Part shown: piece after piece, positions 1-64,000 of the stretch | Layout: each line of letters starts with the position of its first letter | Numbering within the stretch: the first letter of the stretch is position 1 | DNA from: Vibrio tapetis subsp. tapetis | GTDB taxonomy: Bacteria > Pseudomonadota > Gammaproteobacteria > Enterobacterales > Vibrionaceae | Assembly (NCBI RefSeq): GCF_900233005.1 | Contig: NZ_LT960612.1 | Location: 620,001 to 684,000 of the forward strand | Length of the DNA: 64,000 nt | Direction: 5' to 3' | Made by a program: the position numbers and the translations under genes | Notes under the pieces: generated by a model | What the model was told of the DNA's origin: nothing | Database searches by the model: none | The model's input: the letters and a program-made list of their open reading frames with translations, nothing else

Positions 1-399
1 TTTCGGAGCCTCATAATTACTCGAGAATTCGTGCGATCTAAGCTTATCTAAAAATGCTTCATCCATAATATTAAGCTCTAATTCACGAAAAGCATCTTTT
101 GTGTCGAATAAGTAATCATATTCCGTTTCTATTTGAACTACCATATCAGAGCCAACAGTTTCAATAAGCTTTATTCTAAGTGCACTTATATCTTGAGAAG
201 GTATTTCATTTAAACAATCATTTACGATTTTCGAAGATAAATAAAAGATAGAGTAGAATTGGAGCTCTGGTTCTACTTTATGTAACCAATGATCTTTGGT
301 TATGGAAAACTTTTTTTCAGTTTCACAGTCTAAAGCAAAAACGCTCGAAAAAGGGAACAATAACAGCGCTATCAATAGGATGAGTTTACAAGCTTTCAT
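1..399 (-). CDS. secreted hypothetical protein, 3' part beyond window
   Basis: An open frame runs from an ATG at 399 leftward for 133 codons to the window edge without a stop, so the C-terminus is outside the window. The start MKACKLILLIALLLFPFSS followed by VFALDC is a clear signal peptide with a cleavage site after VFA, so the product is probably periplasmic or secreted. The visible mature part is acidic and rich in L, E and D, with no family I recognise. The upstream gene (stop at 386) overlaps its start by 14 bases, suggesting translational coupling. The reading frame is well supported; the function is unknown. Confidence 0.6.
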   Translation of the reverse strand, partial: MKACKLILLIALLLFPFSSVFALDCETEKKFSITKDHWLHKVEPELQFYSIFYLSSKIVNDCLNEIPSQDISALRIKLIETVGSDMVVQIETEYDYLFDTKDAFRELELNIMDEAFLDKLRSHEFSSNYEAPK

Positions 400-622
400 A
401 CACACACACCCAAAATTTAAGCTCTTTACCAGTTTTATTCGTGTAATGCCTCAAGGCTTCGTTCTTTATTATTTTCCTTGTAATAGCTGGAATGGAAGTC
501 GCCCCGCGAGTGAAAGTTTCCCAGTCTGCAGTTGATATATTGTATGTGGTTGTTGCAAAAGTATTTTTAAAGAAAATTTGATATATTGCTGTTGAACCGT
601 AGAGAGCACTCAAAAGTTTCAT
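386..622 (-). CDS. small hypothetical protein, possibly coupled to the next gene
   Basis: A 78-residue frame starting MKLLSALYGSTAIY, with a hydrophobic N-terminus that could be a membrane anchor or signal. An ATG three codons upstream (631) is also possible. A good ribosome site (AAGGGG) lies further upstream, before an 8-codon frame (MAVKKCRI) whose stop overlaps the ATG of MKLL, so this could be a short leader or the front of a frameshifted gene. It overlaps the next gene by 14 bases. I recognise no family. Real coding is plausible, not certain. Confidence 0.4.
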   Translation of the reverse strand: MKLLSALYGSTAIYQIFFKNTFATTTYNISTADWETFTRGATSIPAITRKIIKNEALRHYTNKTGKELKFWVCVYESL

Positions 623-767
623 ATTCTGCACTTTTTAACTGCCATTTTATTCCCCTTAATAAAAGCTGTTATCGATGATACGTGTTCAAATTTGTGATTG
701 TAGGTTGAAAGAAGAGAATTGCGAGTTGGCGCTCAAGATGTAGTCAATTTATCAGCCGTATAACTGG

Positions 768-998
768 ATGTATAAACATAACAGATCAGGATTAAGCGTT
801 GCGCAGCCAGCGTTAAATCCCGAGGAATCCTTTCCCGAATCAGGGCGCATTCCACCTGAGTTGGAACACTTAAGTTACCGTGAGGTTGTGGTCAGTCCTT
901 GCCGTATTTTCTACAAATTTGATGGTAAATGCGTACATATTCTTTTCATTATGCGGGCTGAAAGAGATTTACGTAACTTCTTAATCAGTAATCAGTAA
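768..998 (+). pseudogene. RelE/ParE-type toxin, N-terminally truncated remnant
   Basis: The C-terminal 55 residues (FPESGRIPPEL, then REVVVSPCRIFYKFDGKCVH and ILFIMRAERDLRNFL) have the characteristic end of RelE/ParE ribosome-dependent or gyrase toxins: the P-E-x-G-R-x-P-E-L turn, the R-E-x-x-V-x-P-x-R-x-F-Y strand and the M-R-x-E-R-x-L helix. The normal N-terminal helical hairpin (about 35 residues) is absent: the sequence before FPESG reads as unrelated residues and a stop lies at 741. No antitoxin gene is visible upstream. Probably a dead cassette gene. Confidence 0.55.
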
Positions 999-1015
999 GC
1001 AATGGATCTGACGGC

Positions 1016-1037
1016 TAACAAATTGCTTAAGAGTGAC
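1016..1037 (+). repeat. attC-like 5' half after the toxin remnant
   Basis: Eighteen bases after the toxin stop comes TAACAA followed by TTGCTTAAGAGTGA. A TAACAA core followed by a CTTAAGAG stretch is the usual left end of Vibrio superintegron attC sites. No matching right end with a GTTRRRY core can be paired to it within the normal attC length, so the site is probably truncated. This is pattern recognition, not proof of recombination. Confidence 0.3.
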
Positions 1038-1289
1038 GGCTAACCTCATAACTCCCCCAGCCCTGAATTGTGTGTCAGCCTTTCATATTCGAACATACCC
1101 CATTGGTCTTGAGATTCGTTAATTTTGTATTGCCGATGATTTCGATCTTCTCTTCCGAGACGAGGAACTGATAGGACACGGCGATGTTTAATACTGTTCG
1201 CTTGGAAGTCAAAATGCCACTTGGCTTGGACTGCAATGAGGCCATTCCACTGCATCACGATTTCAGCAAGCAACGGATGCTCTTAGCGT

Positions 1290-1461
1290 CATATAACGAA
1301 GTTGCTCACGAACATCAGAGCCATCAAGCACGCTCTTTGTGGCAAGTATCAGAGAATTAAGCCGTTATTTGTGAATCGAGGGGCATTGGTTTTGTAAGGG
1401 TTGCTGTAGAATCTGAATATCGCGCATCGTGAGGGCATCCGCAAGAGCTTTGCGTTATATG
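1290..1461 (+). repeat. long imperfect inverted repeat with attC-like ends
   Basis: The left arm CATATAACGAAGTTGCTC (1290 on) and the right arm ending AGCTTTGCGTTATATG (to 1461) are complementary with a few mismatches and one bulge. The outer ends give a YAAC-type core on the left and a CGTTATATG core on the right, the arrangement of integron attC sites. At about 172 bp it is longer than the usual 57-141 bp attC. It ends 26 bases before the GFA gene start, where a cassette boundary would be expected. Confidence 0.35.
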
Positions 1462-1486
1462 TTTCATCAATTTGGGAGCTGTTTCA

Positions 1487-1903
1487 ATGTCATATTCTAA
1501 GGCTAGTTGTCTTTGTGGTGCGGTAAAAATCAAGGCTGAAAACATTAATCCTAAGTTTACGGTTTGCCATTGTCAGTCATGTCGAACTTGGGGAGGTGCT
1601 CCATTTTTCGCGGTGAAATGTGGTACTCAAGTAAAAATGGAAGGGATTGATAGCGTAAAAATGTACAAGTCTTCCTCTTGGGCTTCTCGAGGTTTCTGTT
1701 CTGAGTGTGGTACCCACTTGTTCTATAAATTCAAAGAAACAGGCGAGTACAATATGCCCGTTGGTTTGTTTCCAGATTTAGAAGGATTGGAAATGGACAT
1801 GCAGTATTTTAGTGACATGCGCCCAAGCTATTACTGCTTTGCGAATGAGACTAAGGAAATGACTACCGAAGAAATCATGACCTACTTTGCGGATAAGGTG
1901 TAA
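1487..1903 (+). CDS. GFA-family (glutathione-dependent formaldehyde-activating type) protein
   Basis: A 138-residue CENP-V/GFA fold protein. The zinc ligands are visible: CLCGAV near residue 8, CHCQSCR near 27-33 and FCSECGTHLF near 70. The family includes glutathione-dependent formaldehyde-activating enzyme, but most short bacterial members have no proven reaction, so substrate is not inferred. The start chosen is the ATG at 1487 (MSYSKASC), preceded by GGGAG at good spacing; a TTG at 1472 lies in the same frame but has poorer support. GFA proteins are frequent integron cassette cargo and this one sits directly after an attC-like repeat. Confidence 0.8.
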   Translation: MSYSKASCLCGAVKIKAENINPKFTVCHCQSCRTWGGAPFFAVKCGTQVKMEGIDSVKMYKSSSWASRGFCSECGTHLFYKFKETGEYNMPVGLFPDLEGLEMDMQYFSDMRPSYYCFANETKEMTTEEIMTYFADKV

Positions 1904-1960
1904 CCAAACATCCAACAAACGGCTATGCCGTCAATAGCGAATTTTAATCGGTAAAAGTAG

Positions 1961-2149
1961 CCTTGGAATAGGTCAGAATGCGCTAGTAAAACTGGAAAAG
2001 TATTGTGTCTGGATGCTGAGCATATCTGGTTAGATATTTACGATGATAATTGTAGAGCAATACATATTTATGAAAAATTTGGCTTTAAAGTGTTCAATAC
2101 TGAAATTCAAGACAATCGAACTGTGTTGTTCTATGAGAAATCACTCTAA
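1961..2149 (+). pseudogene. GNAT acetyltransferase, C-terminal remnant
   Basis: The frame ending at the TAA at 2147-2149 reads through LDIYDDNCRAIHIYEKFGFK and ends RTVLFYEKSL. This is the canonical C-terminal beta4-alpha4-beta5 region of GNAT acetyltransferases (N-x-R-A-I-x-x-Y-E-K-x-G-F). There is no start and a stop codon lies in frame at 1958, so only about a third of the gene survives and the acetyl-CoA binding loop (RxxGxG/A) is missing. Another apparent cassette relic. Confidence 0.6.
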
Positions 2150-2263
2150 CAAGCCAATCAAAGTGATACGTTACACTCAGCAGTTTTGTTATGGAACTCA
2201 GTGTGCTTTTTTAGTTCAGTTGGGCACATCTTATCGCAGACGTTATGTTTACAGGAAAAAACG

Positions 2264-2584
2264 ATGATTCAATGGCCATGTATTTTCAAATTAGACGGTG
2301 ATTCAGAACTGATGTTTTTAAGCTCCGAGTCCATGTTAGTGAGTGAGTTAGAGGCGTTAATTTGGAGCAGTGCAGACCGTTTGATCGATAGCGGTGGGCA
2401 AAGTTACATAATCGGCCAAACGAACGAAAGTTATACGTTCGAACCGAAGGATTTTGCTCTGCCTTTGAAGGCCATCACCCAACTGATTCAAGAGCATGAG
2501 TTCTCGAAAGCCGAAATGTGCCTGACTAAAATTCAATTCACGTCAGTGCAAGAAGCAATACAGTCACTGGCATCAGAAAAATAA
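2264..2584 (+). CDS. DUF4144-like small Vibrio protein
   Basis: A 106-residue cytoplasmic protein starting MIQWPCIFKLDGDSELMFL, with AGGA at a suitable distance before the ATG at 2264; a longer frame from 2186 runs through non-coding-looking sequence and is not preferred. The sequence (W-P-x-x-x-K-L-x-G-D-x-E-L start, a DxADRLIDSxG segment and a short C-terminal helix) resembles the DUF4144 family of Vibrionaceae, whose function is unknown. It lies between the acetyltransferase remnant and a DUF805 gene. Confidence 0.6.
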   Translation: MIQWPCIFKLDGDSELMFLSSESMLVSELEALIWSSADRLIDSGGQSYIIGQTNESYTFEPKDFALPLKAITQLIQEHEFSKAEMCLTKIQFTSVQEAIQSLASEK

Positions 2585-2630
2585 ACAGAACTAGGCACAT
2601 AGTCAATTTTTCAACATCAAGGAGAGATAA

Positions 2631-3002
2631 ATGGAATATTTCATCAGTGCGATAAAGAAGTACGCAGTTTTCAAGGGCCGTGCTAGACGAAAAGAGTTTT
2701 GGTATTTCTATTTAATCAGTTTCATTATCAGTTTAGCTCTGGCTTTCTTAGACAACCAAATGGGTACTTTTAACCCGGGCATAGGCGGTGGTCTTCTTGG
2801 GGGAGTGTATGGCATATTTATTTTTTTACCTTCGCTTTCGCTAACGGTTCGCCGAATTCACGATACTAGCCATAGTGGCTACTGGGCCTTTCTATTACTC
2901 ATCCCGATAATTGGTGTTTTGGCTATTTTGGTCTTTGCTTTACTGGATAGTAAGCCCGGTTCTAACGAATATGGAGTCAGCCCTAAAGAGTCTGCGCCAT
3001 AG
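2631..3002 (+). CDS. DUF805 inner-membrane protein
   Basis: A 123-residue DUF805 (YhaH/YhaI-like) membrane protein. The diagnostic N-terminal stretch is present (YAVFKGRARRKEFWYF), followed by three to four hydrophobic segments (about 28-42, 60-80 and 90-110) and the conserved LTVRRIHDTSHSGYW loop. AAGGAGAG precedes the ATG. The function of the family is not established; members are common as lone cassette genes in Vibrio. A bidirectional terminator candidate follows at about 3100. Confidence 0.85.
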   Translation: MEYFISAIKKYAVFKGRARRKEFWYFYLISFIISLALAFLDNQMGTFNPGIGGGLLGGVYGIFIFLPSLSLTVRRIHDTSHSGYWAFLLLIPIIGVLAILVFALLDSKPGSNEYGVSPKESAP

Positions 3003-3098
3003 CAAGCAAATTAAGCAGGCTGTCACGCTTGGCTTTTTTTTTGGGGGGGGGGATTTAAGTCAGAGTTTTAAATGGTCAAATTGAGTTGGGTACCACAC

Positions 3099-3136
3099 GG
3101 CGTGAGGTTGCTAGAGATAAGCACCACGCCTTTTTG
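3099..3136. terminator. terminator candidate between convergent genes
   Basis: GGCGTG (3099) pairs with CACGCC (to 3130) with a partly paired interior, followed by a T run and a second T run at 3141. It lies between the DUF805 gene on plus and the DUF342 gene on minus. The stem is imperfect, so confidence is moderate. Confidence 0.4.
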
Positions 3137-3178
3137 CTCGTTTTTTTACTTTTATAAAGAGTCGAATCTATCGGCAAA

Positions 3179-4758
3179 CTAACTTGCAGCTGTAGCAGAC
3201 TGGTCCATCAATGGATTCATTTCTATTTCATAGTGATTATAGGTAAATTCAGAGGGGCCATGCTGTCGACGCGTGACGATGGAGTCTTCACCAAACTGAA
3301 CGGTCACTTTAGAAAACACCTTGTTGCTTACGATGACGTTGTTCACTTCTAGCATTTGAGAAAATTCTAGCTCGACTAAATCCAGCTTTTTCTTCGTTCG
3401 TGTTAATCGCTGCGAATTTTCTAACTTTAAGCTCGCGACGTTGTCGGCCATTTCCTGTGTACGTTCTCGTTTAGGCGTTTTCGCCAGCTCCATTTCAGCC
3501 CGAACGACTTTCATTGTTGCTTCTTGTGCTTGCTTATAACTTTCTTTTAATTTTTCAATGCCGATTTTGTATTTGTTGTATCGTGCACAAGGCTCTACCA
3601 GTGTCGAAGCTCCCCCTTCAACCCCCAAGTTGACGCACAAAATTTTGCCTCCAACCTGAGCATGACCACCACTTAACGTACCTTGCTTTCCTGTGGCATC
3701 AGTAACGGTTAGGTCGCCACCTCTTCGCCTTCATGAATTGGCCGGCCGATGATGCCTTTTGCAGCGGTAATGTCGCCATGGGCTTGAACATCAGCGGATT
3801 CGATAAAACCACCAACCATGATAGAGCCGGTTGCTAGCACTTTCATGCCGGGCTCGATATCACCCGTAATAACAACACAACCTTTAAATTTAATGTGCCC
3901 TGTAGAGACGTCCACTTTCTTCAAACAAAGGGCGTTATCGACTTCTACCGAATTGTCTTTAATGATTGGCATACCAGACACAGAAGCCAGTAATAAGTTA
4001 GGGTCTTGCTTCGATATTTTGGTGCCTTTGCCTTCTTTGATCAGTTTATCGGTACCTGGCTTCGGTGGAATAGATTTTCCTGTCACTGTGTAGCCTGCGG
4101 TACCTTTTGTTGCAGGCACTCGTCTCATCAGTTCTTCATGCTCGGCAACGGTAATGGTTTCTCCCAAATTCCGCATGTCCACTTTATGAGTAATATTGTT
4201 GACTTCTTGAGGCTTCAGAATTCGAGAACTAACGTCAGGAACGAGCGGAATAAATTGAGCATCTTTACCGTCTTTAGGGTTTTGACCAACCGCGACAGCT
4301 TGAACAAAAGATTCATTGGCAGGCACACGTTTGCTCATCGCCAACACTTTTTTTAGCGCAAGTTTATTAATGCCTTTTTTAACATGGCCTTTGGTTAACG
4401 CTTCAACAATTTCGGATCCACGCAGGCCGCGACCACCGCAAGCGCCATGAACCGTCATTTTTGCAAGCATGTCATTATCTTCTAAAGAGATCTCTACGAC
4501 CGCATTCTTTCGATAGGCGACTTTAATACCCTGAAAAGCTTCTTTTTTACTTCCCTTTGCCGCCGCAACAAAAGACTGAATGGCTTTTTCGTCCACAAAT
4601 AGTGCCGACGCACCAATGTCGTCTAGCGCTCGCTCAATTCCAACCTCACTGAAAGTGGTTTCCACCATTTGGTTGTTTGGCATCAGCGCTATGACAAATT
4701 GGTCATCATCAGACATTTTGATGAACTCTTTCCACATAGTCTCGTTCTCGATCCACAA
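3179..4758 (-). pseudogene. DUF342 (FapA-like) polymerising protein, frameshifted
   Basis: Two minus-strand frames together make one DUF342 protein of roughly 525 residues. The first (4758-3709) has the N-terminal domain and beta-solenoid repeats (CVVITGDIEPGMKVLATG, then IMVGGFIESADVQAHGDITA) and stops at 3709 just after HEGEEVAT. The sequence then continues in another frame as GDLTVTDATGKQGTLSGG and reaches LCVNLGVEGG, followed by a coiled coil and the family C-terminus ending at 3179. A single-base indel in about 3713-3727 explains the break. DUF342/FapA proteins are linked to flagellar or envelope polar organisation. Either a real inactivation or a sequencing error. Confidence 0.75.
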
Positions 4759-5025
4759 ATAAAGCTAAATTTATGGAATGAGTGTATCGAATTTGCTCTG
4801 AAAAAAGGGATTTTTATCTTCAAATTCAGGCGGGCGTCACTAATCCCCTTATCGGATAAATGGTCATAAATTTTAATTTACTTAAAAGCTCACCTAAAAA
4901 CGTTTTAAAACATACCGCTGCGATTTAAACCCTATTTATTCTTTAGCAAACCTAAGATACCTCATTCTGAACTTTTCAAGCGTTACACATTTGGCTCACG
5001 AATATCTCATGTTAAATGGATAAAT

Positions 5026-6687
5026 TTAATGAGTAAGGCGATACATCGCTTCGACTTTCGTCCCATTGTTCGAGTATTCAAAGGTTTCACAGAGCTCTGA
5101 AACCAAAATAATTCCACGACCATGAACCTCATCATTTGCCTGCTGATGCAACGCGTGATGATCAAAGCCATTGCCATTATGTTCAATGGTCATATGCAAT
5201 TTTCGTTCTGTCGGGTAATAATCAAAAATCAGAATTAGATACGCATTTTCATCGAGCCTTTTAAGGCCCTCTTCCCTTAGTTGGTAATACTTAAAGAAGC
5301 CTTCTTCATCGGATTTAATACTCGACTCTAATCCCAGTAGCCCGTGTTCTAATGCATTGGCTAATAATTCAGAAAGGACCGAGCAAATCAGATCAAGATC
5401 TTGCCCACCACTTATCATACCCGACAAATAACTTCGCACTTCGGCCATTAAAGTTACATCATTGAGAGTCTGCTTTGAAAAACGCAGCGTGGAACTCAAA
5501 GGGACGCTGCCGACAAAAGGCTTTTCATAGTCATGCTCTTTCACGCTTGAATGCAAGACTGGAAAGGTCATTGCCAAGATAGATAGATCATCCGATTTTT
5601 TTCGTACCGCAAAGTCGTTCACAGCGGCGTTTAGGGTCGGAATAACCGACTGACCGCCTTCAAGAACGGTTCGTAACCGTTCTTCGCCAAATTGCTCCCC
5701 TTCAGAGTTAGCCGCCTCTGTTACGCCATCGGTATAACAAACAATTTGTTGGCCAGGCTCAAGCCTTAACCTAAGTAAATTTACTTCAAACTCATCATTA
5801 GCAAGTACCCCTAAAGGCATGTGTTCTGATGTGAGGTTCCTGATTATTTTTCCTTCTTGATCAAGAATATAACCATCAGGGAGACCGCCTCCCCACCACA
5901 TCACATCCTGTCCATTGGAGGATATTTCAAATACGCTCGCGGCAACCATCATGCCTAACGGTAAAAACCTTGCCAGTGAACTGTTGATCTCGGTAACGAT
6001 TTCGCCCAGCGCGAGCCCTTTTTCTGCCATGGAGAAAAAAGCTCTCGATGCTGGGATGGTAGAAATGGCAGCAGGCAGCCCATGCCCTGTGGCATCCGCT
6101 ATCATCACATACGCCCCTCCTTGCGGCCTATCTGCAACCACAATGAGATCGCCATTAAAAACGGTAGAAGGCGTCGATATATAATCGATACTAGGCAGTT
6201 CTCGCGTCATTTCCTCGATTAAGTTGGTGAATATCGACTCCGACATGGCGTAGTCATACTTCACTTGCTCATGGAAATGACTGAGCTCATCTCGTTGCTG
6301 ACTCACTTCGTTGTGCATTTTTGCAATCCGGTAGTGAGCCTGAACTTTAGCCAGCAATGTACTTCGTCCTACCGGCTTTAAGATGAAGTCGTCGCCATAA
6401 AACAGGCATCGACCAAAAGAGTCCCTATCATCCAACACGGTGAGAAAAATAATCGGGATGTGCACGTGCTTAAATTCAGCTCTGATCTCTTTGGCCGTCG
6501 TGAAGCCATCTTTAATCGGCATCATGACATCCATCAAAATAAGATCCGGCAGTTGTTCAGCTTGTTTGAGTGATTCAACCACCCCCTCTCCGCTTTCAAA
6601 TACCTCTATCTCACTGGCAATGCTCAGCAGCATATAGCGGAACATTTCTCGATTTGTTTTCTGGTCATCAACGATAACTACGCGCAT
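5026..6687 (-). CDS. response regulator-PP2C phosphatase-HATPase fusion (HsbR/RsbU-like)
   Basis: A 553-residue three-domain signalling protein. Residues 1-115 are a receiver domain with D7-D8, the phosphoacceptor D53 (LILMDVMMP) and K104. Residues about 145-390 are a SpoIIE/PP2C serine phosphatase (FNGDLIV at 177, ADATGHGLPAA near 198, and a late DD in KKSDDLSI). The C-terminus (about 400-553) is an anti-sigma-type HATPase (ELLANALEHG N box, HGRGIILVSEL). This layout matches Pseudomonas HsbR, which dephosphorylates or phosphorylates a STAS antagonist. The adjacent upstream STAS gene is the obvious partner. Last gene of the chemotaxis operon. Confidence 0.85.
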   Translation of the reverse strand: MRVVIVDDQKTNREMFRYMLLSIASEIEVFESGEGVVESLKQAEQLPDLILMDVMMPIKDGFTTAKEIRAEFKHVHIPIIFLTVLDDRDSFGRCLFYGDDFILKPVGRSTLLAKVQAHYRIAKMHNEVSQQRDELSHFHEQVKYDYAMSESIFTNLIEEMTRELPSIDYISTPSTVFNGDLIVVADRPQGGAYVMIADATGHGLPAAISTIPASRAFFSMAEKGLALGEIVTEINSSLARFLPLGMMVAASVFEISSNGQDVMWWGGGLPDGYILDQEGKIIRNLTSEHMPLGVLANDEFEVNLLRLRLEPGQQIVCYTDGVTEAANSEGEQFGEERLRTVLEGGQSVIPTLNAAVNDFAVRKKSDDLSILAMTFPVLHSSVKEHDYEKPFVGSVPLSSTLRFSKQTLNDVTLMAEVRSYLSGMISGGQDLDLICSVLSELLANALEHGLLGLESSIKSDEEGFFKYYQLREEGLKRLDENAYLILIFDYYPTERKLHMTIEHNGNGFDHHALHQQANDEVHGRGIILVSELCETFEYSNNGTKVEAMYRLTH

Positions 6688-6711
6688 CCATACTCTCCTT
6701 ACCGACGAGGG

Positions 6712-7011
6712 TTACTCAATACAAAACTTTTTATCAAACCGAGAGATCAATAATATTTTTTTGACCTGAGGCATGCTGTTAGCAATGATGATTTCACCGT
6801 CGGACTGCCTAAGATACTTGTGCATATTCAATAGCATACCTAATCCCGCACTGTCGATGTAATCGACTTTACGAAAATCGACCACAAACTTATAGTTTTG
6901 TTGTTCGGCATAACTTTGACGAAATTCATGCACCAAATTGAATCCAAACGCGCCTTCAATGGATATTGTTACACGTCGTTGACTGTTATCTACTTCACTT
7001 GTTACTGACAT
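6712..7011 (-). CDS. STAS-domain anti-sigma factor antagonist (HsbA-like)
   Basis: A 99-residue single STAS domain. The regulatory motif DYIDSAGLGMLL keeps the phosphorylatable serine (S54). It is located 24 bases before the REC-PP2C-HATPase gene, the expected order for a partner-switching pair in which the antagonist is phosphorylated by the HATPase domain and dephosphorylated by the PP2C domain. What it binds when unphosphorylated (a sigma/anti-sigma factor or a diguanylate cyclase, as for HsbA) is not shown here. Confidence 0.85.
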   Translation of the reverse strand: MSVTSEVDNSQRRVTISIEGAFGFNLVHEFRQSYAEQQNYKFVVDFRKVDYIDSAGLGMLLNMHKYLRQSDGEIIIANSMPQVKKILLISRFDKKFCIE

Positions 7012-7020
7012 AAAACCTCT

Positions 7021-8178
7021 CTAAAAAAGCTCAACTGCGCCTTCATCAATGGTTGATTGCTGTGCAGCCGCTTCACCGCGACTCTTCGCCCTTGTTTTAA
7101 ACTCTGAAACCGTGCCAATGAATTCTGACATCGATACTTGGCCTTGTTGGTAACTCTCTATTTGTTCTGTTAACTCATCAAGCAAAGTCACGCTTTTCAT
7201 CGCCTGCTCTCCTTGCTGCGATACGATATCGGCAAATTGCAAAGCACGAATGCCATTCCCGACCTGTTGCGCTAATTGACCTCCAATATCCCGTAGCCTA
7301 TCGACCTCTGTACGAACCTCGGTATTCGTTTTTTGTACACCTTGCAGCATATCTTCAACTTGATCTTTTGACTCAATGGCAATCGTCATGTCTATCGAGG
7401 CAATTTCTCCTACGGTCTTATCTGCCTCTTTTATCGTACTTTGCGCGATATTTATTTCTGCTTGAATTAAGTTATTCAACTCTTCTGAACGCACCGACAA
7501 ATTGCGAACCTCCGAGGCCACCACAGCAAACCCTCGGCCCGATTCGCCCGCTCTGGCAGCTTCTATTGCAGCATTTAAAGCCAGTAGGTTAGTTTGTTCT
7601 GACAGGCCCCTGACTTGATCGAGTAAGCCAAACACCTTGTCCAGCTTACTCGACATGTCATGGATGCTATGAACCGCAGAAATACTGCGTTCTGACACGC
7701 TGATCAATATGTCGATGTACTGGCTGATTATTTTTTCTGTTTTAGGCAATACCGTGGTCAAGCTATATTCGCTGTTTTCATTAGCAAGGAAATTACTGAC
7801 CAGTTGCTCTGAGACTTGGTTTTGAGTTTTAGACAACTCTTGCAGACCAAAAAAACTATCGTTTAACGTCACGACCGACTCGTTGGTGACTTGGTATTGC
7901 TTTGTTAGGGCGTCACTAATATGTGTGACTTCGTATCGCAGTAATTCATTGACCACTTGAGTGCCTTCTCGCTCATCACTTTGCTTCACCGAAGAAGGCA
8001 GTCTATTCGCGTTATTCTGCCCGCTTTGTCGGTTTAGGCTCCAATGCAAAGCAATAAGCACGCACATAAGCGCGATGGCTTGCCCAGAGATAGACAAAAA
8101 CACGGCAGCCGCCAACACCCCGATTTGTACTGCTATGGTTATGATTTTTTTTCTAGCTAACTGATGGTTGTTGTTCAT
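7021..8178 (-). CDS. methyl-accepting chemotaxis protein, membrane hairpin without sensor domain
   Basis: About 385 residues. Two hydrophobic segments near the N-terminus ([20 protein letters not shown] and the following [14 protein letters not shown]) form a membrane hairpin with almost no periplasmic loop, so no extracytoplasmic ligand domain exists. The rest is a cytoplasmic signalling coil with the tip [20 protein letters not shown] and [15 protein letters not shown]. The start taken is the ATG at 8178, with AAGG eight bases before; a GTG at 8187 is in frame. It follows cheB in the operon and probably senses a membrane or cytoplasmic state. Confidence 0.8.
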
Positions 8179-8200
8179 TTTTATCACCTTAATCGGTGGC

Positions 8201-9253
8201 TTAGTTATTGGTATTTTTTAAAGCATCACAGATCATTTTTGGAATTTTATCAAGTGGTGCTATTTGAGTGGCCGCACCGATTTCTACCGCAACTCGAGGC
8301 ATGCCCCAAACGACCGATGTGTGCTCATCTTGGGCGATAGTAAACGCCCCGGCTTGCTTCATTTTAAGCATGCCTTTCGCGCCATCTTGACCCATTCCAG
8401 TCAAAATAACCCCGATACACTTTTGTTTGACCGTTTCGGATATCGCATCAAACATCACATCAACCGACGGCTTATGTCTGTTCACCGCCGCTCTATCGTC
8501 TAACTCTGCGTAATAGTGACCCTTGCGTTTCACGATAACCATATGCTGGTTACCGGGAGCAACATACGCACAACCATGAATCAACGGCGTGGATTCCTGT
8601 TGCAATTCACTCACCTTAACCTCACTGGTACGGTTTAATCGCTGAGCAAAGGATGCGGTAAAAAGTTCACTGATATGTTGAGTGATCACAATAGGGGGAA
8701 GCTTATCTGGCAACGCACTCAGTACATGACGAATAGCTTCCGTACCGCCTGTGGATGCGCCAATCGCTATCAATTCGCACCCAGTCCCAAGACCTTTTAT
8801 AGACTTCTCTACTAATATCGGCTCGGCCTTAGTCTGCTGACTGCCTACATTTGCTTGTGCGGCGATTTTTACCTTTTCATTGACCAGTTGTTTGTATTTC
8901 ACCATCTGCGCGGGGTTATCAACGCTTGGCTTTGGAAAGTAATCTACGGCACCAAGTTCCAACGCTTGAAGCGTCGCTTCTGCACCATGCTGAGTTAGGG
9001 TGGAAATCATCACCACTGGCATTGGCCGTAAACGCATCAGGTTTTTTAAAAATTGCACACCATTCATTTTCGGCATCTCAATGTCTAACGTCAGAACATC
9101 AGGATTACATTGTTTGATCATTGTTCTCGCTTCGTACGGATCCTCTGCCATTGCGACAACTTCCAGATCAGGATCCGAGCTGATGATCTCGTTTAATAGC
9201 GCTCTAAATACGGGGGAATCATCAACGATCATTACTTTTGTTGGCTTATTCAT
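8201..9253 (-). CDS. cheB: CheB chemotaxis methylesterase/deamidase
   Basis: A 350-residue two-domain CheB. The receiver domain has D11-D12, phosphoacceptor D57 ([12 protein letters not shown]) and K109 (YFPKPS). The esterase domain carries the catalytic triad: S167 in [11 protein letters not shown]193 in VITQHI and D290 in [11 protein letters not shown]. It removes methyl groups from receptor glutamates, opposing CheR. Its ATG overlaps the cheD stop (TAATG), indicating coupled translation. Confidence 0.96.
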
Positions 9254-9894
9254 TAGAACAACTCCACGTCATCGTCGTGATTGCGATGACTCTCTTCATC
9301 CAATTGATGAGCATATTCCGCTTCGCTTTGTTTCACGCGCTCGACTTCAGCGAATCGAATTCTCTTGACCCATGCTCGGCCATTAAGTGGGTCGAACATG
9401 ATTTTCCTTGGTTCTAAGCCTCCAAGATCTTTGGAAACGATATCAAAGTGCTCTGCATTAGCGTAACTAAGCGCAAATTCGATGTTCTTTTCGCCAATCA
9501 TGGCGTACTTACCTAACATTTGCGCACCACCAAACAGTTTTAGTTTGATTCGTGAGCGCTCAGCTCCTGCTGTAAGTAGTTGATTTATTAGCATCTCCAT
9601 TGCGTTGTTGCCATAGCGCGACGCCGTAGAAATGATCTCTGTTGGATGCCAATGATCTTGTTCTATTCTATTATTGAAAGGTAACAAGAAATGGTTCATT
9701 CCCCCGACTTCTGCCACGGGATCCCACATACACGCGGCAATGCAAGATCCAAGTCCTGTGCAGATGATCTCTTCCTCATTTGAGGTATACACGCCTCCCG
9801 GCATTACCTTCACCATATGTATCTTTTTGTGCTGGTGGTAAAACCGATTAAATTGAGTCGAATGAGTTTGCATCCGGCTGGTGAGTTCCTTCAT
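9253..9894 (-). CDS. cheD: CheD chemoreceptor glutamine deamidase
   Basis: A 213-residue CheD. The active-site cysteine lies in [14 protein letters not shown] and the histidine in GGMNHFLLP, with the family threonine region around STASRYGN. CheD deamidates receptor glutamines to methylatable glutamates. An in-frame ATG at 9996 would overlap cheR by 95 bases; I prefer the ATG at 9894, seven bases after the cheR stop with GAGG in front. The C-terminus extends beyond the core domain into an acidic tail ending DDDVELF. Confidence 0.9.
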
Positions 9895-9901
9895 GGCAGC
9901 C

Positions 9902-10765
9902 TCATTGCTTAAAATAAATGGTGTGGCCAATATGTCGAAAGATATCCGTACAATTCCCAACACTTTCAGAATGCCCAATAAACAGAACGCCATCATCGGT
10001 TAGATGCTCATAAAATCGGCGGATCAGAGTTTCTTGTGTCGGCTTATCAAAATAAATCATCACATTTCGACACGAAATTAGATCAAATTTTTGTTTGATC
10101 GGCCATTCTGCCAATAAATTTAGTTGGTTAAATGTAATGTGCTGTTGCAGCTTTTCTTTCACTTTAATATTGCCGCTTTGAACGCCTTTCCCTTTCACAA
10201 AAGATGACTTTAAAAACTGTTCAGGGATGCTTTCTAAACTCTTTTCTGGGTACACCCCTTTTCTGGCATGAGCCAATACTTTGGTGTCGAGATCAGAAGC
10301 GAGTAGGCGAATATCCATGCCATTATCCAGTAATCCCAACGTGGCCAGTAACGACATATAGCTGTAAGGCTCTTCGCCGGTAGAGCAACCAGCCGACCAA
10401 ATTCGTACTTTCTTTCCGCTCTTATTTTGCCAACGTGGAACCAACACGCGAGTCACGTAATCAAAATGGTGCATTTCTCTGAAAAAATGCGTTTTATTGG
10501 TCGTTATATTATTGATGAAGTTGATTTTTTCGTTGTCGTCAGCTTCAATAATCTCTCGGTACTGGCTAAAGCGTTGCAGGTCATGTTCACGCAATAAACG
10601 ACTAATGCGACCATACACCATAGCTTTTTTCTTATCGGAAAGAAAAATACCCACGTTTTTGTGAATAAACCACTGGATAAATTTGAAGTCATCATTGGTT
10701 AATTCAAATTCCCGGCCTTCCAGTGGATCAACCGTATTAGACGCTTGGTCTAGAATTCTTCCCAT
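9902..10765 (-). CDS. cheR: CheR chemoreceptor methyltransferase
   Basis: A 287-residue SAM-dependent glutamate methyltransferase. The N-terminal helical domain (about 20-100) is followed by the SAM site [14 protein letters not shown] and the SCRNVMIYF motif typical of CheR. Its ATG lies inside the end of the preceding receptor gene (16-base overlap), consistent with one mRNA. The receptor just upstream ends in a WxxF tether, the usual docking site for the beta-subdomain of this enzyme. Confidence 0.96.
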
Positions 10766-13170
10766 TCGTCGCCATCCTCGCTCAACTGAATGCCTGAATT
10801 CACGGCCTTAGTCGAAGGCTTTTTACGAATACTGCTTACGTTAACTGTTGATTGTTGTGTGCCTTTATTCGAGGCAGGCGGCTGATTTAGCGTGGCAATT
10901 TTTTGGTCGCTACTAAAGAAGTTCATTAGGCTCAGTAAGTCTTTACCTTCATCTTTCAATGATTGGCTCGCCGCTGACGTTTCTTCGACCAAAGAGGCAT
11001 TCTGTTGGGTCATTTCATCCATGGTTGCGATAGCACGGCTGATTTCGTCGATCCCTGTCGCCTGCTCTTGGCTAGACTGCGCAATTTGCGTAATCAACTC
11101 AGAGACTTTCGCCACAGCGTCGACGATTTCATTGAGTGTATCACCGGATTCGTCAACCAAACGCGAACCTTCATCCACTTTTTCGACACTGTCATTAATC
11201 AGGCCTTTGATCTCTTTGGCAGCTGCGGCACTTCGTTGAGCTAGGTTTCTAACTTCTCCTGCAACGACGGCAAATCCTCGACCTTGTTCACCCGCTCTCG
11301 CCGCTTCAACTGCAGCGTTCAAGGCCAACAAATTGGTTTGGAATGCAATTTCATCAATTACGCCAATGATGTCGGCAATTTTCTTACTTGCGTTGTTGAT
11401 TTCTGCCATCGCTGATACTGCTTGGCCGACAACCGCACCACCTTTACCCGCTTTAGCTGCTGCGTCGTCAGATAGGGCATTTGCGCCTTTTGCATTTTCG
11501 GCATTTTGCTTAACGGTTGAGGTCATCTGTTCCATGCTGGCGGCGGTTTCTTCCAAATTGGACGCCTGAGCCTCGACTCGCTGGCTCAAATCATTATTGC
11601 CTTCCGCAATTTCGGTTGAAGCGGTTGCGACTCGTGCTGAAGAGGTTGTGATTTTTTCTACCATGTTTCGAATGTTCAGAATGGACGTGTTAACCGCATC
11701 GGCAAGTCTTCCGAACTCACCACTATTTTCACCGTTCATATCAGTATTCAGATTACCGTCAGCAACTCGGCTCATGACCTCTATACATTCACTCACAGGC
11801 TCTACAATGGCTTCTAACAAGCTGTTAATGCCATCGCCTAACTCGGACATAAAGCCACTGTATTTTGATGTATCTATTCGCTGACCGAGATCGCCATCAA
11901 TCGCTTTTTGGATAAGAGCCTCGACTTGGCGCTGCCCATCTTGCTGCTCTGTAATATCTTGCCACTGTAATGCCGGCCCCATGTAGTTGCCATTGCTGTC
12001 TAACATCGCAATACACGTTAGGTTGAACTCTAACGTCCCCACTTTTACATTGGAGGAGAAAGGCAAGTTATCAGGGTTGTTAATGATCCCACGCTGGTGC
12101 GCTGGATTTTTATGGAAAACATCGATGTTTTGACCAACCAGTTTGTCGGCATTAAAACCAGGCAATGCCTCTTTTAGTTCTCTTTCCCTATCCTTCATTA
12201 ATTTAGAGACCGCAGGGTTAAGGTAACGGATGATCCCGTCTTGATCGGCCATCATCAAATTGGTGGTCATGCCTGCGACTGCTGAAGCCAAACGTCCAAC
12301 TTCTTCTTCATTTGCACGAGCATCTGTCACATCTCGCCACTCTAGAGAGTTGCCAACGTAGTTTCCTTGGGCATCCATTACAGCAGCCACATTCAATTCG
12401 ATCTTGATGTCGGAAACGGAAATATCAGTGCGATAAGGCAGATTGCTCGGATCACTCAACATTTGTCTTTGATGTTCTGGTCTTGCATGAAAATCATCAA
12501 TGCAGCGCCCCATCAACCATTCTTCAGATGCGGTAAAGCCTGGCCATACGGTGCGGAATTTCTCTTCGTGCTTTTTAAACAGCGCTAATGTTTCTCTGTT
12601 GTAGTAAGTGATGATGAAATCGCGATCAATCGTTACCATGGCCGTTTGCGCTTGGTCGACCGCAGAACGCAATTGCGATACTTCTAACTGCTGTTTGCGC
12701 AATTCGGTTACATCGGACCATTCCAGTGTGTTACCAACGTAATTACCCTCTGTATCAATAATCGCCCCGACATTCAGCTCGATTTGCACGTCTTTGATAT
12801 CGATTGTAGCGGTATGTGGCATGTTATTCGGGTTGGCCATCATTTGGCGCTGATGCTGCGGATTAGCATGGAAGCCATCAATGCAGTAACCCATCAAATA
12901 TTCTTCTGTCGCTTTAAACCCTGGCCACACAGATTGAAACAACGCTTCGTGTTGTACTAGAAGCGCCAAAGATCGTTTATTCAAGTAGGTAATCTTGAAA
13001 TCGCGATCGATCATCATTAAAGCGGTTTGAGCAACGTCTAAAGCCGACATGAGTTGATCGTAGCCGATCGTTTTTTTTGAACTCTGAGCCTGTTGCTCCA
13101 TTAGACTGTCTAATGCTTTGGTAGCAAATTGTTCTGCGACAGGTTCTTGTTTTCTATTCCAAAAAGCCAT
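10750..13170 (-). CDS. aer2: soluble chemoreceptor with three PAS domains, Aer2-like
   Basis: An 806-residue cytoplasmic receptor with no membrane segment. Three tandem PAS domains (about 40-155, 168-283 and 295-410) each repeat the helix motif FHxxPxHQR (H101/H106, H228/H233, H353/H358) and a late Trp exactly 50 residues after the first His (W151, W278, W403). Aer2 receptors use an Eta-helix His to bind heme and an I-beta Trp to stabilise oxygen, so all three look heme-competent (inference). HAMP-like linkers precede the signalling coil with tip [20 protein letters not shown]. It ends DGDEWEEF, a WxxF tether for CheR/CheB, encoded just upstream of cheR. Confidence 0.88.
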
Positions 13171-13181
13171 GGATTCACCTC

Positions 13182-13646
13182 TTAAATGAGCGCTTTTTCT
13201 TCTGTTAGTTGGTTAAGCTCAGTAACGTCGAATAGAGCCTCTAAGTTTATTAGAATGACATGTGTCTGGTTTGCAGAAGCAATGCCAACAATGAATGCTT
13301 CTTTGAATGTTAGTGACATTTTCGGTGCGGGTTTTATGTCCTCTTCATTAAGGGCATACACTTCAGAAACCGCGTCGACAATGATTCCTAGTGGCTGTGC
13401 ATGACCATCATTAAGCACTATCACCACCGTTGTTGCGTTAATAACGGCGGGCTCGAGTCCGAACCGTTTTCTTAGATCAACAATGGCCACGTATTCGCCG
13501 CGGATCTCTAACACACCATGTAGAAAATCCGGAGAATTAGGAACAGTACGAATATTGCTCCACCCTCTCACCTCTCTGACATCTAATATCGGTACTGCGT
13601 ATTCTTCGCTGTCCAATATAAAACTTAAATACTCTTGCGCTGCCAT
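13182..13646 (-). CDS. cheW: CheW adaptor (second copy in operon)
   Basis: A 154-residue CheW that links receptors to the CheA P5 domain. It has the usual double SH3-like fold signatures: [15 protein letters not shown] near the N-terminus, [20 protein letters not shown] in the middle and [15 protein letters not shown] later. It starts four bases after the upstream cheW stop. The two CheW proteins of this operon differ enough to suggest they occupy different positions in the array, although this is inference. Confidence 0.95.
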
Positions 13647-13649
13647 GAC

Positions 13650-14150
13650 TCACCTAGCCTTTAAAATCGTGTCCATATCCAACAATGCTTCTGTGTCGAG
13701 AAGAGACATCACTTGTTCTTCAACATTGAGTAAACCAAGAATGAATGGGGTTACTTGGGATTCCCCAAGAGGAACGGTAAGCTCGTTATCCCCTTGGCTC
13801 ACCACATCGGCTACCGCATCAACAACAAGCCCCATCAGCCGTTCGTTGTCATTAATGACAATCCTTAATACCAGCACTACCGTAGTGGCAAGGTAAGTGC
13901 ACTCCCCAACGTTAAAGCGCGAACGCAGATCAATCACCGGAACAATCATGCCTCTGAGGTTAATTACCCCTTTAACAAACTGTGGTGCTCTAGGGATAGG
14001 AGTGGGTGTTTCCCACACTCGAATTTCTTCAACATCGTGGATATAGACCCCATAAAGCTCATTGGCCAAACTGAAACTTAAGAAGTCTGCGTTTTCACTG
14101 ATCTCATTATCGATAAAGCTGTGGTTATCTTGATTCATTGTCAATTCCAT
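13650..14150 (-). CDS. cheW: CheW adaptor (first copy in operon)
   Basis: A 166-residue CheW with an extra acidic N-terminal stretch before FLSFSLANELYGVYIHDVEE. The core motif FVKGVINLRGMIVPVIDLRS and the late VVDAVADVVSQG segment are conserved. AAGGAG overlapping the cheA stop region lies seven bases before the ATG at 14150; a second ATG four codons on is less well placed. Part of the chemotaxis operon between cheA and the other cheW. Confidence 0.95.
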   Translation of the reverse strand: MELTMNQDNHSFIDNEISENADFLSFSLANELYGVYIHDVEEIRVWETPTPIPRAPQFVKGVINLRGMIVPVIDLRSRFNVGECTYLATTVVLVLRIVINDNERLMGLVVDAVADVVSQGDNELTVPLGESQVTPFILGLLNVEEQVMSLLDTEALLDMDTILKAR

Positions 14151-14161
14151 TTCGCAGCTCC

Positions 14162-16351
14162 TTATGCAGCGAGACCACCGTTGCTATCAACGTGTCTTCG
14201 TAAAAAGGAGGTGATCAATCCTTGAATATCTAGGATCAAGGAGACGGATCCGTCACCCAATATTGTGGCACCTGAAATACCCGGTACTTTGCTATAATTT
14301 GACTCCAGGCTTTTGATTACCACTTGCTGCTGATCCAGTAAATCGTCGATTAAGAGGCCCACTCTATTCCCTGCGCCTTCCACCAAACACATAATGTGTC
14401 CTTCAAGATCACCGCTTTCTCCCATTTCGAACTCTTCATGCAACCGCAGCAATGGGATGTTTTCATCTCTCAGCCGGTAGAGTTCAACGCCACCAGAGGC
14501 ATGCTTGATGCAATCTGATTCAATTTGAATAGACTCAACAATCGTCAATAGCGGAATGATATAAACTTGCCCAGAAACTTTAACGAGCTGGCCATCGAGA
14601 ATAGCGAGAGTGAGCGGCAAGCTGATGGTAAATGAACTGCCCGATCCCAATTTAGATTCCACTTCAATGTTGCCACCCAGCTCTTCAATGTTACGTTTTA
14701 CTACGTCCATGCCGACGCCACGCCCAGAAATATCTGAGACTTCATCCGCGGTAGAAAAACCAGGGGCAAATATTAGATTAACGACTTGTTGGTCGCTCAT
14801 TTCTTCACGCTTGGAATCGCTGGGTAACACACCTTTATCCAAGGCTTTTTGCCATAGTCTGTCGCAATCAATACCACCGCCGTCGTCTTTCACTTCAATG
14901 ATGATTGACCCACCTTGATGAAACGCATTCAGCTCAATGACCCCCATATCGGGCTTGCCTTGAGCACTGCGGACATCCGGCATCTCTATCCCATGATCAA
15001 TGCCGTTACGTACTAAGTGCACTAGGGGATCCACGATACGTTCTAGCACGGTTTTATCCAGCTCTGTGCTTTCGCCCTTAATTTGCAAATCCACTAACTT
15101 GCCCAGCCTTCCCGTGAGATCGCGAACGAGCCGAGGAAAACGACTAAACGCAAAACTCATCGGGAGCATTCGAATGTTGAGCACGTTTTCTTGTAAGTCT
15201 TTACTGTTTTGAAGCAGCTGATCTAACCCTGTCTTGAGCTTTTCTAACTTATCTTCCGTAAAGTCATTACCGATTTCGGTAAGCATAGACTGGGTGATCA
15301 CCAACTCGCCGACCAAGTTAATTAGGCTATCGACTTTGTCTATATCTACTCGAATAGAACTTACCGCACCTTCTGCTTTATTGGTTTTCGCAGGCACTTT
15401 CTTATTTGATTTGTTTTCTGGTTCTGCGGTGCTATTGAGTTGAGTATTTTCTCCCTGAGAGTGACTTAGTTCCGTGTTGTTTGATTCCGAGTCTCTGGGC
15501 TCTGAGGTATTGCTCTGAGCGCTTGAAGGATTTGACGCTTGCGATGATGAATTAGCAGGTAAAGGTTCTGACTCCGTAATTTCGGCTTTGGTAATACTCA
15601 ACTCACATTGGTCTTCAACCCATTCAAACACTTCTATCAATGCTTCTTGTTCTACATCGCCAGAAATCTCCATGCTCCAGCTTAAATAACACAGTTCCGC
15701 TTCAAGCTCGGCCAGATCGGGTAATTTGGCACTTTTGCAAACAATGCTCGCTTGCTGATCCAACTCTCTAATTTCCGCAATGATTCTTAGCGGATCATTA
15801 CCACTGAAAAATAAATCACGATGAGGAGCAAACTCAACTAGCCAATTGGAGTTTGCGGATTCATTGTTGGGATCATGACTTTCATTGGGATTGGTTTGTT
15901 GTTCGCTAGGCGTAGTTAACGATGCTTGAGTCGCTAGCGATGGCTTAGATGCACTTTTGTTTTCGCCGTTGAGAAGGCAGCCAAGGGAATCGGTGACGCT
16001 TTGCTTGAGCTCACTTTCAACCGGCTGGCCATTTTCATGGCCTTCAAGCATCTCGGTAATACAGTCTCCAGATTTAAGCAGTACATCGACACTATGGGCA
16101 CTTAACTCCATATTGTGATTTCGTACTTCATCTAAATACGCTTCAACAGAATGAGTGAATTCGCTGATGTCGAACAAGTTAAACGTCGCCGCCCCACCTT
16201 TAATGGAATGAGCAGCGCGAAAAATCGTATTTATGGTTTCCTGTTCAACATCATTTGGGTCTAGCCCCAATAAAATGGTTTCAAGTACCTCGAGGTTTTC
16301 GCGGCACTCTTCGTAAAACATTTTTCGTAGTTGGTCCATGTCCAAAGCCAT
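14162..16351 (-). CDS. cheA: CheA chemotaxis histidine kinase
   Basis: A 729-residue kinase. The P1 HPt domain has the phosphorylated H48 in RAAHSIKGGAATF. A long S/N/E-rich linker (about 255-320) leads to P3 dimerisation (NLVGELVITQSMLTEI), the P4 ATPase (N box HLVRNGIDHGIE, G1 DDGGGID, G2 GRGVGMDVVK) and a C-terminal CheW-like P5 domain. No second HPt is evident. It should phosphorylate the adjacent CheY and the CheB, and possibly the receiver of the REC-PP2C protein at the end of the operon (inference). Confidence 0.96.
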   Translation of the reverse strand: MALDMDQLRKMFYEECRENLEVLETILLGLDPNDVEQETINTIFRAAHSIKGGAATFNLFDISEFTHSVEAYLDEVRNHNMELSAHSVDVLLKSGDCITEMLEGHENGQPVESELKQSVTDSLGCLLNGENKSASKPSLATQASLTTPSEQQTNPNESHDPNNESANSNWLVEFAPHRDLFFSGNDPLRIIAEIRELDQQASIVCKSAKLPDLAELEAELCYLSWSMEISGDVEQEALIEVFEWVEDQCELSITKAEITESEPLPANSSSQASNPSSAQSNTSEPRDSESNNTELSHSQGENTQLNSTAEPENKSNKKVPAKTNKAEGAVSSIRVDIDKVDSLINLVGELVITQSMLTEIGNDFTEDKLEKLKTGLDQLLQNSKDLQENVLNIRMLPMSFAFSRFPRLVRDLTGRLGKLVDLQIKGESTELDKTVLERIVDPLVHLVRNGIDHGIEMPDVRSAQGKPDMGVIELNAFHQGGSIIIEVKDDGGGIDCDRLWQKALDKGVLPSDSKREEMSDQQVVNLIFAPGFSTADEVSDISGRGVGMDVVKRNIEELGGNIEVESKLGSGSSFTISLPLTLAILDGQLVKVSGQVYIIPLLTIVESIQIESDCIKHASGGVELYRLRDENIPLLRLHEEFEMGESGDLEGHIMCLVEGAGNRVGLLIDDLLDQQQVVIKSLESNYSKVPGISGATILGDGSVSLILDIQGLITSFLRRHVDSNGGLAA

Positions 16352-16401
16352 GACGAGGTCCTTTTTATTCTTATAATGTCATTCTGTTTCTTCGCGAAAA
16401 T

Positions 16402-16761
16402 TTAAATCACTCGCTTAATTGTTTTGAGCAAGGTGTCTGGGTTGAAAGGTTTTACCAGCCAACCCGTCGCTCCAGCGGATTTACCTTCTTGTTTTTTCTC
16501 AATGCTGGTTTCGGTAGTAAGCATTAAAATGGGAATGAACTTATATTGAGGGTTGGAACGAATGGCTCGGACTAAATCAAAGCCACCCATAATTGGCATA
16601 TTGACGTCTGAGATAACGACATCAAATTTTTTCATCTGTGATTTCTTCAAAGCGTCGCTGCCGTCGTTTGCAGTTTCTACTTCGTAACCTGCGTCCATCA
16701 ATGTATGGCTTACCATCTGACGGATCGAGATTGAATCGTCTACTGCTAGTATCTTCGTCAT
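16402..16761 (-). CDS. cheY: CheY-type response regulator
   Basis: A 119-residue single receiver domain with D8-D9, phosphoacceptor D52 (VVISDVNMP), T82-T83 and K104 (WLVKPF). It lacks an output domain. Because the operon is not next to flagellar genes, and this type of cluster controls non-flagellar outputs in other species, the target need not be the flagellar motor. It lies 50 bases before cheA. Confidence 0.92.
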   Translation of the reverse strand: MTKILAVDDSISIRQMVSHTLMDAGYEVETANDGSDALKKSQMKKFDVVISDVNMPIMGGFDLVRAIRSNPQYKFIPILMLTTETSIEKKQEGKSAGATGWLVKPFNPDTLLKTIKRVI

Positions 16762-16782
16762 TAATGACCCCTAACTGTTCTG

Positions 16783-17046
16783 CTAACTTTCAAATATATT
16801 GGTAAGGGCAAGCAACTCGATACCGTCTGATAATTTGTCTGCCACATTAATCAACCGGATTTCTGTATGAGTTTGCTTTGCCGTTAAGAATAAGGAGGCG
16901 AGCGCTTGAAGGCCTGCCGCATCTATTCTTGATACCGACGAGGCGTCTATAATGAGCAGTTCATGATTATCAAGCCATTGTTGATATTCAATCTTTGAAT
17001 TTAGGACATTACTGATTTCTAATGATTCATCTAATTGACATTGCAT
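16783..17046 (-). CDS. STAS-domain protein lacking the usual serine
   Basis: An 87-residue STAS domain, the first gene of the chemotaxis operon. The regulatory loop reads SRIDAAGLQAL, with alanine where antagonists normally have the phosphorylated serine (D-S-A-G). It could therefore be locked in one state or act in a phosphorylation-independent way. The other STAS protein of the operon (6712-7011) keeps the serine. Start at the ATG at 17046. Confidence 0.8.
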   Translation of the reverse strand: MQCQLDESLEISNVLNSKIEYQQWLDNHELLIIDASSVSRIDAAGLQALASLFLTAKQTHTEIRLINVADKLSDGIELLALTNIFES

Positions 17047-17359
17047 GTATCGATCCTAACCATTACCTAGCTAATTATTATATTGACGCTTTATTTGAGT
17101 GTAGGCAGGCTTTCCCATTAATCAATAAATTAGAGAATATGAAACTGATACAGCATTGCTAAATGTGAGCTCAAGCAAGAATTTTTGAGAAAGGTGTTTA
17201 CTGCTATTTATTGACTTACCACTGTTCAGTGGTAGTAAACATCAGGGGTGGTTGATATGTGGCTGCTGAGGAAAAGTATTTATCTCGCAAGCTCAAATTT
17301 TTGTTGAAGATAATCTGAGCTTGAGAAATATATGTCGCATGAGACGAACGCTAGTTTCA

Positions 17360-17374
17360 ATTTACAGTGTAAAT
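17360..17374. other. parS2: parS2 partition site within an 11-bp inverted repeat
   Basis: TTTACAGTGTAAA at 17361-17373 matches the chromosome II ParB2 site consensus (NTTTACANTGTAAAN) known from V. cholerae. Flanking arms GCATGAGACGA (17337-17347) and TCGTCTCATGC (17376-17386) are perfectly complementary, placing the site off-centre within a potential hairpin or extended operator. Confidence 0.85.
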
Positions 17375-17457
17375 TTCGTCTCATGCATAAAGATGGCTTT
17401 ACTAGTTTGAATCGTAAAAATGCAAAAGTGCAGCGTATGGCTAAATTCAATAATCAA

Positions 17458-17470
17458 TTTACACTGTAAA
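17458..17470. other. parS2: parS2 partition site
   Basis: TTTACACTGTAAA, a full match to the ParB2 palindrome with C rather than G at the variable central base. It lies 24 bases before the next copy. Confidence 0.85.
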
Positions 17471-17481
17471 TCCTCAGTCAC

Positions 17482-17494
17482 TTTACACTGTAAA
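17482..17494. other. parS2: parS2 partition site overlapping the tmcA stop codon
   Basis: TTTACACTGTAAA here encodes the last three residues (FTV) and stop of tmcA on the minus strand. The palindrome is perfect, so ParB2 binding and the coding sequence share the same bases. Confidence 0.85.
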
Positions 17495-19585
17495 TTGACT
17501 GAGTAATTCGCTCAGTGACTTTCTAATTTCCAACTCGGCCTGCTTTCTGCCAGAAAAGCCAAAGTGAGAACAAAGATAAGACCAATCTTGCAATTGAAAG
17601 AAAGCCACAGTGAGAGGCGCTTGGTCATGAAGAGTATTCGCGTTCAAAAGCAACTTACGACCGATAGCGATAATGGAATCCATGCTAGCCCCACCCGAGA
17701 CATAATTACGTAAGTGATTTAACTCTCTGTCGGTGAGTGGCGTGCTCGTAGCAAAATTAAGTAAACGTGTCACGATACCGGCGTCTAAGTTACGATAGGT
17801 ACTTGCTAGCAAGACTACAAATTGTTGTAACCAATACGCCTGACATTCCATTGCCCAACGATGCGGAGTCTGACTTGCAATATGAACCATCAATACTGAA
17901 AAACAACCACTGGCTTGATCTTTACTACTTCCAAGCCAAATCGGCTGGAAACCGCATTGAATCCAAAAATCGAGTAGATAAGAATTAGCGCCAAAGCTCG
18001 TCGCGACATAAGCGTCATCCGACTCAACGTCAGACACTAGCCAACCAATAAACTGCGAACCAATACCCTGTCTTTGTAGTAAAGGATGCACCGCAATTCT
18101 CATCACTCGATGACAGTGAAACTTGCCTACTTCAGAATAGCCGAGATGATTAACGATGGTCGTTGGAACTAAGTGCCCTTTCGGTCGTCTTTTTCCTATT
18201 GCTACATCATCGATTACATCAGCTTCTAGCCGTCCTTCTTTTACCGTTGTAATGCATGCAACGCATTTTCCAAGTTTAAATGCGCCGTATAATACAACGC
18301 TCCCGTCAGACAAAAGGTGCAACAAGTCATTAGGCGATGTTTGATAGTGCGCATTAACCAGCAAAGAAAAACACGTTCGAAGTAACTCCGTATCCGAGAG
18401 CAGTTCCTTTTGAGTAATCAAACGAAATTCGGGCAAACAATTCGAATTGCCGGTAGCTAACTTAGGTAATTCAGCATTCAAAAGAAAGCTATCGAAAAGC
18501 CAGTTCTCTAAAGGATCGTTTTTAGCCCAACGCATCGGGTGCGACATATGTAAGGTGTGAGTACCTGGTCGTGCTTTTTCAAGCCAAGGTAAAAAACGAA
18601 TAGTAAAACCTCTACCACAGCCTTCGTAACCATGAACCGTGCTCGAAAAAACCAAGCGATGATACTGAGCGGTGATTTCTTTTAGCATTGGAACGGGAAT
18701 GGCGGCCGCTTCGTCCACTAATAATAAATCGCAGCTTGGTCGTGATGAGAGCAATTCATCAGGGGCGACAAATTGGATACTTGAGTTTCGATACGTTAGT
18801 TGATGCTTTGTTCGCACCGCCCCTTCAAGATTTAGCTCCGCATGCTTAAAAAGCGTATTGACTGATTTAGGGGATGGCGCGGTAACGAGAATCGACATAT
18901 CTCTTTTTTTCATCAATAACGCAGCGGCCAAACCTAGCGAGGCACTTTTGCCACGACCTCGATCAGCGGTTAATACAAACGGACGCTTTCGATGGCCCTC
19001 TACGACTTTGCAGATTCTTGCGATTGATTCTTGCTGGTCTGAGTAATCGATGGATGTTGGTTCTTTTGCCTCACCCTCGGTCAGGGTAATGGTTGCAAGC
19101 GCTGCGGTTTTGTCTTTGAGATGTCGCTTGTCTTGAGAAACGGGATTTGAAGGAAAGCCATCTTCACTTATTTGATTAGTTTTGCTGAAACACGTATCCA
19201 GCCATTGTTGCCCCGGTTCATTCTGCCCAGTTCTATGACCAGAATGGCTTTCACGAGAATGTCGGTTTATAACAATTAACGCGCCACCGCCAACAATTGT
19301 TCCTGCGCTGGCGGTTAAGCTATTGGCATCTAGCCCATCAATGGCATCGTAAACAACGCAATCGACGTCATGACCTAGAATCTGAGCCCCACCATTTTTA
19401 GGAAACGGCTTTGCCCATGTCACCGCTTCACCACCTAACTTGTATGTATTAGTTCTACCTTCATGCTGCAAAAACTGCTCAATAAGCTCTAAAGACCACT
19501 CTTGGCTTCCGATTAATTCAATGCCGAATCGGTGGTGGCGCTGTTTTGCTTGTGTCGATAACGCAATCAGATAATCAAGTTGCAT
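17483..19585 (-). CDS. tmcA: TmcA, tRNA(Met) cytidine acetyltransferase
   Basis: A 700-residue protein, the family's usual length. It makes N4-acetylcytidine at the wobble position of elongator tRNA-Met using acetyl-CoA and ATP. Visible: an N-terminal domain, the RNA-helicase-like ATPase with Walker A LTADRGRGKS (about 206-213) and Walker B LLLVDEAAAIPVP, then a GNAT domain with VMRIAVHPLLQRQGIGSQF. The last codons and stop lie in a parS2 site. It is transcribed in the same direction as parAB but a terminator separates them. Confidence 0.95.
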   Translation of the reverse strand: MQLDYLIALSTQAKQRHHRFGIELIGSQEWSLELIEQFLQHEGRTNTYKLGGEAVTWAKPFPKNGGAQILGHDVDCVVYDAIDGLDANSLTASAGTIVGGGALIVINRHSRESHSGHRTGQNEPGQQWLDTCFSKTNQISEDGFPSNPVSQDKRHLKDKTAALATITLTEGEAKEPTSIDYSDQQESIARICKVVEGHRKRPFVLTADRGRGKSASLGLAAALLMKKRDMSILVTAPSPKSVNTLFKHAELNLEGAVRTKHQLTYRNSSIQFVAPDELLSSRPSCDLLLVDEAAAIPVPMLKEITAQYHRLVFSSTVHGYEGCGRGFTIRFLPWLEKARPGTHTLHMSHPMRWAKNDPLENWLFDSFLLNAELPKLATGNSNCLPEFRLITQKELLSDTELLRTCFSLLVNAHYQTSPNDLLHLLSDGSVVLYGAFKLGKCVACITTVKEGRLEADVIDDVAIGKRRPKGHLVPTTIVNHLGYSEVGKFHCHRVMRIAVHPLLQRQGIGSQFIGWLVSDVESDDAYVATSFGANSYLLDFWIQCGFQPIWLGSSKDQASGCFSVLMVHIASQTPHRWAMECQAYWLQQFVVLLASTYRNLDAGIVTRLLNFATSTPLTDRELNHLRNYVSGGASMDSIIAIGRKLLLNANTLHDQAPLTVAFFQLQDWSYLCSHFGFSGRKQAELEIRKSLSELLSQFTV

Positions 19586-19662
19586 GGGAAACTCACGTAT
19601 TACTTATTAAAGTTAAGCCAAAATCGGTATCTCAGCATGATGTCGCGATAATAGCACAGGCA

Positions 19663-19689
19663 TAAAAAAAGCCGCAAAAAATGCGGCTT
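19663..19689 (-). terminator. intrinsic terminator of the parAB operon
   Basis: AAGCCGCA (19669-19676), a short A loop and TGCGGCTT (19682-19689) form a strong stem; read on the minus strand it is followed by a T run, placing it 31 bases after the parB stop. Confidence 0.85.
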
Positions 19690-19719
19690 GTAGATAAAGG
19701 TTCAATTTTTAGAAATGGG

Positions 19720-20694
19720 CTATTTCATTTTGTCTTCAAGGAAGCTCAAGATATCGGCCATCGTCTTATCGTCGACCTTTTTTAGATTAATAGCTAACGT
19801 ATCGCCTTTGCGAGTGTAGTTAGCAAGCCCTTTAACAAGTTCGACTTTATTGGGCTTTTCTTTAACAGGCGTTGGTTTTAACTCTTCAATCCAGGCTTCA
19901 ATTTGCTCGGTTACTTCTTTTGTAATGCGTGCAACACCGTGGCTCTGACTCTGTTGCCAAACGTATCCGTTCGCACTGTGGCATTTCTTAAGTAAAATAG
20001 TGCGTTCAGAGTCGCTCAATGAATAAAACTGTTTATGCAGCTTTACGATTGTTGGGCGTCCTAGATCGCTCACATTAGGGTAAGCCTGCAAAAGTTCACG
20101 AGGCAATGCCGCCGCTTTTAATGCACCACTCACCAATGCTTCACTGCACTGAAAAATTTGCGCCAGCGCTTTTTGATCTTCCGCTTCATGGCTATTCAGC
20201 TTGGCCTGCATTTCTCGGCCACGCTCATACAGTGACAACGGCTTGTGTGCATTGGCAACATCGGAAAGAAACTTAGCATGGTTAGAGTTAATGTCGTCAG
20301 CAACATAAACTAAGAAGTCTTTGTTCGCCAAAATACATGACATACGACGACGGCTACCATCAAGAACTTCAATCGTTCCATCCGAGTTTTTGCGTCCGAC
20401 AGCGGGGTATTGTTGCCCTCTTTCTTCTAGAGTCGATAAAATATCCGACAAAGCATGCGGGTTTAAAAAGGATTGCTCACGCGAATTTTCCGCAAAAACG
20501 GTCGTTTTCGTTGCAACGTCTGCTGCTGGAATGCGTACTAATTCAAACGATACTAAGTCTTCACCAGCAACAGCCAGTTCAATTACATTCGCTTTTTCTT
20601 TTACCGCTGTCTGCGCTTCTTGTGGAGAGGTCGCGCGGCGCTTGTTCGTTTTTCCAAACAGTTTAGCGTTTAGATCTGATGTTTTAATTGCCAT
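19720..20694 (-). CDS. parB: ParB2, chromosome II centromere-binding protein
   Basis: A 324-residue ParB. Residues about 60-130 form the ParB/Srx CTPase-like domain with the DGSRRRMSC motif; a helix-turn-helix region follows (ALAQIFQCSEALVSGALKAA) and a C-terminal dimerisation part. It should bind the TTTACA(G/C)TGTAAA sites found at five places nearby and act with ParA to segregate the chromosome II origin. Its ATG is three bases after the parA stop, with GGAG inside the end of parA. Confidence 0.93.
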   Translation of the reverse strand: MAIKTSDLNAKLFGKTNKRRATSPQEAQTAVKEKANVIELAVAGEDLVSFELVRIPAADVATKTTVFAENSREQSFLNPHALSDILSTLEERGQQYPAVGRKNSDGTIEVLDGSRRRMSCILANKDFLVYVADDINSNHAKFLSDVANAHKPLSLYERGREMQAKLNSHEAEDQKALAQIFQCSEALVSGALKAAALPRELLQAYPNVSDLGRPTIVKLHKQFYSLSDSERTILLKKCHSANGYVWQQSQSHGVARITKEVTEQIEAWIEELKPTPVKEKPNKVELVKGLANYTRKGDTLAINLKKVDDKTMADILSFLEDKMK

Positions 20695-20697
20695 CTG

Positions 20698-21918
20698 TTA
20701 AGACTCCTTATTCAGCGACGCCCAATGACTATGAAGCACGCGTTCTAATTCTAATGCACTTTTCTGTACCGCATCTTGGGCCGTAGAAAGTGTCTTTTTA
20801 CCCCCTTCGAAATCACCAACCGTCAGATCAAAGACTGTACTATAGGTATCCGCACAGGTTTCAAATGCTCGGCTACGTGGAATCGTCGCCATCATGACTT
20901 GATCAGCGAGCAAGTAGTTCATTTCTGTAAGAACAGAAACCTGCTTCTTGTTATCGTCTTCGAACATGGTTGGCATCAAACGTACAAACTCCAAGCCCTT
21001 CCAATCATCCGGGAACATCTCGTAAACCGTTGGTAGATGTTGGAAGAAGTTAACCGTTGATGCCCAATCTAGACGTTTTGCCGCGCAAGGGATTAATAGT
21101 GCATTTGACGCGTACATGGCGTTCCAAACCAATGGATCAACATGAGGGCCGGTATCAATCATAATGACATCAAATTCATCGCCAATTTTGTCGATAAGTT
21201 TCTCTTTTAACAGTTTAACTATGTCCAATGACTGATTCTGAGAAAGGCTCTGCCACGCTTCTGCGTTAAACATTGCGTCTTCAGGGAATGCCGAAATCGT
21301 TTTAAGATTTGGGTATTGAGTCGGAAGTAGGACATTTTTCTTCAAGAATTCGCGGTCTACTTCAACGTCATCTGGCACATTATCTAACATGATATCAACA
21401 GCAGAATAGATGTTATCGTGCTCTGAAATACTAATTTGAGGATTTAAGAAAAGACGTAACGAACCTTGAGGATCTAAATCGATTAAGCAAATGCGGTAAC
21501 GCTTATCTAAGTTTAGTGCTAAACAAGCCGCTAAATGCACAGCCGTCATCGACTTACCTGTACCACCTTTTTGGTTTTGTACGTTTACAATCCAAGGCTT
21601 GTTATTGCTGCTTTGCTTACGCTCATGAAATTTCGGTACGTTCGCCGCATCCATCAACATATGTGCTTCTTGCAGTGAAATAGAATAATGATTAGCGTTG
21701 TTCTTAGTAAACTGGTGCCCTTCCGCCTCAAGCTTGTTGATTGCTTCGTCTAATTTTCGACGTGTCAAACCAGAGCGAGTTTCCATTAATGCTTTAGACA
21801 TCGGCGGAAAATGATCATCACTTCGCTCTTCTAATACAATCTCAATACGGTCTGCTTGTACTTGCTGTGTTAATTCCGCAAGTCGATTCAGGCTTTCTAT
21901 CGTCTTTTCTCGTTTCAT
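20698..21918 (-). CDS. parA: ParA2, chromosome II partition ATPase
   Basis: A 406-residue type Ia ParA (plasmid P1-like). The N-terminal winged-helix DNA-binding region (about 35-85, with GLTRRKLDEAINKLEAEG) allows operator binding. The deviant Walker A motif NQKGGTGKS is at residues 115-123, with the Walker A' LIDLDPQGSL and Walker B VIMIDTGPH. It pairs with ParB to move origin complexes. It is divergent from rctB across the origin, and a parS2 site at 22129 lies upstream. Confidence 0.95.
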   Translation of the reverse strand: MKREKTIESLNRLAELTQQVQADRIEIVLEERSDDHFPPMSKALMETRSGLTRRKLDEAINKLEAEGHQFTKNNANHYSISLQEAHMLMDAANVPKFHERKQSSNNKPWIVNVQNQKGGTGKSMTAVHLAACLALNLDKRYRICLIDLDPQGSLRLFLNPQISISEHDNIYSAVDIMLDNVPDDVEVDREFLKKNVLLPTQYPNLKTISAFPEDAMFNAEAWQSLSQNQSLDIVKLLKEKLIDKIGDEFDVIMIDTGPHVDPLVWNAMYASNALLIPCAAKRLDWASTVNFFQHLPTVYEMFPDDWKGLEFVRLMPTMFEDDNKKQVSVLTEMNYLLADQVMMATIPRSRAFETCADTYSTVFDLTVGDFEGGKKTLSTAQDAVQKSALELERVLHSHWASLNKES

Positions 21919-22480
21919 TATTATCTATCCGTAAAAATTACCTGCGTTCAATTGTACAGAATTAATGACTTATAACAATAAAAAGGTGCACATACATTTT
22001 AGAGTTAAATCACATTTAAATGGTTAACAAACCTTCATGTGCTGTTTTTAACGCCATTATTTTGCATATTTTACACTTAACCTAAGTCTCCTTAGTTACT
22101 CAGATTTAAAGTGTTACGACGTCACTTATTTACAGTGTAAAGTTCATTTATTAACCGTGTAACCTTAGGAATAAGAACATTTGACTCTACAACGTCACGG
22201 CTAATAACGTCATAAGAAATTGTTAGAACCCAAATAATGATATCAACACAGTGACAAAACTTAACAAGCCGACCACAGGAAGAAAATCACTTATGTCGAA
22301 AAGTGCAAATAAAGAGATTCAAATTTCTAACGTAAAAAGTTTCTCGTTTCTTTCCTGATCAGATCTATTTTTCTGCATTACGACGGCCTATATTTAGGTA
22401 AATACCGTTTGTAATAACCTTTTTGTGATGGCTTTTATCTGGGTATTCAACCCAAATTAGCCAAGACCAACACGTCTAAA
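21919..22480. other. parA upstream region
   Basis: No gene is visible in this stretch, which carries the parAB promoter region and one parS2 site. A single TGATCA at 22356 lacks the 3' extension of the 12-mers. Short direct repeats of AACGTCA (22191 and 22207) are present, of unknown meaning. Confidence 0.5.
22129..22141. other. parS2: parS2 partition site upstream of parA
   Basis: TTTACAGTGTAAA, a perfect ParB2 palindrome, 211 bases before the parA start. It could serve both partition and autoregulation. Confidence 0.85.
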
Positions 22481-23100
22481 TGCAGTTACCATGATCATGC
22501 TTACGGGATTTTACGAGCGATATAGGCTCAAAATATAAAAAAAATACGTCCCTCCAGCCTGAATTTACACCGGAACGATTACTTTATCTGGCGAAACTAC
22601 GGTCAATGTCTACTCGATTAAAGAATCACGTCCATTGCCAACAACTCGAATAAACCATGTTATTCCTCAACATGACGAAAGCATGATCAAGGTAGTCGGC
22701 CTTGATCATGCTTTCGCTTAATATTCTTGCTTACGGAAAAATGATCAAGAGAAATATAGGTGAATAAATGAACGCATTACTCAGTCGATAGAACCGATCC
22801 ATTACGGATCGATGATCAAGAGTCTACATTCTTCGGAAGCATGTAAATAGTCGATGCTTTTACGGTGAATGTACGGTGAAATAAGGCGAGCTGACATAGT
22901 TCCAATCGAGTTCTTGCCAAAAATGTAAATCAAAATGCAGTTCAATAGACCTATTCCGCCTTTGATCATGCTTTCAATAACTTTGCCGTCATCATATGAT
23001 CGCATTTACGCTTAATCGCAATGTATTTGGATCCAAAATCGTGTGAAATTAGTTCGGCTCGTTGTAAAATGAAGTTTGGTGATCATGCTTTCGCTTTTAT
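22481..23100. other. rctA-like negative control region of oriCII
   Basis: Non-coding region with scattered, oppositely oriented 12-mer sites (TGATCA cores at 22492, 22684, 22703, 22742, 22813, 22963 and 23080) and two or more TACGGTNAATG motifs (22598 and 22861, with a third partial copy at 22872). In V. cholerae the equivalent region, rctA, titrates RctB and restrains initiation through longer 39-mer sites. A 67-codon minus-strand frame here lacks protein-like character and I do not call it. Confidence 0.65.
22676..22716. repeat. 17-bp perfect inverted repeat of two RctB 12-mers
   Basis: CGAAAGCATGATCAAGG (22676-22692), a 7-base spacer, and CCTTGATCATGCTTTCG (22700-22716) are exact inverse copies. 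Each arm is one RctB-type 12-mer, so the site could bind two RctB protomers head to head, or form a hairpin. Confidence 0.85.
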
Positions 23101-23133
23101 TTGCTTGTTCAAAGCGACACTTCACCCTACACC

Positions 23134-23142
23134 TGTGGATAA
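23134..23142 (-). other. DnaA box in oriCII
   Basis: TGTGGATAA on plus is TTATCCACA on minus, the perfect DnaA consensus box. It lies 16 bases before the first iteron of the phased array, as in V. cholerae chromosome II. Confidence 0.9.
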
Positions 23143-23157
23143 CCTGTGCGCTTTTCT

Positions 23158-23285
23158 TGATCATCGTTTCGATCCCTTAATGATCATAGGTTCGATCTTG
23201 TCATGATCATCTTTTCAGCCATTTTTGATCATGCTTTCAAGCTTATGTTGATCATCGTTTCTGAGATCTTATGATCATGCTTCCC
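23158..23285 (+). repeat. array of six phased RctB 12-mer iterons
   Basis: Six direct TGATCA-headed repeats start at 23158, 23181, 23204, 23226, 23249 and 23272: intervals 23, 23, 22, 23, 23. Each continues with a T/C-rich end close to TGATCATGCTTTC. Every copy contains a GATC Dam site; methylation of these is required for RctB binding in V. cholerae. This is the core of the origin. Confidence 0.92.
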
Positions 23286-23445
23286 AATCGTATTTTTTTT
23301 AGTTGTTTAATAACAGTTACTTACAATTAATTTCTTTGCTAGATCATATGATCAGTTAATCAATATAGATCAGTTTAATCAATAAGATCAGCTTAAAAGA
23401 ATCATAAATTTCTTCTTTCATTTTAATCAAAATTTCTTTATTCTT
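23286..23445 (+). other. AT-rich DNA-unwinding element of oriCII
   Basis: A strongly AT-rich stretch between the iterons and rctB. ATCA occurs at 23343, 23351, 23359, 23369, 23378 and 23387, spaced 8-10 bases, then at 23401 and 23426. Such ATCA runs are the single-strand RctB-binding signature of the chromosome II unwinding region. Confidence 0.8.
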
Positions 23446-23452
23446 TTGGAAC

Positions 23453-23474
23453 TATAGTGAAATTACGGTTAATG
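23453..23474 (+). promoter_or_regulatory. rctB promoter with overlapping TACGGTTAATG operator candidate
   Basis: TATAGT (23453-23458) is a plausible -10 box 32 bases before the rctB start. TACGGTTAATG at 23464-23474 overlaps the expected transcription start and repeats the motif seen at 22598 and 22861, consistent with RctB autorepression through a 29-mer site like that in V. cholerae. Confidence 0.5.
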
Positions 23475-23490
23475 GAACACGGACTTAAGA

Positions 23491-25467
23491 ATGACTTCAG
23501 AAGAAAAGATCTTAATTAAAGCCCCTCGAAGCCATAAAGATGGGCACTTATTTTTGGTCAGTGAACAAACCGTAGATTGGATTGAGCAATATCAACACTT
23601 TAAAGGTGTCACAAAAAGTATTGTGGAATTGCTCAACCTCATTTCACTAAGAGGTTTCTCAAGCAAAGATGGCTATGTATCAACAACCGAGTTGATTGAA
23701 GCTACTGAAGGTCAATTAACCCGAGCTGCGATACAGCAACGCCTTAGAGCAGCGGTAAGTATCGGTTTATTTAAACAGGCTGGCGTAAAGTTTGAACAAG
23801 GCTTAGCGGGTAAAACGATGCTGCACAGTTTCGTAAATCCAAGCCAGCTGATTTCAGTATTAGGGGCAACGAGCCTTATGACTGAATCCAGTAAATTGAG
23901 TGAAAAGCAAAAACGTTCCAAAGCGTTGGCACAAACTCAAGTTAATCGACGTTTATTAACCGAACATGGTTTGAATATTCCTCCTTCAATGAAAGATGAA
24001 TCTGAGCAATTTGTTGTATCCCCAACAAATTGGGCGGGTATTATAGATCAGGCTCTTGCTCCTCCTAGAACTCGGAAAAGTTATCAAAAATCAATGGTAT
24101 CTATTTCAGGTAGTCGTGCAGTTATCGAAACAAGATCGTCGAAAAATATCATGACGGTTGATGATCTAATGACGTTGTTTGCGTTGTTTACGTTAACGGT
24201 GCAGTACCATGAACACCATCAGGAAGACTATCAGCTAAACGGCAAGCAAGTTCCGAACAAAACGCCATTATACATCACCGATATCCTGTCTCTACGTGGC
24301 AAAAAAGACAGTGGTCCAGCACGAGACTCAATCAGAGAAAGTATCGATCGTATCGAATTTACAGACTTTCAACTGCATGAGTTGACTGGCCGTTGGATGA
24401 GCGAAAACATGCCTGAAGGCTTCAAGAGTGATCGTTTTCGCTTCTTAGCTCGAACAATTACCGCCTCTGAAGAAGCTCCGCAAGAAAACGAAGCCGGCGA
24501 GATCAGAATTAAACCCAATTTATATATTTTAGTTTGGGAACCCTCTTTTTACGAAGAGTTGCTTACGAAAGATTACTTTTTCTTGTTCCCGCCAGAGATA
24601 TTGCGTCAGCATACTTTGGTTTTCCAACTCTATTCGTTCTTCAGAAGCCGTATGTCACGCCGTTTTACCGACAGCATGCTACTGAGCGAATTAAACCAAA
24701 AGTTGGCTCGTAACATTGATTGGCGTCGTTTCTCTATGGAATTGATCAGAGAGTTGAAGAAGCTTTCTGAAGGTGAGATTTCTGAGATGGTCTTCACGGT
24801 TAATCTATGGGGCTACCATTTAACGGTGAACAGCATTGTTGATAAAGGAAAAGTCGTTGATTACCAGGTAGATATTAGATGTGACGTCGACGAGGTCTTG
24901 CGCTTTGCTCGTGCTCGTATGACCAATGCTGGCAAACGAAATATGGCGCCAACCTTACCTAACCCATTACGACATGAAATGGTCTCGACCCAAAAGTTGG
25001 CTGAGCTTGCTGAAATTATTGATGGTGAGTTTGAACCTATTCAAAGACGACCATCGTCACCAAAGGGCCGTTTAGGACGCCGAGTGAAGCAGCGTAAACA
25101 CCTTGTGGAAATTAACGCAGACGAGCTGACGATTACTTTGTCAAAATATACCTCACCAGAGGCTCTAGAGCGCAGCATAACGGCGTTATCTGCAATGACA
25201 GGGCATTCAGCGAGTTCTATTCAAGATGAGTGTCAGGAGCTCATAGAGAAGCTCGATTGGCTGAGAGTCGGTGAAGAACCTATCCCATACGAAACTCTGA
25301 GTAAGACGATCGAGCTATTTAATAGCCAATCGAATACTAAACATCTATCGATTGAACGGCTCATTGGTGGCTTAGCGGTGCGACGTAAGATCTGTAAGCA
25401 GATACTGGATGGTCATATCGATGAATCGGTTATTCGGGTATTAGATGAAGTCGCGGTGGGTATTTAA
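23491..25467 (+). CDS. rctB: RctB, chromosome II replication initiator
   Basis: A 658-residue protein, the standard RctB length. RctB binds 12-mers and 39-mers at oriCII, opens the origin and limits its own activity. Winged-helix-like segments are visible near residues 40-110 and 420-520 (RFTDSMLLSELNQKLARNIDW), with a basic stretch near 510-540 (RRPSSPKGRLGRRVKQRKH). It is preceded directly by the origin array, so initiator and target are adjacent. The ATG at 23491 has only a weak ribosome site. A terminator follows at 25594. Confidence 0.97.
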   Translation: MTSEEKILIKAPRSHKDGHLFLVSEQTVDWIEQYQHFKGVTKSIVELLNLISLRGFSSKDGYVSTTELIEATEGQLTRAAIQQRLRAAVSIGLFKQAGVKFEQGLAGKTMLHSFVNPSQLISVLGATSLMTESSKLSEKQKRSKALAQTQVNRRLLTEHGLNIPPSMKDESEQFVVSPTNWAGIIDQALAPPRTRKSYQKSMVSISGSRAVIETRSSKNIMTVDDLMTLFALFTLTVQYHEHHQEDYQLNGKQVPNKTPLYITDILSLRGKKDSGPARDSIRESIDRIEFTDFQLHELTGRWMSENMPEGFKSDRFRFLARTITASEEAPQENEAGEIRIKPNLYILVWEPSFYEELLTKDYFFLFPPEILRQHTLVFQLYSFFRSRMSRRFTDSMLLSELNQKLARNIDWRRFSMELIRELKKLSEGEISEMVFTVNLWGYHLTVNSIVDKGKVVDYQVDIRCDVDEVLRFARARMTNAGKRNMAPTLPNPLRHEMVSTQKLAELAEIIDGEFEPIQRRPSSPKGRLGRRVKQRKHLVEINADELTITLSKYTSPEALERSITALSAMTGHSASSIQDECQELIEKLDWLRVGEEPIPYETLSKTIELFNSQSNTKHLSIERLIGGLAVRRKICKQILDGHIDESVIRVLDEVAVGI

Positions 25468-25593
25468 TCAATTTGACATTACTTTGACAATTAGGTCTGA
25501 GTTATCGCTATAGTTGTACACGAAATGAAGTTTTTCATTTCAATGATTTAATAGATGGCTCATATTGTTCATTCATGAATAATGAAATCTTTG

Positions 25594-25621
25594 GCGAGTA
25601 TGGATTACTCGCTTTTTTTTG
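25594..25621 (+). terminator. rctB intrinsic terminator
   Basis: GCGAGTA, loop TGGAT, TACTCGC and eight or more T form a classical terminator 127 bases after the rctB stop. Confidence 0.85.
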
Positions 25622-25777
25622 TCTAAAATTTGTCTCTTCTCTTCTCTTCTCTTTGCTATTGTTTCCCGCGACGTTACATGAACTATCGATTGTTTGATTA
25701 CGTTATCTGTCTTGGTTCGATTAGAACGGATCTCAGGACTGGAATTGACTCTAATGACTTGATCTTCTTGCCCTTGC

Positions 25778-25819
25778 GGAAACATGATCAAGGGATTTAG
25801 CTTACTTGATCATGTTTCC
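25778..25819. repeat. 15-bp inverted repeat of RctB-like 12-mers downstream of rctB
   Basis: GGAAACATGATCAAG (25778-25792), 12-base spacer, CTTGATCATGTTTCC (25805-25819), perfect inverse copies. Each arm has the TGATCATG(C/T)TTC form of the origin 12-mers, although this site lies about 2.5 kb from the array, on the far side of rctB. Confidence 0.8.
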
Positions 25820-26105
25820 AGAATTTAAAGACTATACTTAATGGGAAAGGGCGTTCTGATGGTCATTCTATTTTAAATATGCGTGCTAGCGTACAAAGCA
25901 GTGAGCTAAGTCACACCATTTATTTGGAGGGGAATTTTTCAAATCTAATCGTCCTTTTTGACAATCGCAAAGCATATTTTTGACCGTTGTAATATTAGTA
26001 TCGGAACTATTGTATAGCTCACATTCCGTAGTAATTTTGCTTAACAAGTTGGAATGGCTTTGATACTGATTAGGTGTCCCGAACATGGTGTTGCTTGAGG
26101 TGAAT

Positions 26106-26306
26106 ATGTCCATTAATTCTATTGACCATAATGAAATGACTCGGATTGCTGAAAAGTGGGATCTTCATGACGAAGACACCCCTAAATCATCAAACAAACA
26201 AATGAAATCTGCTGAAGCGCGTCGAAGAATCGAAGCGTTAAGAGAAATAAGAGAAAGCGGTTTGACCATGGAAGAGGCGGAAGAGCTTGGTTTGATTCAT
26301 CACTGA
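26106..26306 (+). CDS. small conserved charged protein (possibly PA3496-like)
   Basis: A 66-residue highly charged soluble protein (MSINSIDHNEMTRIAEKWDL start) with a central RRRIEALREIRESGLT helix and a C-terminal EEAEELGLIH segment. GAGGT lies five bases before the ATG at 26106; a longer in-frame start at 26085 is less likely. The R-R-R-I-E core is reminiscent of PA3496-family small proteins, but the match is weak. No function is inferred. It is followed by a terminator at 26356. Confidence 0.6.
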   Translation: MSINSIDHNEMTRIAEKWDLHDEDTPKSSNKQMKSAEARRRIEALREIRESGLTMEEAEELGLIHH

Positions 26307-26355
26307 TCAAGTGTCTAAAGCTGCTGAGAATGGGTAATTTGATTTTCTACGTATT

Positions 26356-26376
26356 AGGGCGCTCAGGCGCCCTTTG
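26356..26376 (+). terminator. intrinsic terminator
   Basis: AGGGCGC, loop TCAG, GCGCCCT, then TTTG. A strong GC stem with a short T tail, 50 bases after the small charged-protein gene. Confidence 0.7.
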
Positions 26377-26588
26377 TTATGTTTAACGCAAAGCCACGCT
26401 AGCGGACGGCTTTGTCTATGGCCTCAACGAACACTCGCCTTTGGAGAATACCTGACAGATATAGGGTATCTGTTCAGTTATTGAGCCAAAACAATTTTTG
26501 CACCCTGAATTATGAGCTTGGGCATTCCCCATAAAAGGTTTGCTATGTTATATTCTTCCCCTATTTAACACTGATTGAGGCCGTTCAA

Positions 26589-26798
26589 ATGCCGTTTAAT
26601 TTGTCTCTTCTCCCGTCTGATGAGAAGAATAAGGTCGAGATCGATAAGCAAGCATCGTTTCTTGTTTGGAAAATTAAGCAAGCTCAAGCCGGCCCTGAAG
26701 CGCTGATGGAACACCGAAAAACCTTAAAAAGTGAACCTGAATGCGAGCTGTTTGACCAATCTGTGCAAAAGTATAAGCGGGTGATGGGACTTGCTTGA
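26589..26798 (+). CDS. small conserved Vibrio protein (DUF3283-like)
   Basis: A 69-residue soluble protein, MPFNLSLLPSDEKNKVEIDK followed by QASFLVWKIKQAQAGPEAL and a tyrosine/lysine C-terminal helix. The sequence looks like the DUF3283 family, found in Vibrionaceae next to yebC-type genes; this is memory-based and needs a profile search. TTGAGG lies upstream. It is co-oriented with the downstream YebC paralogue, 83 bases apart. Function unknown. Confidence 0.65.
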   Translation: MPFNLSLLPSDEKNKVEIDKQASFLVWKIKQAQAGPEALMEHRKTLKSEPECELFDQSVQKYKRVMGLA

Positions 26799-26881
26799 TC
26801 AGCTTAGTGAGCCGCTCAGTTGAACTGAGGACAGGATTTGCTAGAATTTGCTCCGTTAATTGAATTAGAGAGAAGATCCCG

Positions 26882-27598
26882 ATGGGAAGAAGTTTTGAAG
26901 TGCGCAAAGCCTCAATGGCGAAAACTGCAGGCGCAAAAATTAAAGTTTATTCTAAATACGGTAAAGAGATTTACGTACTGGCTAAGAACGGTAGCTCTGA
27001 CCCAGACATGAACTTACCTCTTAAGCACCTGATTGCTAAAGCGAAGAAAGACCAAGTACCCGCTCACGTTATCGATAAAGCGCTCGATAAAGCGAATGGA
27101 GGCGGCGGTGAAGACTTCCAACCAGCTCGTTACGAAGGTTTTGGCCCAGGTGGTACAAGCGTAATCGTTGACTGTTTAACTGATAACGGCAACCGTACTT
27201 TCCAAGACGTTCGCCAATGTTTCGTTAAGACTGGCGCGAAAATCGGTGTTGAAGGTACTGTTTCTCACATGTTCGCTCACCAAGCTGTATTCCAGTTTAA
27301 AGGCGAAGATGACGAGATCATTCTAGAAACGCTAATGATGGAAGACGTAGACGTGACTGACGTTGAGCTAGAAGACGGTGTTATCACTGTATTCGCTCCA
27401 ACGACTGAGTTCTTCAAAACGAAGACGGCACTAAACGCTGCGTTCCCAGAGCTAACTCTAGACGTTGAGGAAATCACTTTCGTTCCTCAAACGACGACGC
27501 AAGTAGCGGAAGAAGATTCTGAGAAGTTCCAGAAATTCTTAGACATGCTTGATGACTGTGATGATGTTCAGCAGGTCTACCACAACGCTGAGTTGTAA
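26882..27598 (+). CDS. YebC/PmpR-family protein (YeeN type)
   Basis: A 238-residue member of the YebC/TACO1 family, which contributes to translation of difficult proline stretches and was also described as a transcription regulator. Motifs [15 protein letters not shown] (the YeeN-type N-terminus, in place of AGHSKW), [20 protein letters not shown] and VEGTVSHMF are clear. The first residues identify the YeeN sub-branch rather than YebC itself. A strong terminator follows 16 bases after the stop. Confidence 0.9.
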
Positions 27599-27614
27599 AA
27601 ATTAAATTGAAAAT

Positions 27615-27638
27615 AGCCGAGCTTAGCTCGGCTTTTTT
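27615..27638 (+). terminator. intrinsic terminator of the YebC-type gene
   Basis: AGCCGAGC, loop TTA, GCTCGGCT with six T. An almost perfect rho-independent terminator. Confidence 0.9.
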
Positions 27639-27667
27639 ATTACTGCGCTAGATACAGGGAGTAGAGG

Positions 27668-28546
27668 ATGAGAATTAGTTTTATCGGGCTTGGAGTGATG
27701 GGCTTTCCTATGGCCGGGCACCTGCAACATACTGGCTTTGATGTCACGGTATACAATCGCACTACGGCAAAATCATTACTTTGGGTTGAGCGTTACCATG
27801 GCAAAATGGCCGACTCTGTTGCTGAGTGTGTTCAAGATGCCGATGTAGTGTGTGTTTGTGTCGGTAATGATGATGACGTTCGTGCCATGACGGTTAAAGA
27901 TGACGGTGCCATCGCTGCAATGAAAGCTGGCGCTATCCTTGTTGATCACACCACCACTTCTGCAGAATTGGCTGAAGAACTCGCTCAAGCGGCGCAGGCT
28001 TCTAATATTCGCTTTATGGATGCCCCGGTTTCTGGTGGTCAACCTGGCGCTGAGAACGGCAAGCTGACGGTGATGTGTGGTGGCAGCAACGATCTGTTCG
28101 AAACCCTGCAGCCTGTCTTTGCCTCTTATGCTCAATCTTCTGTTCTGATGGGAGAGAACGGTCAAGGTCAGCGAGCCAAAATGGTCAATCAAATTTGTAT
28201 TGCAGGCGTTCTTAATGGTTTGTCTGAGGGGTTATTACTTGCTGAAAAATCAGGCTTGGATATCTCAACATTAGTTGATTGCCTTAAAAATGGCGCAGCA
28301 GGTTCATGGCAAATGGAAAACCGTGCAGTGACAATGTCACAAGGTAAGTTTGATTTTGGTTTTGCCATTGACTGGATGATCAAAGATTTAGGTTTCTGTT
28401 TACAAGAAGCACAAAATCAAGGCATCAAATTACCTCTTACTGATAAGACGATGACAGCATATCAGGAATTGGCGAGCCAAGGTCTGAACCGGATGGATAC
28501 TTCTGTTATTATCAAGGCAGTACAAAAGGAAGCGGAATCGAATTAA
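27668..28546 (+). CDS. NAD(P)-dependent 3-hydroxyisobutyrate-dehydrogenase-type oxidoreductase
   Basis: A 292-residue beta-hydroxyacid dehydrogenase. The Rossmann motif ISFIGLGVMGFPMAGHL is at the N-terminus, the substrate loop MDAPVSGGQPGAENGKL follows, and the catalytic lysine lies in GQRAKMVNQICIAG. The family covers 3-hydroxyisobutyrate, tartronate-semialdehyde and succinic-semialdehyde reductases; the sequence does not choose between them. It stands alone. Its ATG at 27668 is preceded by GGGAG. Confidence 0.9.
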   Translation: MRISFIGLGVMGFPMAGHLQHTGFDVTVYNRTTAKSLLWVERYHGKMADSVAECVQDADVVCVCVGNDDDVRAMTVKDDGAIAAMKAGAILVDHTTTSAELAEELAQAAQASNIRFMDAPVSGGQPGAENGKLTVMCGGSNDLFETLQPVFASYAQSSVLMGENGQGQRAKMVNQICIAGVLNGLSEGLLLAEKSGLDISTLVDCLKNGAAGSWQMENRAVTMSQGKFDFGFAIDWMIKDLGFCLQEAQNQGIKLPLTDKTMTAYQELASQGLNRMDTSVIIKAVQKEAESN

Positions 28547-28563
28547 GTTCATGGCTGAATGGC

Positions 28564-28576
28564 TTTACAGTGTAAA
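28564..28576. other. parS2: parS2 partition site
   Basis: TTTACAGTGTAAA, a perfect ParB2 palindrome in the gap between the dehydrogenase and the diguanylate cyclase. It extends the partition-site domain to the rctB side of the origin. Confidence 0.8.
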
Positions 28577-28753
28577 TTGTTGAGTTTTTTGTGTTTCCGG
28601 ATTAAATTTAATGAAGGTTTAACAGGTGCAGTAAGAGTCGAATACTGCGCTTTGAGTTTGATGGTTAGATATTTCCTTTGTTTAGCGAGAAACATAGGCC
28701 GTCTTCAGCTAATCTTATGAAAAGAATGATCTCGCCAACTGCAGTGAGTGTAT

Positions 28754-29752
28754 ATGAGTAAAAAAGAATTTCAGAAGGCTACCGAAAATCTGCGCAAAGC
28801 GGTGCCATTGATGATTAAAAATCAGGTGGCCACGACTCCGAGTAACTATGCGTTGTGGTACACATACGTTGACAACGCATTACCGGAGCTAAATAAAGAG
28901 CTTGATCAGGTCGTTGATGAGCACGGAATTTGTCCACCAGCTAAAGGTGAAGCCTTATACCGTGAATATGTGGCTAACAAGACGGAATCAGATGTTCAAC
29001 AACTTCGTCAAAGCCTAGAGCGCATGCTGACCGAAGTGTCTCATTCTATGAATGATACATTGGTAAACACCAACAATTTCCAGCAAAAGATTGATAAAAG
29101 CTTTAGTAGCTTAGAGCGAGTAGAAGATGAAGTGATGGGGTTAGTTCGTAACTTGATGCTTGAATCACAAGACATTCGTCATACAACCCAGTTTTTGAAT
29201 AGTCAGTTGAGTGTGGCGAGTGGTGAAATAGAGCAATTAAAAGAACAGTTAACTCAGTTCCAACAAGATGCGCTATTTGATGGCCTTTCTAATTTACTCA
29301 ATCGCCGCGCATTTGACCGAAATCTTTCGGCTTATTGTTTGGGCGATACGCCATTTAGCTTAGTTATTCTAGACATCGATCACTTCAAAAATTATAACGA
29401 CCAGTTTGGCCATCTTTTTGGGGATTCAGTAATAAAATCACTTGCGAAGAGGTTACAAGCAAGTTGTCGCGATGGCATTTCTGCGTACCGATTCGGTGGT
29501 GAAGAGTTTGCTTTCATTGTGCCAAATAAGAATTTGAGGCTGTCAATTCGATTTGCTGAGTCAGTACGTACCGCGTTGGAGAAACTCACTATCCGCGATC
29601 GTCGTAGCGGCAAGCAAGTTGATAGTATTACCGCTTCATTTGGTGTGGCGGAATTCAAAACCGGTGAGCAGGGCAAAGATATTGTCGATAAAGCCGATAT
29701 CCAGTTGTACGAAGCAAAACGTCTGGGAAGAAACCGAGTGATGCCTATTTAG
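28754..29752 (+). CDS. diguanylate cyclase with N-terminal coiled-coil domain
   Basis: A 332-residue soluble GGDEF protein. The N-terminal 160 residues are helical and coiled-coil forming, without membrane segments. The GGDEF domain starts DALFDGLSNLLNRRAFDRNL; the metal-site FSLVILDIDHFKNYND and the active-site RFGGEEF are intact, so it should make cyclic-di-GMP. The RxxD inhibitory site is not kept (RDGI at the equivalent place). Start taken at the ATG at 28754; a GTG two codons earlier is also in frame. Confidence 0.88.
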   Translation: MSKKEFQKATENLRKAVPLMIKNQVATTPSNYALWYTYVDNALPELNKELDQVVDEHGICPPAKGEALYREYVANKTESDVQQLRQSLERMLTEVSHSMNDTLVNTNNFQQKIDKSFSSLERVEDEVMGLVRNLMLESQDIRHTTQFLNSQLSVASGEIEQLKEQLTQFQQDALFDGLSNLLNRRAFDRNLSAYCLGDTPFSLVILDIDHFKNYNDQFGHLFGDSVIKSLAKRLQASCRDGISAYRFGGEEFAFIVPNKNLRLSIRFAESVRTALEKLTIRDRRSGKQVDSITASFGVAEFKTGEQGKDIVDKADIQLYEAKRLGRNRVMPI

Positions 29753-29780
29753 GGTTGGAACGACAAAATACCGGTTCAAT

Positions 29781-29816
29781 AAAAAGGCTCAAACAATACG
29801 TTGTTTGAGCCTTTTT
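29781..29816. terminator. bidirectional terminator
   Basis: AAAAAGGCTCAAACAA, loop TACG, TTGTTTGAGCCTTTTT: a 16-bp perfect stem with A/T runs on both sides, between the convergent diguanylate cyclase and ABC transporter genes. Confidence 0.95.
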
Positions 29817-29839
29817 AGATCTTAGTTAAATTAATTTTG

Positions 29840-29865
29840 TTAGCAGTTAGCAGTTAGCAGTTAGC
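29840..29865. repeat. 7-bp tandem repeat starting at a stop codon
   Basis: Three exact TTAGCAG units (29840-29860) and a partial fourth whose first three bases are the stop codon of the ABC transporter gene (29861-29863, minus strand). Read on minus the repeat unit is CTGCTAA. Confidence 0.9.
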
Positions 29866-31723
29866 TGTCTGAACTTTCTGGCTCTTGCTCAGATTCTTTA
29901 CCAATGAATCCACCTGTTTGGTGTGCCCACAGTTGCGCGTAAATGCCTCCAGATTGAATAAGCTCTTGGTGGGTGCCTTGCTCAACCACATTGCCTTTAT
30001 CAAGTACGATAAGACGATCCATTGCAGCAATGGTGGATAAACGGTGAGCAATGGCGATAACGGTTTTGCCTTGCATCAATTCGTTTAAGCTCTCCTGAAT
30101 GGCCGCTTCGACTTCTGAATCTAGCGCGGAAGTCGCTTCATCTAATATCAATAAAGGGGCATTCTTGAGTAATACTCGAGAAATTGCGATACGCTGACGT
30201 TGACCCCCAGAGAGCTTAACGCCTCGTTCACCGACTTGAGCGTCATAACCCACATTACCGAATGGGTCGGTTAAGGTTTCGATGAACTCGTGGGCGTGAG
30301 CTTGTTGCGTGGCTTTAATCAGCGCCTCTTCACCGGCATCTGGCTTACCATACAAGATATTGTCACGAATCGAGCGATGCAACAGGGAAGTATCTTGGGT
30401 TACCATGCCAATTTTGCTGCGCAAAGAGTCCTGAGTGACTTCTGAGATGTTTTGTCCATCGATTCGAATCGCGCCTTTTTCTACATCGTGAAAACGCAAT
30501 AAAAGGTTAACCAGTGTTGACTTGCCAGCACCAGAACGCCCGACTAAACCGACTTTTTCACCAGGTTTGATGTGTAGGTTAAGGTTGTTCAATACGCCTT
30601 TATTATCTTCACCATAGTTAAAGCTAACGTCATCAAAATGAATGCCGCCTTTTTCTACTTTAATATCTTTAGCATTGGGCTTGTCTTCGATACTGACGGG
30701 TTTTGATAGGGTCGATATCCCATCAACGACGGTGCCCATGTTTTCGAATAATGCACCGACCTCCCACATGATCCACATTGACATGCCGTTAATACGCAAT
30801 GCCAAGCTGATCGCAAGGGCAATAGCACCAATGGTAATGGCGCTTTCTGTCCAGAGATAAATAGACATGGCTGCAACGCTGAATACCAATATGTAGTTGG
30901 CAATTTCAACGCACACATCAAAGCCTGTTACCAGGCGCATCTGGCGTTTAACGGTATCTAGGAACTCTTCCATGCCTTCTTCGGCATATTCAAGCTCTCG
31001 TTGGCTGTGGGAGAACAGCTTTACCGTTGAGATGTTGGTGTAGCTATCAACGATACGGCCTGTCATGGTCGAGCGGGCATCAGCCTGTAGTGAAGCGACT
31101 TTCTTCAATTTCGGCACGAAGTAGACTTGAATGCCAATATAAGCGAACAACCAGACCATTAATGGGATCATGAGTCGGATGTCTGCTTGAGCAAGAATCA
31201 CCAGCATGGAGGTGAAGTAAACCGAGACGTAAACAAATACATCGAACGTTTTCATCACCGTCTCACGAACGGCCAGCGAGGTTTGCATCACTTTTGTCGC
31301 GATTCGGCCGGCGAAGTCGTCTTGATAGAACGACACACTTTGTTTGAGTAAGTATCGATGAGCTAACCAACGGATAGACATTGGGTAGTTGCCAAGTAGA
31401 GTTTGGTGAACAGTGAGTGAATAAATGGTTACCAAAATTGGCATGACAACAAGGAGCAACACACCCACGCCAATAAGGGTTGTGCTGTTTTCTTGCCAAA
31501 ACGTCTCGGGATTACTGGTGCTTAGCCAGTCGACCAATTGACCCATGAAGCCAAATAATGAGACTTCGATGATGGCAACAGTCGTACTCAATAGAGCCAT
31601 GGCCAATAATGGTTTTTCAAAGCCACGTGTGTAATGGCGACAAAATGCCAATATGCCTTTTGGCGGTTGTTCGGGATCTTCTTTGGGGAAAGCTTGGGTA
31701 AAGCTTTCGAATTTTTTGAACAT
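29861..31723 (-). CDS. ABC transporter, fused permease/ATPase (exporter half)
   Basis: A 620-residue exporter half-transporter of the MsbA/lipid A-multidrug type. The first 330 residues carry six membrane segments (hydrophobic clusters near 38-60, 83-105, 165-185, 190-210, 275-295 and 300-320). The ATPase has Walker A VGRSGAGKSTLV, Q loop VTQDTSLLH, signature KLSGGQRQRIA, Walker B LLILDEATSALD and switch H in IAHRLST. Such proteins work as homodimers or heterodimers. No partner or ligand gene is adjacent, so substrate is unknown. The stop lies in a 7-bp tandem repeat. Confidence 0.9.
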   Translation of the reverse strand: MFKKFESFTQAFPKEDPEQPPKGILAFCRHYTRGFEKPLLAMALLSTTVAIIEVSLFGFMGQLVDWLSTSNPETFWQENSTTLIGVGVLLLVVMPILVTIYSLTVHQTLLGNYPMSIRWLAHRYLLKQSVSFYQDDFAGRIATKVMQTSLAVRETVMKTFDVFVYVSVYFTSMLVILAQADIRLMIPLMVWLFAYIGIQVYFVPKLKKVASLQADARSTMTGRIVDSYTNISTVKLFSHSQRELEYAEEGMEEFLDTVKRQMRLVTGFDVCVEIANYILVFSVAAMSIYLWTESAITIGAIALAISLALRINGMSMWIMWEVGALFENMGTVVDGISTLSKPVSIEDKPNAKDIKVEKGGIHFDDVSFNYGEDNKGVLNNLNLHIKPGEKVGLVGRSGAGKSTLVNLLLRFHDVEKGAIRIDGQNISEVTQDSLRSKIGMVTQDTSLLHRSIRDNILYGKPDAGEEALIKATQQAHAHEFIETLTDPFGNVGYDAQVGERGVKLSGGQRQRIAISRVLLKNAPLLILDEATSALDSEVEAAIQESLNELMQGKTVIAIAHRLSTIAAMDRLIVLDKGNVVEQGTHQELIQSGGIYAQLWAHQTGGFIGKESEQEPESSDS

Positions 31724-32066
31724 ATAGTGATTCCTAGCATTGAACCTTAATCATGTGTGACAGAGGTAAATTGAATATAATCGTTAGAATTATTATTGAT
31801 GGGAAAAGAAGCAGCCTGCTTAAGGTTTAGCCTACCGCAAAGTTGGTAATTTGTAACGAAATTAGGTGTCGGGTCAATCTTATTTTTTGTAATGAACAGT
31901 CTTGGGAATGGGTTAATCATAATATAACAGGCTTTTTTACGGTTATTGATATTTTTGACAGCAATTATTCCCAAAATTGAGCCTGAAATAACTAAACTTC
32001 AGGAAATATCTTTGTAACATTGTGATTACAATTGAGCTTTCTTGCTCATCACTCTATGGATATTCT
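31724..32066. other. intergenic region between ABC gene and ctlX
   Basis: A 340-base divergent spacer that must hold both promoters. I see no palindrome or recognisable operator. The start of the plus-strand gene was placed at 32067 rather than at a GTG at 32022. Confidence 0.5.
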
Positions 32067-33053
32067 ATGTTGCAGTCCTACTCTGAAATGCTAAACCCAA
32101 TTCATGAGGCGTCCACTCAACACACGGCTAACGCTGTTGTTATGGTGCCACCCAAAGAGTTTGCTTTTAATGCTCAAACGGCGCAGGACAATGAGTTTCA
32201 GCATAGCTTGAGATTGACCCCGGCGAAGGTTCGTGAACAGGCTCTGAGCGAATATGGCCAAATGGTCGATCAGTTACGTCGAGAGGGCGTGCAGGTGATA
32301 GAACTTGATTACCCTGTGTCTTCCATTAGTACGCCTGACGCTGTATTTCCTAATAATTGGTTTTCCACCACGCCTCAAGGAGAGATATATACTTTTCCTA
32401 TGGCGTGCGCAAACCGTCGACATGAAGTTCGTGTCGAGTCATTAACACAAGTATTACTGGAATCGGGACGTGTGGTTAAAGATCACCACGATTTAACTCA
32501 GATAAACGATAAAGACGCATTTTTGGAAAGCACAGGGGTGATGGTAAAAGATCATCACAATAAAACGATTTACGCGGCTTTGTCTGCACGGTGCGATCGC
32601 TCAATGCTCGAAGAGTATGCTGAACGGTTAGGTTATGATCGTGTGATTAGTTTTCAAACTCAATTGCCTTCTGGGCAACCGGTTTACCATACGAATGTCA
32701 TGATGGCGGTAGGGGAGTCCTTTTGCGTTATATGTGATGAAGTGATCCCAGAATTTGAACGTCGCTTTGTATTACGTTCACTTGCTAAAGATAAGCAAGT
32801 GATATCCATTAGCTATCAGCAAATGCTTAATTTTTGCGGCAATATCTTACAATTAGAAACGGTGAATGGAAATAAGGTGATCGCGATGTCATCTTCGGCC
32901 TTCAATCACTTTTCCAAGGCACAAAAAAAGCAACTGGCGGGTCATGGCAAGTTGCTTCCTTTTGATGTTAACACCATCGAGCAGATTGGCGGAGGCAGTG
33001 TACGTTGTATGCTAGGTGAGGTCTTTTTGCCTGTACGTACCCCGAATCTTTAG
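32067..33053 (+). CDS. ctlX: amidinotransferase-superfamily hydrolase (CtlX type)
   Basis: A 328-residue guanidino-group-modifying enzyme. It has the pentein-fold signatures: VMVPPKEFAFN near the N-terminus, DAVFPNNWFST, the YHTNVMMAVG histidine motif and the late GGGSVRCMLGEVFLP cysteine motif. In related proteins (CtlX, citrulline utilisation hydrolase) this geometry hydrolyses citrulline or arginine-like substrates; the substrate here is inferred from family only. The ATG at 32067 is preceded by GGA. Convergent with the next gene. Confidence 0.8.
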   Translation: MLQSYSEMLNPIHEASTQHTANAVVMVPPKEFAFNAQTAQDNEFQHSLRLTPAKVREQALSEYGQMVDQLRREGVQVIELDYPVSSISTPDAVFPNNWFSTTPQGEIYTFPMACANRRHEVRVESLTQVLLESGRVVKDHHDLTQINDKDAFLESTGVMVKDHHNKTIYAALSARCDRSMLEEYAERLGYDRVISFQTQLPSGQPVYHTNVMMAVGESFCVICDEVIPEFERRFVLRSLAKDKQVISISYQQMLNFCGNILQLETVNGNKVIAMSSSAFNHFSKAQKKQLAGHGKLLPFDVNTIEQIGGGSVRCMLGEVFLPVRTPNL

Positions 33054-33102
33054 CCTTTGCTTGTTCTTGGTTTTTAAATGCTCTAGTTTTTAAAAGCAAT
33101 GG

Positions 33103-34875
33103 TTAGGTCGCATACATGATCACCTGATTGCGGCCATTTTGCTTTGCTTTATCCAGTGCAAAATCCGCTCGATTGATGCTAGATTGTTGGCAGTCCGTGA
33201 TGCGGGTTAGTCCAACACTTAGTGTGATATTGAGCGGTTGATGTTCAAAGCTGTAATCATGCTGGCTTATTGTGTCACGTAGGGCTTCTAGGTATGCATA
33301 GGCTTCTTTGTTATTGCTAGCATTAAACAAGATGCAAAACTCCCCTCCACTTAATCGTGCAATACTCTTTACAGTCGGCTTTGGAAATAGAGCTTGTAAT
33401 TGTTTTGCCGTTTCTACAATGGTGTGATCGCCATGGAAATGCCCCAAGCACTGGTTGATGCTTTTTAGCTCATCTATGTCGATAAACGCCAGATAGCCTT
33501 GCCCTTTCTTAATGACACGTTCGAGACTTTTTGCGAATAAAAATTTGTTATCCAGCTGCGTCATTGGATCTTTGAACGTTGCTTTCTCTTTTAATAACAA
33601 GTTACACAATGCGTTTTCTGCCGCTCCTTGGATAATGCTGAGGATAGTACGGTGAGTGGGCAGGGAAGCGTGCATATAAATAACGCCAAGCAGTTCCTGG
33701 TGGTAAAAAAGAGGCACTCGATAATGACGAGACTGGAAACGCAGTCGCTTTGCAAGATCGTCTCGATTATTGCCTGAATAGTAGTGGATTGCATTATCAG
33801 AAATGCTGTCAGAAAAGCGTTTATCTTCCATTATTGCAGTGAGTTCGCCGTGATAATCGACAGTGAAAAAAGTATGGTTTTCTCGTTCGAATAGACATAA
33901 CTGTACGCCTTTATGACAGCAAAAACGCTTGAATATGTGCTTGAGTTGGTTTTTAAATTCAAGCCTGTTAGTGGTATTGCTTAGTGCTTGGAACTCAAGA
34001 TTAAGCTGACGTAACAAGTAATTAATGGCGACAAAAAGCAGAAGCATCACAAATAAAACGGCCGCCGTTAAGCTAAATTGAGCGCTGCTTTTCATGATAT
34101 CGGCACGGTCAGTCCCTGAAACATAGACCCAGCCCAGATTGTTGTTCGAATCAAAAACAGAGAGTTTGAAGTTATCTTTATAATAATACTCGATTAGATC
34201 AGTTTGATTGCCTTCTAGTATTTGCTGTTCAATACCTGATAGGTAAGCAATGGATTTCTTTCCTATCAGTTTTGCATCCGGGTGGTAGATTAAGCGCTGA
34301 GTGTCTTGATCAACAATAAACAGATACCCATCTTGCAAGGTTTTCAGTGATTGGAGGTGTTGGGTGACATACAGGAGGTCAAATTCAATCCACATATTGT
34401 ACAGCAGCTTCGGATTGGAATGGCGGATGGCAAATACCCAGTGACCAGGCTCTTTTTCGTAAACAGTAGACACTTCAAATTCTTGGTTGTGATTGTGGAT
34501 CTTATGCCAAGATAATGATTCCGCCATTTCGCTAGAAATTTCGGTTCCGTGCAACGATGTATAACTGTCTTTAGCTTCCGAATGCAAAATAATATCGGAG
34601 TAGGTCGGGGTTTCGAGCAGAACTTGTTTGACTACATCTTGATAGGCCGAAAAGCCTTTATGAAGCCAAGTTTGTTCAAGAATAAAGAATTTATTGATGG
34701 TTGATTCGATATGAGAATCGATAAGTACTGACGCGGTTCGTAAGTTGGCGTGAGATTGTTTGATGGCGATCTCTTCAGATCGGTTCAGTTGCTGGTAGGC
34801 AAGTAAAACCATATAGCCAATTAAAGTAATGAGTAGCGGGCGTAGAAATTTAATTAAGAATTTAGGTAAGGCCAT
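33103..34875 (-). CDS. Cache-GGDEF membrane protein with degenerate SGGEF site
   Basis: A 590-residue membrane sensor. Transmembrane segments lie at about 11-28 and 272-292, bounding a roughly 240-residue periplasmic dCache-like domain (WIEFDLLYVTQHLQSLKTLQ, DGYLFIVDQDTQRLIYHPD). A GAF-like stretch (about 310-430) precedes the GGDEF domain (DPMTQLDNKFLFAKSLERVI). The active-site loop reads RLSGGEFCIL, so relative to RYGGDEF the first glycine is Ser and the Asp is Gly, and no RxxD is present. Activity is therefore doubtful. A CRP-like site lies upstream. Confidence 0.82.
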   Translation of the reverse strand: MALPKFLIKFLRPLLITLIGYMVLLAYQQLNRSEEIAIKQSHANLRTASVLIDSHIESTINKFFILEQTWLHKGFSAYQDVVKQVLLETPTYSDIILHSEAKDSYTSLHGTEISSEMAESLSWHKIHNHNQEFEVSTVYEKEPGHWVFAIRHSNPKLLYNMWIEFDLLYVTQHLQSLKTLQDGYLFIVDQDTQRLIYHPDAKLIGKKSIAYLSGIEQQILEGNQTDLIEYYYKDNFKLSVFDSNNNLGWVYVSGTDRADIMKSSAQFSLTAAVLFVMLLLFVAINYLLRQLNLEFQALSNTTNRLEFKNQLKHIFKRFCCHKGVQLCLFERENHTFFTVDYHGELTAIMEDKRFSDSISDNAIHYYSGNNRDDLAKRLRFQSRHYRVPLFYHQELLGVIYMHASLPTHRTILSIIQGAAENALCNLLLKEKATFKDPMTQLDNKFLFAKSLERVIKKGQGYLAFIDIDELKSINQCLGHFHGDHTIVETAKQLQALFPKPTVKSIARLSGGEFCILFNASNNKEAYAYLEALRDTISQHDYSFEHQPLNITLSVGLTRITDCQQSSINRADFALDKAKQNGRNQVIMYAT

Positions 34876-34942
34876 GACGTTTATAATATGCAGTTTTAAT
34901 AGTGGGAGGGGGTTCCCATTTTGTCCACATAGTAATCACAAA

Positions 34943-34958
34943 TGTGATGCGCATCAAT
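34943..34958. promoter_or_regulatory. CRP-like site
   Basis: TGTGATGCGCATCAAT resembles the CRP consensus TGTGA-N6-TCACA (8 of 10 defined bases), 68 bases before the Cache-GGDEF gene and also upstream of no other gene on this strand. Confidence 0.35.
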
Positions 34959-35110
34959 GCATATTGCAAGGAAAATAATTAGATGTAAAAATTTATAGTA
35001 AATAGGCGTGAAGTGCTCAATGATTGTACGGTGAATCATATGTTAATGTGCAATATGTAGGCTTGATATTGCATCAAACCTACTAAAGTCAGCCGTATAA
35101 CGTCGTGAGC

Positions 35111-37069
35111 TTATTGATTGGAGCTGAGCAAAATAGTCATCGACATGGGTTCAACGAGTTGCTCACCTTTTACCGCGGCATCATCAGATTTGTGTAACGT
35201 GGTATCGCAAACTAATCGCCATTGCTTGTCTTCCTGAGAGGGGAGTTTATAGCGAGCGGGTACCGTAGACTGATTGATTAAATAGATAAGCTCGTCGCCA
35301 TCCTTACCAATCCCTAGTTGCAAAGAAATAGCGCGTAGTCGGTTCCAGTCGTCATGGCTCATCATTTCGCCATCAGGGCGACGCCAATTTACACGATTGT
35401 CATTGCGGCTTGGCCCACTAAACGCTTTAATAAATGGCAGCATATATTGCTTTCTTGCAGCCACGAGTTCAGCTAACCAATTTTTAAAGTGCTGTTCTGT
35501 GTCGTTTAGATCCCAGTTTAACCAACTGAGTTCGTTGTCTTGGCAATAAGCGTTGTTGTTGCCATTTTGGCTGTGGGACAGTACATCGGCGGTAAGAATA
35601 TGCGGGATACCAAAGCCAAATAATAAGCTGGCCATGAAGTTACGCTTTTGCTTTTCACGAGTCGCTTTGATCAGCATGTTGCTGGTTTCGCCTTCAATAC
35701 CATAGTTGTCTGAGCGGTTGTCACCGTGGCCGTCTCGGTTACCTTCCCCGTTTTTGATGTTGTTCTTGTGCTTATAAGAAACCAAATCCTGTAGGGTGAA
35801 TCCATCGTGGTAAGTAATGTAGTTAACGGTGAGTTTTTCTGGCCAACGACTCGCTGAGTAGATATCACGAGATCCCATGATTCGGGTGGCAAATTCCTTT
35901 AAATAGCCGTGATCGCCACGCCAGAAGCTACGGGTAATGTCTCGGAATTTATCGTTACATTCATTCCAGCCATCAGGAAAGTTACCGACTTGATAGCCAT
36001 TCGGGCCTATATCCCAAGGTTCGGCTATTAGTTTAACTTCTCGTAGAATTGGGTCTTGTCCTACCGCTTGAAAAAAGGAAGCCTGTGCGTTAAAGCTGTC
36101 GTGATTGCGGCCAAGGGTCGCGGCTAAATCAAAACGGAAGCCGTCGATATGAAACTCTTTGACCCAGTAACGCAGAGTATCCATGACGAGATTTAAGGTT
36201 GGCTGGTGGGTTAAATCTAACGTATTGCCACAACCTGTGTAATTTGAAAAATGATGATCGTGGCGAAGGTAGTGTTTGCCATCAAGCACTTTTAGGTTGA
36301 AGACAGGGCCGCCGTCTCCTGATTCAGCCGTATGGTTGTAAACCACATCCATCACGACTTCAACGCCGTTGCGGTGCAGTTCTCTTACGGTGGTTTTTAA
36401 TTCTGTTACCGCATCTTGGTAGGCGTACCTTGGGTCGGGTGCCATAAATACGTAAGGGTTATAGCCCCAATAGTTTACACGTTCTTGTTCAAGGAGATGA
36501 GGCTCATGCATGCAAGCGGTAACGGGCAATAGTTGTACGGTATTCACGCCTTGCTGGTTAAAGAAGCGGATCATCGCAGGGTTAGCAAGGCCTAAATAAC
36601 ACCCCTGTTCGTTTTCGGGTAGTTCTGGGTGTTGCTTGGATACGCCTTTTACATGCGTCTCAAATAAGATGACCTCGTCTATTGGGCGGTTAGGAGATTG
36701 CACCCCTTGCCAATCGAATTCATTATTCACAACAATAGATTTAGCGATTTGCCAGCTTTTGTCTGCAGTAAACGGTGGCTGGTAATGTAGTGGTTTATCC
36801 AGTGCGCGAGCATAAGGGTCAGAAATAAGTAATGACTCATCTTGATGCTCGACAACGTAAGCGTATTTTTGTCCTGCTTGGACATTGGCGACGTAGGTGT
36901 ATTTAATTCCTAGTTTTCCACTGATCAGGTCGAACGTTTCGAATTCTTCGTTGTCTTTAAATAGTACCAGTGAAATTTTTTCGCTATCCGGTGCATGTAT
37001 CGAGAAGTTACATCCACTGTTATCTAAGGTCGCACCTAAAGGGTAAGGGCGTGCTTGATTCGTATCCAT
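35111..37069 (-). CDS. glgX: GlgX, glycogen debranching enzyme
   Basis: A 652-residue GH13 isoamylase-type enzyme that hydrolyses alpha-1,6 branches of limit dextrins. A CBM48-like N-terminal domain (about 1-110) precedes the catalytic barrel: VEVVMDVVYNHTAE (region I), DGFRFDLAATLG with nucleophile Asp (II), LIAEPWDIGP with the acid Glu (III) and NYITYHDGFTL (IV). It is divergent from the LamB-like porin, sharing a 433-base intergenic region with a MalT-box-like pair. Confidence 0.95.
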   Translation of the reverse strand: MDTNQARPYPLGATLDNSGCNFSIHAPDSEKISLVLFKDNEEFETFDLISGKLGIKYTYVANVQAGQKYAYVVEHQDESLLISDPYARALDKPLHYQPPFTADKSWQIAKSIVVNNEFDWQGVQSPNRPIDEVILFETHVKGVSKQHPELPENEQGCYLGLANPAMIRFFNQQGVNTVQLLPVTACMHEPHLLEQERVNYWGYNPYVFMAPDPRYAYQDAVTELKTTVRELHRNGVEVVMDVVYNHTAESGDGGPVFNLKVLDGKHYLRHDHHFSNYTGCGNTLDLTHQPTLNLVMDTLRYWVKEFHIDGFRFDLAATLGRNHDSFNAQASFFQAVGQDPILREVKLIAEPWDIGPNGYQVGNFPDGWNECNDKFRDITRSFWRGDHGYLKEFATRIMGSRDIYSASRWPEKLTVNYITYHDGFTLQDLVSYKHKNNIKNGEGNRDGHGDNRSDNYGIEGETSNMLIKATREKQKRNFMASLLFGFGIPHILTADVLSHSQNGNNNAYCQDNELSWLNWDLNDTEQHFKNWLAELVAARKQYMLPFIKAFSGPSRNDNRVNWRRPDGEMMSHDDWNRLRAISLQLGIGKDGDELIYLINQSTVPARYKLPSQEDKQWRLVCDTTLHKSDDAAVKGEQLVEPMSMTILLSSNQ

Positions 37070-37502
37070 GAGTATTCTTAATATTGTTGTTTTATCTTAT
37101 GGTCTAAAAATATGAGTTTTAGCGTTGAGACGCAACCACCTAAATTCACTTTTTAAAATGAAAGTTTATTTCTTTTTTATCCGCTCACCATAGCAGATCT
37201 TTGAACGCCCTCTCACTATGTAGCTCTGTAAAATTGAATTGAATGTCAAACTCACACCCTAATTAGTGATATCACCCGCAAATATCGTTGTCGTCGGTTT
37301 TTCTCCTCCTTTCTACTCCCCCCTAATAATACTTGGGGCGGAGGACGCGTTCTCTCCTTGTTCGCCATATTCTGTGTCTCGTGGAACAAAAAACTCTGAA
37401 TCTTAAAATTAGTGCTTTTATAGGTAATTACTGCCTTGTTACCTGTAAGAGCCCACTAATAAAAAAGAGAAGAATTATAAATTAATCGTTAAGGAGATAA
37501 CG
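37070..37502. promoter_or_regulatory. divergent glgX/porin control region with MalT-box-like pair
   Basis: GGGGCGGAGG (37335-37344) matches the MalT box consensus GGGGA(T/G)GAGG at nine of ten bases; TCTACTCCCC (37312-37321) is its inverse at eight of ten. The pair faces one another 13 bases apart, upstream of the porin start and potentially serving glgX as well. MalT itself is encoded at the right end of the window. Confidence 0.5.
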
Positions 37503-38789
37503 ATGTCTTTGAAAAAACTAAGCGTAATTGCTGCTGCAGTGGGTGTGGCTTTAACAACTGGTACGGCATTTGCTGCAGGAACAGATACAGTAGATGATGG
37601 TTGGGAAGTTCATGGCTACATGTCTTCAAATGTACGTCAAGTGGACGGCACTACTACTGATAATGAATTTGGTAAACCAAATTATGCCTCTGCAGGTACT
37701 TCAGGTAAAAGCACTAACCAAGTAGAGTTCACAGTTAAGAAGCACACTGAATATGAAAGCGGAGTTTGGGCTGATTATGTAGTGCGTACTGAATACGGTA
37801 ATGGTAACTCTTACGCTTATTCGTCTTCTGGTTCACAAAAAGAGAATTCAGAAGCACAATTTGAAGTTAAAGAAGCCTATGTAGAGCTAGGTGGCGTGCT
37901 GGGTGAAGAGACTTCAGTTTGGGGTGGTCAACGCTTCCTAAACCGTTCTGCTGGTATTCTTTCTGGTGAGTTTTGGAAACAATCTTCAGGTATTGGTGCT
38001 GGTGTTCAAACTAAGTTAGCCGGTCATACAGCGGGTGTTGCTTACGTAATGGCTGACCCTGATGCGGGTAAAACAACGCACGCAAACCCACGTGAAACGC
38101 TATCTTCGTTAGACTTTTACTTCTACGGTGTTGATGTTGGCTTTGGTAAACTGGATTTTGACCTAAAGTACATGACGCAAGCAAATCAAGGCGACAAGAA
38201 AACGTCTTGGGGTTCAGACAGTGCTGAAACAGGGTTCGGTGGTAGCATTACTCTGAACACTAGCTACTATGGCTTAGATGGTTGGACTCAAACTGGTATT
38301 GGTTACGGTAAAGGCATCGCTTCAAACCGTGGTTCAAACTTTGGTGGCTGGTCTGGCGACTTTGGCGAGGATTCTACGGGTATCTTTGCTACATCGTATG
38401 GTGTGTTGAACATTAACGACACAGTACAGCTAGGTACTGAAGTTACTTACTTCAATAATGACAATTTTTACGGTCAAGACAACGTAACTCGTTTAATGAT
38501 TGCAGCTCGTCCATCTGTAAAAATTAATGATAACTTGCGTTTCGAAGCCACAGGTTCTATCGGTATTGAAGACTTAACTGATGGTGCTGCATGGGGACGT
38601 AAAGATAAGAACACGTTTAAAATGGTTGAAGTTGCGCTGCCAATCACAGCTAACTCTGACTACTTTGGTCGTCCACAAGTTAAGCCATATGTTGCTTACT
38701 ACATGACTGACGAAGGTAGCCAAGGTGGCCTGGGTATGACTGATAAAACTGAAACAGTAATCGGTGTTCATACTGAAATCTGGTTCTAA
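37503..38789 (+). CDS. LamB-family maltoporin-like outer-membrane porin
   Basis: A 428-residue beta-barrel porin with a clear signal peptide (MSLKKLSVIAAAVGVALTTG, cleaved after TAFA). The segment FEVKEAYVELGG followed by SVWGGQRFLNRSAG is the conserved LamB signature, and the C-terminus ends in aromatic HTEIWF as in porins. It is a divergent maltoporin, so the sugar could be maltodextrin or a related glucan. AAGGAG lies six bases upstream. A terminator and malM follow. Confidence 0.85.
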   Translation: MSLKKLSVIAAAVGVALTTGTAFAAGTDTVDDGWEVHGYMSSNVRQVDGTTTDNEFGKPNYASAGTSGKSTNQVEFTVKKHTEYESGVWADYVVRTEYGNGNSYAYSSSGSQKENSEAQFEVKEAYVELGGVLGEETSVWGGQRFLNRSAGILSGEFWKQSSGIGAGVQTKLAGHTAGVAYVMADPDAGKTTHANPRETLSSLDFYFYGVDVGFGKLDFDLKYMTQANQGDKKTSWGSDSAETGFGGSITLNTSYYGLDGWTQTGIGYGKGIASNRGSNFGGWSGDFGEDSTGIFATSYGVLNINDTVQLGTEVTYFNNDNFYGQDNVTRLMIAARPSVKINDNLRFEATGSIGIEDLTDGAAWGRKDKNTFKMVEVALPITANSDYFGRPQVKPYVAYYMTDEGSQGGLGMTDKTETVIGVHTEIWF

Positions 38790-38803
38790 ACCAGTTAATA
38801 TTT

Positions 38804-38830
38804 AAGGCAAGCCTATGGGCTGCCTTTTTT
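38804..38830 (+). terminator. intercistronic terminator/attenuator
   Basis: AAGGCAAGCC, TAT, GGGCTGCC and six T: an imperfect stem between the porin and malM that could reduce readthrough, as in many porin operons. Confidence 0.65.
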
Positions 38831-38862
38831 GCTTTAAATCATCAACCGATAGTGAGATAACA

Positions 38863-39714
38863 ATGATGAATAATAAACACTCGTTTATCGCCGTAATTTT
38901 AGGAACTTTACTTGCTGGTTGTGCTTCCGATAAGCAAGTAAACATCGAGCTTGAAGCTCCTACAAATTCTGAGATTTGTTGTTCTACTTATTCTGAGTTC
39001 CCCTACGCTCAGCTTAACGACAATGAAGATCTAAAATTCGAAATCGACTTAGCTTCACCTGTTGCGCGCTTCGCTAAAGGCAATAGTCATTTTTCAGCAT
39101 TTAGATTCAGCGATCGTTCGAAAGACGTTCAGGTAACATTATCGAGCTTGTTCATTGATGATAGCATTTTTGCTCCTCAAGCCATTTTGTTGGATCAATC
39201 ATTTAATGTAGTAAGAACGATTGAATTATCTGACTTTCAAACATTGCCATCCGATGCATTTACGAGAACACGATATATCACTCGTTTTACCATTGATGCA
39301 AGTCAAGCGCCCTACCTTGTTATTTCGACCCCAGCGGACATGTTAGGAACAAAAGTAAAAGTGGAGCACCCAGCGAAAGTAAGAGCGAAAGAGTTTGGTG
39401 AAGTGATGCCTATGGCCATTGACCCAGTATATACTCATCAGCTCGGTGGTACTCTCGAATTGGAAGTGAAAACTTTAAAGTTACGTCCATTCCGTAGTGA
39501 GCAGAAAACAGCTGAAGTCGTCGCAGGAAAGAACCAAGCCAAGTCAGTTATTCAAGTTCAGCCTGAAACACAAGATTTTTATATTTCAGCTATCCAAGAT
39601 GCAGTAAAGGCGGGTGACCTTCCTAAGGCTCTTAGTCTATTAGATGAAGCTAAAGCATTAAATATTGATGGAGCTCAAGAGGCATTCGTCACGGCAGTAA
39701 ATATCAACAAGTAG
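38863..39714 (+). CDS. malM: MalM-like periplasmic lipoprotein
   Basis: A 283-residue lipoprotein with lipobox LLAGCAS at residues 17-23. Sequence features of MalM are present: CCSTYSEFPYAQL followed by the acidic strand EFDI/EIDLASPVARF region and a C-terminal helical part (DAVKAGDLPKALSLLDEA). MalM is a periplasmic protein of unknown precise role in the maltose regulon. The start taken is the ATG at 38863; a longer frame from 38815 encodes residues inconsistent with a signal. Co-transcribed with the porin. Confidence 0.85.
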   Translation: MMNNKHSFIAVILGTLLAGCASDKQVNIELEAPTNSEICCSTYSEFPYAQLNDNEDLKFEIDLASPVARFAKGNSHFSAFRFSDRSKDVQVTLSSLFIDDSIFAPQAILLDQSFNVVRTIELSDFQTLPSDAFTRTRYITRFTIDASQAPYLVISTPADMLGTKVKVEHPAKVRAKEFGEVMPMAIDPVYTHQLGGTLELEVKTLKLRPFRSEQKTAEVVAGKNQAKSVIQVQPETQDFYISAIQDAVKAGDLPKALSLLDEAKALNIDGAQEAFVTAVNINK

Positions 39715-39742
39715 AGACGTCATTATAGTCGGGTTACTTTAA

Positions 39743-39767
39743 AGGAGCTGAAATCAGCTCCTTTTTT
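39743..39767. terminator. bidirectional terminator
   Basis: AGGAGCTG, loop AAAT, CAGCTCCT, six T; the A run before it serves the minus strand. Located between convergent malM and the debranching glucosidase gene. Confidence 0.9.
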
Positions 39768-39794
39768 AATTGTTTCGTTAGTTAAGGGGAAAGG

Positions 39795-42572
39795 CTAATC
39801 CTGTGAGTCAGTCAGATTGAGAGCAACGATTTTATTGTACATATAGTTCGTTCGTTCAAGTGCCATATGTTTTAGCTCATCGTTAGGTGATGCAAACGAA
39901 AGGTTCTCTAATAAATCGAATGACTCGGCGTGTGTTTTGAGTGCTGTTACGCCTGATCTATTACATTGGTAGGTGCTATCGTTTTTATTGATAACGATCT
40001 GTAATCTCTCACTGAGGCTGGCGATGCAAAGTAGAGCTTGATCATTTGCTAGTGTTAATTTCAAGTGAAGATCGATCTCATCGACTGGATCCGTTGGAGT
40101 CACGCTAAAAATTATCTTGCTCCCATCATCTTCGTAGTGTATCCAAATGCTGTTTGATCTCCCTAAAGGGACACTGGCATCGAATTTAGTCCATTGCGTA
40201 GGAATATGCGGTTCGAGATATATACGGTCATTAGTTAATAATGGTTTATAACCTAAATAGTCTTGTTGTGCGTTACGTGCAAATTCAGACACTGACCATG
40301 CTTGAGAGAACGTCCCACTTTCAATTAATTTCTTTGGATTCAATTGATAAGCATTGAGATTTTCACTCATAGTACCTCTATGGCCCTGAGAGAGGATTTG
40401 GTCGGATAAATTTTTAGAGAATTGATACGCAAAATCTTGCTGCTTGAACCTTGTCAACGCGCTGACGGTAAAGCCAGCATTCCAGCCCCAGATAGTACCG
40501 TTATGATAGGCCGCATCTTTATGGTACTGATTTTGGTTGTCATGGAACGGATGGAAATCTTCATGGTTTTGGCTTAAAGAGCAAATTCCCCACGGAAAAA
40601 GAAGCTCATCAACACAATTTTTAATCATGTATTGCGCAACTTCATTGCTAACCAGTTTTTTCTGATTTGGGATCGTTAGAATCATTAATTGATTTGGGCG
40701 AGAGCTATAATTAGCAACATCGCCTGTTTGTAAGCAGTCGGCTAGCCGTTGCTTATCATGGTCCCAATACTTGGTGTTAAAGTTTCTATGTACTTTATTT
40801 GCAAGGTCTTTCCAGTGCTGTTGATTCGTCTCGTCTCCTACAAGGGAAGCTAGGGTGATCGCTGACTGTAAACTTTCAAACCAAAGCGCTTGGATATCAT
40901 TTGCTTTCGGACCCCGCGCAGACCAAGGTAATTTACCTTCAATTTTTGCATCCATCCAAGTGTCTGGATCACGATGAGTCATTAATCCATCATCGGCGAG
41001 ATAGTTCATTTCTATCCCTTCAATAAAGCGTTTAACAACAGGGTAGATGGAGTGGATAAACTCAGTATCGCCACTGTAATTTAAGTACTCCATTATTTCT
41101 CGAACCATCCATGGGGTTCCATCCGTCGTATTATAAATTATGTTAGTTTTACTGGTCACACGGTTCGGAATTCGTCCGTAATTGAGTGATGCCTTATCCA
41201 TCATTTGCATGCCTGCAAAATTTTCAATAATGTGTTTTGCTTCTTCTAACATGCCGTTTATTAGGCTGGTTCCCGATAGAGCGATAAAAGTATCTCTGCC
41301 CCAGCAGTCTTTAAACCAAGGTAAACCTGCCCAAATCCCTTTACCAAACTCTTTGTTCACAAAAGATCGGCTTGCCAACCGAGCCCACATGACGGAACGG
41401 TTATATTGAAGGTCATTAGTCCATAAATAGTTTTTGGTTGTTAGGAAGTCATACAGGTGTTTTTTGTGATGCAAAAATGCATGGTCTTGCGCTGCACTTT
41501 TGGCTGTTTGTATCGCTTCATCTCGTGTGGTTGAAAATGATAGGTAAACGGTCAACTCTTTCGTCGGTTTTTTACTGGTCAGTCGTAAACATAGAGTATC
41601 TTTACTGGAAGAAAGCAACGTATCGACTAATGGTGACTGCCCTGCCTCTTCGTTAATATCTATGGGTTGATTCGCTGATATAGCAACGAATTGTTCGCTT
41701 CCTGCTGGTATGTATTGTTTGTCTATTTCGCATATCAGGCACCCGTCTATAACCTGTAATGTGGAATTTCGTTTGCCGATATTTAACTCGGGTAAGATTG
41801 CTAATTTAGTTTGTGAAGCGCTTTCAATGGCTAAGCAGGCTAAACGCTGCCCTTGAATCACACTTAATCTATCTGTTGATTGAGAGTCCGAGTAGTCATG
41901 TTCGATACCATACGGTAGTAATCGAGCTTTTCTCGCTTGTTGTTTGTTATTTGCATGCCCATTTACGAAGCTCAGAAAACCACCGAGTATCCACCCTTTT
42001 TGATGACGATATTTACCACTATTGGTGATCGCGTGCGTGCGTCCTTCATAGTACCCATCAACATTATCACCGAATACAAATGGATAACTTAAGACGTCTT
42101 CGATAGCTAAGTGACGATATAACTCGTTTGGTGAAACGGCTCGGGTGGTGTACTGCCAGTTAGGAACAGTATTTACCTTAGCTGTTAACTCGGATGAGAA
42201 AATGGCACGATCAACGTCTTCTATAACAGCGTTATTTTTTCTGGTAAGCCGTAATGTTGGAGTCTGGTGCGAGAGATCTAACGTAATAGTAAACAAACCT
42301 GCTTTTGTTACATTTATCAATAAATCATTACTGACGTCATGTGCTCGCGCTAGATCAAATACTGTATCAAGAGGGCAAGGGGCTGATTTGAGGTCGATGT
42401 TTGAAAAAGTCCAATCAGGAGTCCCATCAAAATTGGAAATTTTAAATCGATGCATGTCTGAAGATAAACACATGGTTCCTTCAAAGGTATGATTGGTGAT
42501 CTTTATCATTGGAGTATCTAGGCTCCAACCATTGAAAGAGCCTTTAACGTACAGAGTTGGTTGTGAATTCAT
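39795..42572 (-). CDS. amylo-alpha-1,6-glucosidase-type debranching enzyme with N-terminal CBM
   Basis: A 925-residue protein. The first 110 residues resemble a glycogen-binding CBM (YVKGSFNGWSLDTPMI and MHRFKISNFDGTPDWTF). The C-terminal (alpha/alpha)6-type region has the amylo-1,6-glucosidase pattern: GLPWFKDCWGRDTFIALSG, NYGRIPNRV, PDTWMDAKIEGK and a late NGTIWGWNAGF. No signal peptide, so it acts in the cytoplasm on stored glycogen or imported dextrins. It is a second debranching activity next to glgX, of a different fold. The exact specificity needs assay. Confidence 0.8.
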   Translation of the reverse strand: MNSQPTLYVKGSFNGWSLDTPMIKITNHTFEGTMCLSSDMHRFKISNFDGTPDWTFSNIDLKSAPCPLDTVFDLARAHDVSNDLLINVTKAGLFTITLDLSHQTPTLRLTRKNNAVIEDVDRAIFSSELTAKVNTVPNWQYTTRAVSPNELYRHLAIEDVLSYPFVFGDNVDGYYEGRTHAITNSGKYRHQKGWILGGFLSFVNGHANNKQQARKARLLPYGIEHDYSDSQSTDRLSVIQGQRLACLAIESASQTKLAILPELNIGKRNSTLQVIDGCLICEIDKQYIPAGSEQFVAISANQPIDINEEAGQSPLVDTLLSSSKDTLCLRLTSKKPTKELTVYLSFSTTRDEAIQTAKSAAQDHAFLHHKKHLYDFLTTKNYLWTNDLQYNRSVMWARLASRSFVNKEFGKGIWAGLPWFKDCWGRDTFIALSGTSLINGMLEEAKHIIENFAGMQMMDKASLNYGRIPNRVTSKTNIIYNTTDGTPWMVREIMEYLNYSGDTEFIHSIYPVVKRFIEGIEMNYLADDGLMTHRDPDTWMDAKIEGKLPWSARGPKANDIQALWFESLQSAITLASLVGDETNQQHWKDLANKVHRNFNTKYWDHDKQRLADCLQTGDVANYSSRPNQLMILTIPNQKKLVSNEVAQYMIKNCVDELLFPWGICSLSQNHEDFHPFHDNQNQYHKDAAYHNGTIWGWNAGFTVSALTRFKQQDFAYQFSKNLSDQILSQGHRGTMSENLNAYQLNPKKLIESGTFSQAWSVSEFARNAQQDYLGYKPLLTNDRIYLEPHIPTQWTKFDASVPLGRSNSIWIHYEDDGSKIIFSVTPTDPVDEIDLHLKLTLANDQALLCIASLSERLQIVINKNDSTYQCNRSGVTALKTHAESFDLLENLSFASPNDELKHMALERTNYMYNKIVALNLTDSQD

Positions 42573-43225
42573 GGTAATTGTCCATATAGGATCGGTGATA
42601 ACTAAGTCATGTAAAAAGTGGGATTATGCTCAATGAGCTTAACTGCATTTGTAGACGTTAACTTCGGAAGGATTGTGAGGTGAATGTATTGCGTCGCGTC
42701 GTCTATAGCTGCGGCTAGCCATTAATCGTCGTTTCCCTATTGATGTGGATGAGGCAACTTTTGATTTTTATCTTAAAATATTAGCTTGAGTTAGCTTCTC
42801 TGGGAAATAGGTGAAATGGTGATGCTATAGTTATTATCTATATCTCTAGTTTGCAGAAGTGAGCGAAATAGCGTTATTGACGATATTGAGCGATTTTTAG
42901 TTGTCTGAAGTGTGAACGGAATCAGGAACAAAATCTCGCGTGTGTCGAGTTCAGTGCATATAACAGGGTAAGGCGGTATGCACTGAACCAAAGACGATTC
43001 ATGACTATGGACCTATTTTTCAAGTTAGGTGAAGGAATGACGTACTTCTACTAAGTCGAATCAGTACAAATATTAAATCCTCTTCTAGATCAGCCAGTAA
43101 CCCATTTCTACGCTGAATCACGTTAGCTAAATGACAACCCCCTTCAATATTCAGAGCTAAATTGTTTAATAAACTCCCCCTAATACCGTTACACTATAGG
43201 GGATATAAATCTTATACAGTGACCT
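42573..43225. other. intergenic region, nothing recognised
   Basis: About 650 bases between divergent genes. A 66-codon minus-strand frame is not protein-like. No repeat, operator or sRNA signature is visible to me. Confidence 0.5.
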
Positions 43226-44362
43226 ATGAATATAATTACCATTGCGATTGGTGCCGGTGCTATTTCACTCCTATTGGTTGTGATATGGATGTTTTCTTTG
43301 TCGGCGAAAAAAAAGCGAGAGCAAGCAGAGAAAATTGCCAGAGAAGCAGCCTATCGTAAAGCGATGTTGGCGGCGCGTGAGCGCGAAAGTCAGGAACGAA
43401 TATACAAAGCAGAAACTGGTCACGTGCCAACACAATTATTCTTAGCCAAAGAGGCGGAGTCGCACAACTTGAGAGAAGCTCTGCATTGGTATGAGCGAGC
43501 CTCTCTTGCCGATAATGAAATAGCGATGTACAGCATGGTTCGTTTGTGTGAAAAGCATTCAGAGCACCCAGTACTAAAGCTAAAATCTAAATATTGGCAA
43601 AAAGTAATTGAAGCTCGCGGTGGTGATAAACACGCTCAGTTTGAAGCTGGTTTATGCCTACTTAAAGGTCTCGGCGTCGAGCAAAACATTGACGCTGCCA
43701 TCACGATGATCGAAGAAGTCGCCAACGATGACATTATCGATGCGCAGTTATATATGGGCGATTGGTGTGTTGCAGAGTCAAACCCTAACCCCAATCCTTT
43801 GGCATCTGCAGAGTGGCACTATAGAGCCGCAAAACTAGAGTCGATTGAAGGGATGGTACGCTTATCCAATAATTATGAGAAAGGGATTGGAGTGGAGCAA
43901 AGTTTTGTCAGGGCATCCTATTGGCTAGAAGTCGCCGCTGAGACAGGCAGTGGACGTGCACAATATCGGGCCGGTGAATTATGGGCAAAAGTGGACACCG
44001 ACCATGGGTATGCGCTTTCTTATATTTGGTTTTACCTTTCAGCACAATTTGGTTATGAACCTGCGAAAAAGCGTCGAGATGATATATCAAGTAAGATTGA
44101 AATAGACTCCATTGTTGGTTTACAAGGCGTCTCTAAGCCAATACTCGTGCGGATGAAAGAGAATAAAATCAAGAAGCACTCCGTGATAAAAGCGCTGAAC
44201 AAGATGTACAAACGTGAGGCGTACTTTCCTGATGTCGATGGTGATGAATTTATGATGCCGCCGTCTTCTTTGGAGGTATCGGAGGTGCAAAAAGGATCAG
44301 ACCAACCAACTAAAGCGGCGTCCTCGGATTATAGTCAAGGGATGCAGCAAACCTCCTCTTAA
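43226..44362 (+). CDS. membrane-anchored Sel1-repeat protein
   Basis: A 378-residue protein. One N-terminal transmembrane segment (residues 4-25, MNIITIAIGAGAISLLLVVI) is followed by a basic, coiled stretch and several Sel1-like helical repeats (AQFEAGLCLLKGLGVEQNID, AEWHYRAAKLESIEGMVRLS, SYWLEVAAETGSGRAQYRAG). Such repeats mediate protein-protein contacts. The C-terminal 60 residues are low-complexity. Topology suggests the repeats are cytoplasmic. Function unknown; it stands alone. Confidence 0.8.
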   Translation: MNIITIAIGAGAISLLLVVIWMFSLSAKKKREQAEKIAREAAYRKAMLAARERESQERIYKAETGHVPTQLFLAKEAESHNLREALHWYERASLADNEIAMYSMVRLCEKHSEHPVLKLKSKYWQKVIEARGGDKHAQFEAGLCLLKGLGVEQNIDAAITMIEEVANDDIIDAQLYMGDWCVAESNPNPNPLASAEWHYRAAKLESIEGMVRLSNNYEKGIGVEQSFVRASYWLEVAAETGSGRAQYRAGELWAKVDTDHGYALSYIWFYLSAQFGYEPAKKRRDDISSKIEIDSIVGLQGVSKPILVRMKENKIKKHSVIKALNKMYKREAYFPDVDGDEFMMPPSSLEVSEVQKGSDQPTKAASSDYSQGMQQTSS

Positions 44363-44410
44363 CGTTTCTGGCTACTTGATATCGACTCATAACAAAACTA
44401 ACGCATTAAA

Positions 44411-44446
44411 AAGCCCGCATACTGAAAACAGTAGGCGGGCTTTTTT
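44411..44446. terminator. bidirectional terminator
   Basis: AAGCCCGC ... GCGGGCTT with flanking A and T runs, between convergent Sel1 protein and sstT genes. Confidence 0.9.
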
Positions 44447-44515
44447 ATTATGGTGCTTTTAATTAATCATTATCATCATTTGATCCGATGAGCAGTGACT
44501 AAGTTACCACCATGA

Positions 44516-45739
44516 CTAGGCGTTTTGTTTGGCTTCTTCTGCTTGGCAAACGGCTGCTGTGAATACAACATCGGTTGAGCTGTTTAGCGCGGTTTCCGCA
44601 GAATCTTGGATAACACCGATGATAAAGCCCACCGCAACGACCTGCATTGCGACGTCATTGGAGATACCAAACAGGCCACATGCGAGCGGAATAAGAAGCA
44701 GAGAGCCTCCAGCAACGCCTGAAGCACCACAAGCTGATACCGCAGCAACAATGCTAAGCAATAGGGCCGTCATAATATCGATTTGAATGCCCATCGTATG
44801 TACAGCAGCAAGCGTTAGCACGGTAATCGTGATGGCTGCGCCACCCATATTAATGGTTGCGCCCAAAGGAATAGAAACCGAATACGTGTCTTCGTGAAGA
44901 TTCAGTTTTTTACACAAGTTCATGTTTACCGGAATATTAGCCGCACTTGAACGTGTGAAAAATGCCGTTACGCCACTTTCTCGTAAGCACTGAAATACGA
45001 GCGGATAAGGGTTTTGACGTGTTTTGAAGTAAACCATCGCAGGGTTAACCACAAGTGCCATAAATGCCATTGAACCAAGCAATACCATTAGCAGCTGCGC
45101 GTAACCCATAAGGACACCAAAGCCTGTTGTAGCAAAGGTTGCTGCAACTAAACCGAAAATACCAAATGGTGCCAAACGTATGATGAAACGTACGATTTGA
45201 GATACGCCCTGGCTTAGGTCTTCAAACACAGCCTTAGTGGTATCTGAGGCATGATGAAGTGCTAAACCTAGCGCGACAGCCCATGCAAGAATACCGATGT
45301 AGTTTGCGTTCATCAGTGCGTTTACAGGATTGTCTACCAGCTTAAATAACAACGTATGCAGGACTTCTGCAATGCCCTGTGGCGGTGTTGCACCTTGAGC
45401 GGAAGCAGCAAGTGTTAAAGTGGTTGGAAATGCAAAACTCATTACAACGGCTGTAAGAGAAGCAAAAAGAGTACCTGCTAGGTAAAGCCCGATGATAGGG
45501 CGCATGTTGGTGTGTTGGTTTTTCTTTTGGTTGGCTATGGAAGCCGCAACTAGAATGAAAACCAAAATAGGTGCAACGGCTTTCAAGGCTCCTACAAAGA
45601 GGCTACCCAATAGTTGAGCGCTAACGGCGGTTTCTGGTGAGAAGATCGCAAGCATAACACCAAAAAAGATGCCGAATAAGATTTGGTAGACCAAGTTACC
45701 ATTGGCAAACCTCATCAGCATAGATGAATTATTATTCAT
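44516..45739 (-). CDS. sstT: SstT, sodium:serine/threonine symporter
   Basis: A 407-residue dicarboxylate/amino acid:cation (DAACS) symporter close to E. coli SstT in length. Several membrane helices are visible; the serine-rich hairpin motif [13 protein letters not shown] and the substrate/ion region [14 protein letters not shown] are typical, with [20 protein letters not shown] at the end. It imports serine and threonine with sodium. The ATG at 45739 is downstream of an AGGGA-like element. It is monocistronic. Confidence 0.93.
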
Positions 45740-46117
45740 ATCAGTCCCTGTACTTTTTAAATTGTAGTCGTATTCTCTCTACAAGAGGAGAATCGTGGCT
45801 ATGATAGCGCTAATGGTGAATTTGTCTATAAAGTGGTTAAAATTTATCTTTTATATAAGGCTTAGGTTAATAGGTTTGGAGTTTAATGTTGATCTAATGA
45901 TCCATTTTGAATGATATCGATGATACCGATTTGTTACTAGAACGATGGGTCGTTATAAAAAAGACAAAATATATTTAATTATGCATCTGGTTGAATTTAA
46001 TGCAAAATCAAGTTGATGGTTATTTGGGCGAGGGTTGAGATCGCCAATTCGTAACAATTCTCATCTAAATAGCGTCTATGCTTAAGTCATAAAAACTAAA
46101 AATAAGCAGGCTTTCAG
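45740..46117. other. intergenic region, nothing recognised
   Basis: A 378-base divergent spacer holding two promoter regions. Poor in repeats and without a recognisable operator. Confidence 0.5.
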
Positions 46118-48463
46118 ATGGCATTATCTCGTGGCTTATTGAACATCAAGACTAGGCTAGGTCTTGCAAAACAATTGCTTATAGGGCTTTCCTTGATTGG
46201 GAGCTTGTTTGCAATTACATCAACATTGGCGGAATCATTTTGGGATTATCAGCGGGGGATCACACGAAGTGACGCTGTGATATCTTCTATTGATTCACAC
46301 TACTTACCTCGATTAAAGCAGAGTATTATTACTGCTGATAAGTATCAATTGGAACTGATTGCCAAAGAGCTTTACAGCTTGCCGGAAATTCAGTCTCTGA
46401 CCGTATTCAACAATTGGCATGAACTGGTTAGCTTAGGTGTTGGTTCAGCATCAAGCCAAGCTATTACGTGGCCCATTTTGACGGCGAATAATGCAGGCAT
46501 TAAGACCGTTAGTGAAATAACGGTTAATCTGGCTTCACCGTTATCCATGGCGACGGATTTTGATCATCTCAGGCGTATTTTCTCGACTCAAGCCCTACTC
46601 GCTATTTTCATTTTGTTTGGTTTCTATCTTTATGTGAAAAAAAGCATTATAGCTCCGATGAGGGAGTTAGCGTGTCATGTTGGTGAGATGGATACCGATG
46701 GCCTACCTAAAACGATAAAATTGCAATCTCGCATTTTTAAAGACGAAGTTACCCTTTTTAATCAAGGTTATAACAACTCTGTTGAGACAATCCGAAATAC
46801 ATTCGTAGAAGTGTCAGATCGTTGCTTGGAGGCTGAAGAGGCGAAAAAGCGAAAAAGCGAGTCTATGGCGACGGTAAGCCATGAAATTCGAACTTCTCTA
46901 AATGGCGTGTTTGGGTTGATTAGCTTGCTAAAAGAGAAGCCGAGTGAAATTGAGCTTAAAGAATATATCGGATTGCTACAGAACACCGCCGAGAGTCTGC
47001 AAGATCTGGTGAATGACATTCACGACTTATCTCAAATTGAAGTTGGTGAATTGTCTTTGTCCTCAGGCATGATCAATATTGCTGAGATGGTTGAAGATAT
47101 CGATGCCTCTTTTAGGAGAAGAGCAACGGAAAAAGAGCTCTTATTTCAGTGTACGGTGGACTCCAGTATTAACCCTCAACTAGTCGGAGACAAAGCGAGG
47201 CTGCGCCAAGTCTTGAGGAACTTGGTAAGTAATGCAGTCAAATTTACGGAAAACGGCTATGTGCTGTTGGATATACAGCATTTGGCTTACGATGATGACT
47301 CCGAAACATTGCTAATCGAGGTGAAAGACAGCGGTATTGCCAAAGAGCAGCATGAGACTATTTTTGAGCAAGCTTTTTGTGAAGACAGTGAGGGGCGCAC
47401 TTGTCGCAAAAATACCGGTATTCGGTTGGGGATCTCTCGTCATTTGGTTCGCCTTATGGGGGGAGACCTGAAAATTGACAGTGAGCCTGGTTTAGGGAGT
47501 CATTTTTTCTTTACCTTGCGATTGGCCACTCACCAAGATACGCAAACGAAACACGAGCAGAATGAAGAAGCATTACCTAGAGTTCTTGTGGTTGATGACA
47601 GCCCATTTAACATGAAGATTACATCGCTGCAGTTGTCTAAAATGGGGCTGGATGTCCATAGTTGCGGTGATGAAACGCAGGTTATAGACCTATTGGCAGA
47701 GGCTCAACGAGAGGATCAGCCTTTTCAACTTATCGTGTTAGACAAGAACATGCCCCAGATTGATGGCGTAGATCTTGCGGCTTCGTTGCAGCAAAAACTG
47801 TCCGAGCCTATTCCGGCTGTACTGATGATTTCTGCCGAAGTATTGGATTATCAAGATTTGAAACCCCACGGTATAGATAGCTACTTGAGTCGGCCCTATC
47901 GTGGTGAAGAGTTGGAGCAGCAGGTCGTCGATTTGTTGCGTCCGGTCGTGGATCAGTACGTAGGTATGCTACAAGATAAACAGCCCAGTTCCCGTGACAG
48001 TGCGATTCAAATCTTGCTGGTGGAAGATCAACTGTCAAACCAAGTGGTGATGAAAAAAATGTTGCAGAGATTAGGGGTCGAAGTCGATATCGCCAAAAAT
48101 GGTCGGATTGCGGTTTCAAAATGCGCAGTAAATTATTACAATCTTGTCTTTATGGACTGCCAAATGCCGATTATGGATGGCTTTGAAGCAACGATGTCGA
48201 TTAGAAAAATGGAAATGGGCAGCACTTCTCGAGTTCCAATTGTCGCACTTACTGCAAACGTATTGGCAGAAGAAAAAAACCGCTGCTTCGAGTCTGGAAT
48301 GGATGGGTTTGTTTCCAAGCCTGTTAACTTTAGTAAGCTATCTCATACGTTGCGCAGCCATATAGCGACGTTTGAATTTTTAGTCGAGCAAACGTCGTCT
48401 CCTTTTCAGACTTCACTTAGTTCCTCGGACGACAAGCAGACAACCCACCATGGCAAAATGTGA
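46118..48463 (+). CDS. hybrid sensor histidine kinase with two receiver domains, atypical ATP site
   Basis: A 781-residue kinase. TM1 (18-38) and TM2 (158-175) bound a small periplasmic domain; HisKA follows with H255 (ATVSHEIRTSLNG), then HATPase (N box LRNLVSNAVKFTENG), and two receivers with D542 (IVLDKNMPQIDG) and D680 (VFMDCQMPIMDG). Odd points: the G1 box reads VKDSGIAKE rather than DxGxG, the G2 box reads NTGIRLGIS rather than GTGLGL, and the first receiver has SRPY where Lys-Pro is expected (K to R592). The second receiver keeps K734. It may have low or altered kinase activity. No partner HPt or regulator is adjacent. Confidence 0.88.
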   Translation: MALSRGLLNIKTRLGLAKQLLIGLSLIGSLFAITSTLAESFWDYQRGITRSDAVISSIDSHYLPRLKQSIITADKYQLELIAKELYSLPEIQSLTVFNNWHELVSLGVGSASSQAITWPILTANNAGIKTVSEITVNLASPLSMATDFDHLRRIFSTQALLAIFILFGFYLYVKKSIIAPMRELACHVGEMDTDGLPKTIKLQSRIFKDEVTLFNQGYNNSVETIRNTFVEVSDRCLEAEEAKKRKSESMATVSHEIRTSLNGVFGLISLLKEKPSEIELKEYIGLLQNTAESLQDLVNDIHDLSQIEVGELSLSSGMINIAEMVEDIDASFRRRATEKELLFQCTVDSSINPQLVGDKARLRQVLRNLVSNAVKFTENGYVLLDIQHLAYDDDSETLLIEVKDSGIAKEQHETIFEQAFCEDSEGRTCRKNTGIRLGISRHLVRLMGGDLKIDSEPGLGSHFFFTLRLATHQDTQTKHEQNEEALPRVLVVDDSPFNMKITSLQLSKMGLDVHSCGDETQVIDLLAEAQREDQPFQLIVLDKNMPQIDGVDLAASLQQKLSEPIPAVLMISAEVLDYQDLKPHGIDSYLSRPYRGEELEQQVVDLLRPVVDQYVGMLQDKQPSSRDSAIQILLVEDQLSNQVVMKKMLQRLGVEVDIAKNGRIAVSKCAVNYYNLVFMDCQMPIMDGFEATMSIRKMEMGSTSRVPIVALTANVLAEEKNRCFESGMDGFVSKPVNFSKLSHTLRSHIATFEFLVEQTSSPFQTSLSSSDDKQTTHHGKM

Positions 48464-48477
48464 TGTCCTCTTGATAT

Positions 48478-48508
48478 AAAAATAGCGCTCATTGAGCGCT
48501 ATTTTTTT
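48478..48508. terminator. bidirectional terminator
   Basis: AAATAGCGCTC, loop ATT, GAGCGCTATTT and T run, between the convergent hybrid kinase and PCuAC genes. Confidence 0.9.
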
Positions 48509-48534
48509 GCGTTATTTATATTGGTGAACCTAAA

Positions 48535-48555
48535 TTAGCACTTAGCACTTAGCAA
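48535..48555. repeat. 7-bp tandem repeat at the end of the PCuAC gene
   Basis: TTAGCAC, TTAGCAC, TTAGCAA: three units, ending one base before the PCuAC stop codon TTA (48557-48559). On the minus strand the unit is GTGCTAA, closely related to the CTGCTAA unit at 29840. Confidence 0.9.
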
Positions 48556-48556
48556 T

Positions 48557-49015
48557 TTAGTGCTTATGTTTATGCTTCATACCTTTCATTACTTTTTTAA
48601 TCGGCGTCGTAATGGTTTGCGTATCACCATTTTTCATCGTGAGCGTAAGTTCAATGCTGTCGTCTTCAGCAAACGGCTTTTTAAGGTCAAAAAACATAAT
48701 GTGTAAACTGCCTGGCTTTAGTGTTGCCTTGCCATTAGCGGGGACTTCGATTTCAGACACTTGGCGCATCTTCATCACGTCACCTTCTTTTACGTGGTTA
48801 TGAAGTTCGACTGTTTCAGCCGCAGGCGTTGTGGCAGAAACAACGTAGCGCGCAACATCATTGTTATTGTGAAGCATCATAAATGCGGCACTTGCTGGAG
48901 CATTCGGTGGCGTGGCTCTTGCGTAAGGGTTATGAACTTCAAGAGGTTCAAGAGACGCGGCTTGTGCTAGTGGGGTCAGAAGCAAGGCGGTTAACAGTAG
49001 GGGCTTGAGTTTCAT
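48557..49015 (-). CDS. PCuAC copper chaperone
   Basis: A 152-residue periplasmic copper chaperone with a signal peptide (MKLKPLLLTALLLTPLAQAA). The Met/His copper ligands sit in the AAFMMLHNNND, TVELHNHV, MKMRQV and SLHIMFFDLKKP segments as in PCuAC. The C-terminal GMKHKHKH tail may add metal-binding. It passes copper to cytochrome oxidase assembly. Its ATG overlaps the SCO1 stop (TAATG). Confidence 0.9.
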   Translation of the reverse strand: MKLKPLLLTALLLTPLAQAASLEPLEVHNPYARATPPNAPASAAFMMLHNNNDVARYVVSATTPAAETVELHNHVKEGDVMKMRQVSEIEVPANGKATLKPGSLHIMFFDLKKPFAEDDSIELTLTMKNGDTQTITTPIKKVMKGMKHKHKH

Positions 49016-49629
49016 TATTGTTCCTTAATTATGGACGTCATCGCCGCAACGATTGGTGCAGGAGACAAAGTATGTGGAACTTTGGTTATTAATGTTCCAT
49101 CTGGTTTAAGAAAATAGAAATAAGAGCTGTGGTCGAGTGTGTATTTCATCACTGAATCTTTCATTTCGGTTTTGCGAAATATCACGCCGTATTTGTCCGC
49201 TAACGGTTTAGTTATGTTTAATGGCGCAGACAGCCCTTCAATATTTGGATGAAAATAGTGAGCATAAGTCGCTGAATCTTCGGCACCATCTCTTTCTGGG
49301 TCTAATGAAATGAACATGGGTCTAAAATAATCTAATTGTTGTTTGTCTAGTTCATTTAGGGCACCAGCAAGCATCGCGAGCGAAGTTGGGCAAACATCAG
49401 CGCAGCGGGTAAAACCAAAATAAACAACGCGCACTCGAGGGTCGTTAGCATCAAAGATGTCGACGCTTTTATTGTCTTTTCCTGTCAATACGGGATGTAC
49501 CGAAGACGCCTGTTGTTGTACTTTGTGATCCGTTTCTGCTTGTACTTTTGCTTGTTCATCAAGGTAGGCTTTAGTGCTGACACCTAATGCGAACGCGACA
49601 ACAATGGCAAGAGACCAGTTTTTATTCAT
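49015..49629 (-). CDS. SCO1/SenC copper metallochaperone
   Basis: A 204-residue SCO family protein anchored by an N-terminal hydrophobic segment (SLAIVVAFALGVS). The CxxxC copper site is TRCADVCPTS and the His ligand lies in YTLDHSSYFYFL. It delivers copper to the CuA centre of cytochrome oxidase or acts as a thiol oxidoreductase. It overlaps the upstream gene by four bases (ATGA) and the downstream PCuAC gene by one. Confidence 0.93.
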   Translation of the reverse strand: MNKNWSLAIVVAFALGVSTKAYLDEQAKVQAETDHKVQQQASSVHPVLTGKDNKSVDIFDANDPRVRVVYFGFTRCADVCPTSLAMLAGALNELDKQQLDYFRPMFISLDPERDGAEDSATYAHYFHPNIEGLSAPLNITKPLADKYGVIFRKTEMKDSVMKYTLDHSSYFYFLKPDGTLITKVPHTLSPAPIVAAMTSIIKEQ

Positions 49630-50063
49630 CGTTCCATCCTTATTGCTACATTCATTTTATGATCTTGTCCTGTAATGGTTCCTAGCCAAGTCATGCTGTC
49701 TGTCGTACATACTGGCAGCAATAATACCCCTTGGTAGATGCCTTCCTCATTTTTAGCGAGTTTGAAGCGCAACGTACCCATTTCCATTTCCATACCGCTG
49801 AGTTCCATTCGTAATTGTTCAGCATCGCTGTTTGGCCACGTGACGGAAAGTACCGTGGGTTTTAAGGGATGCAGGACATTTTGTTCAAGTTGCGCGCTCA
49901 TGTCTCCTTGCGTGCAATTTTCGCTACTTAGGTAACAGTATTGAGAAAGGTCGATAGGGTCGTTAGAAGATTTTATTAATGCCAAGAAATCTTGTGCGTA
50001 GAAGCCTGTAGCAAGAGCCGCTACCACTAAAGTCATGGGCATGAGTTGTTTTGTCTGAATCAT
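49626..50063 (-). CDS. membrane-anchored hypothetical protein of the copper operon
   Basis: A 145-residue protein with one N-terminal hydrophobic anchor (MPMTLVVAALATGFYAQDFL), the rest periplasmic. It contains CYLSSENC and a single later Cys, and a methionine-rich GMEMEMGTLRF segment that could bind copper (inference). It is the first gene of the operon and overlaps SCO1 by four bases, so it is likely involved in the same process. I recognise no named family. Confidence 0.75.
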   Translation of the reverse strand: MIQTKQLMPMTLVVAALATGFYAQDFLALIKSSNDPIDLSQYCYLSSENCTQGDMSAQLEQNVLHPLKPTVLSVTWPNSDAEQLRMELSGMEMEMGTLRFKLAKNEEGIYQGVLLLPVCTTDSMTWLGTITGQDHKMNVAIRMER

Positions 50064-50556
50064 GGCGTCGCTTCCTTAGAGGACTGAAAACAGCGTATCA
50101 GCAGTCAGATAATGGCGGCGATGTTACCACAAAGTCTTACTTTTTAATGGATTAGGTTACGTTAATGTGAGGTTAGCTTTGACCGTTTACCTTTCTACAA
50201 AGGATGAGTTCTTCAAAGACGTGAGCTTTAGATTAAAAGGTTTTGTGATGTGAAGTAGAACGAATAAGAGTGTAAATTTATGTAAATTATGGGGCGTTAT
50301 TTGTTGCCGTTAGATCTCCCTTATCGCTTTCAACTATATGAACAGTTTGATCTTTTCAAAAAACAGAACAAACTTTGATTAAATTTCATCCGAATAAATA
50401 CGATATTAAATAATTTTCAATTCTATCAATAGCTAATACAGTGTTTACTTATCATTTTCTCTCTCCATTCCTCACAATGGCTCATTATTGTGTTATTCGT
50501 ACGGTATATGAGAGTTAAGAATCGATTTGGATAATTACAGTTTGAAAGGAAATGAA
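50064..50556. other. intergenic region, nothing recognised
   Basis: About 490 bases upstream of the glycosyltransferase and of the copper operon. It is AT-rich with no strong hairpin or known operator. Confidence 0.5.
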
Positions 50557-51519
50557 GTGGAATTAGTAAAGAACAGCAAAGGCAAGGAAGACATTGTGCT
50601 GTCAGTGATCGTTCCCTATTTCAATGAGAGAACCGTGCTACCTATTCTCCATGCAAGACTGGTTAAGGTTCTTAACGAATTGCCTGATTCTTGTGAGATT
50701 GTTTATATCGATGATGGAAGCACGGATAAAAGCCATGAAATTATTGATGGATTTGATGATGAGATTACGTGTTCTCGAAGTATTGTATTGAGTCGGAATT
50801 TTGGTAAAGAAGCGGCGATGAGTGCGGGTTTAAAGTACTGCCGAGGTGAGGCTGTGATCCTTCTTGATGCTGATTTACAAGATCCTCCGGAACTCATACC
50901 CGACATGATGGCTAAATGGCGAGAAGGTTACGATGTCGTAAATATGCAGCGAAGCGAGCGCTTAGGTGAAACACGCATGAAGCGTGCATCTGCCGCTCTT
51001 TTTTATCGACTGTTGAACTCGTTAGTTAAGAATAATATTCCTGAAAATGTTGGAGACTTTCGCTTACTGAGCCGCAGAGTTGTTGATCACATTAATGAAC
51101 TGCCCGAACGAAACCGATACATGAAAGGTTTGTTTGTGTGGCCAGGTTTTGATCACGCCACAATTCAATATCAGCGTGATTCTCGCTGTGCTGGTGAAAC
51201 CAAATGGAATTATTTTAAATTGTTGGGGCTTGCTGTTGATGGGATCACTTCTTTCTCTATCAGACCTTTGCGCTTAGCGACTTTCTTTGGCTCCATTGTT
51301 GCTTTAGGTGCTCTCATTTTTGGCGGGTTTATTGTGGTAAAGACGCTTATTTTTGGCGAAAGCGTTTCTGGCTACCCGACAATAATGGTTGTACAGCTAG
51401 CTTTAGGCGGAATTCAGTTGTTGAGTATCGGATTACTTGGCGAGTACATCGGCGAATTTTTATTGAATCGAAAGCAAGGCCTGTCTATGTGGTTAAAAGC
51501 TTGCAAGATAGACAGTTAG
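50557..51519 (+). CDS. family 2 glycosyltransferase (GtrB/ArnC-type membrane enzyme)
   Basis: A 320-residue GT2 enzyme of the polyisoprenyl-phosphate glycosyltransferase kind. The catalytic domain has VIVPYFNE, YIDDGSTDKS, VILLDADLQDPPE, NVGDFRLLSR and a WNYFKLLGLAVDG segment; two C-terminal membrane helices follow (about 235-255 and 270-290). The start is taken as GTG at 50557 because AAAGGA lies six bases ahead; an earlier TTG at 50527 is in frame. No flippase or partner glycosyltransferase is adjacent, so acceptor and sugar are unknown. Confidence 0.88.
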   Translation: MELVKNSKGKEDIVLSVIVPYFNERTVLPILHARLVKVLNELPDSCEIVYIDDGSTDKSHEIIDGFDDEITCSRSIVLSRNFGKEAAMSAGLKYCRGEAVILLDADLQDPPELIPDMMAKWREGYDVVNMQRSERLGETRMKRASAALFYRLLNSLVKNNIPENVGDFRLLSRRVVDHINELPERNRYMKGLFVWPGFDHATIQYQRDSRCAGETKWNYFKLLGLAVDGITSFSIRPLRLATFFGSIVALGALIFGGFIVVKTLIFGESVSGYPTIMVVQLALGGIQLLSIGLLGEYIGEFLLNRKQGLSMWLKACKIDS

Positions 51520-51694
51520 CAAAAGAAGCGAAAATGCCTGTAGATTCAGCGACAAAGTAGGGTTGTTTCAATTGGTCAGCGTCAAGGCGACTTCGTTTTA
51601 AGCGAAGTTCACATAAATGTTGTATTGGTTTACTTGAATCGAGTGAAGAAAATCAATAGCCTTACGGCTGACTATTGGTTCGACGGACAAAACA

Positions 51695-52276
51695 ATGAGT
51701 GCATTGACTGAGCAACAAGAACAAGCCATTTCAACATTTAAAGAAAATCTTCACCTTCCTGGCGGTGGGTTTCATGCTCTGATTGTTGAGTTATGTAAAG
51801 AGTACCAATTGCCTTTTCAACAGGTTCGTTCAGTGCTTAAAAAGTCACAAACTGCCGTTGAGAAAAAAATTCGGTTGGATTTTACTCATATCAGCGCAAG
51901 TGATTTAACCAAAGAAAATTGGTTGGCAATCATCGAACAGGCTCTGATCCCTTTAGCTGAAGCAACTCCAGCCGTTATGGAGAGCTTAAGTCAGCATGAA
52001 CCCTACCAGAAGGCTGTTGCATGTATTAAGCAAGGTGTCGCTGATGAAGCTCAAAGACAGCATCTTCTTGTTGAATTAGAGGTGATATATGAGCAGCAAG
52101 TATGCAAGCCGCTTAAAGCGATGCTTTATACCACGGTTCTGTATTGGGAGTTGAGTGAAGACGTCTTCAACATGAATAAAGAACTACGCCTTAAATTCAG
52201 TGATTACCCGCAATATATGGACGCGACAGAACATTTGTTCGAGTTATGGCAACAAGTGAAAAGTGCTGCCATATAA
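51695..52276 (+). CDS. hypothetical soluble protein
   Basis: A 193-residue mostly helical cytoplasmic protein with no signal or membrane segment. No family is recognised. Its N-terminus (EQQEQAISTFKENLHLPGGG) and late region with EVIYEQQVCKPLKAMLYTTV are the most distinctive parts. It ends 11 bases before the convergent glpC stop. The frame is clean, codon use is like that of neighbours and an AAG-type ribosome site may be present, so it is likely real. Confidence 0.65.
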   Translation: MSALTEQQEQAISTFKENLHLPGGGFHALIVELCKEYQLPFQQVRSVLKKSQTAVEKKIRLDFTHISASDLTKENWLAIIEQALIPLAEATPAVMESLSQHEPYQKAVACIKQGVADEAQRQHLLVELEVIYEQQVCKPLKAMLYTTVLYWELSEDVFNMNKELRLKFSDYPQYMDATEHLFELWQQVKSAAI

Positions 52277-52286
52277 CGGGCACTCT

Positions 52287-53510
52287 TTATTTTAGCGCGA
52301 GTGCAATAAGACTAATGGGGTGAATGGTATCTAGCCCTGAGTTCTCCTCAATTTGCCATTTACAGGTTTCGCAATCGGTGATGGCATAGTCTGCCCCTGA
52401 CGCTTTGATGGTTTCAAACAAATGCCGGCCAATCTTCATCGACACATCGTAATTTTCTTCTTTGAATCCATAGGTGCCGGCTAATCCGCAGCATTCGCTA
52501 TCTAAAACAATGACCTCTAGCCCTGGAATCATTTTGAGTAATTCTATGGTGAATATAGCACCGCCGCTGCGCTCAAGATGACAAGGTGTGTGGTAAACAA
52601 TGCGTTTATTGATTGGCTTCATTTTCGGCATGTTACCGCTCATAAATTCATGCAGTAAAAAGCGAGTTACGTACTCTATTCGGTCAGCAACACCGCTGTT
52701 GTCGACTTTCAGTACATGCGGGTACTCCTGCTTTAAAGTGAACGAGCAAGTGGAAGAGGTCGATAAAATCGTGGTGTTGTAAGTATCGACGGTATTTTGT
52801 AATTGCTTAACGTTTAACTCCGCGTTCTTTCTCGCTTTGTCATGAAACCCGTTGGCAATCAGCGGGACACCGCAGCACTTCTCTTTATCGAGTAAACGAA
52901 CACCGATACTCATGGCGTTCATGACCTTGATGAAATCTTTACCAAGTTGTGGATGATTATAGTTAACATAACAGCCGTGAAAGTAGGCCACCTGCCTTGG
53001 ATAAAGAGGCTGGCTGGTGCAGTTTTGTTTATACCAGCGTCGAAAGGTGCCATGAGAGTATTTTGGTAATGACTTGTGATCGTGCACACCGATGGTTTTA
53101 TGCATGATCTTCTTAACGATTGGAATTGAGGTCGCAAAATTAACCACGGGTGCAAAGGGCGTTGCTATGCTACCGAACAGGTCGGTATGGCTAAGTACAA
53201 AGTCTCGCATGGTTTTGGGGTTTATTTTTCGTTCGCCAAATTCGCCTCTAGCAACGGCGATCATGTCGCCAATCTTCACTCCAGAAGGACAGGCCGTTTC
53301 ACAGCGTTTACAGTTGGTACAGTGCTTTAGTGCTTCATCATAAAAAGCTGGGCTTTTCATTCGTAGCCTTTCACCGTCAGGGCCACATTCTTTTGGACCT
53401 GGATAGTCAGGATTGGCTTTAGCCACTGGGCAGTAGACGGTGCAGACGGTGCATTTTAGGCACTGATCAAAGCTGGTGTCTCTTCGGATCGGCGTTAAAG
53501 TGTCACTCAT
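52287..53510 (-). CDS. glpC: GlpC, anaerobic glycerol-3-phosphate dehydrogenase iron-sulfur subunit
   Basis: A 407-residue membrane-associated subunit. Two [4Fe-4S] motifs are present (CLKCTVCTVYCPV and CTNCKRCETACPSG), followed by two CCG domains (KCCGVPLI and ECCGLAGTYG). It links GlpAB to menaquinone. Its ATG overlaps the glpB stop by four bases. Confidence 0.95.
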   Translation of the reverse strand: MSDTLTPIRRDTSFDQCLKCTVCTVYCPVAKANPDYPGPKECGPDGERLRMKSPAFYDEALKHCTNCKRCETACPSGVKIGDMIAVARGEFGERKINPKTMRDFVLSHTDLFGSIATPFAPVVNFATSIPIVKKIMHKTIGVHDHKSLPKYSHGTFRRWYKQNCTSQPLYPRQVAYFHGCYVNYNHPQLGKDFIKVMNAMSIGVRLLDKEKCCGVPLIANGFHDKARKNAELNVKQLQNTVDTYNTTILSTSSTCSFTLKQEYPHVLKVDNSGVADRIEYVTRFLLHEFMSGNMPKMKPINKRIVYHTPCHLERSGGAIFTIELLKMIPGLEVIVLDSECCGLAGTYGFKEENYDVSMKIGRHLFETIKASGADYAITDCETCKWQIEENSGLDTIHPISLIALALK

Positions 53511-54850
53511 AATGAAGCCTCCGATTGAACGTGGTGCTCGACTTGATCAAACTCTGTCGGTGTCAGTGTTTGGTTTGCAGCATGAAAGCCAGTACAGATC
53601 GCCACTCCGCCACCGGAGCCTTCTGCGATGGGGTTGTAGTGAGCCAAAATAGCCCCAGCGCAAAACAGGTTGGTGACGGTGTGTTGCTTAATGCTAGGGT
53701 TTAATTTGTGGTTGGTGACGGCGCCCATTTCCAAAAATGGATGCGATTGCTCAGTGAAGAAGTCGTGTTGATGCCAATTTTCGCGCTGTTGATAAGAAGC
53801 CAGATCGAGGCCAAAAACAGGTTCGGTGATCTGCTGGTGGCTCGCGTGTAAGCCTTGGCTAAAAAAGCTGCCTGTTGCTAAGATAAAGCGCTTGGCTTGC
53901 AGGGTATGATCTTGCAGATTTCGTGTGTAGATTTTCTCTAACTGCGCGGTTTGTCCGCTGTATTTGAACTCTCCGCTTACGACTTGGTCACCACGTAGGT
54001 GAACGCCGCCTTGACGGATAAACGCTCGGCTCATTGCTTCCTCTAAACGAATGCCAAGTAATGATGGCGGCATCGTCGGGACTTCATGTATACGTAATCC
54101 GGTTAAATCTCGAAGCTTATTGAGCCATATTAGGCCATCTCCATTTCCCATGATCGCTGGCATCACAACCAAATCGGATGGTGCCGCAATACGAAGCAGT
54201 TGATCGGCAAAGGCTTTGAGTGCGTCATCATTGCGCAGTAATCTTGCTATATCGATAGATCGCAATTCACACGGGTTGCGCTTCAAGTGCTCAAAACCTG
54301 GCACGGTTACCCGGGCGCACGAAATTGCGAGCCTCTCAAAGGCCGCATAGCGACGAAAGTTGTCGGCGGCTAATTCAGGGTGAAAATCTCGAAACCCATC
54401 AATACCAACGAAAGTGACTTTACTCAATTCTTGGCAATCAAGATCGGTAGGCATCTGATAAATGAAAGGTTGGGATAGCCAGGTCGATTTCAGTGTTCCT
54501 AATGGGGTAATTCGTAGGTGGTTACATCCGTCGTCTTGATGCGTTAACGGAATACCTAACGAGGTCATTAGTGTCTGATACCATTCTAGCGCAGGCCAAA
54601 TATTATCATTGCCTAGTTTGCTATAAGGGTGATGAGGCGCGAGTTGAGCGAGTGCTCTTAGCCCTTGATGCGGCTTATCGACGTCGCAGCCATTAGGCAG
54701 CTTTGCAAGTACGTCAATCGAGCCTGATGAGAAGTGCAGGGCACTTTGACCATGAGAAATGACAGCAGTCTTACGACCAAGCTCTAAACTGCGCAACGCC
54801 GCACTATAACCTGCAAGGCCGCCTCCAATCACTATCGTATCGAAATTCAT
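53507..54850 (-). CDS. glpB: GlpB, anaerobic glycerol-3-phosphate dehydrogenase subunit B
   Basis: A 447-residue flavoprotein subunit. The N-terminal dinucleotide fold reads VIGGGLAGYSAALRS, and the C-terminal FAD-contact segment includes GGVAICTGFH. Works with GlpA and GlpC to convert glycerol-3-phosphate to dihydroxyacetone phosphate anaerobically. It starts within the glpA stop (four-base overlap) and ends within the glpC start. Confidence 0.94.
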   Translation of the reverse strand: MNFDTIVIGGGLAGYSAALRSLELGRKTAVISHGQSALHFSSGSIDVLAKLPNGCDVDKPHQGLRALAQLAPHHPYSKLGNDNIWPALEWYQTLMTSLGIPLTHQDDGCNHLRITPLGTLKSTWLSQPFIYQMPTDLDCQELSKVTFVGIDGFRDFHPELAADNFRRYAAFERLAISCARVTVPGFEHLKRNPCELRSIDIARLLRNDDALKAFADQLLRIAAPSDLVVMPAIMGNGDGLIWLNKLRDLTGLRIHEVPTMPPSLLGIRLEEAMSRAFIRQGGVHLRGDQVVSGEFKYSGQTAQLEKIYTRNLQDHTLQAKRFILATGSFFSQGLHASHQQITEPVFGLDLASYQQRENWHQHDFFTEQSHPFLEMGAVTNHKLNPSIKQHTVTNLFCAGAILAHYNPIAEGSGGGVAICTGFHAANQTLTPTEFDQVEHHVQSEASL

Positions 54851-56565
54851 AATTGCTCCTGCGGGCGCATCGCCGTTTCATTTGGTTTGCTTGCTTTCTC
54901 TTTGGTGCTTATTTTCGCTTTAGTGCTTGGTGTCCTTGCTAGTGTTTCAAGCTGACTGGTGCCAAACAGTCCTTCATAAATCCAATAGCTAAATTCAGCT
55001 TCACGTAGTGCGTTCCCCCAGAACACGGGTTTGATGCCTTTCCATCGCTCTTCCAAAAATTCACTTAACAGCAAGCTTGCTTCGTGGCCATCAAGTTGGG
55101 CGTGTTGCTCAAACAAACTCGCGGCACGATAGGTACATAACTCTCCCTGACAGGGCCCCATCCCCAATCGAGTTCGGCGACGTAGGTCGACCAAGTTATG
55201 CACGTCTAATTTCTTGATGGCGTATTCGATTTCTCCTGCGGTGACCATTTCACATTCGCAAATGACGGCTTGGCGTTGTGCGTCGTTGGTGAGAAATTGT
55301 TCCGCGCGCTCACCGTGACGATAAACCGCAGATTGATAAACTGGTTTCGCGAGACTGGCGGTTTTCTTTATTGGTTTTTTTAACTCGGATGAGCCAGGGA
55401 GCATGTCACTGTGAGTTGTACAAGGAGTGGTATTGCCCAGTTTTTTTGCGATGAGATCGGTTGTCCATTCTGCCATGAGTCGAGAAGTCATCAGTTTACC
55501 GCCAGTAATGGTGGTGAATCCTTGTAAACCATCTCGCTCCGCATGATCGAGTAACACAATGCCACGGCTGATGTTGCGGCCGCTCCCGTCGTCATCTACA
55601 GAGACAAGTGGTCTTACTCCGGCATAGGCTCTCAAGACGCGGGTGTTCGCCATTATTGGAGCGAGTTTCGCTCCTTCTTCCAATAAGGTATCGACTTCTT
55701 TATTTGAGACTCGCAAGTTGTCTATTTGGTCGTAATCAATGTGTTCTGACGTGGTTCGGATAAGAGATATTGTGTCTCCAGGGACTAATATATCGGCGTC
55801 AGATGGTTTGCGGCAGCGGTTAATCACCAAGTTATTGATGCGATAATCTAAGATCAGCAAAGAGCCTTTTGCTGGGAACATCTTGATACGTAAATCGCCG
55901 TACTCAGCGATTTGTTGCCCCCAAATACCGGCGGCGTTGATCACTTCGGTAGCATAAACTTCAAACTGGCTTTGATTGCGGTTGTTGAAGCATCGCACGC
56001 CAATAACGGTATCTTGCTCTCGAATAAGTTGTGTCACCACGCTATGGGTAAACAAACGTGCGCCACGTTCTTTTGCATCCAATACATTGGATGAGCACAG
56101 CCTAAATGGATCTAGTGTTCCATCAGGGACTTGTACGGCTCCGATTAAAGTTGGGTTAACGTTAGGTTCACGCAGCAGTGCTTGTTTTGGCGTGAGTATT
56201 TCGGTGCTGATCCCGGCTTGCTGACAGGCTGAAACAAACGTGTCTTGGAAGCTGAGTTCGTCTTCGGGAAGGGTGACAAACAAGCCGTTGGTGGACTCAA
56301 CGCAGTGACTTGCAACTCGCTTTAAAATTTCATTTTCTTGAATACACTCTTTAGCTGACTCCACATCAGTGACGGCGTAACGCGCCCCGGAGTGAAGTAG
56401 ACCATGATTTCGGCCTGTGGTGCCTGACGCTAAGTCATCTTTTTCTATTAAAATACAATCGATGCCACGTAATGCACAATCGCGCATTATTCCGGTTCCG
56501 GTAGCTCCACCACCAATGATGACAACTTGAGTTTCAAAGCGAGGAAACTTAGCCATATAACGCAC
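54847..56565 (-). CDS. glpA: GlpA, anaerobic glycerol-3-phosphate dehydrogenase large subunit
   Basis: A 572-residue FAD enzyme. VVIIGGGATGTGIMRDCALR is the FAD motif; GTTGRNHGLLHSGARY the substrate region. The C-terminal BFD-like domain keeps four cysteines (ICECEMVTAGE and GPCQGELC) for an iron-sulfur cluster. The last 30 residues are a K/T-rich tail. It is the catalytic subunit of the anaerobic dehydrogenase and first gene of glpABC, which has GlpR-operator-like sequence upstream. Confidence 0.95.
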   Translation of the reverse strand: MRYMAKFPRFETQVVIIGGGATGTGIMRDCALRGIDCILIEKDDLASGTTGRNHGLLHSGARYAVTDVESAKECIQENEILKRVASHCVESTNGLFVTLPEDELSFQDTFVSACQQAGISTEILTPKQALLREPNVNPTLIGAVQVPDGTLDPFRLCSSNVLDAKERGARLFTHSVVTQLIREQDTVIGVRCFNNRNQSQFEVYATEVINAAGIWGQQIAEYGDLRIKMFPAKGSLLILDYRINNLVINRCRKPSDADILVPGDTISLIRTTSEHIDYDQIDNLRVSNKEVDTLLEEGAKLAPIMANTRVLRAYAGVRPLVSVDDDGSGRNISRGIVLLDHAERDGLQGFTTITGGKLMTSRLMAEWTTDLIAKKLGNTTPCTTHSDMLPGSSELKKPIKKTASLAKPVYQSAVYRHGERAEQFLTNDAQRQAVICECEMVTAGEIEYAIKKLDVHNLVDLRRRTRLGMGPCQGELCTYRAASLFEQHAQLDGHEASLLLSEFLEERWKGIKPVFWGNALREAEFSYWIYEGLFGTSQLETLARTPSTKAKISTKEKASKPNETAMRPQEQL

Positions 56566-56726
56566 TCTTAAGCCAATTAGACACAGTATTAGTGTGTCAT
56601 TATTTTCATAATGAGGGAATGATCATGCTCACAAATGCGCGAACGAGCATTTTAATTTCGTTTTAATGCTTCTGATACAAAAAAGCCCACCTTAGAGGTG
56701 GGCTCGCTATTCTTGTTCGCTTTTTG
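56566..56726. promoter_or_regulatory. glpABC promoter region with GlpR-like operator
   Basis: Between 56625 and 56650 ATGCTC and GAGCAT form an inverted pair around AACGAG, and TGCGCGAACGAGCAT resembles half of the GlpR operator (consensus ATGTTCG....CGAACAT) with one mismatch in the right half. The fit is partial because of a shorter spacer. The glpR terminator also lies here. Confidence 0.4.
56678..56704 (-). terminator. glpR intrinsic terminator
   Basis: AGCCCACCT, loop TAG, AGGTGGGCT with a T run on the minus strand, 23 bases after the glpR stop. Confidence 0.9.
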
Positions 56727-57491
56727 TTAATTGGCTATTTCAATGGCAACTTCATGCTCTTTAATGATAGCGCTGAGTGCTTCAGGTGGTGTTTGGTCGG
56801 TGATAATCAGGTCGACCTCGGTAATATTGCCCAATTTTACCATCGCATTGCGACCAAATTTTGAATGGTCGACACCTAAGTAAACACAGCGGCTATTTTC
56901 TATGATGGCTCGTTTTACGCGAACTTCATGGTAGTCAAAATCCAGCAATGACCCATCAAAATCGATACCACTGATGCCCAAAATACCAAAGTCTAGGCGA
57001 AATTGAGATATGAAGTCGAGCGTGGCCTCTCCGGTGACACCACCATCTCGGTTACGCACCTCACCACCAGCTAAGATGACCTTAAAATCAGGTTTGGTCA
57101 TAAGAATCGTTGCCGCATTGATATTGTTGGTGACAATCCTAAGTTGTTGATGACTATCTAGTAATGCTCTTGCGACTTCTTCTGGCGTCGTACCAATATC
57201 AATGAACAGCGTCGCTCCATCTGGAATGTGTTTCACCAGAGTTTGAGCAATGCGCTGCTTCTCTTGAGAAGACATCACTTTGCGGCTGTTATAAGACGAG
57301 TTTTCAGAGCTGGTTATGATCGTAGCGCCGCCGTGGTTGCGACGAATTCGGTTGCTGTCAGCCAATTCATTCAGATCGCGACGGATTGTTTGTGGGCTCA
57401 CATTAAAGCGTTCGACTAAATCATCCGTGCTTACATAGCCGTGAGTTTGAACTAAATCGATAATTTCTTGATGGCGTTTGCTCGCTTTCAC
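56727..57491 (-). CDS. glpR: GlpR, DeoR-family repressor of glycerol genes
   Basis: A 254-residue DeoR-type regulator. The N-terminal HTH has GYVSTDDLVERFNVSPQTIR and IRRNHGGAT, and the sugar-phosphate sensor domain carries DGATLFIDIGTTPEEVA and ILGISGIDFDGS. In E. coli GlpR is inactivated by glycerol-3-phosphate. I take the GTG at 57491 (VKASKRHQEI), seven bases after AAGGGA, giving the normal family length; an ATG at 57518 is in frame. It lies between divergent glpFK and glpABC. Confidence 0.92.
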   Translation of the reverse strand: MKASKRHQEIIDLVQTHGYVSTDDLVERFNVSPQTIRRDLNELADSNRIRRNHGGATIITSSENSSYNSRKVMSSQEKQRIAQTLVKHIPDGATLFIDIGTTPEEVARALLDSHQQLRIVTNNINAATILMTKPDFKVILAGGEVRNRDGGVTGEATLDFISQFRLDFGILGISGIDFDGSLLDFDYHEVRVKRAIIENSRCVYLGVDHSKFGRNAMVKLGNITEVDLIITDQTPPEALSAIIKEHEVAIEIAN

Positions 57492-57518
57492 GCACTGTTC
57501 CCTTTTAAACGTAATCAT

Positions 57519-57979
57519 TTACTCAGTAAGTGTACTCGTTGGAGTGGTGATTTCAATTAACGAAAGCGGTTGTTGGTAGCAATATTGATTGTAACAGCTG
57601 CTTCTTGTTTCAAAATTATCGTTAACTCGAACAGCAACTTGTGCTCGAAGATATTACAAAACTGTTATTAATTCGTATTTCATGACGAAAATTTGATGCG
57701 CGAACAAGGTTTTAAATGAAAATCGCTTGCTGGGTTGCTATGAAAGGCTTCAAATAGCATAGAGCTATTATTCTAATGTGGTCGATGTATGAGCTATTTA
57801 ACATTTTGTAAGGTTTCATTAACTAATTTCGTGTTCGAACGCTCAATTTCGAGCGCTTTGTGTTTTCGAATGAGTAATTGTATGCAAAATAGCCTCACAC
57901 ACAATGCGCAAATAGAAGGCTGCGTGTGAATAACGATAAAGCGTGAATGATGACAAACTGATAAATAAAGGACTAAATC
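57519..57979. promoter_or_regulatory. glpF/glpR intergenic region with repeated TTCGA motifs
   Basis: TTCGA cores recur within 57833-57870 (GTGTTCGAACG, ATTTCGAGCG and GTTTTCGAATG), and TCGAACAG and GCTCGAAG appear at 57619-57645. These are plausible GlpR half-operators. No conclusive CRP site is seen. Expected promoters: glpFK (plus) and glpR (minus). Confidence 0.35.
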
Positions 57980-58831
57980 ATGACGACGAAAAGGCAACAC
58001 ACTCTTTTCGGAGAGTGCTTGGCAGAATTTATAGGTACGGGGCTGTTAATTTTCTTTGGTGTTGGTTGCGTGGCTGCACTGGTATTAACAGGCGCGGAAT
58101 TCGGTCAATGGGAAGTAAGCATCGTATGGGGGTTTGGGGTTGCGATTGCGATTTACTGCACCGCTGGCGTATCTGGGGCACATATTAACCCTGCCGTGAC
58201 CATTGCACTTGCTGCATTTCACGGTTTTGACAAGCAAAAAGTATTGCCATATATCGTGGCGCAGATGGCCGGAGCTTTTTGTTCTGCTGCTTTAGTTTAT
58301 GGCTTGTACAGTAATTTGTTTACAGACTACGAGATTGTGCATAATTTCGCTCGTAGTAGTGAAGAAGCGTTATCGACGGCAGGTATTTTCTCAACGTACC
58401 CACATGCATCACTTTCATTTGCTGGGGCTCTAGCGGTTGAGTTTGTTATCACAGCCGTACTTATGTTTGGTATTTTGGCACTAGGTGATGAGAACAATGG
58501 CGCGTCACGGGGCCCGATGAACCCGCTGTTAATTGGTGTATTGATCGCCGTTATTGGTGGATCACTCGGTCCTCTAACTGGCTTTGCAATGAACCCTGCT
58601 CGCGACTTTGGTCCTAAACTTTTCGCCTACTTTGCAGGTTGGGAGCATGCATTAACGGGAGCGAAAGACATTCCTTACTTCATTGTGCCTATTCTAGGGC
58701 CTATTGCTGGTGCGTGTTTTGGTGGTTGGTTATATCCAAAAGCGATAGCGGCTTACTTACCGGTTGAAGGGCAAGGTTGTACTATCCCTAATCAATGCGA
58801 TACCGATGAAGCAGAAGAAGCCAATGCTTAA
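57980..58831 (+). CDS. glpF: GlpF, glycerol facilitator (aquaglyceroporin)
   Basis: A 283-residue MIP channel. Both NPA motifs are present: SGAHINPAVTIAL (first) and GFAMNPARDFGPK (second, with the glycerol-selective D after NPAR). Six membrane helices and two half-helices are expected from the hydrophobic pattern. AAGGA lies seven bases before the ATG. It lets glycerol in for GlpK. In frame with glpK 96 bases downstream. Confidence 0.96.
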   Translation: MTTKRQHTLFGECLAEFIGTGLLIFFGVGCVAALVLTGAEFGQWEVSIVWGFGVAIAIYCTAGVSGAHINPAVTIALAAFHGFDKQKVLPYIVAQMAGAFCSAALVYGLYSNLFTDYEIVHNFARSSEEALSTAGIFSTYPHASLSFAGALAVEFVITAVLMFGILALGDENNGASRGPMNPLLIGVLIAVIGGSLGPLTGFAMNPARDFGPKLFAYFAGWEHALTGAKDIPYFIVPILGPIAGACFGGWLYPKAIAAYLPVEGQGCTIPNQCDTDEAEEANA

Positions 58832-58927
58832 TAAATAGAATGCCTCATAAAGGCTGCGAATAAGAATAAACGAAATTGTACCTACACTTATATCAATAAC
58901 AGAACATGAAACAACAAGGATCCCATC

Positions 58928-60439
58928 ATGACAGAGCAAAAATATATGGTAGCCCTAGATCAAGGGACCACCAGCTCACGTGCTGTAGTGCTTGATCACG
59001 ACGCAAATATTGTTAGCGTGTCACAGCGTGAATTCACCCAAATATACCCTCAAGCGGGTTGGGTAGAACACGATCCAATGGAAATATACGCGACTCAAAG
59101 TTCAACGTTAGTTGAAGCACTTGGTAAAGCGGGTATTAGCAGCGATCAGGTTGCGGGTATCGGCATCACCAACCAGCGTGAAACCACGATTGTTTGGAAT
59201 AAAGACACAGGAAAACCAATTTATAACGCGATTGTTTGGCAGTGTCGTCGTACCGCGAGTATTTGTGAAGAACTCAAAGCGGAAGGCTTAGAAGAATATG
59301 TCCGTGAGAATACAGGACTGGTGCTTGACCCTTACTTTTCTGGAACCAAAGTAAAATGGATACTGGATAACGTAGAAGGGGCACGTGAAGATGCCGCTGC
59401 GGGTAAATTGTTGTTTGGTACGGTTGATACATGGTTGGTGTGGAAGATGACTCAGGGGCGCGTGCACGTTACTGATTACACCAACGCATCACGTACTATG
59501 TTGTTCAACATCAATACGCTTCAGTGGGATGAGAAACTGCTTAAAGCGCTCGATATTCCTTTAGCAATGATGCCGGAAGTAAAACGTTCTTCAGAAGTGT
59601 ACGGCCAAACCAATATTGGTGGTAAAGGCGGAACTCGTATTCCTATTGCGGGCATTGCAGGTGACCAACAAGCGGCCTTATATGGGCAGATGTGTGTCGA
59701 AGCCGGTCAGGCAAAGAATACCTATGGCACGGGCTGCTTCTTGTTGATGAATACTGGGCAAGAAAAAGTCACCTCCACGAATGGCCTGTTAACGACGTTA
59801 GCGTGTGGGCCAAAAGGTGAACCGGCTTATGCGTTAGAAGGAGCTGTGTTTATGGGAGGCGCTTCCATTCAATGGCTGCGTGATGAAATGAAGTTGCTCG
59901 ATGATGCGCACGATTCTGAGTATTTTGCGACTAAAGTGGATACATCGAATGGTGTGTATGTGGTGCCAGCGTTTACCGGACTAGGCGCTCCCTACTGGGA
60001 TGCCTATGCACGTGGAACCATTGTTGGCCTTACGCGTGGTGTTAACTCGAATCATATTATTCGTGCGACATTAGAAAGCATTGCCTACCAAACTCGTGAC
60101 GTGTTGGATGCGATGCAAGCAGATTCCGACATTAAGCTTGCAGCCTTACGAGTAGACGGTGGCGCGGTTGCCAATAACTTCTTAATGCAGTTCCAATCAG
60201 ATGTGTTGGATACCGAGGTACACCGACCTAAAGTAACGGAAGTAACCGCACTGGGCGCAGCTTACCTAGCGGGTATTGCTGTGGGGTACTGGGATAGCTT
60301 GGAAGAGCTGCAAGGCAAAGCAGAAATTGATCGAAGTTTCGTTCCGAACAGTGACAAATCTAAGCGAGAGCAGCGTTACACGGGGTGGAAGCGAGCAGTA
60401 CGATGTGCTCAAGTTTGGGCTGAAATGAAAGACGAGTAG
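58928..60439 (+). CDS. glpK: GlpK, glycerol kinase
   Basis: A 503-residue FGGY-family kinase. [15 protein letters not shown] at the N-terminus, [20 protein letters not shown], and ATP-site motif [13 protein letters not shown] and [11 protein letters not shown] are typical. It phosphorylates glycerol to sn-glycerol-3-phosphate. AAGGA lies seven bases before the ATG. Terminator at 60497. Confidence 0.97.
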
Positions 60440-60496
60440 TGTTTCATGCTAGGTTTAAGCCTAAATTGTCATAGGTTTGATTAACCTAAAACAAAA

Positions 60497-60521
60497 AAGC
60501 GGAAGGTATACCTTCCGCTTT
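60497..60521 (+). terminator. glpK terminator
   Basis: A perfect 12-bp palindromic arm (AAGCGGAAGGTA/TACCTTCCGCTT) without a true loop and with only a short T tail; probable terminator 57 bases after glpK. Confidence 0.7.
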
Positions 60522-60625
60522 GTTATTTACCAGTCAAATTGTTTGATTAATGTTCAATTAATGCTTGAGTCGCCATTGGCAAACAGTGATAATAGCGCTG
60601 GTCAAAAATCAACCGGAGAATTCCC

Positions 60626-60736
60626 ATGAACCCAACGTTAGATAACCTAACTTACCGTACTGCTGTTACTTTTCGTGAGCTCGCAGTCTATGGCTTGCCA
60701 ATTTTATTAACGGCTATCGCAATCATTTTTTACTAA
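60626..60736 (+). CDS. 36-residue putative membrane peptide
   Basis: ATG at 60626 (GGAG seven bases before) opens a 36-codon frame ending TAA at 60734-60736. The peptide is MNPTLDNLTYRTAVTFRELA then VYGLPILLTAIAIIFY, with a polar N-terminus and a 15-residue hydrophobic C-terminus that would span a membrane. It ends 64 bases before the popT stop. Similar small inner-membrane peptides are often stress-related, but no family is recognised. Confidence 0.6.
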   Translation: MNPTLDNLTYRTAVTFRELAVYGLPILLTAIAIIFY

Positions 60737-60800
60737 TCACGTTATCAGCTTCAATCGCCCAAGTGCGCACGCACACGGAAGGGCAATCTCCACTCTTCAA

Positions 60801-61715
60801 TCAATCTTTGCTAGAAAACTTCTCAAGACCCCAAACCAAACCGATACCTGCAAGCATCATGACCACGGCTAGAACAACGTGCGATGGCTCTGAAGTGATA
60901 GATTCAAATTCAAACGGGCTTAAATTGTGCTGAAGCAATGGCACTTCTTCACCTTTGGAGTTTGTACGCCAGCTAACGGTTTCTTTCCACGGCCAGATTT
61001 TAGGCAGTGTACCTAGCATTAAACCAGTCAAAAACATTAACGTGAAGCTGCGGAAGCGCTTTAACAACCACGACAATACGTGGGAAAAGCTCAGTAGACC
61101 TGCCGCACAACCCAGCGCAAATAGCATGAGTACATCAATTTGCAAGCCTTTCGCCGCGGCTAATACAGGAGCATACATGCCTAGCAGCAATAAGATAAAG
61201 CTGCCTGAAATGCCCGGTAAAATCATGGCACAAATCGCAATGGATCCTGCAAAGAACACATTCAAGTTAGTGTCTGACATTTGCAGTGGGCTAAGCACTG
61301 TAATGCCATAAGCAAAGAAAACCCCAAACACAAAGAACAGCCCAGTGAAGAGATCTCGTCTCTCCACTTCTTTTAGTACGTGAATGACCGAGATGATGAT
61401 CAAGCCAAAGAAGAACGACCAAGTTGGAATTGGGCGGGTGACCAATAACCAAGAAATGAGTTTGGCTAAGGTTAGAATACTAGAAATAATGCCGCTAAAG
61501 AGCGTGATTAGAAAAACGCCGTTGATATGAGCAAACGCGGCTTTAAATCCTTCGCGTTTCCAAATACCGAATAAAGAAGGGTTAATACGTCTGATGCTTT
61601 CAAGCAGAGTATCGTAGATGCCAGTAATGAAGGCTATGGTGCCGCCAGAAACACCAGGTACAACATCTGCAGCACCCATGGCAACGCCTTTAAAAAAGGT
61701 TTTCAAAAGATTCAT
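60801..61715 (-). CDS. popT: PopT, undecaprenyl-phosphate translocase (DUF368)
   Basis: A 304-residue DUF368 membrane protein with nine or so hydrophobic helices. The duplicated glycine-rich loops (GAADVVPGVSGGTIAFITG near residue 15 and MILPGISGSFILLLLG later) are the family signature. DUF368 proteins, first shown in V. cholerae, flip undecaprenyl phosphate across the inner membrane. I use the ATG at 61715 (MNLLKTFFKG); an in-frame start at 61844 would extend the protein by 43 residues across the qrr promoter and is unlikely. Confidence 0.88.
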   Translation of the reverse strand: MNLLKTFFKGVAMGAADVVPGVSGGTIAFITGIYDTLLESIRRINPSLFGIWKREGFKAAFAHINGVFLITLFSGIISSILTLAKLISWLLVTRPIPTWSFFFGLIIISVIHVLKEVERRDLFTGLFFVFGVFFAYGITVLSPLQMSDTNLNVFFAGSIAICAMILPGISGSFILLLLGMYAPVLAAAKGLQIDVLMLFALGCAAGLLSFSHVLSWLLKRFRSFTLMFLTGLMLGTLPKIWPWKETVSWRTNSKGEEVPLLQHNLSPFEFESITSEPSHVVLAVVMMLAGIGLVWGLEKFSSKD

Positions 61716-61837
61716 TAAAATATTTAGTCTTAGAATTCGAGGTGCGAGAATTATGATATAGATTGAATGGCTTTGAAAGTGATTCTGACTATGTATTGTT
61801 CTAGTGCAGTACCAGGCACGAACCAAGGCTATAAAAC

Positions 61838-61853
61838 TTGGCACGCATACTGC
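61838..61853 (+). promoter_or_regulatory. sigma-54 promoter of qrr copy 1
   Basis: TTGGCACGCATACTGC contains the GG (-24) and GC (-12) elements at correct spacing for sigma-54. No obvious LuxO palindrome is seen upstream; the region to popT is only 120 bases. Confidence 0.85.
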
Positions 61854-61864
61854 TTATATATAAG

Positions 61865-61970
61865 TGACCCTTTTTAAAGCCGAGGGTCACCTAGCCAACT
61901 GACGTTGTTAGTGAACCTATTGTTCACACTATATATCAGCCAATTGCTTCATGCGATTGGCTATTTTTTT
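61865..61970 (+). ncRNA. qrr: Qrr quorum-regulatory sRNA, copy 1
   Basis: A roughly 106-nt RNA gene beginning TGACCC, with the Qrr hairpin GACCC ... GGGTC, the invariant block CTAGCCAACTGACGTTGTTA (targets hapR/luxR and aphA mRNAs), and a terminator stem GCCAATTGC/GCGATTGGC with T run at 61963-61970. Transcribed from a sigma-54 promoter; in other Vibrio, LuxO-P activates qrr at low cell density and Hfq is required for action. Confidence 0.93.
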
Positions 61971-62150
61971 GCCTGTAGAAAATACAAAAATGTAACTTCT
62001 TGTTTTTATTATTTATTTACCAGTCGTTTGATGTTGTTACACTAAAGTGGCCTCTTGTTATAGCTTGATTCTTATTTATTTGGATTACCTATGAAATGAG
62101 ACACTGATCAACTTATATAATACTCAATTACTTTCACATTTTGCATTCAT

Positions 62151-62163
62151 TTGCATTTTGCAA
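62151..62163. promoter_or_regulatory. LuxO binding site upstream of qrr copy 2
   Basis: TTGCATTTTGCAA is a perfect palindrome matching TTGCA-W3-TGCAA, about 75 bases before the second qrr promoter. A partial second repeat (TTGCATTCATTTGCA) precedes it. Confidence 0.8.
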
Positions 62164-62236
62164 ATGCAGTATGCGAATAACCTTGATCGAAACAATGAAA
62201 TACGGGCGCTAAATCACTAAAAAGACCATTGAAAAG

Positions 62237-62252
62237 TTGGCACGCTTTCTGC
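62237..62252 (+). promoter_or_regulatory. sigma-54 promoter of qrr copy 2
   Basis: TTGGCACGCTTTCTGC has the GG and GC elements with correct spacing. Only 7 bases separate the GC from TGACCC, versus 11 in copy 1, so the transcription start may sit a few bases inside the conserved element. Confidence 0.85.
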
Positions 62253-62259
62253 TTATGTA

Positions 62260-62370
62260 TGACCCTTTTTAAAGCCGAGGGTCACCTAGCCAACTGACGT
62301 TGTTAGTGAACCTACTTTGTTCACTTATTTATTACAGCCAATTGCTTCTTATAGCGATTGGCTTTTTTTT
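62260..62370 (+). ncRNA. qrr: Qrr quorum-regulatory sRNA, copy 2
   Basis: The first 53 bases (TGACCC through GTGAACCTA) are identical to copy 1, including the target-pairing block; the 3' part differs in loop and spacer (ACTTTGTTCACTTATTTATT versus TTGTTCACACTATATATC) and ends in GCCAATTGC/GCGATTGGC with eight T. Tandem arrangement with copy 1, 290 bases between the two RNA ends and starts. Strong LuxO site upstream. Confidence 0.93.
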
Positions 62371-62538
62371 GTCCTAAATTCAGGTTAACTCTCAAAGAGT
62401 AGTGCGGAAATGGGTGCAATGTGGGTTATTTTTGTGATATCGATCCAAAAAGATATCTTATTGGGGGATTTGACAATAGCAGTGTGGCGGTGAATCGTTA
62501 GATTGGTCACTTCTATTTTGAATGCTATTAAATCTAAC

Positions 62539-63222
62539 CTATTGAAATGCCCACCAAAATGCTTCATAGAACGCTTCTTTTGCGTCGTGTTTCACGACTA
62601 AACCATTGCTCGAGAGTATTTTGTCAAATGGCCATGTCATGATTTCTTGTACTGATGAACGCAGCTGAGTTTCGTTTTCCAGAGCCATTCGTTCGATGAA
62701 AGGCAGGCGAAATTCTCGGTAAGCTCCGGCCAGTGAGGCAGAAATTCTTTGGCCATAAGGTAGGTGGTTTTGGTTGCCTACAAGATGATCTGCAAGCAAT
62801 AGTGTTTTGCTTTCTACATCGCAAAACACAATTTTTCGCGGTTTGCGTATGCCTAATATAGCGGTTTGAAGTAACTGCCCCTTCCACAAAGGGTAGGTTT
62901 CAGAGCCTAACGCCGCATCAAAGTTTAAATCGGAACGCTTTTGGATCAGTGACGGAGTGGCTAAAAAGTAAGCTTGAGAATAAGCAAGCCACCAATCTGA
63001 TAGGGAATCATGGTAATTGGGAGAAGGCTCTACAATCGCCTTGATGGAGCCAAGTTCAGACAATTCAATTTGAAGTTGTGTTGTGAGCTCGATAGGCGAA
63101 AACACGACAAGGCTACCTTCATTTGTCTTTAAGACAATCATGCGCCTTAAGTGATGGCCTATTAAATCACGGCATGGCATGTCGGCATACCATAGCCTAT
63201 TTGGGTGCCACTCTATCAACAT
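62539..63222 (-). CDS. DUF4336-like protein
   Basis: A 227-residue soluble protein. The order of motifs (YADMPCRDLIGHHLRRMIV, GSLVVFSPIEL, PSPNYHDSLSDWW and KIVFCDVESKTLLLADHLVG) resembles the DUF4336 family, which shares features with metallo-beta-lactamase folds (VFSP/HxxxH). The His of the usual HxHxDH motif is not clear, so hydrolase activity is unproven. Monocistronic on the minus strand. Function unknown. Confidence 0.7.
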   Translation of the reverse strand: MLIEWHPNRLWYADMPCRDLIGHHLRRMIVLKTNEGSLVVFSPIELTTQLQIELSELGSIKAIVEPSPNYHDSLSDWWLAYSQAYFLATPSLIQKRSDLNFDAALGSETYPLWKGQLLQTAILGIRKPRKIVFCDVESKTLLLADHLVGNQNHLPYGQRISASLAGAYREFRLPFIERMALENETQLRSSVQEIMTWPFDKILSSNGLVVKHDAKEAFYEAFWWAFQ

Positions 63223-63376
63223 TATCTGCGTCCTAGCGTTATTAAATGGAGCTTATGGTAAGTCAAGTATGTGAGCGTGATCCTTCACCCTCACGATACG
63301 TATCACTTATCCTATTTCTACTCTCAGTGAGTATCAACTCAGCGATAGGTAAGTGTTACTATTACCATAGAAAGGA

Positions 63377-64000
63377 CTAATACCCCATCAATTTTAATAG
63401 GTTTTCTGCTGTTTCAATAGCTTCTTTGCGATTTGCAATATTGAGTTTTTGATATAGATTTCGAATGTGTGTTTTAATGGTTGTACCCGCAACATCTAAC
63501 TCCTGTGCAATTTGTTCATTGCTGAACCCAGAATAGATTAAGCCCAAAACCTGCCATTCGCGCTGTGTGAGTGGGCTGGTTCGGATTAGCTCAGGTATAT
63601 TGGGATGCGTTACGAGTTTTTCTACAAAGCTCTCATCAAAATGTACAGAGCGGCTACGTTGTTTGCTCGAGATGTCTTTCATTAGTTGCTGAGCTCGGTG
63701 ACGTTCTAGGTCATCTAGCCCTGGCTTACTCATTAAGCGTTCCAAAATTTTATCTATGGAAGCCCCATCAATTAAGAAGTTGCCTATCATCCCAGTCTGA
63801 TTGGTTAAGCTTAATGCGAGCTTTAACTGTGCCTCAGCTTCTTCAGTATCACCAAGTTTAACGGCAATCACCGCTTCAACGACTAAGTTACGATTCTGGT
63901 CGGTAAGCAAGTGATGCTTTTTTGCTTCTTGTTGTAGCTTGGCAATCGTGGCTTTCGCGTCGTCACATAACCCTAGTGCAGCTTGAGCTCGGGCGACATT
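63377..64000 (-). CDS. malT: MalT transcriptional activator, C-terminal part
   Basis: The frame is open to the window end (208 codons visible, first residues [20 protein letters not shown]), so the N-terminal ATPase part is outside. The C-terminus has a LuxR-type [42 protein letters not shown] and [19 protein letters not shown]-like repeats lie before it. MalT is the maltotriose-responsive activator of the maltose regulon and would bind the MalT-box pair at 37312-37344. An internal TTG near 63910 is not a genuine start. Confidence 0.9.

What the first reader, a model, noticed from the sequence alone, without database searches (positions are those of the whole stretch)
61838..62370. Tandem pair of qrr quorum-sensing sRNA genes with one strong LuxO site
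Two qrr copies with the same 5' 53 bases lie 290 bases apart, each with its own sigma-54 promoter and terminator. Only copy 2 has a recognisable LuxO palindrome (62151-62163) and it has 7 rather than 11 bases between the -12 element and TGACCC. Different upstream control with identical targets suggests dosage or timing functions; Vibrio qrr genes are usually dispersed singletons.
Basis: partly seen in the sequence, partly recalled or inferred. Interest (0 to 1): 0.85.

Follow-up and report, generated by a model that had tools for sequence, protein, structure and literature searches.

The report
Two quorum-sensing RNAs, one shared switch
In the clam bacterium Vibrio tapetis a quorum-sensing RNA gene was duplicated so that a single control site now lies between the two copies, and in related species only the copy in front of that site survives, suggesting that the master switch LuxO can turn on a gene from behind it.

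Summary
Two intact Qrr sRNA genes (RF00378) lie in tandem at 61865-61970 and 62260-62371 in a Vibrio tapetis chromosome, each with a sigma-54 promoter and terminator, and only one perfect LuxO palindrome (62151-62163).

Comparison changes the interpretation. Copy 2 is the ancestral gene: its linker and LuxO-to-start spacing match single-qrr vibrios. Copy 1 is a duplicate of promoter plus RNA (about 142 bp) placed upstream of the LuxO enhancer, which now lies 286 bp downstream of copy 1's start. In five related genomes copy 2 is gone, copy 1 is the only qrr there, no LuxO-like site lies upstream of it, and the LuxO block persists downstream (+278 to +294) as the best-conserved part of the spacer. 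I infer a shared enhancer in V. tapetis and a purely downstream LuxO enhancer in its relatives. No experiment has tested this.

Copy 2 here has 7 bases between its -12 element and the RNA start; the other 144 of 145 measurable qrr promoters have 11, which hints at decay of copy 2.

Same-strand qrr pairs under 1 kb are rare: 5 of 227 genomes, read by eye. New variant of a known kind.

The parts
60801..61715 (-). Divergent upstream neighbour: polyprenyl-phosphate transporter of the VCA0040/DUF368 family; likely start codon at 61715
   Evidence: Pfam PF04018 339.6 bits, NCBIfam NF052564 482.3 bits; the longer ORF would overlap the copy 1 promoter
61838..61853 (+). Sigma-54 promoter (-24/-12) of copy 1, 11 bases before the RNA start
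61865..61970 (+). Qrr copy 1 (duplicate); no LuxO-like site upstream; terminator stem from 61938; 0 of 106 bases differ from subsp. quintayensis
   Evidence: Rfam RF00378 97.6 bits
62134..62176 (.). LuxO enhancer block: half-site, perfect palindrome 62151-62163, second element 62164-62176 (two mismatches); palindrome at -109 of copy 2 and +286 of copy 1
62237..62252 (+). Sigma-54 promoter of copy 2; only 7 bases to the RNA start
62260..62371 (+). Qrr copy 2 (ancestral unit with its upstream LuxO block)
   Evidence: Rfam RF00378 100.3 bits; linker similarity and spacing
62539..63222 (-). Convergent downstream neighbour, protein of unknown function; bounds the region on the right
   Evidence: no NCBIfam hit, weak PF14234 below its cut-off
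63377..64000 (-). C-terminal part of a MalT-like regulator (runs off the window); completes the conserved neighbourhood
   Evidence: NF003420 310.5 bits (cut-off 537 for the whole protein, only its end is in the window), GerE and TPR_MalT

Best explanation
The locus is a tandem qrr duplication sharing one LuxO enhancer. Ancestrally, one qrr stood downstream of a tandem LuxO site at about -113. In the ancestor of V. tapetis, V. penaeicida, Vibrio sp. S9_S30 and G182, a piece holding only the sigma-54 promoter and RNA (copy 1) was placed between the transporter gene and the LuxO site. Phosphorylated LuxO at low cell density would loop DNA to sigma-54 polymerase at copy 2 from upstream and at copy 1 from downstream (+286), so both make Qrr with the same 5' pairing region. 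In at least two lineages copy 2 was lost and the enhancer was kept as a purely downstream enhancer for copy 1. In the window's strain copy 2 is four bases shorter between -12 and +1, which should shift the start into the first stem or weaken initiation, so copy 1 may be taking over. Shown: the anatomy, the polarity of the duplication, the missing upstream sites and the conservation of the downstream block. Inferred: LuxO binding, looping from downstream, expression of each copy.
For: Of 98 distinct DUF368 neighbourhoods (from 110 held loci: the best 80 of 119 and the best 30 of 226 genomes), 86 hold a qrr; 81 of the 88 qrr genes there have a LuxO-like site upstream, and the 7 that do not are the copy-1-type genes of this clade. 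All 7 have the LuxO block downstream, elements at +278 to +299. On a DUF368 tree of 40 of the 98 distinct sequences the seven are one clade (100/99), with G182 joined to V. tapetis (97/85) and S9_S30 to the penaeicida-like genomes (100/99); on that tree copy 2 was lost at least twice with the enhancer kept. Across four lineages, 27 of 45 columns of the block are identical against 26 of 153 and 8 of 63 on either side. The distance from the transporter start to copy 1 varies from 149 to 335 bp while copy 1 to the first LuxO element varies only from 278 to 286. Apart from the qrr promoters, sigma-54-like matches within 1400 bp lie in the qrr terminator or inside the right-hand coding sequence. 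No Qrr relic was found beyond the block in the three loci searched, L158, L197, L198. LuxO is encoded beside qrr1 in the same genome (NF041946, 852 bits). A downstream position is workable in vibrios: FlrC sites typically lie downstream of the start and act as true enhancers (PMC6504787, passage).
Against: No binding, expression or start-site data exist here. The seven genomes are one clade, so the downstream position arose once; only the retentions are repeated. In V. tapetis the block may be kept for copy 2 alone, and copy 1 could be silent. The absence of change in copy 1 between the subspecies is weak evidence of selection, since the spacer between it and the transporter differs at only 3 of 115 bases. 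No other case of a LuxO enhancer working from downstream is known to me. The first LuxO element sits 6-8 bp farther away in V. tapetis (+286) than in the other five (+278 to +280). In G176 neither downstream element is perfect.
Confidence: 0.66

Rival explanations
1. Copy 1 is activated from upstream by LuxO through degenerate sites, or by another enhancer-binding protein such as a SypG homologue, and the downstream block serves copy 2 only.
For: SypG and LuxO both activate qrr1 of V. fischeri (PMC10162802, abstract and passages). Hallmarks of further regulators upstream of qrr genes are noted in print (PMC8043402, passages).
Against: Best upstream LuxO scores of the 7 clade genes are -4.0 to 0.5 against a median of 19.9 over 148 contexts and a median of -0.6 for random 140-base stretches of the held loci. 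The stretch upstream of copy 1 shows no conserved block beyond that next to the transporter start. Five genomes have no copy 2 for the block to serve.
Confidence: 0.17
2. Copy 1 is a silent or decaying duplicate in V. tapetis; copy 2 is the working gene.
For: Copy 1 has no upstream LuxO site; copy 2 has its enhancer upstream at nearly the usual distance (109 here, 113 in quintayensis).
Against: Copy 1 RNA is unchanged between the two subspecies (0 of 106) while copy 2 differs at 4 of 112 and the spacer between them at 22 of 165, though the spacer before copy 1 also changed little, 3 of 115. Copy 1 keeps the 11-base promoter spacing and copy 2 does not. Relatives keep copy 1 and lose copy 2.
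Confidence: 0.1
3. One reading: two separately controlled qrr genes giving dosage or timing functions.
For: Different promoter details and different enhancer geometry.
Against: No upstream control element is recognisable at copy 1; the enhancer between the genes is the only shared candidate. Extra dosage may still be a result of the shared-enhancer arrangement.
Confidence: 0.07

Closest known systems
Qrr sRNA genes of Vibrio (RF00378), each with an upstream tandem LuxO site and sigma-54 promoter
   Same: RNA family, promoter type, LuxO motif, terminator; LuxO next to qrr1
   Different: Published descriptions place LuxO sites upstream of each qrr (PMC8043402, passages; PMC4740811, section 10, 61 qrr enhancers with loops averaging about 80-120 bp). 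Here the only block is downstream of one copy
Downstream enhancers of FlrC at Vibrio flagellar promoters
   Same: Sigma-54 activator acting from downstream of the start (PMC6504787, passage)
   Different: Different activator and targets; here the block lies beyond the terminator, 286 bp from the start, between two genes
Other close qrr pairs: G194 (342 bp), G215 (893 bp), G018 (275 bp)
   Same: Same-strand neighbouring qrr genes
   Different: In G194 and G215 each copy has its own LuxO-like elements, as after duplication of a whole cassette; no DUF368 gene was found in the 10.5-12 kb taken around these three pairs
Duplication of rsmX or csrB sRNA genes
   Same: Sibling sRNAs arising by duplication (PMC7911923, PMC6262261; starts of abstracts in search listings)
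   Different: Different RNA families; I did not read these papers

Membership tests
Qrr sRNA (RF00378) | Covariance-model match over full length above gathering score | tested here: met
   Both copies, 1-108 of 108, 97.6 and 100.3 bits against 50
Qrr sRNA (RF00378) | Sigma-54 promoter at the start | tested here: met
   Both have GG-N10-GC elements; copy 2 has 7 instead of 11 bases to the start
Qrr sRNA (RF00378) | Rho-independent terminator | tested here: met
   Stems and T runs in both
LuxO-dependent qrr gene | LuxO site about 100 bp upstream of the promoter | tested here: not met
   Copy 1: none (best score 0.5). Copy 2 has one at -109. Copy 1 is therefore filed as a Qrr gene, not as a gene with the usual LuxO enhancer
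LuxO-dependent qrr gene | Expression depends on LuxO and RpoN | not testable with these tools
   No expression data; luxO present; rpoN was not looked for
Downstream sigma-54 enhancer | Activator site downstream, conserved, with no other target promoter nearby | tested here: met
   7 of 7 clade genomes have the block downstream; in the 5 without copy 2 the other sigma-54-like matches within 1400 bp lie inside the right-hand coding sequence
Downstream sigma-54 enhancer | Activates transcription from the downstream position | not testable with these tools
   Needs reporters or in vitro transcription

The most novel reading that the evidence does not exclude
LuxO drives a quorum-sensing RNA gene purely from a downstream enhancer in V. 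penaeicida-like species, Vibrio sp. S9_S30 and G182, and V. tapetis preserves the intermediate stage in which one enhancer between two tandem qrr genes serves both, one from upstream and one from downstream. The enhancer has outlived its original gene twice by serving the duplicate.
Probability: 0.6. Interest if true: 0.72.

Novelty: new variant of a known kind. Interest (0 to 1): 0.6.

Why it matters
Qrr genes are the central switch of Vibrio quorum sensing, and the descriptions I saw place their LuxO sites upstream. A gene duplicated past its own enhancer shows how bacterial enhancers can be shared, inherited by a duplicate and left behind by the original gene, and it gives natural constructs (V. 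tapetis pair, V. penaeicida single) to test position independence of sigma-54 enhancers. It also warns that enhancer searches limited to upstream regions will miss such genes.

Tried and rejected
Chance palindrome: rejected. The 7 clade genomes hold 4 to 14 perfect sites each, so 2e-4 to 9e-4 are expected per 330 bp in the four genomes computed. Copy 2 as a late re-insertion: disfavoured. The linker between LuxO block and promoter (taken from quintayensis) resembles that of single-qrr relatives: 9 of 11 tested had at most 10 of 500 simple shuffles reaching the score (two of the nine, L067 and L172, have the same linker), while L079 and L106 had 135 and 153; and the 113 bp spacing in quintayensis is a common one (55 of 81 at 112-114). 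Hidden second Qrr behind the block in relatives: no Qrr hit even at E up to 10 in L158, L197, L198; the weak hits listed are to unrelated families. Other sigma-54-like matches: those in L165, L166, L168 and L170 lie inside the right-hand coding sequence, those at +242 in L164 and L165 in the terminator of copy 1. Another perfect palindrome of two penaeicida-like genomes: in L194 it lies inside a reading frame; L195 is nearly the same there; neither has a sigma-54-like match or qrr within its 3 kb. G194 as a second shared-enhancer case: first counted as downstream-only, then set aside because each copy has its own LuxO-like elements. Of the 148 contexts, 11 have both an upstream and a weaker downstream site, none of the latter perfect.

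Limits: the 148 contexts are those in held loci (best-scoring Qrr matches and DUF368 loci), not all Qrr matches of the genus, and include near relatives. Pair counts were read by eye; searches used E up to 1e-6, and fragmented assemblies can hide pairs. One assembly carries the four-base shortening, so a sequencing error is not excluded.

Full report
What is there. The window (G000, C2:620001-684000) belongs to Vibrio tapetis or a very near relative: its DUF368 protein is 99% identical to that of V. tapetis subsp. quintayensis CECT 8851. The genome has three contigs; given the lengths of two the third must be 82,266 bases, which matches my recollection of plasmid pVT1 of the type strain (recalled, not from a call). 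The genome holds five Qrr genes, one of them beside luxO. Two form a tandem pair at 61865-61970 and 62260-62371 between a polyprenyl-phosphate transporter gene (60801-61715, minus) and a convergent gene of unknown function (62539-63222, minus) followed by a malT-like gene.

How rare. Of 227 Vibrio genomes, 214 have a Qrr: 16 one, 198 two or more; I listed positions for the 198. Reading by eye, 5 of 227 have a same-strand pair with starts under 1 kb apart: G000 (395), G127 (405), G018 (275), G194 (342) and G215 (893). Of these five only G000 and G127 have the pair beside a DUF368 gene. Six other genomes have neighbours 1.4-3.5 kb apart and G163 has two 2.7 kb apart.

Which copy is old. At the DUF368 locus, 86 of 98 distinct neighbourhoods held a qrr and only the two V. 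tapetis ones hold two. In the others the LuxO site lies most often 112-114 bp before the start (55 of 81 qrr genes with an upstream site). Quintayensis copy 2 has 113, and its linker resembles that of 9 of 11 single-qrr relatives tested. A local alignment runs from the LuxO block through copy 2 at 75.8% identity with Vibrio sp. 99-70-13A1. Copies 1 and 2 of the window share about 142 bases covering promoter and RNA only (118-259 and 517-660 of the intergenic region, 84% identity). So copy 1 reads as an enhancerless duplicate placed upstream of the old enhancer.

What the relatives show. In the five that are not V. tapetis there is one qrr at the locus, no LuxO-like site upstream, and the LuxO block downstream: elements at +278/+292 in the three penaeicida-like genomes, +278/+291 in G182 and +280/+294 in G176, against +286/+299 in both V. 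tapetis. One element of the two is a perfect palindrome in V. tapetis, quintayensis and the penaeicida-like genomes, both in G182, neither in G176 (one mismatch at best). Of 148 distinct qrr contexts in the held loci, 119 had an upstream site only, 11 both, 10 neither and 8 downstream only; the 8 are these seven plus G194, later set aside. By weight matrix, 10 of 148 contexts score under 11 upstream: the seven, two sigma-54-less genes of G163 and one gene of G018. The block is the best-conserved part of the spacer: 15-18 of 30 columns identical in all seven, against 0-10 in the rest beyond the terminator and 11-14 in windows that overlap the edges of the block; 27 of 45 against 26 of 153 and 8 of 63 over four lineages. 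Sigma-54-like matches other than the qrr promoters lie in the copy 1 terminator or the right-hand coding sequence, and no Qrr relic was found behind the block in the three loci searched.

Mechanism. Sigma-54 activators of the NtrC type act at a distance by looping (general knowledge), and in Vibrio the activator FlrC works from sites downstream of the start (PMC6504787, passage). The simplest reading is that LuxO at 62134-62176 serves both genes in V. tapetis and only copy 1 in the relatives. Binding and activity are inferred.

A second oddity. Copy 2 in the window has 7 bases between the -12 GC and the RNA start; 144 of 145 measurable promoters have 11 (3 of 148 had no recognisable promoter). 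At the usual spacing the start would move to 62264, removing four bases of the first stem; that stem alone falls from -8.3 to -2.5 kcal/mol, and it is absent from the best fold of the shortened RNA (-35.8 to -30.2 for the whole). That the first stem protects Qrr from RNase E is recalled, not from a call. Copy 1 RNA is unchanged between the subspecies (0 of 106; copy 2 4 of 112; spacer between them 22 of 165; spacer before copy 1 3 of 115). Together with loss of copy 2 in two other lineages this suggests that copy 2 is on its way out.

In print. LuxO consensus and upstream sites: PMC3352281 (passages). 61 qrr enhancers with tandem LuxO sites, a loop and a promoter: PMC4740811 (passages and section 10). 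LuxO and sigma-54 sites upstream of each qrr: PMC8043402 (passages). LuxO sites about 100 bp upstream: PMC11407668 (passage). The V. tapetis CECT4600 transcriptome reports luxO; the word qrr does not occur in its main text (PMC6313714, passages). In searches no title or start of an abstract among those listed describes a downstream LuxO enhancer or a tandem qrr pair; several lists were cut (30 of 50, 25 of 66, 15 of 167, 10 of 14), and most subscription papers are not in the library.

Noticed in passing
G052, G043, G031, G044, G039, G023, G015 and others: Many genomes carry a convergent pair of qrr genes about 7-8 kb apart (about 5 kb in G080 and G216), a repeated arrangement.
   Followed up: no
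G060, G061, G128, G131, G134, G154, G189, G202, G085: Genomes with 7-9 Qrr matches, above the four or five usually described (recalled), with neighbours 1.4-3.5 kb apart in six of the nine.
   Followed up: partly
L148 (G163:C68), genes at 5432 and 8161, minus strand: Two Qrr-like genes with neither a recognisable sigma-54 promoter nor a LuxO-like site upstream.
   Followed up: partly
L145 (G194:C2), 6095 and 6437, minus strand: A tandem qrr pair that looks like a whole-cassette duplication, each copy with its own degenerate LuxO-like elements.
   Followed up: partly
L087, L091, L094, L096, L074, L177 (DUF368 loci): A LuxO-like site with one mismatch lies about 130-195 bp downstream of the qrr start in addition to the upstream site.
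   Followed up: no
L196 (G117:C6:103190-103202): A perfect LuxO palindrome with no qrr or sigma-54-like match within the 3 kb taken.
   Followed up: no
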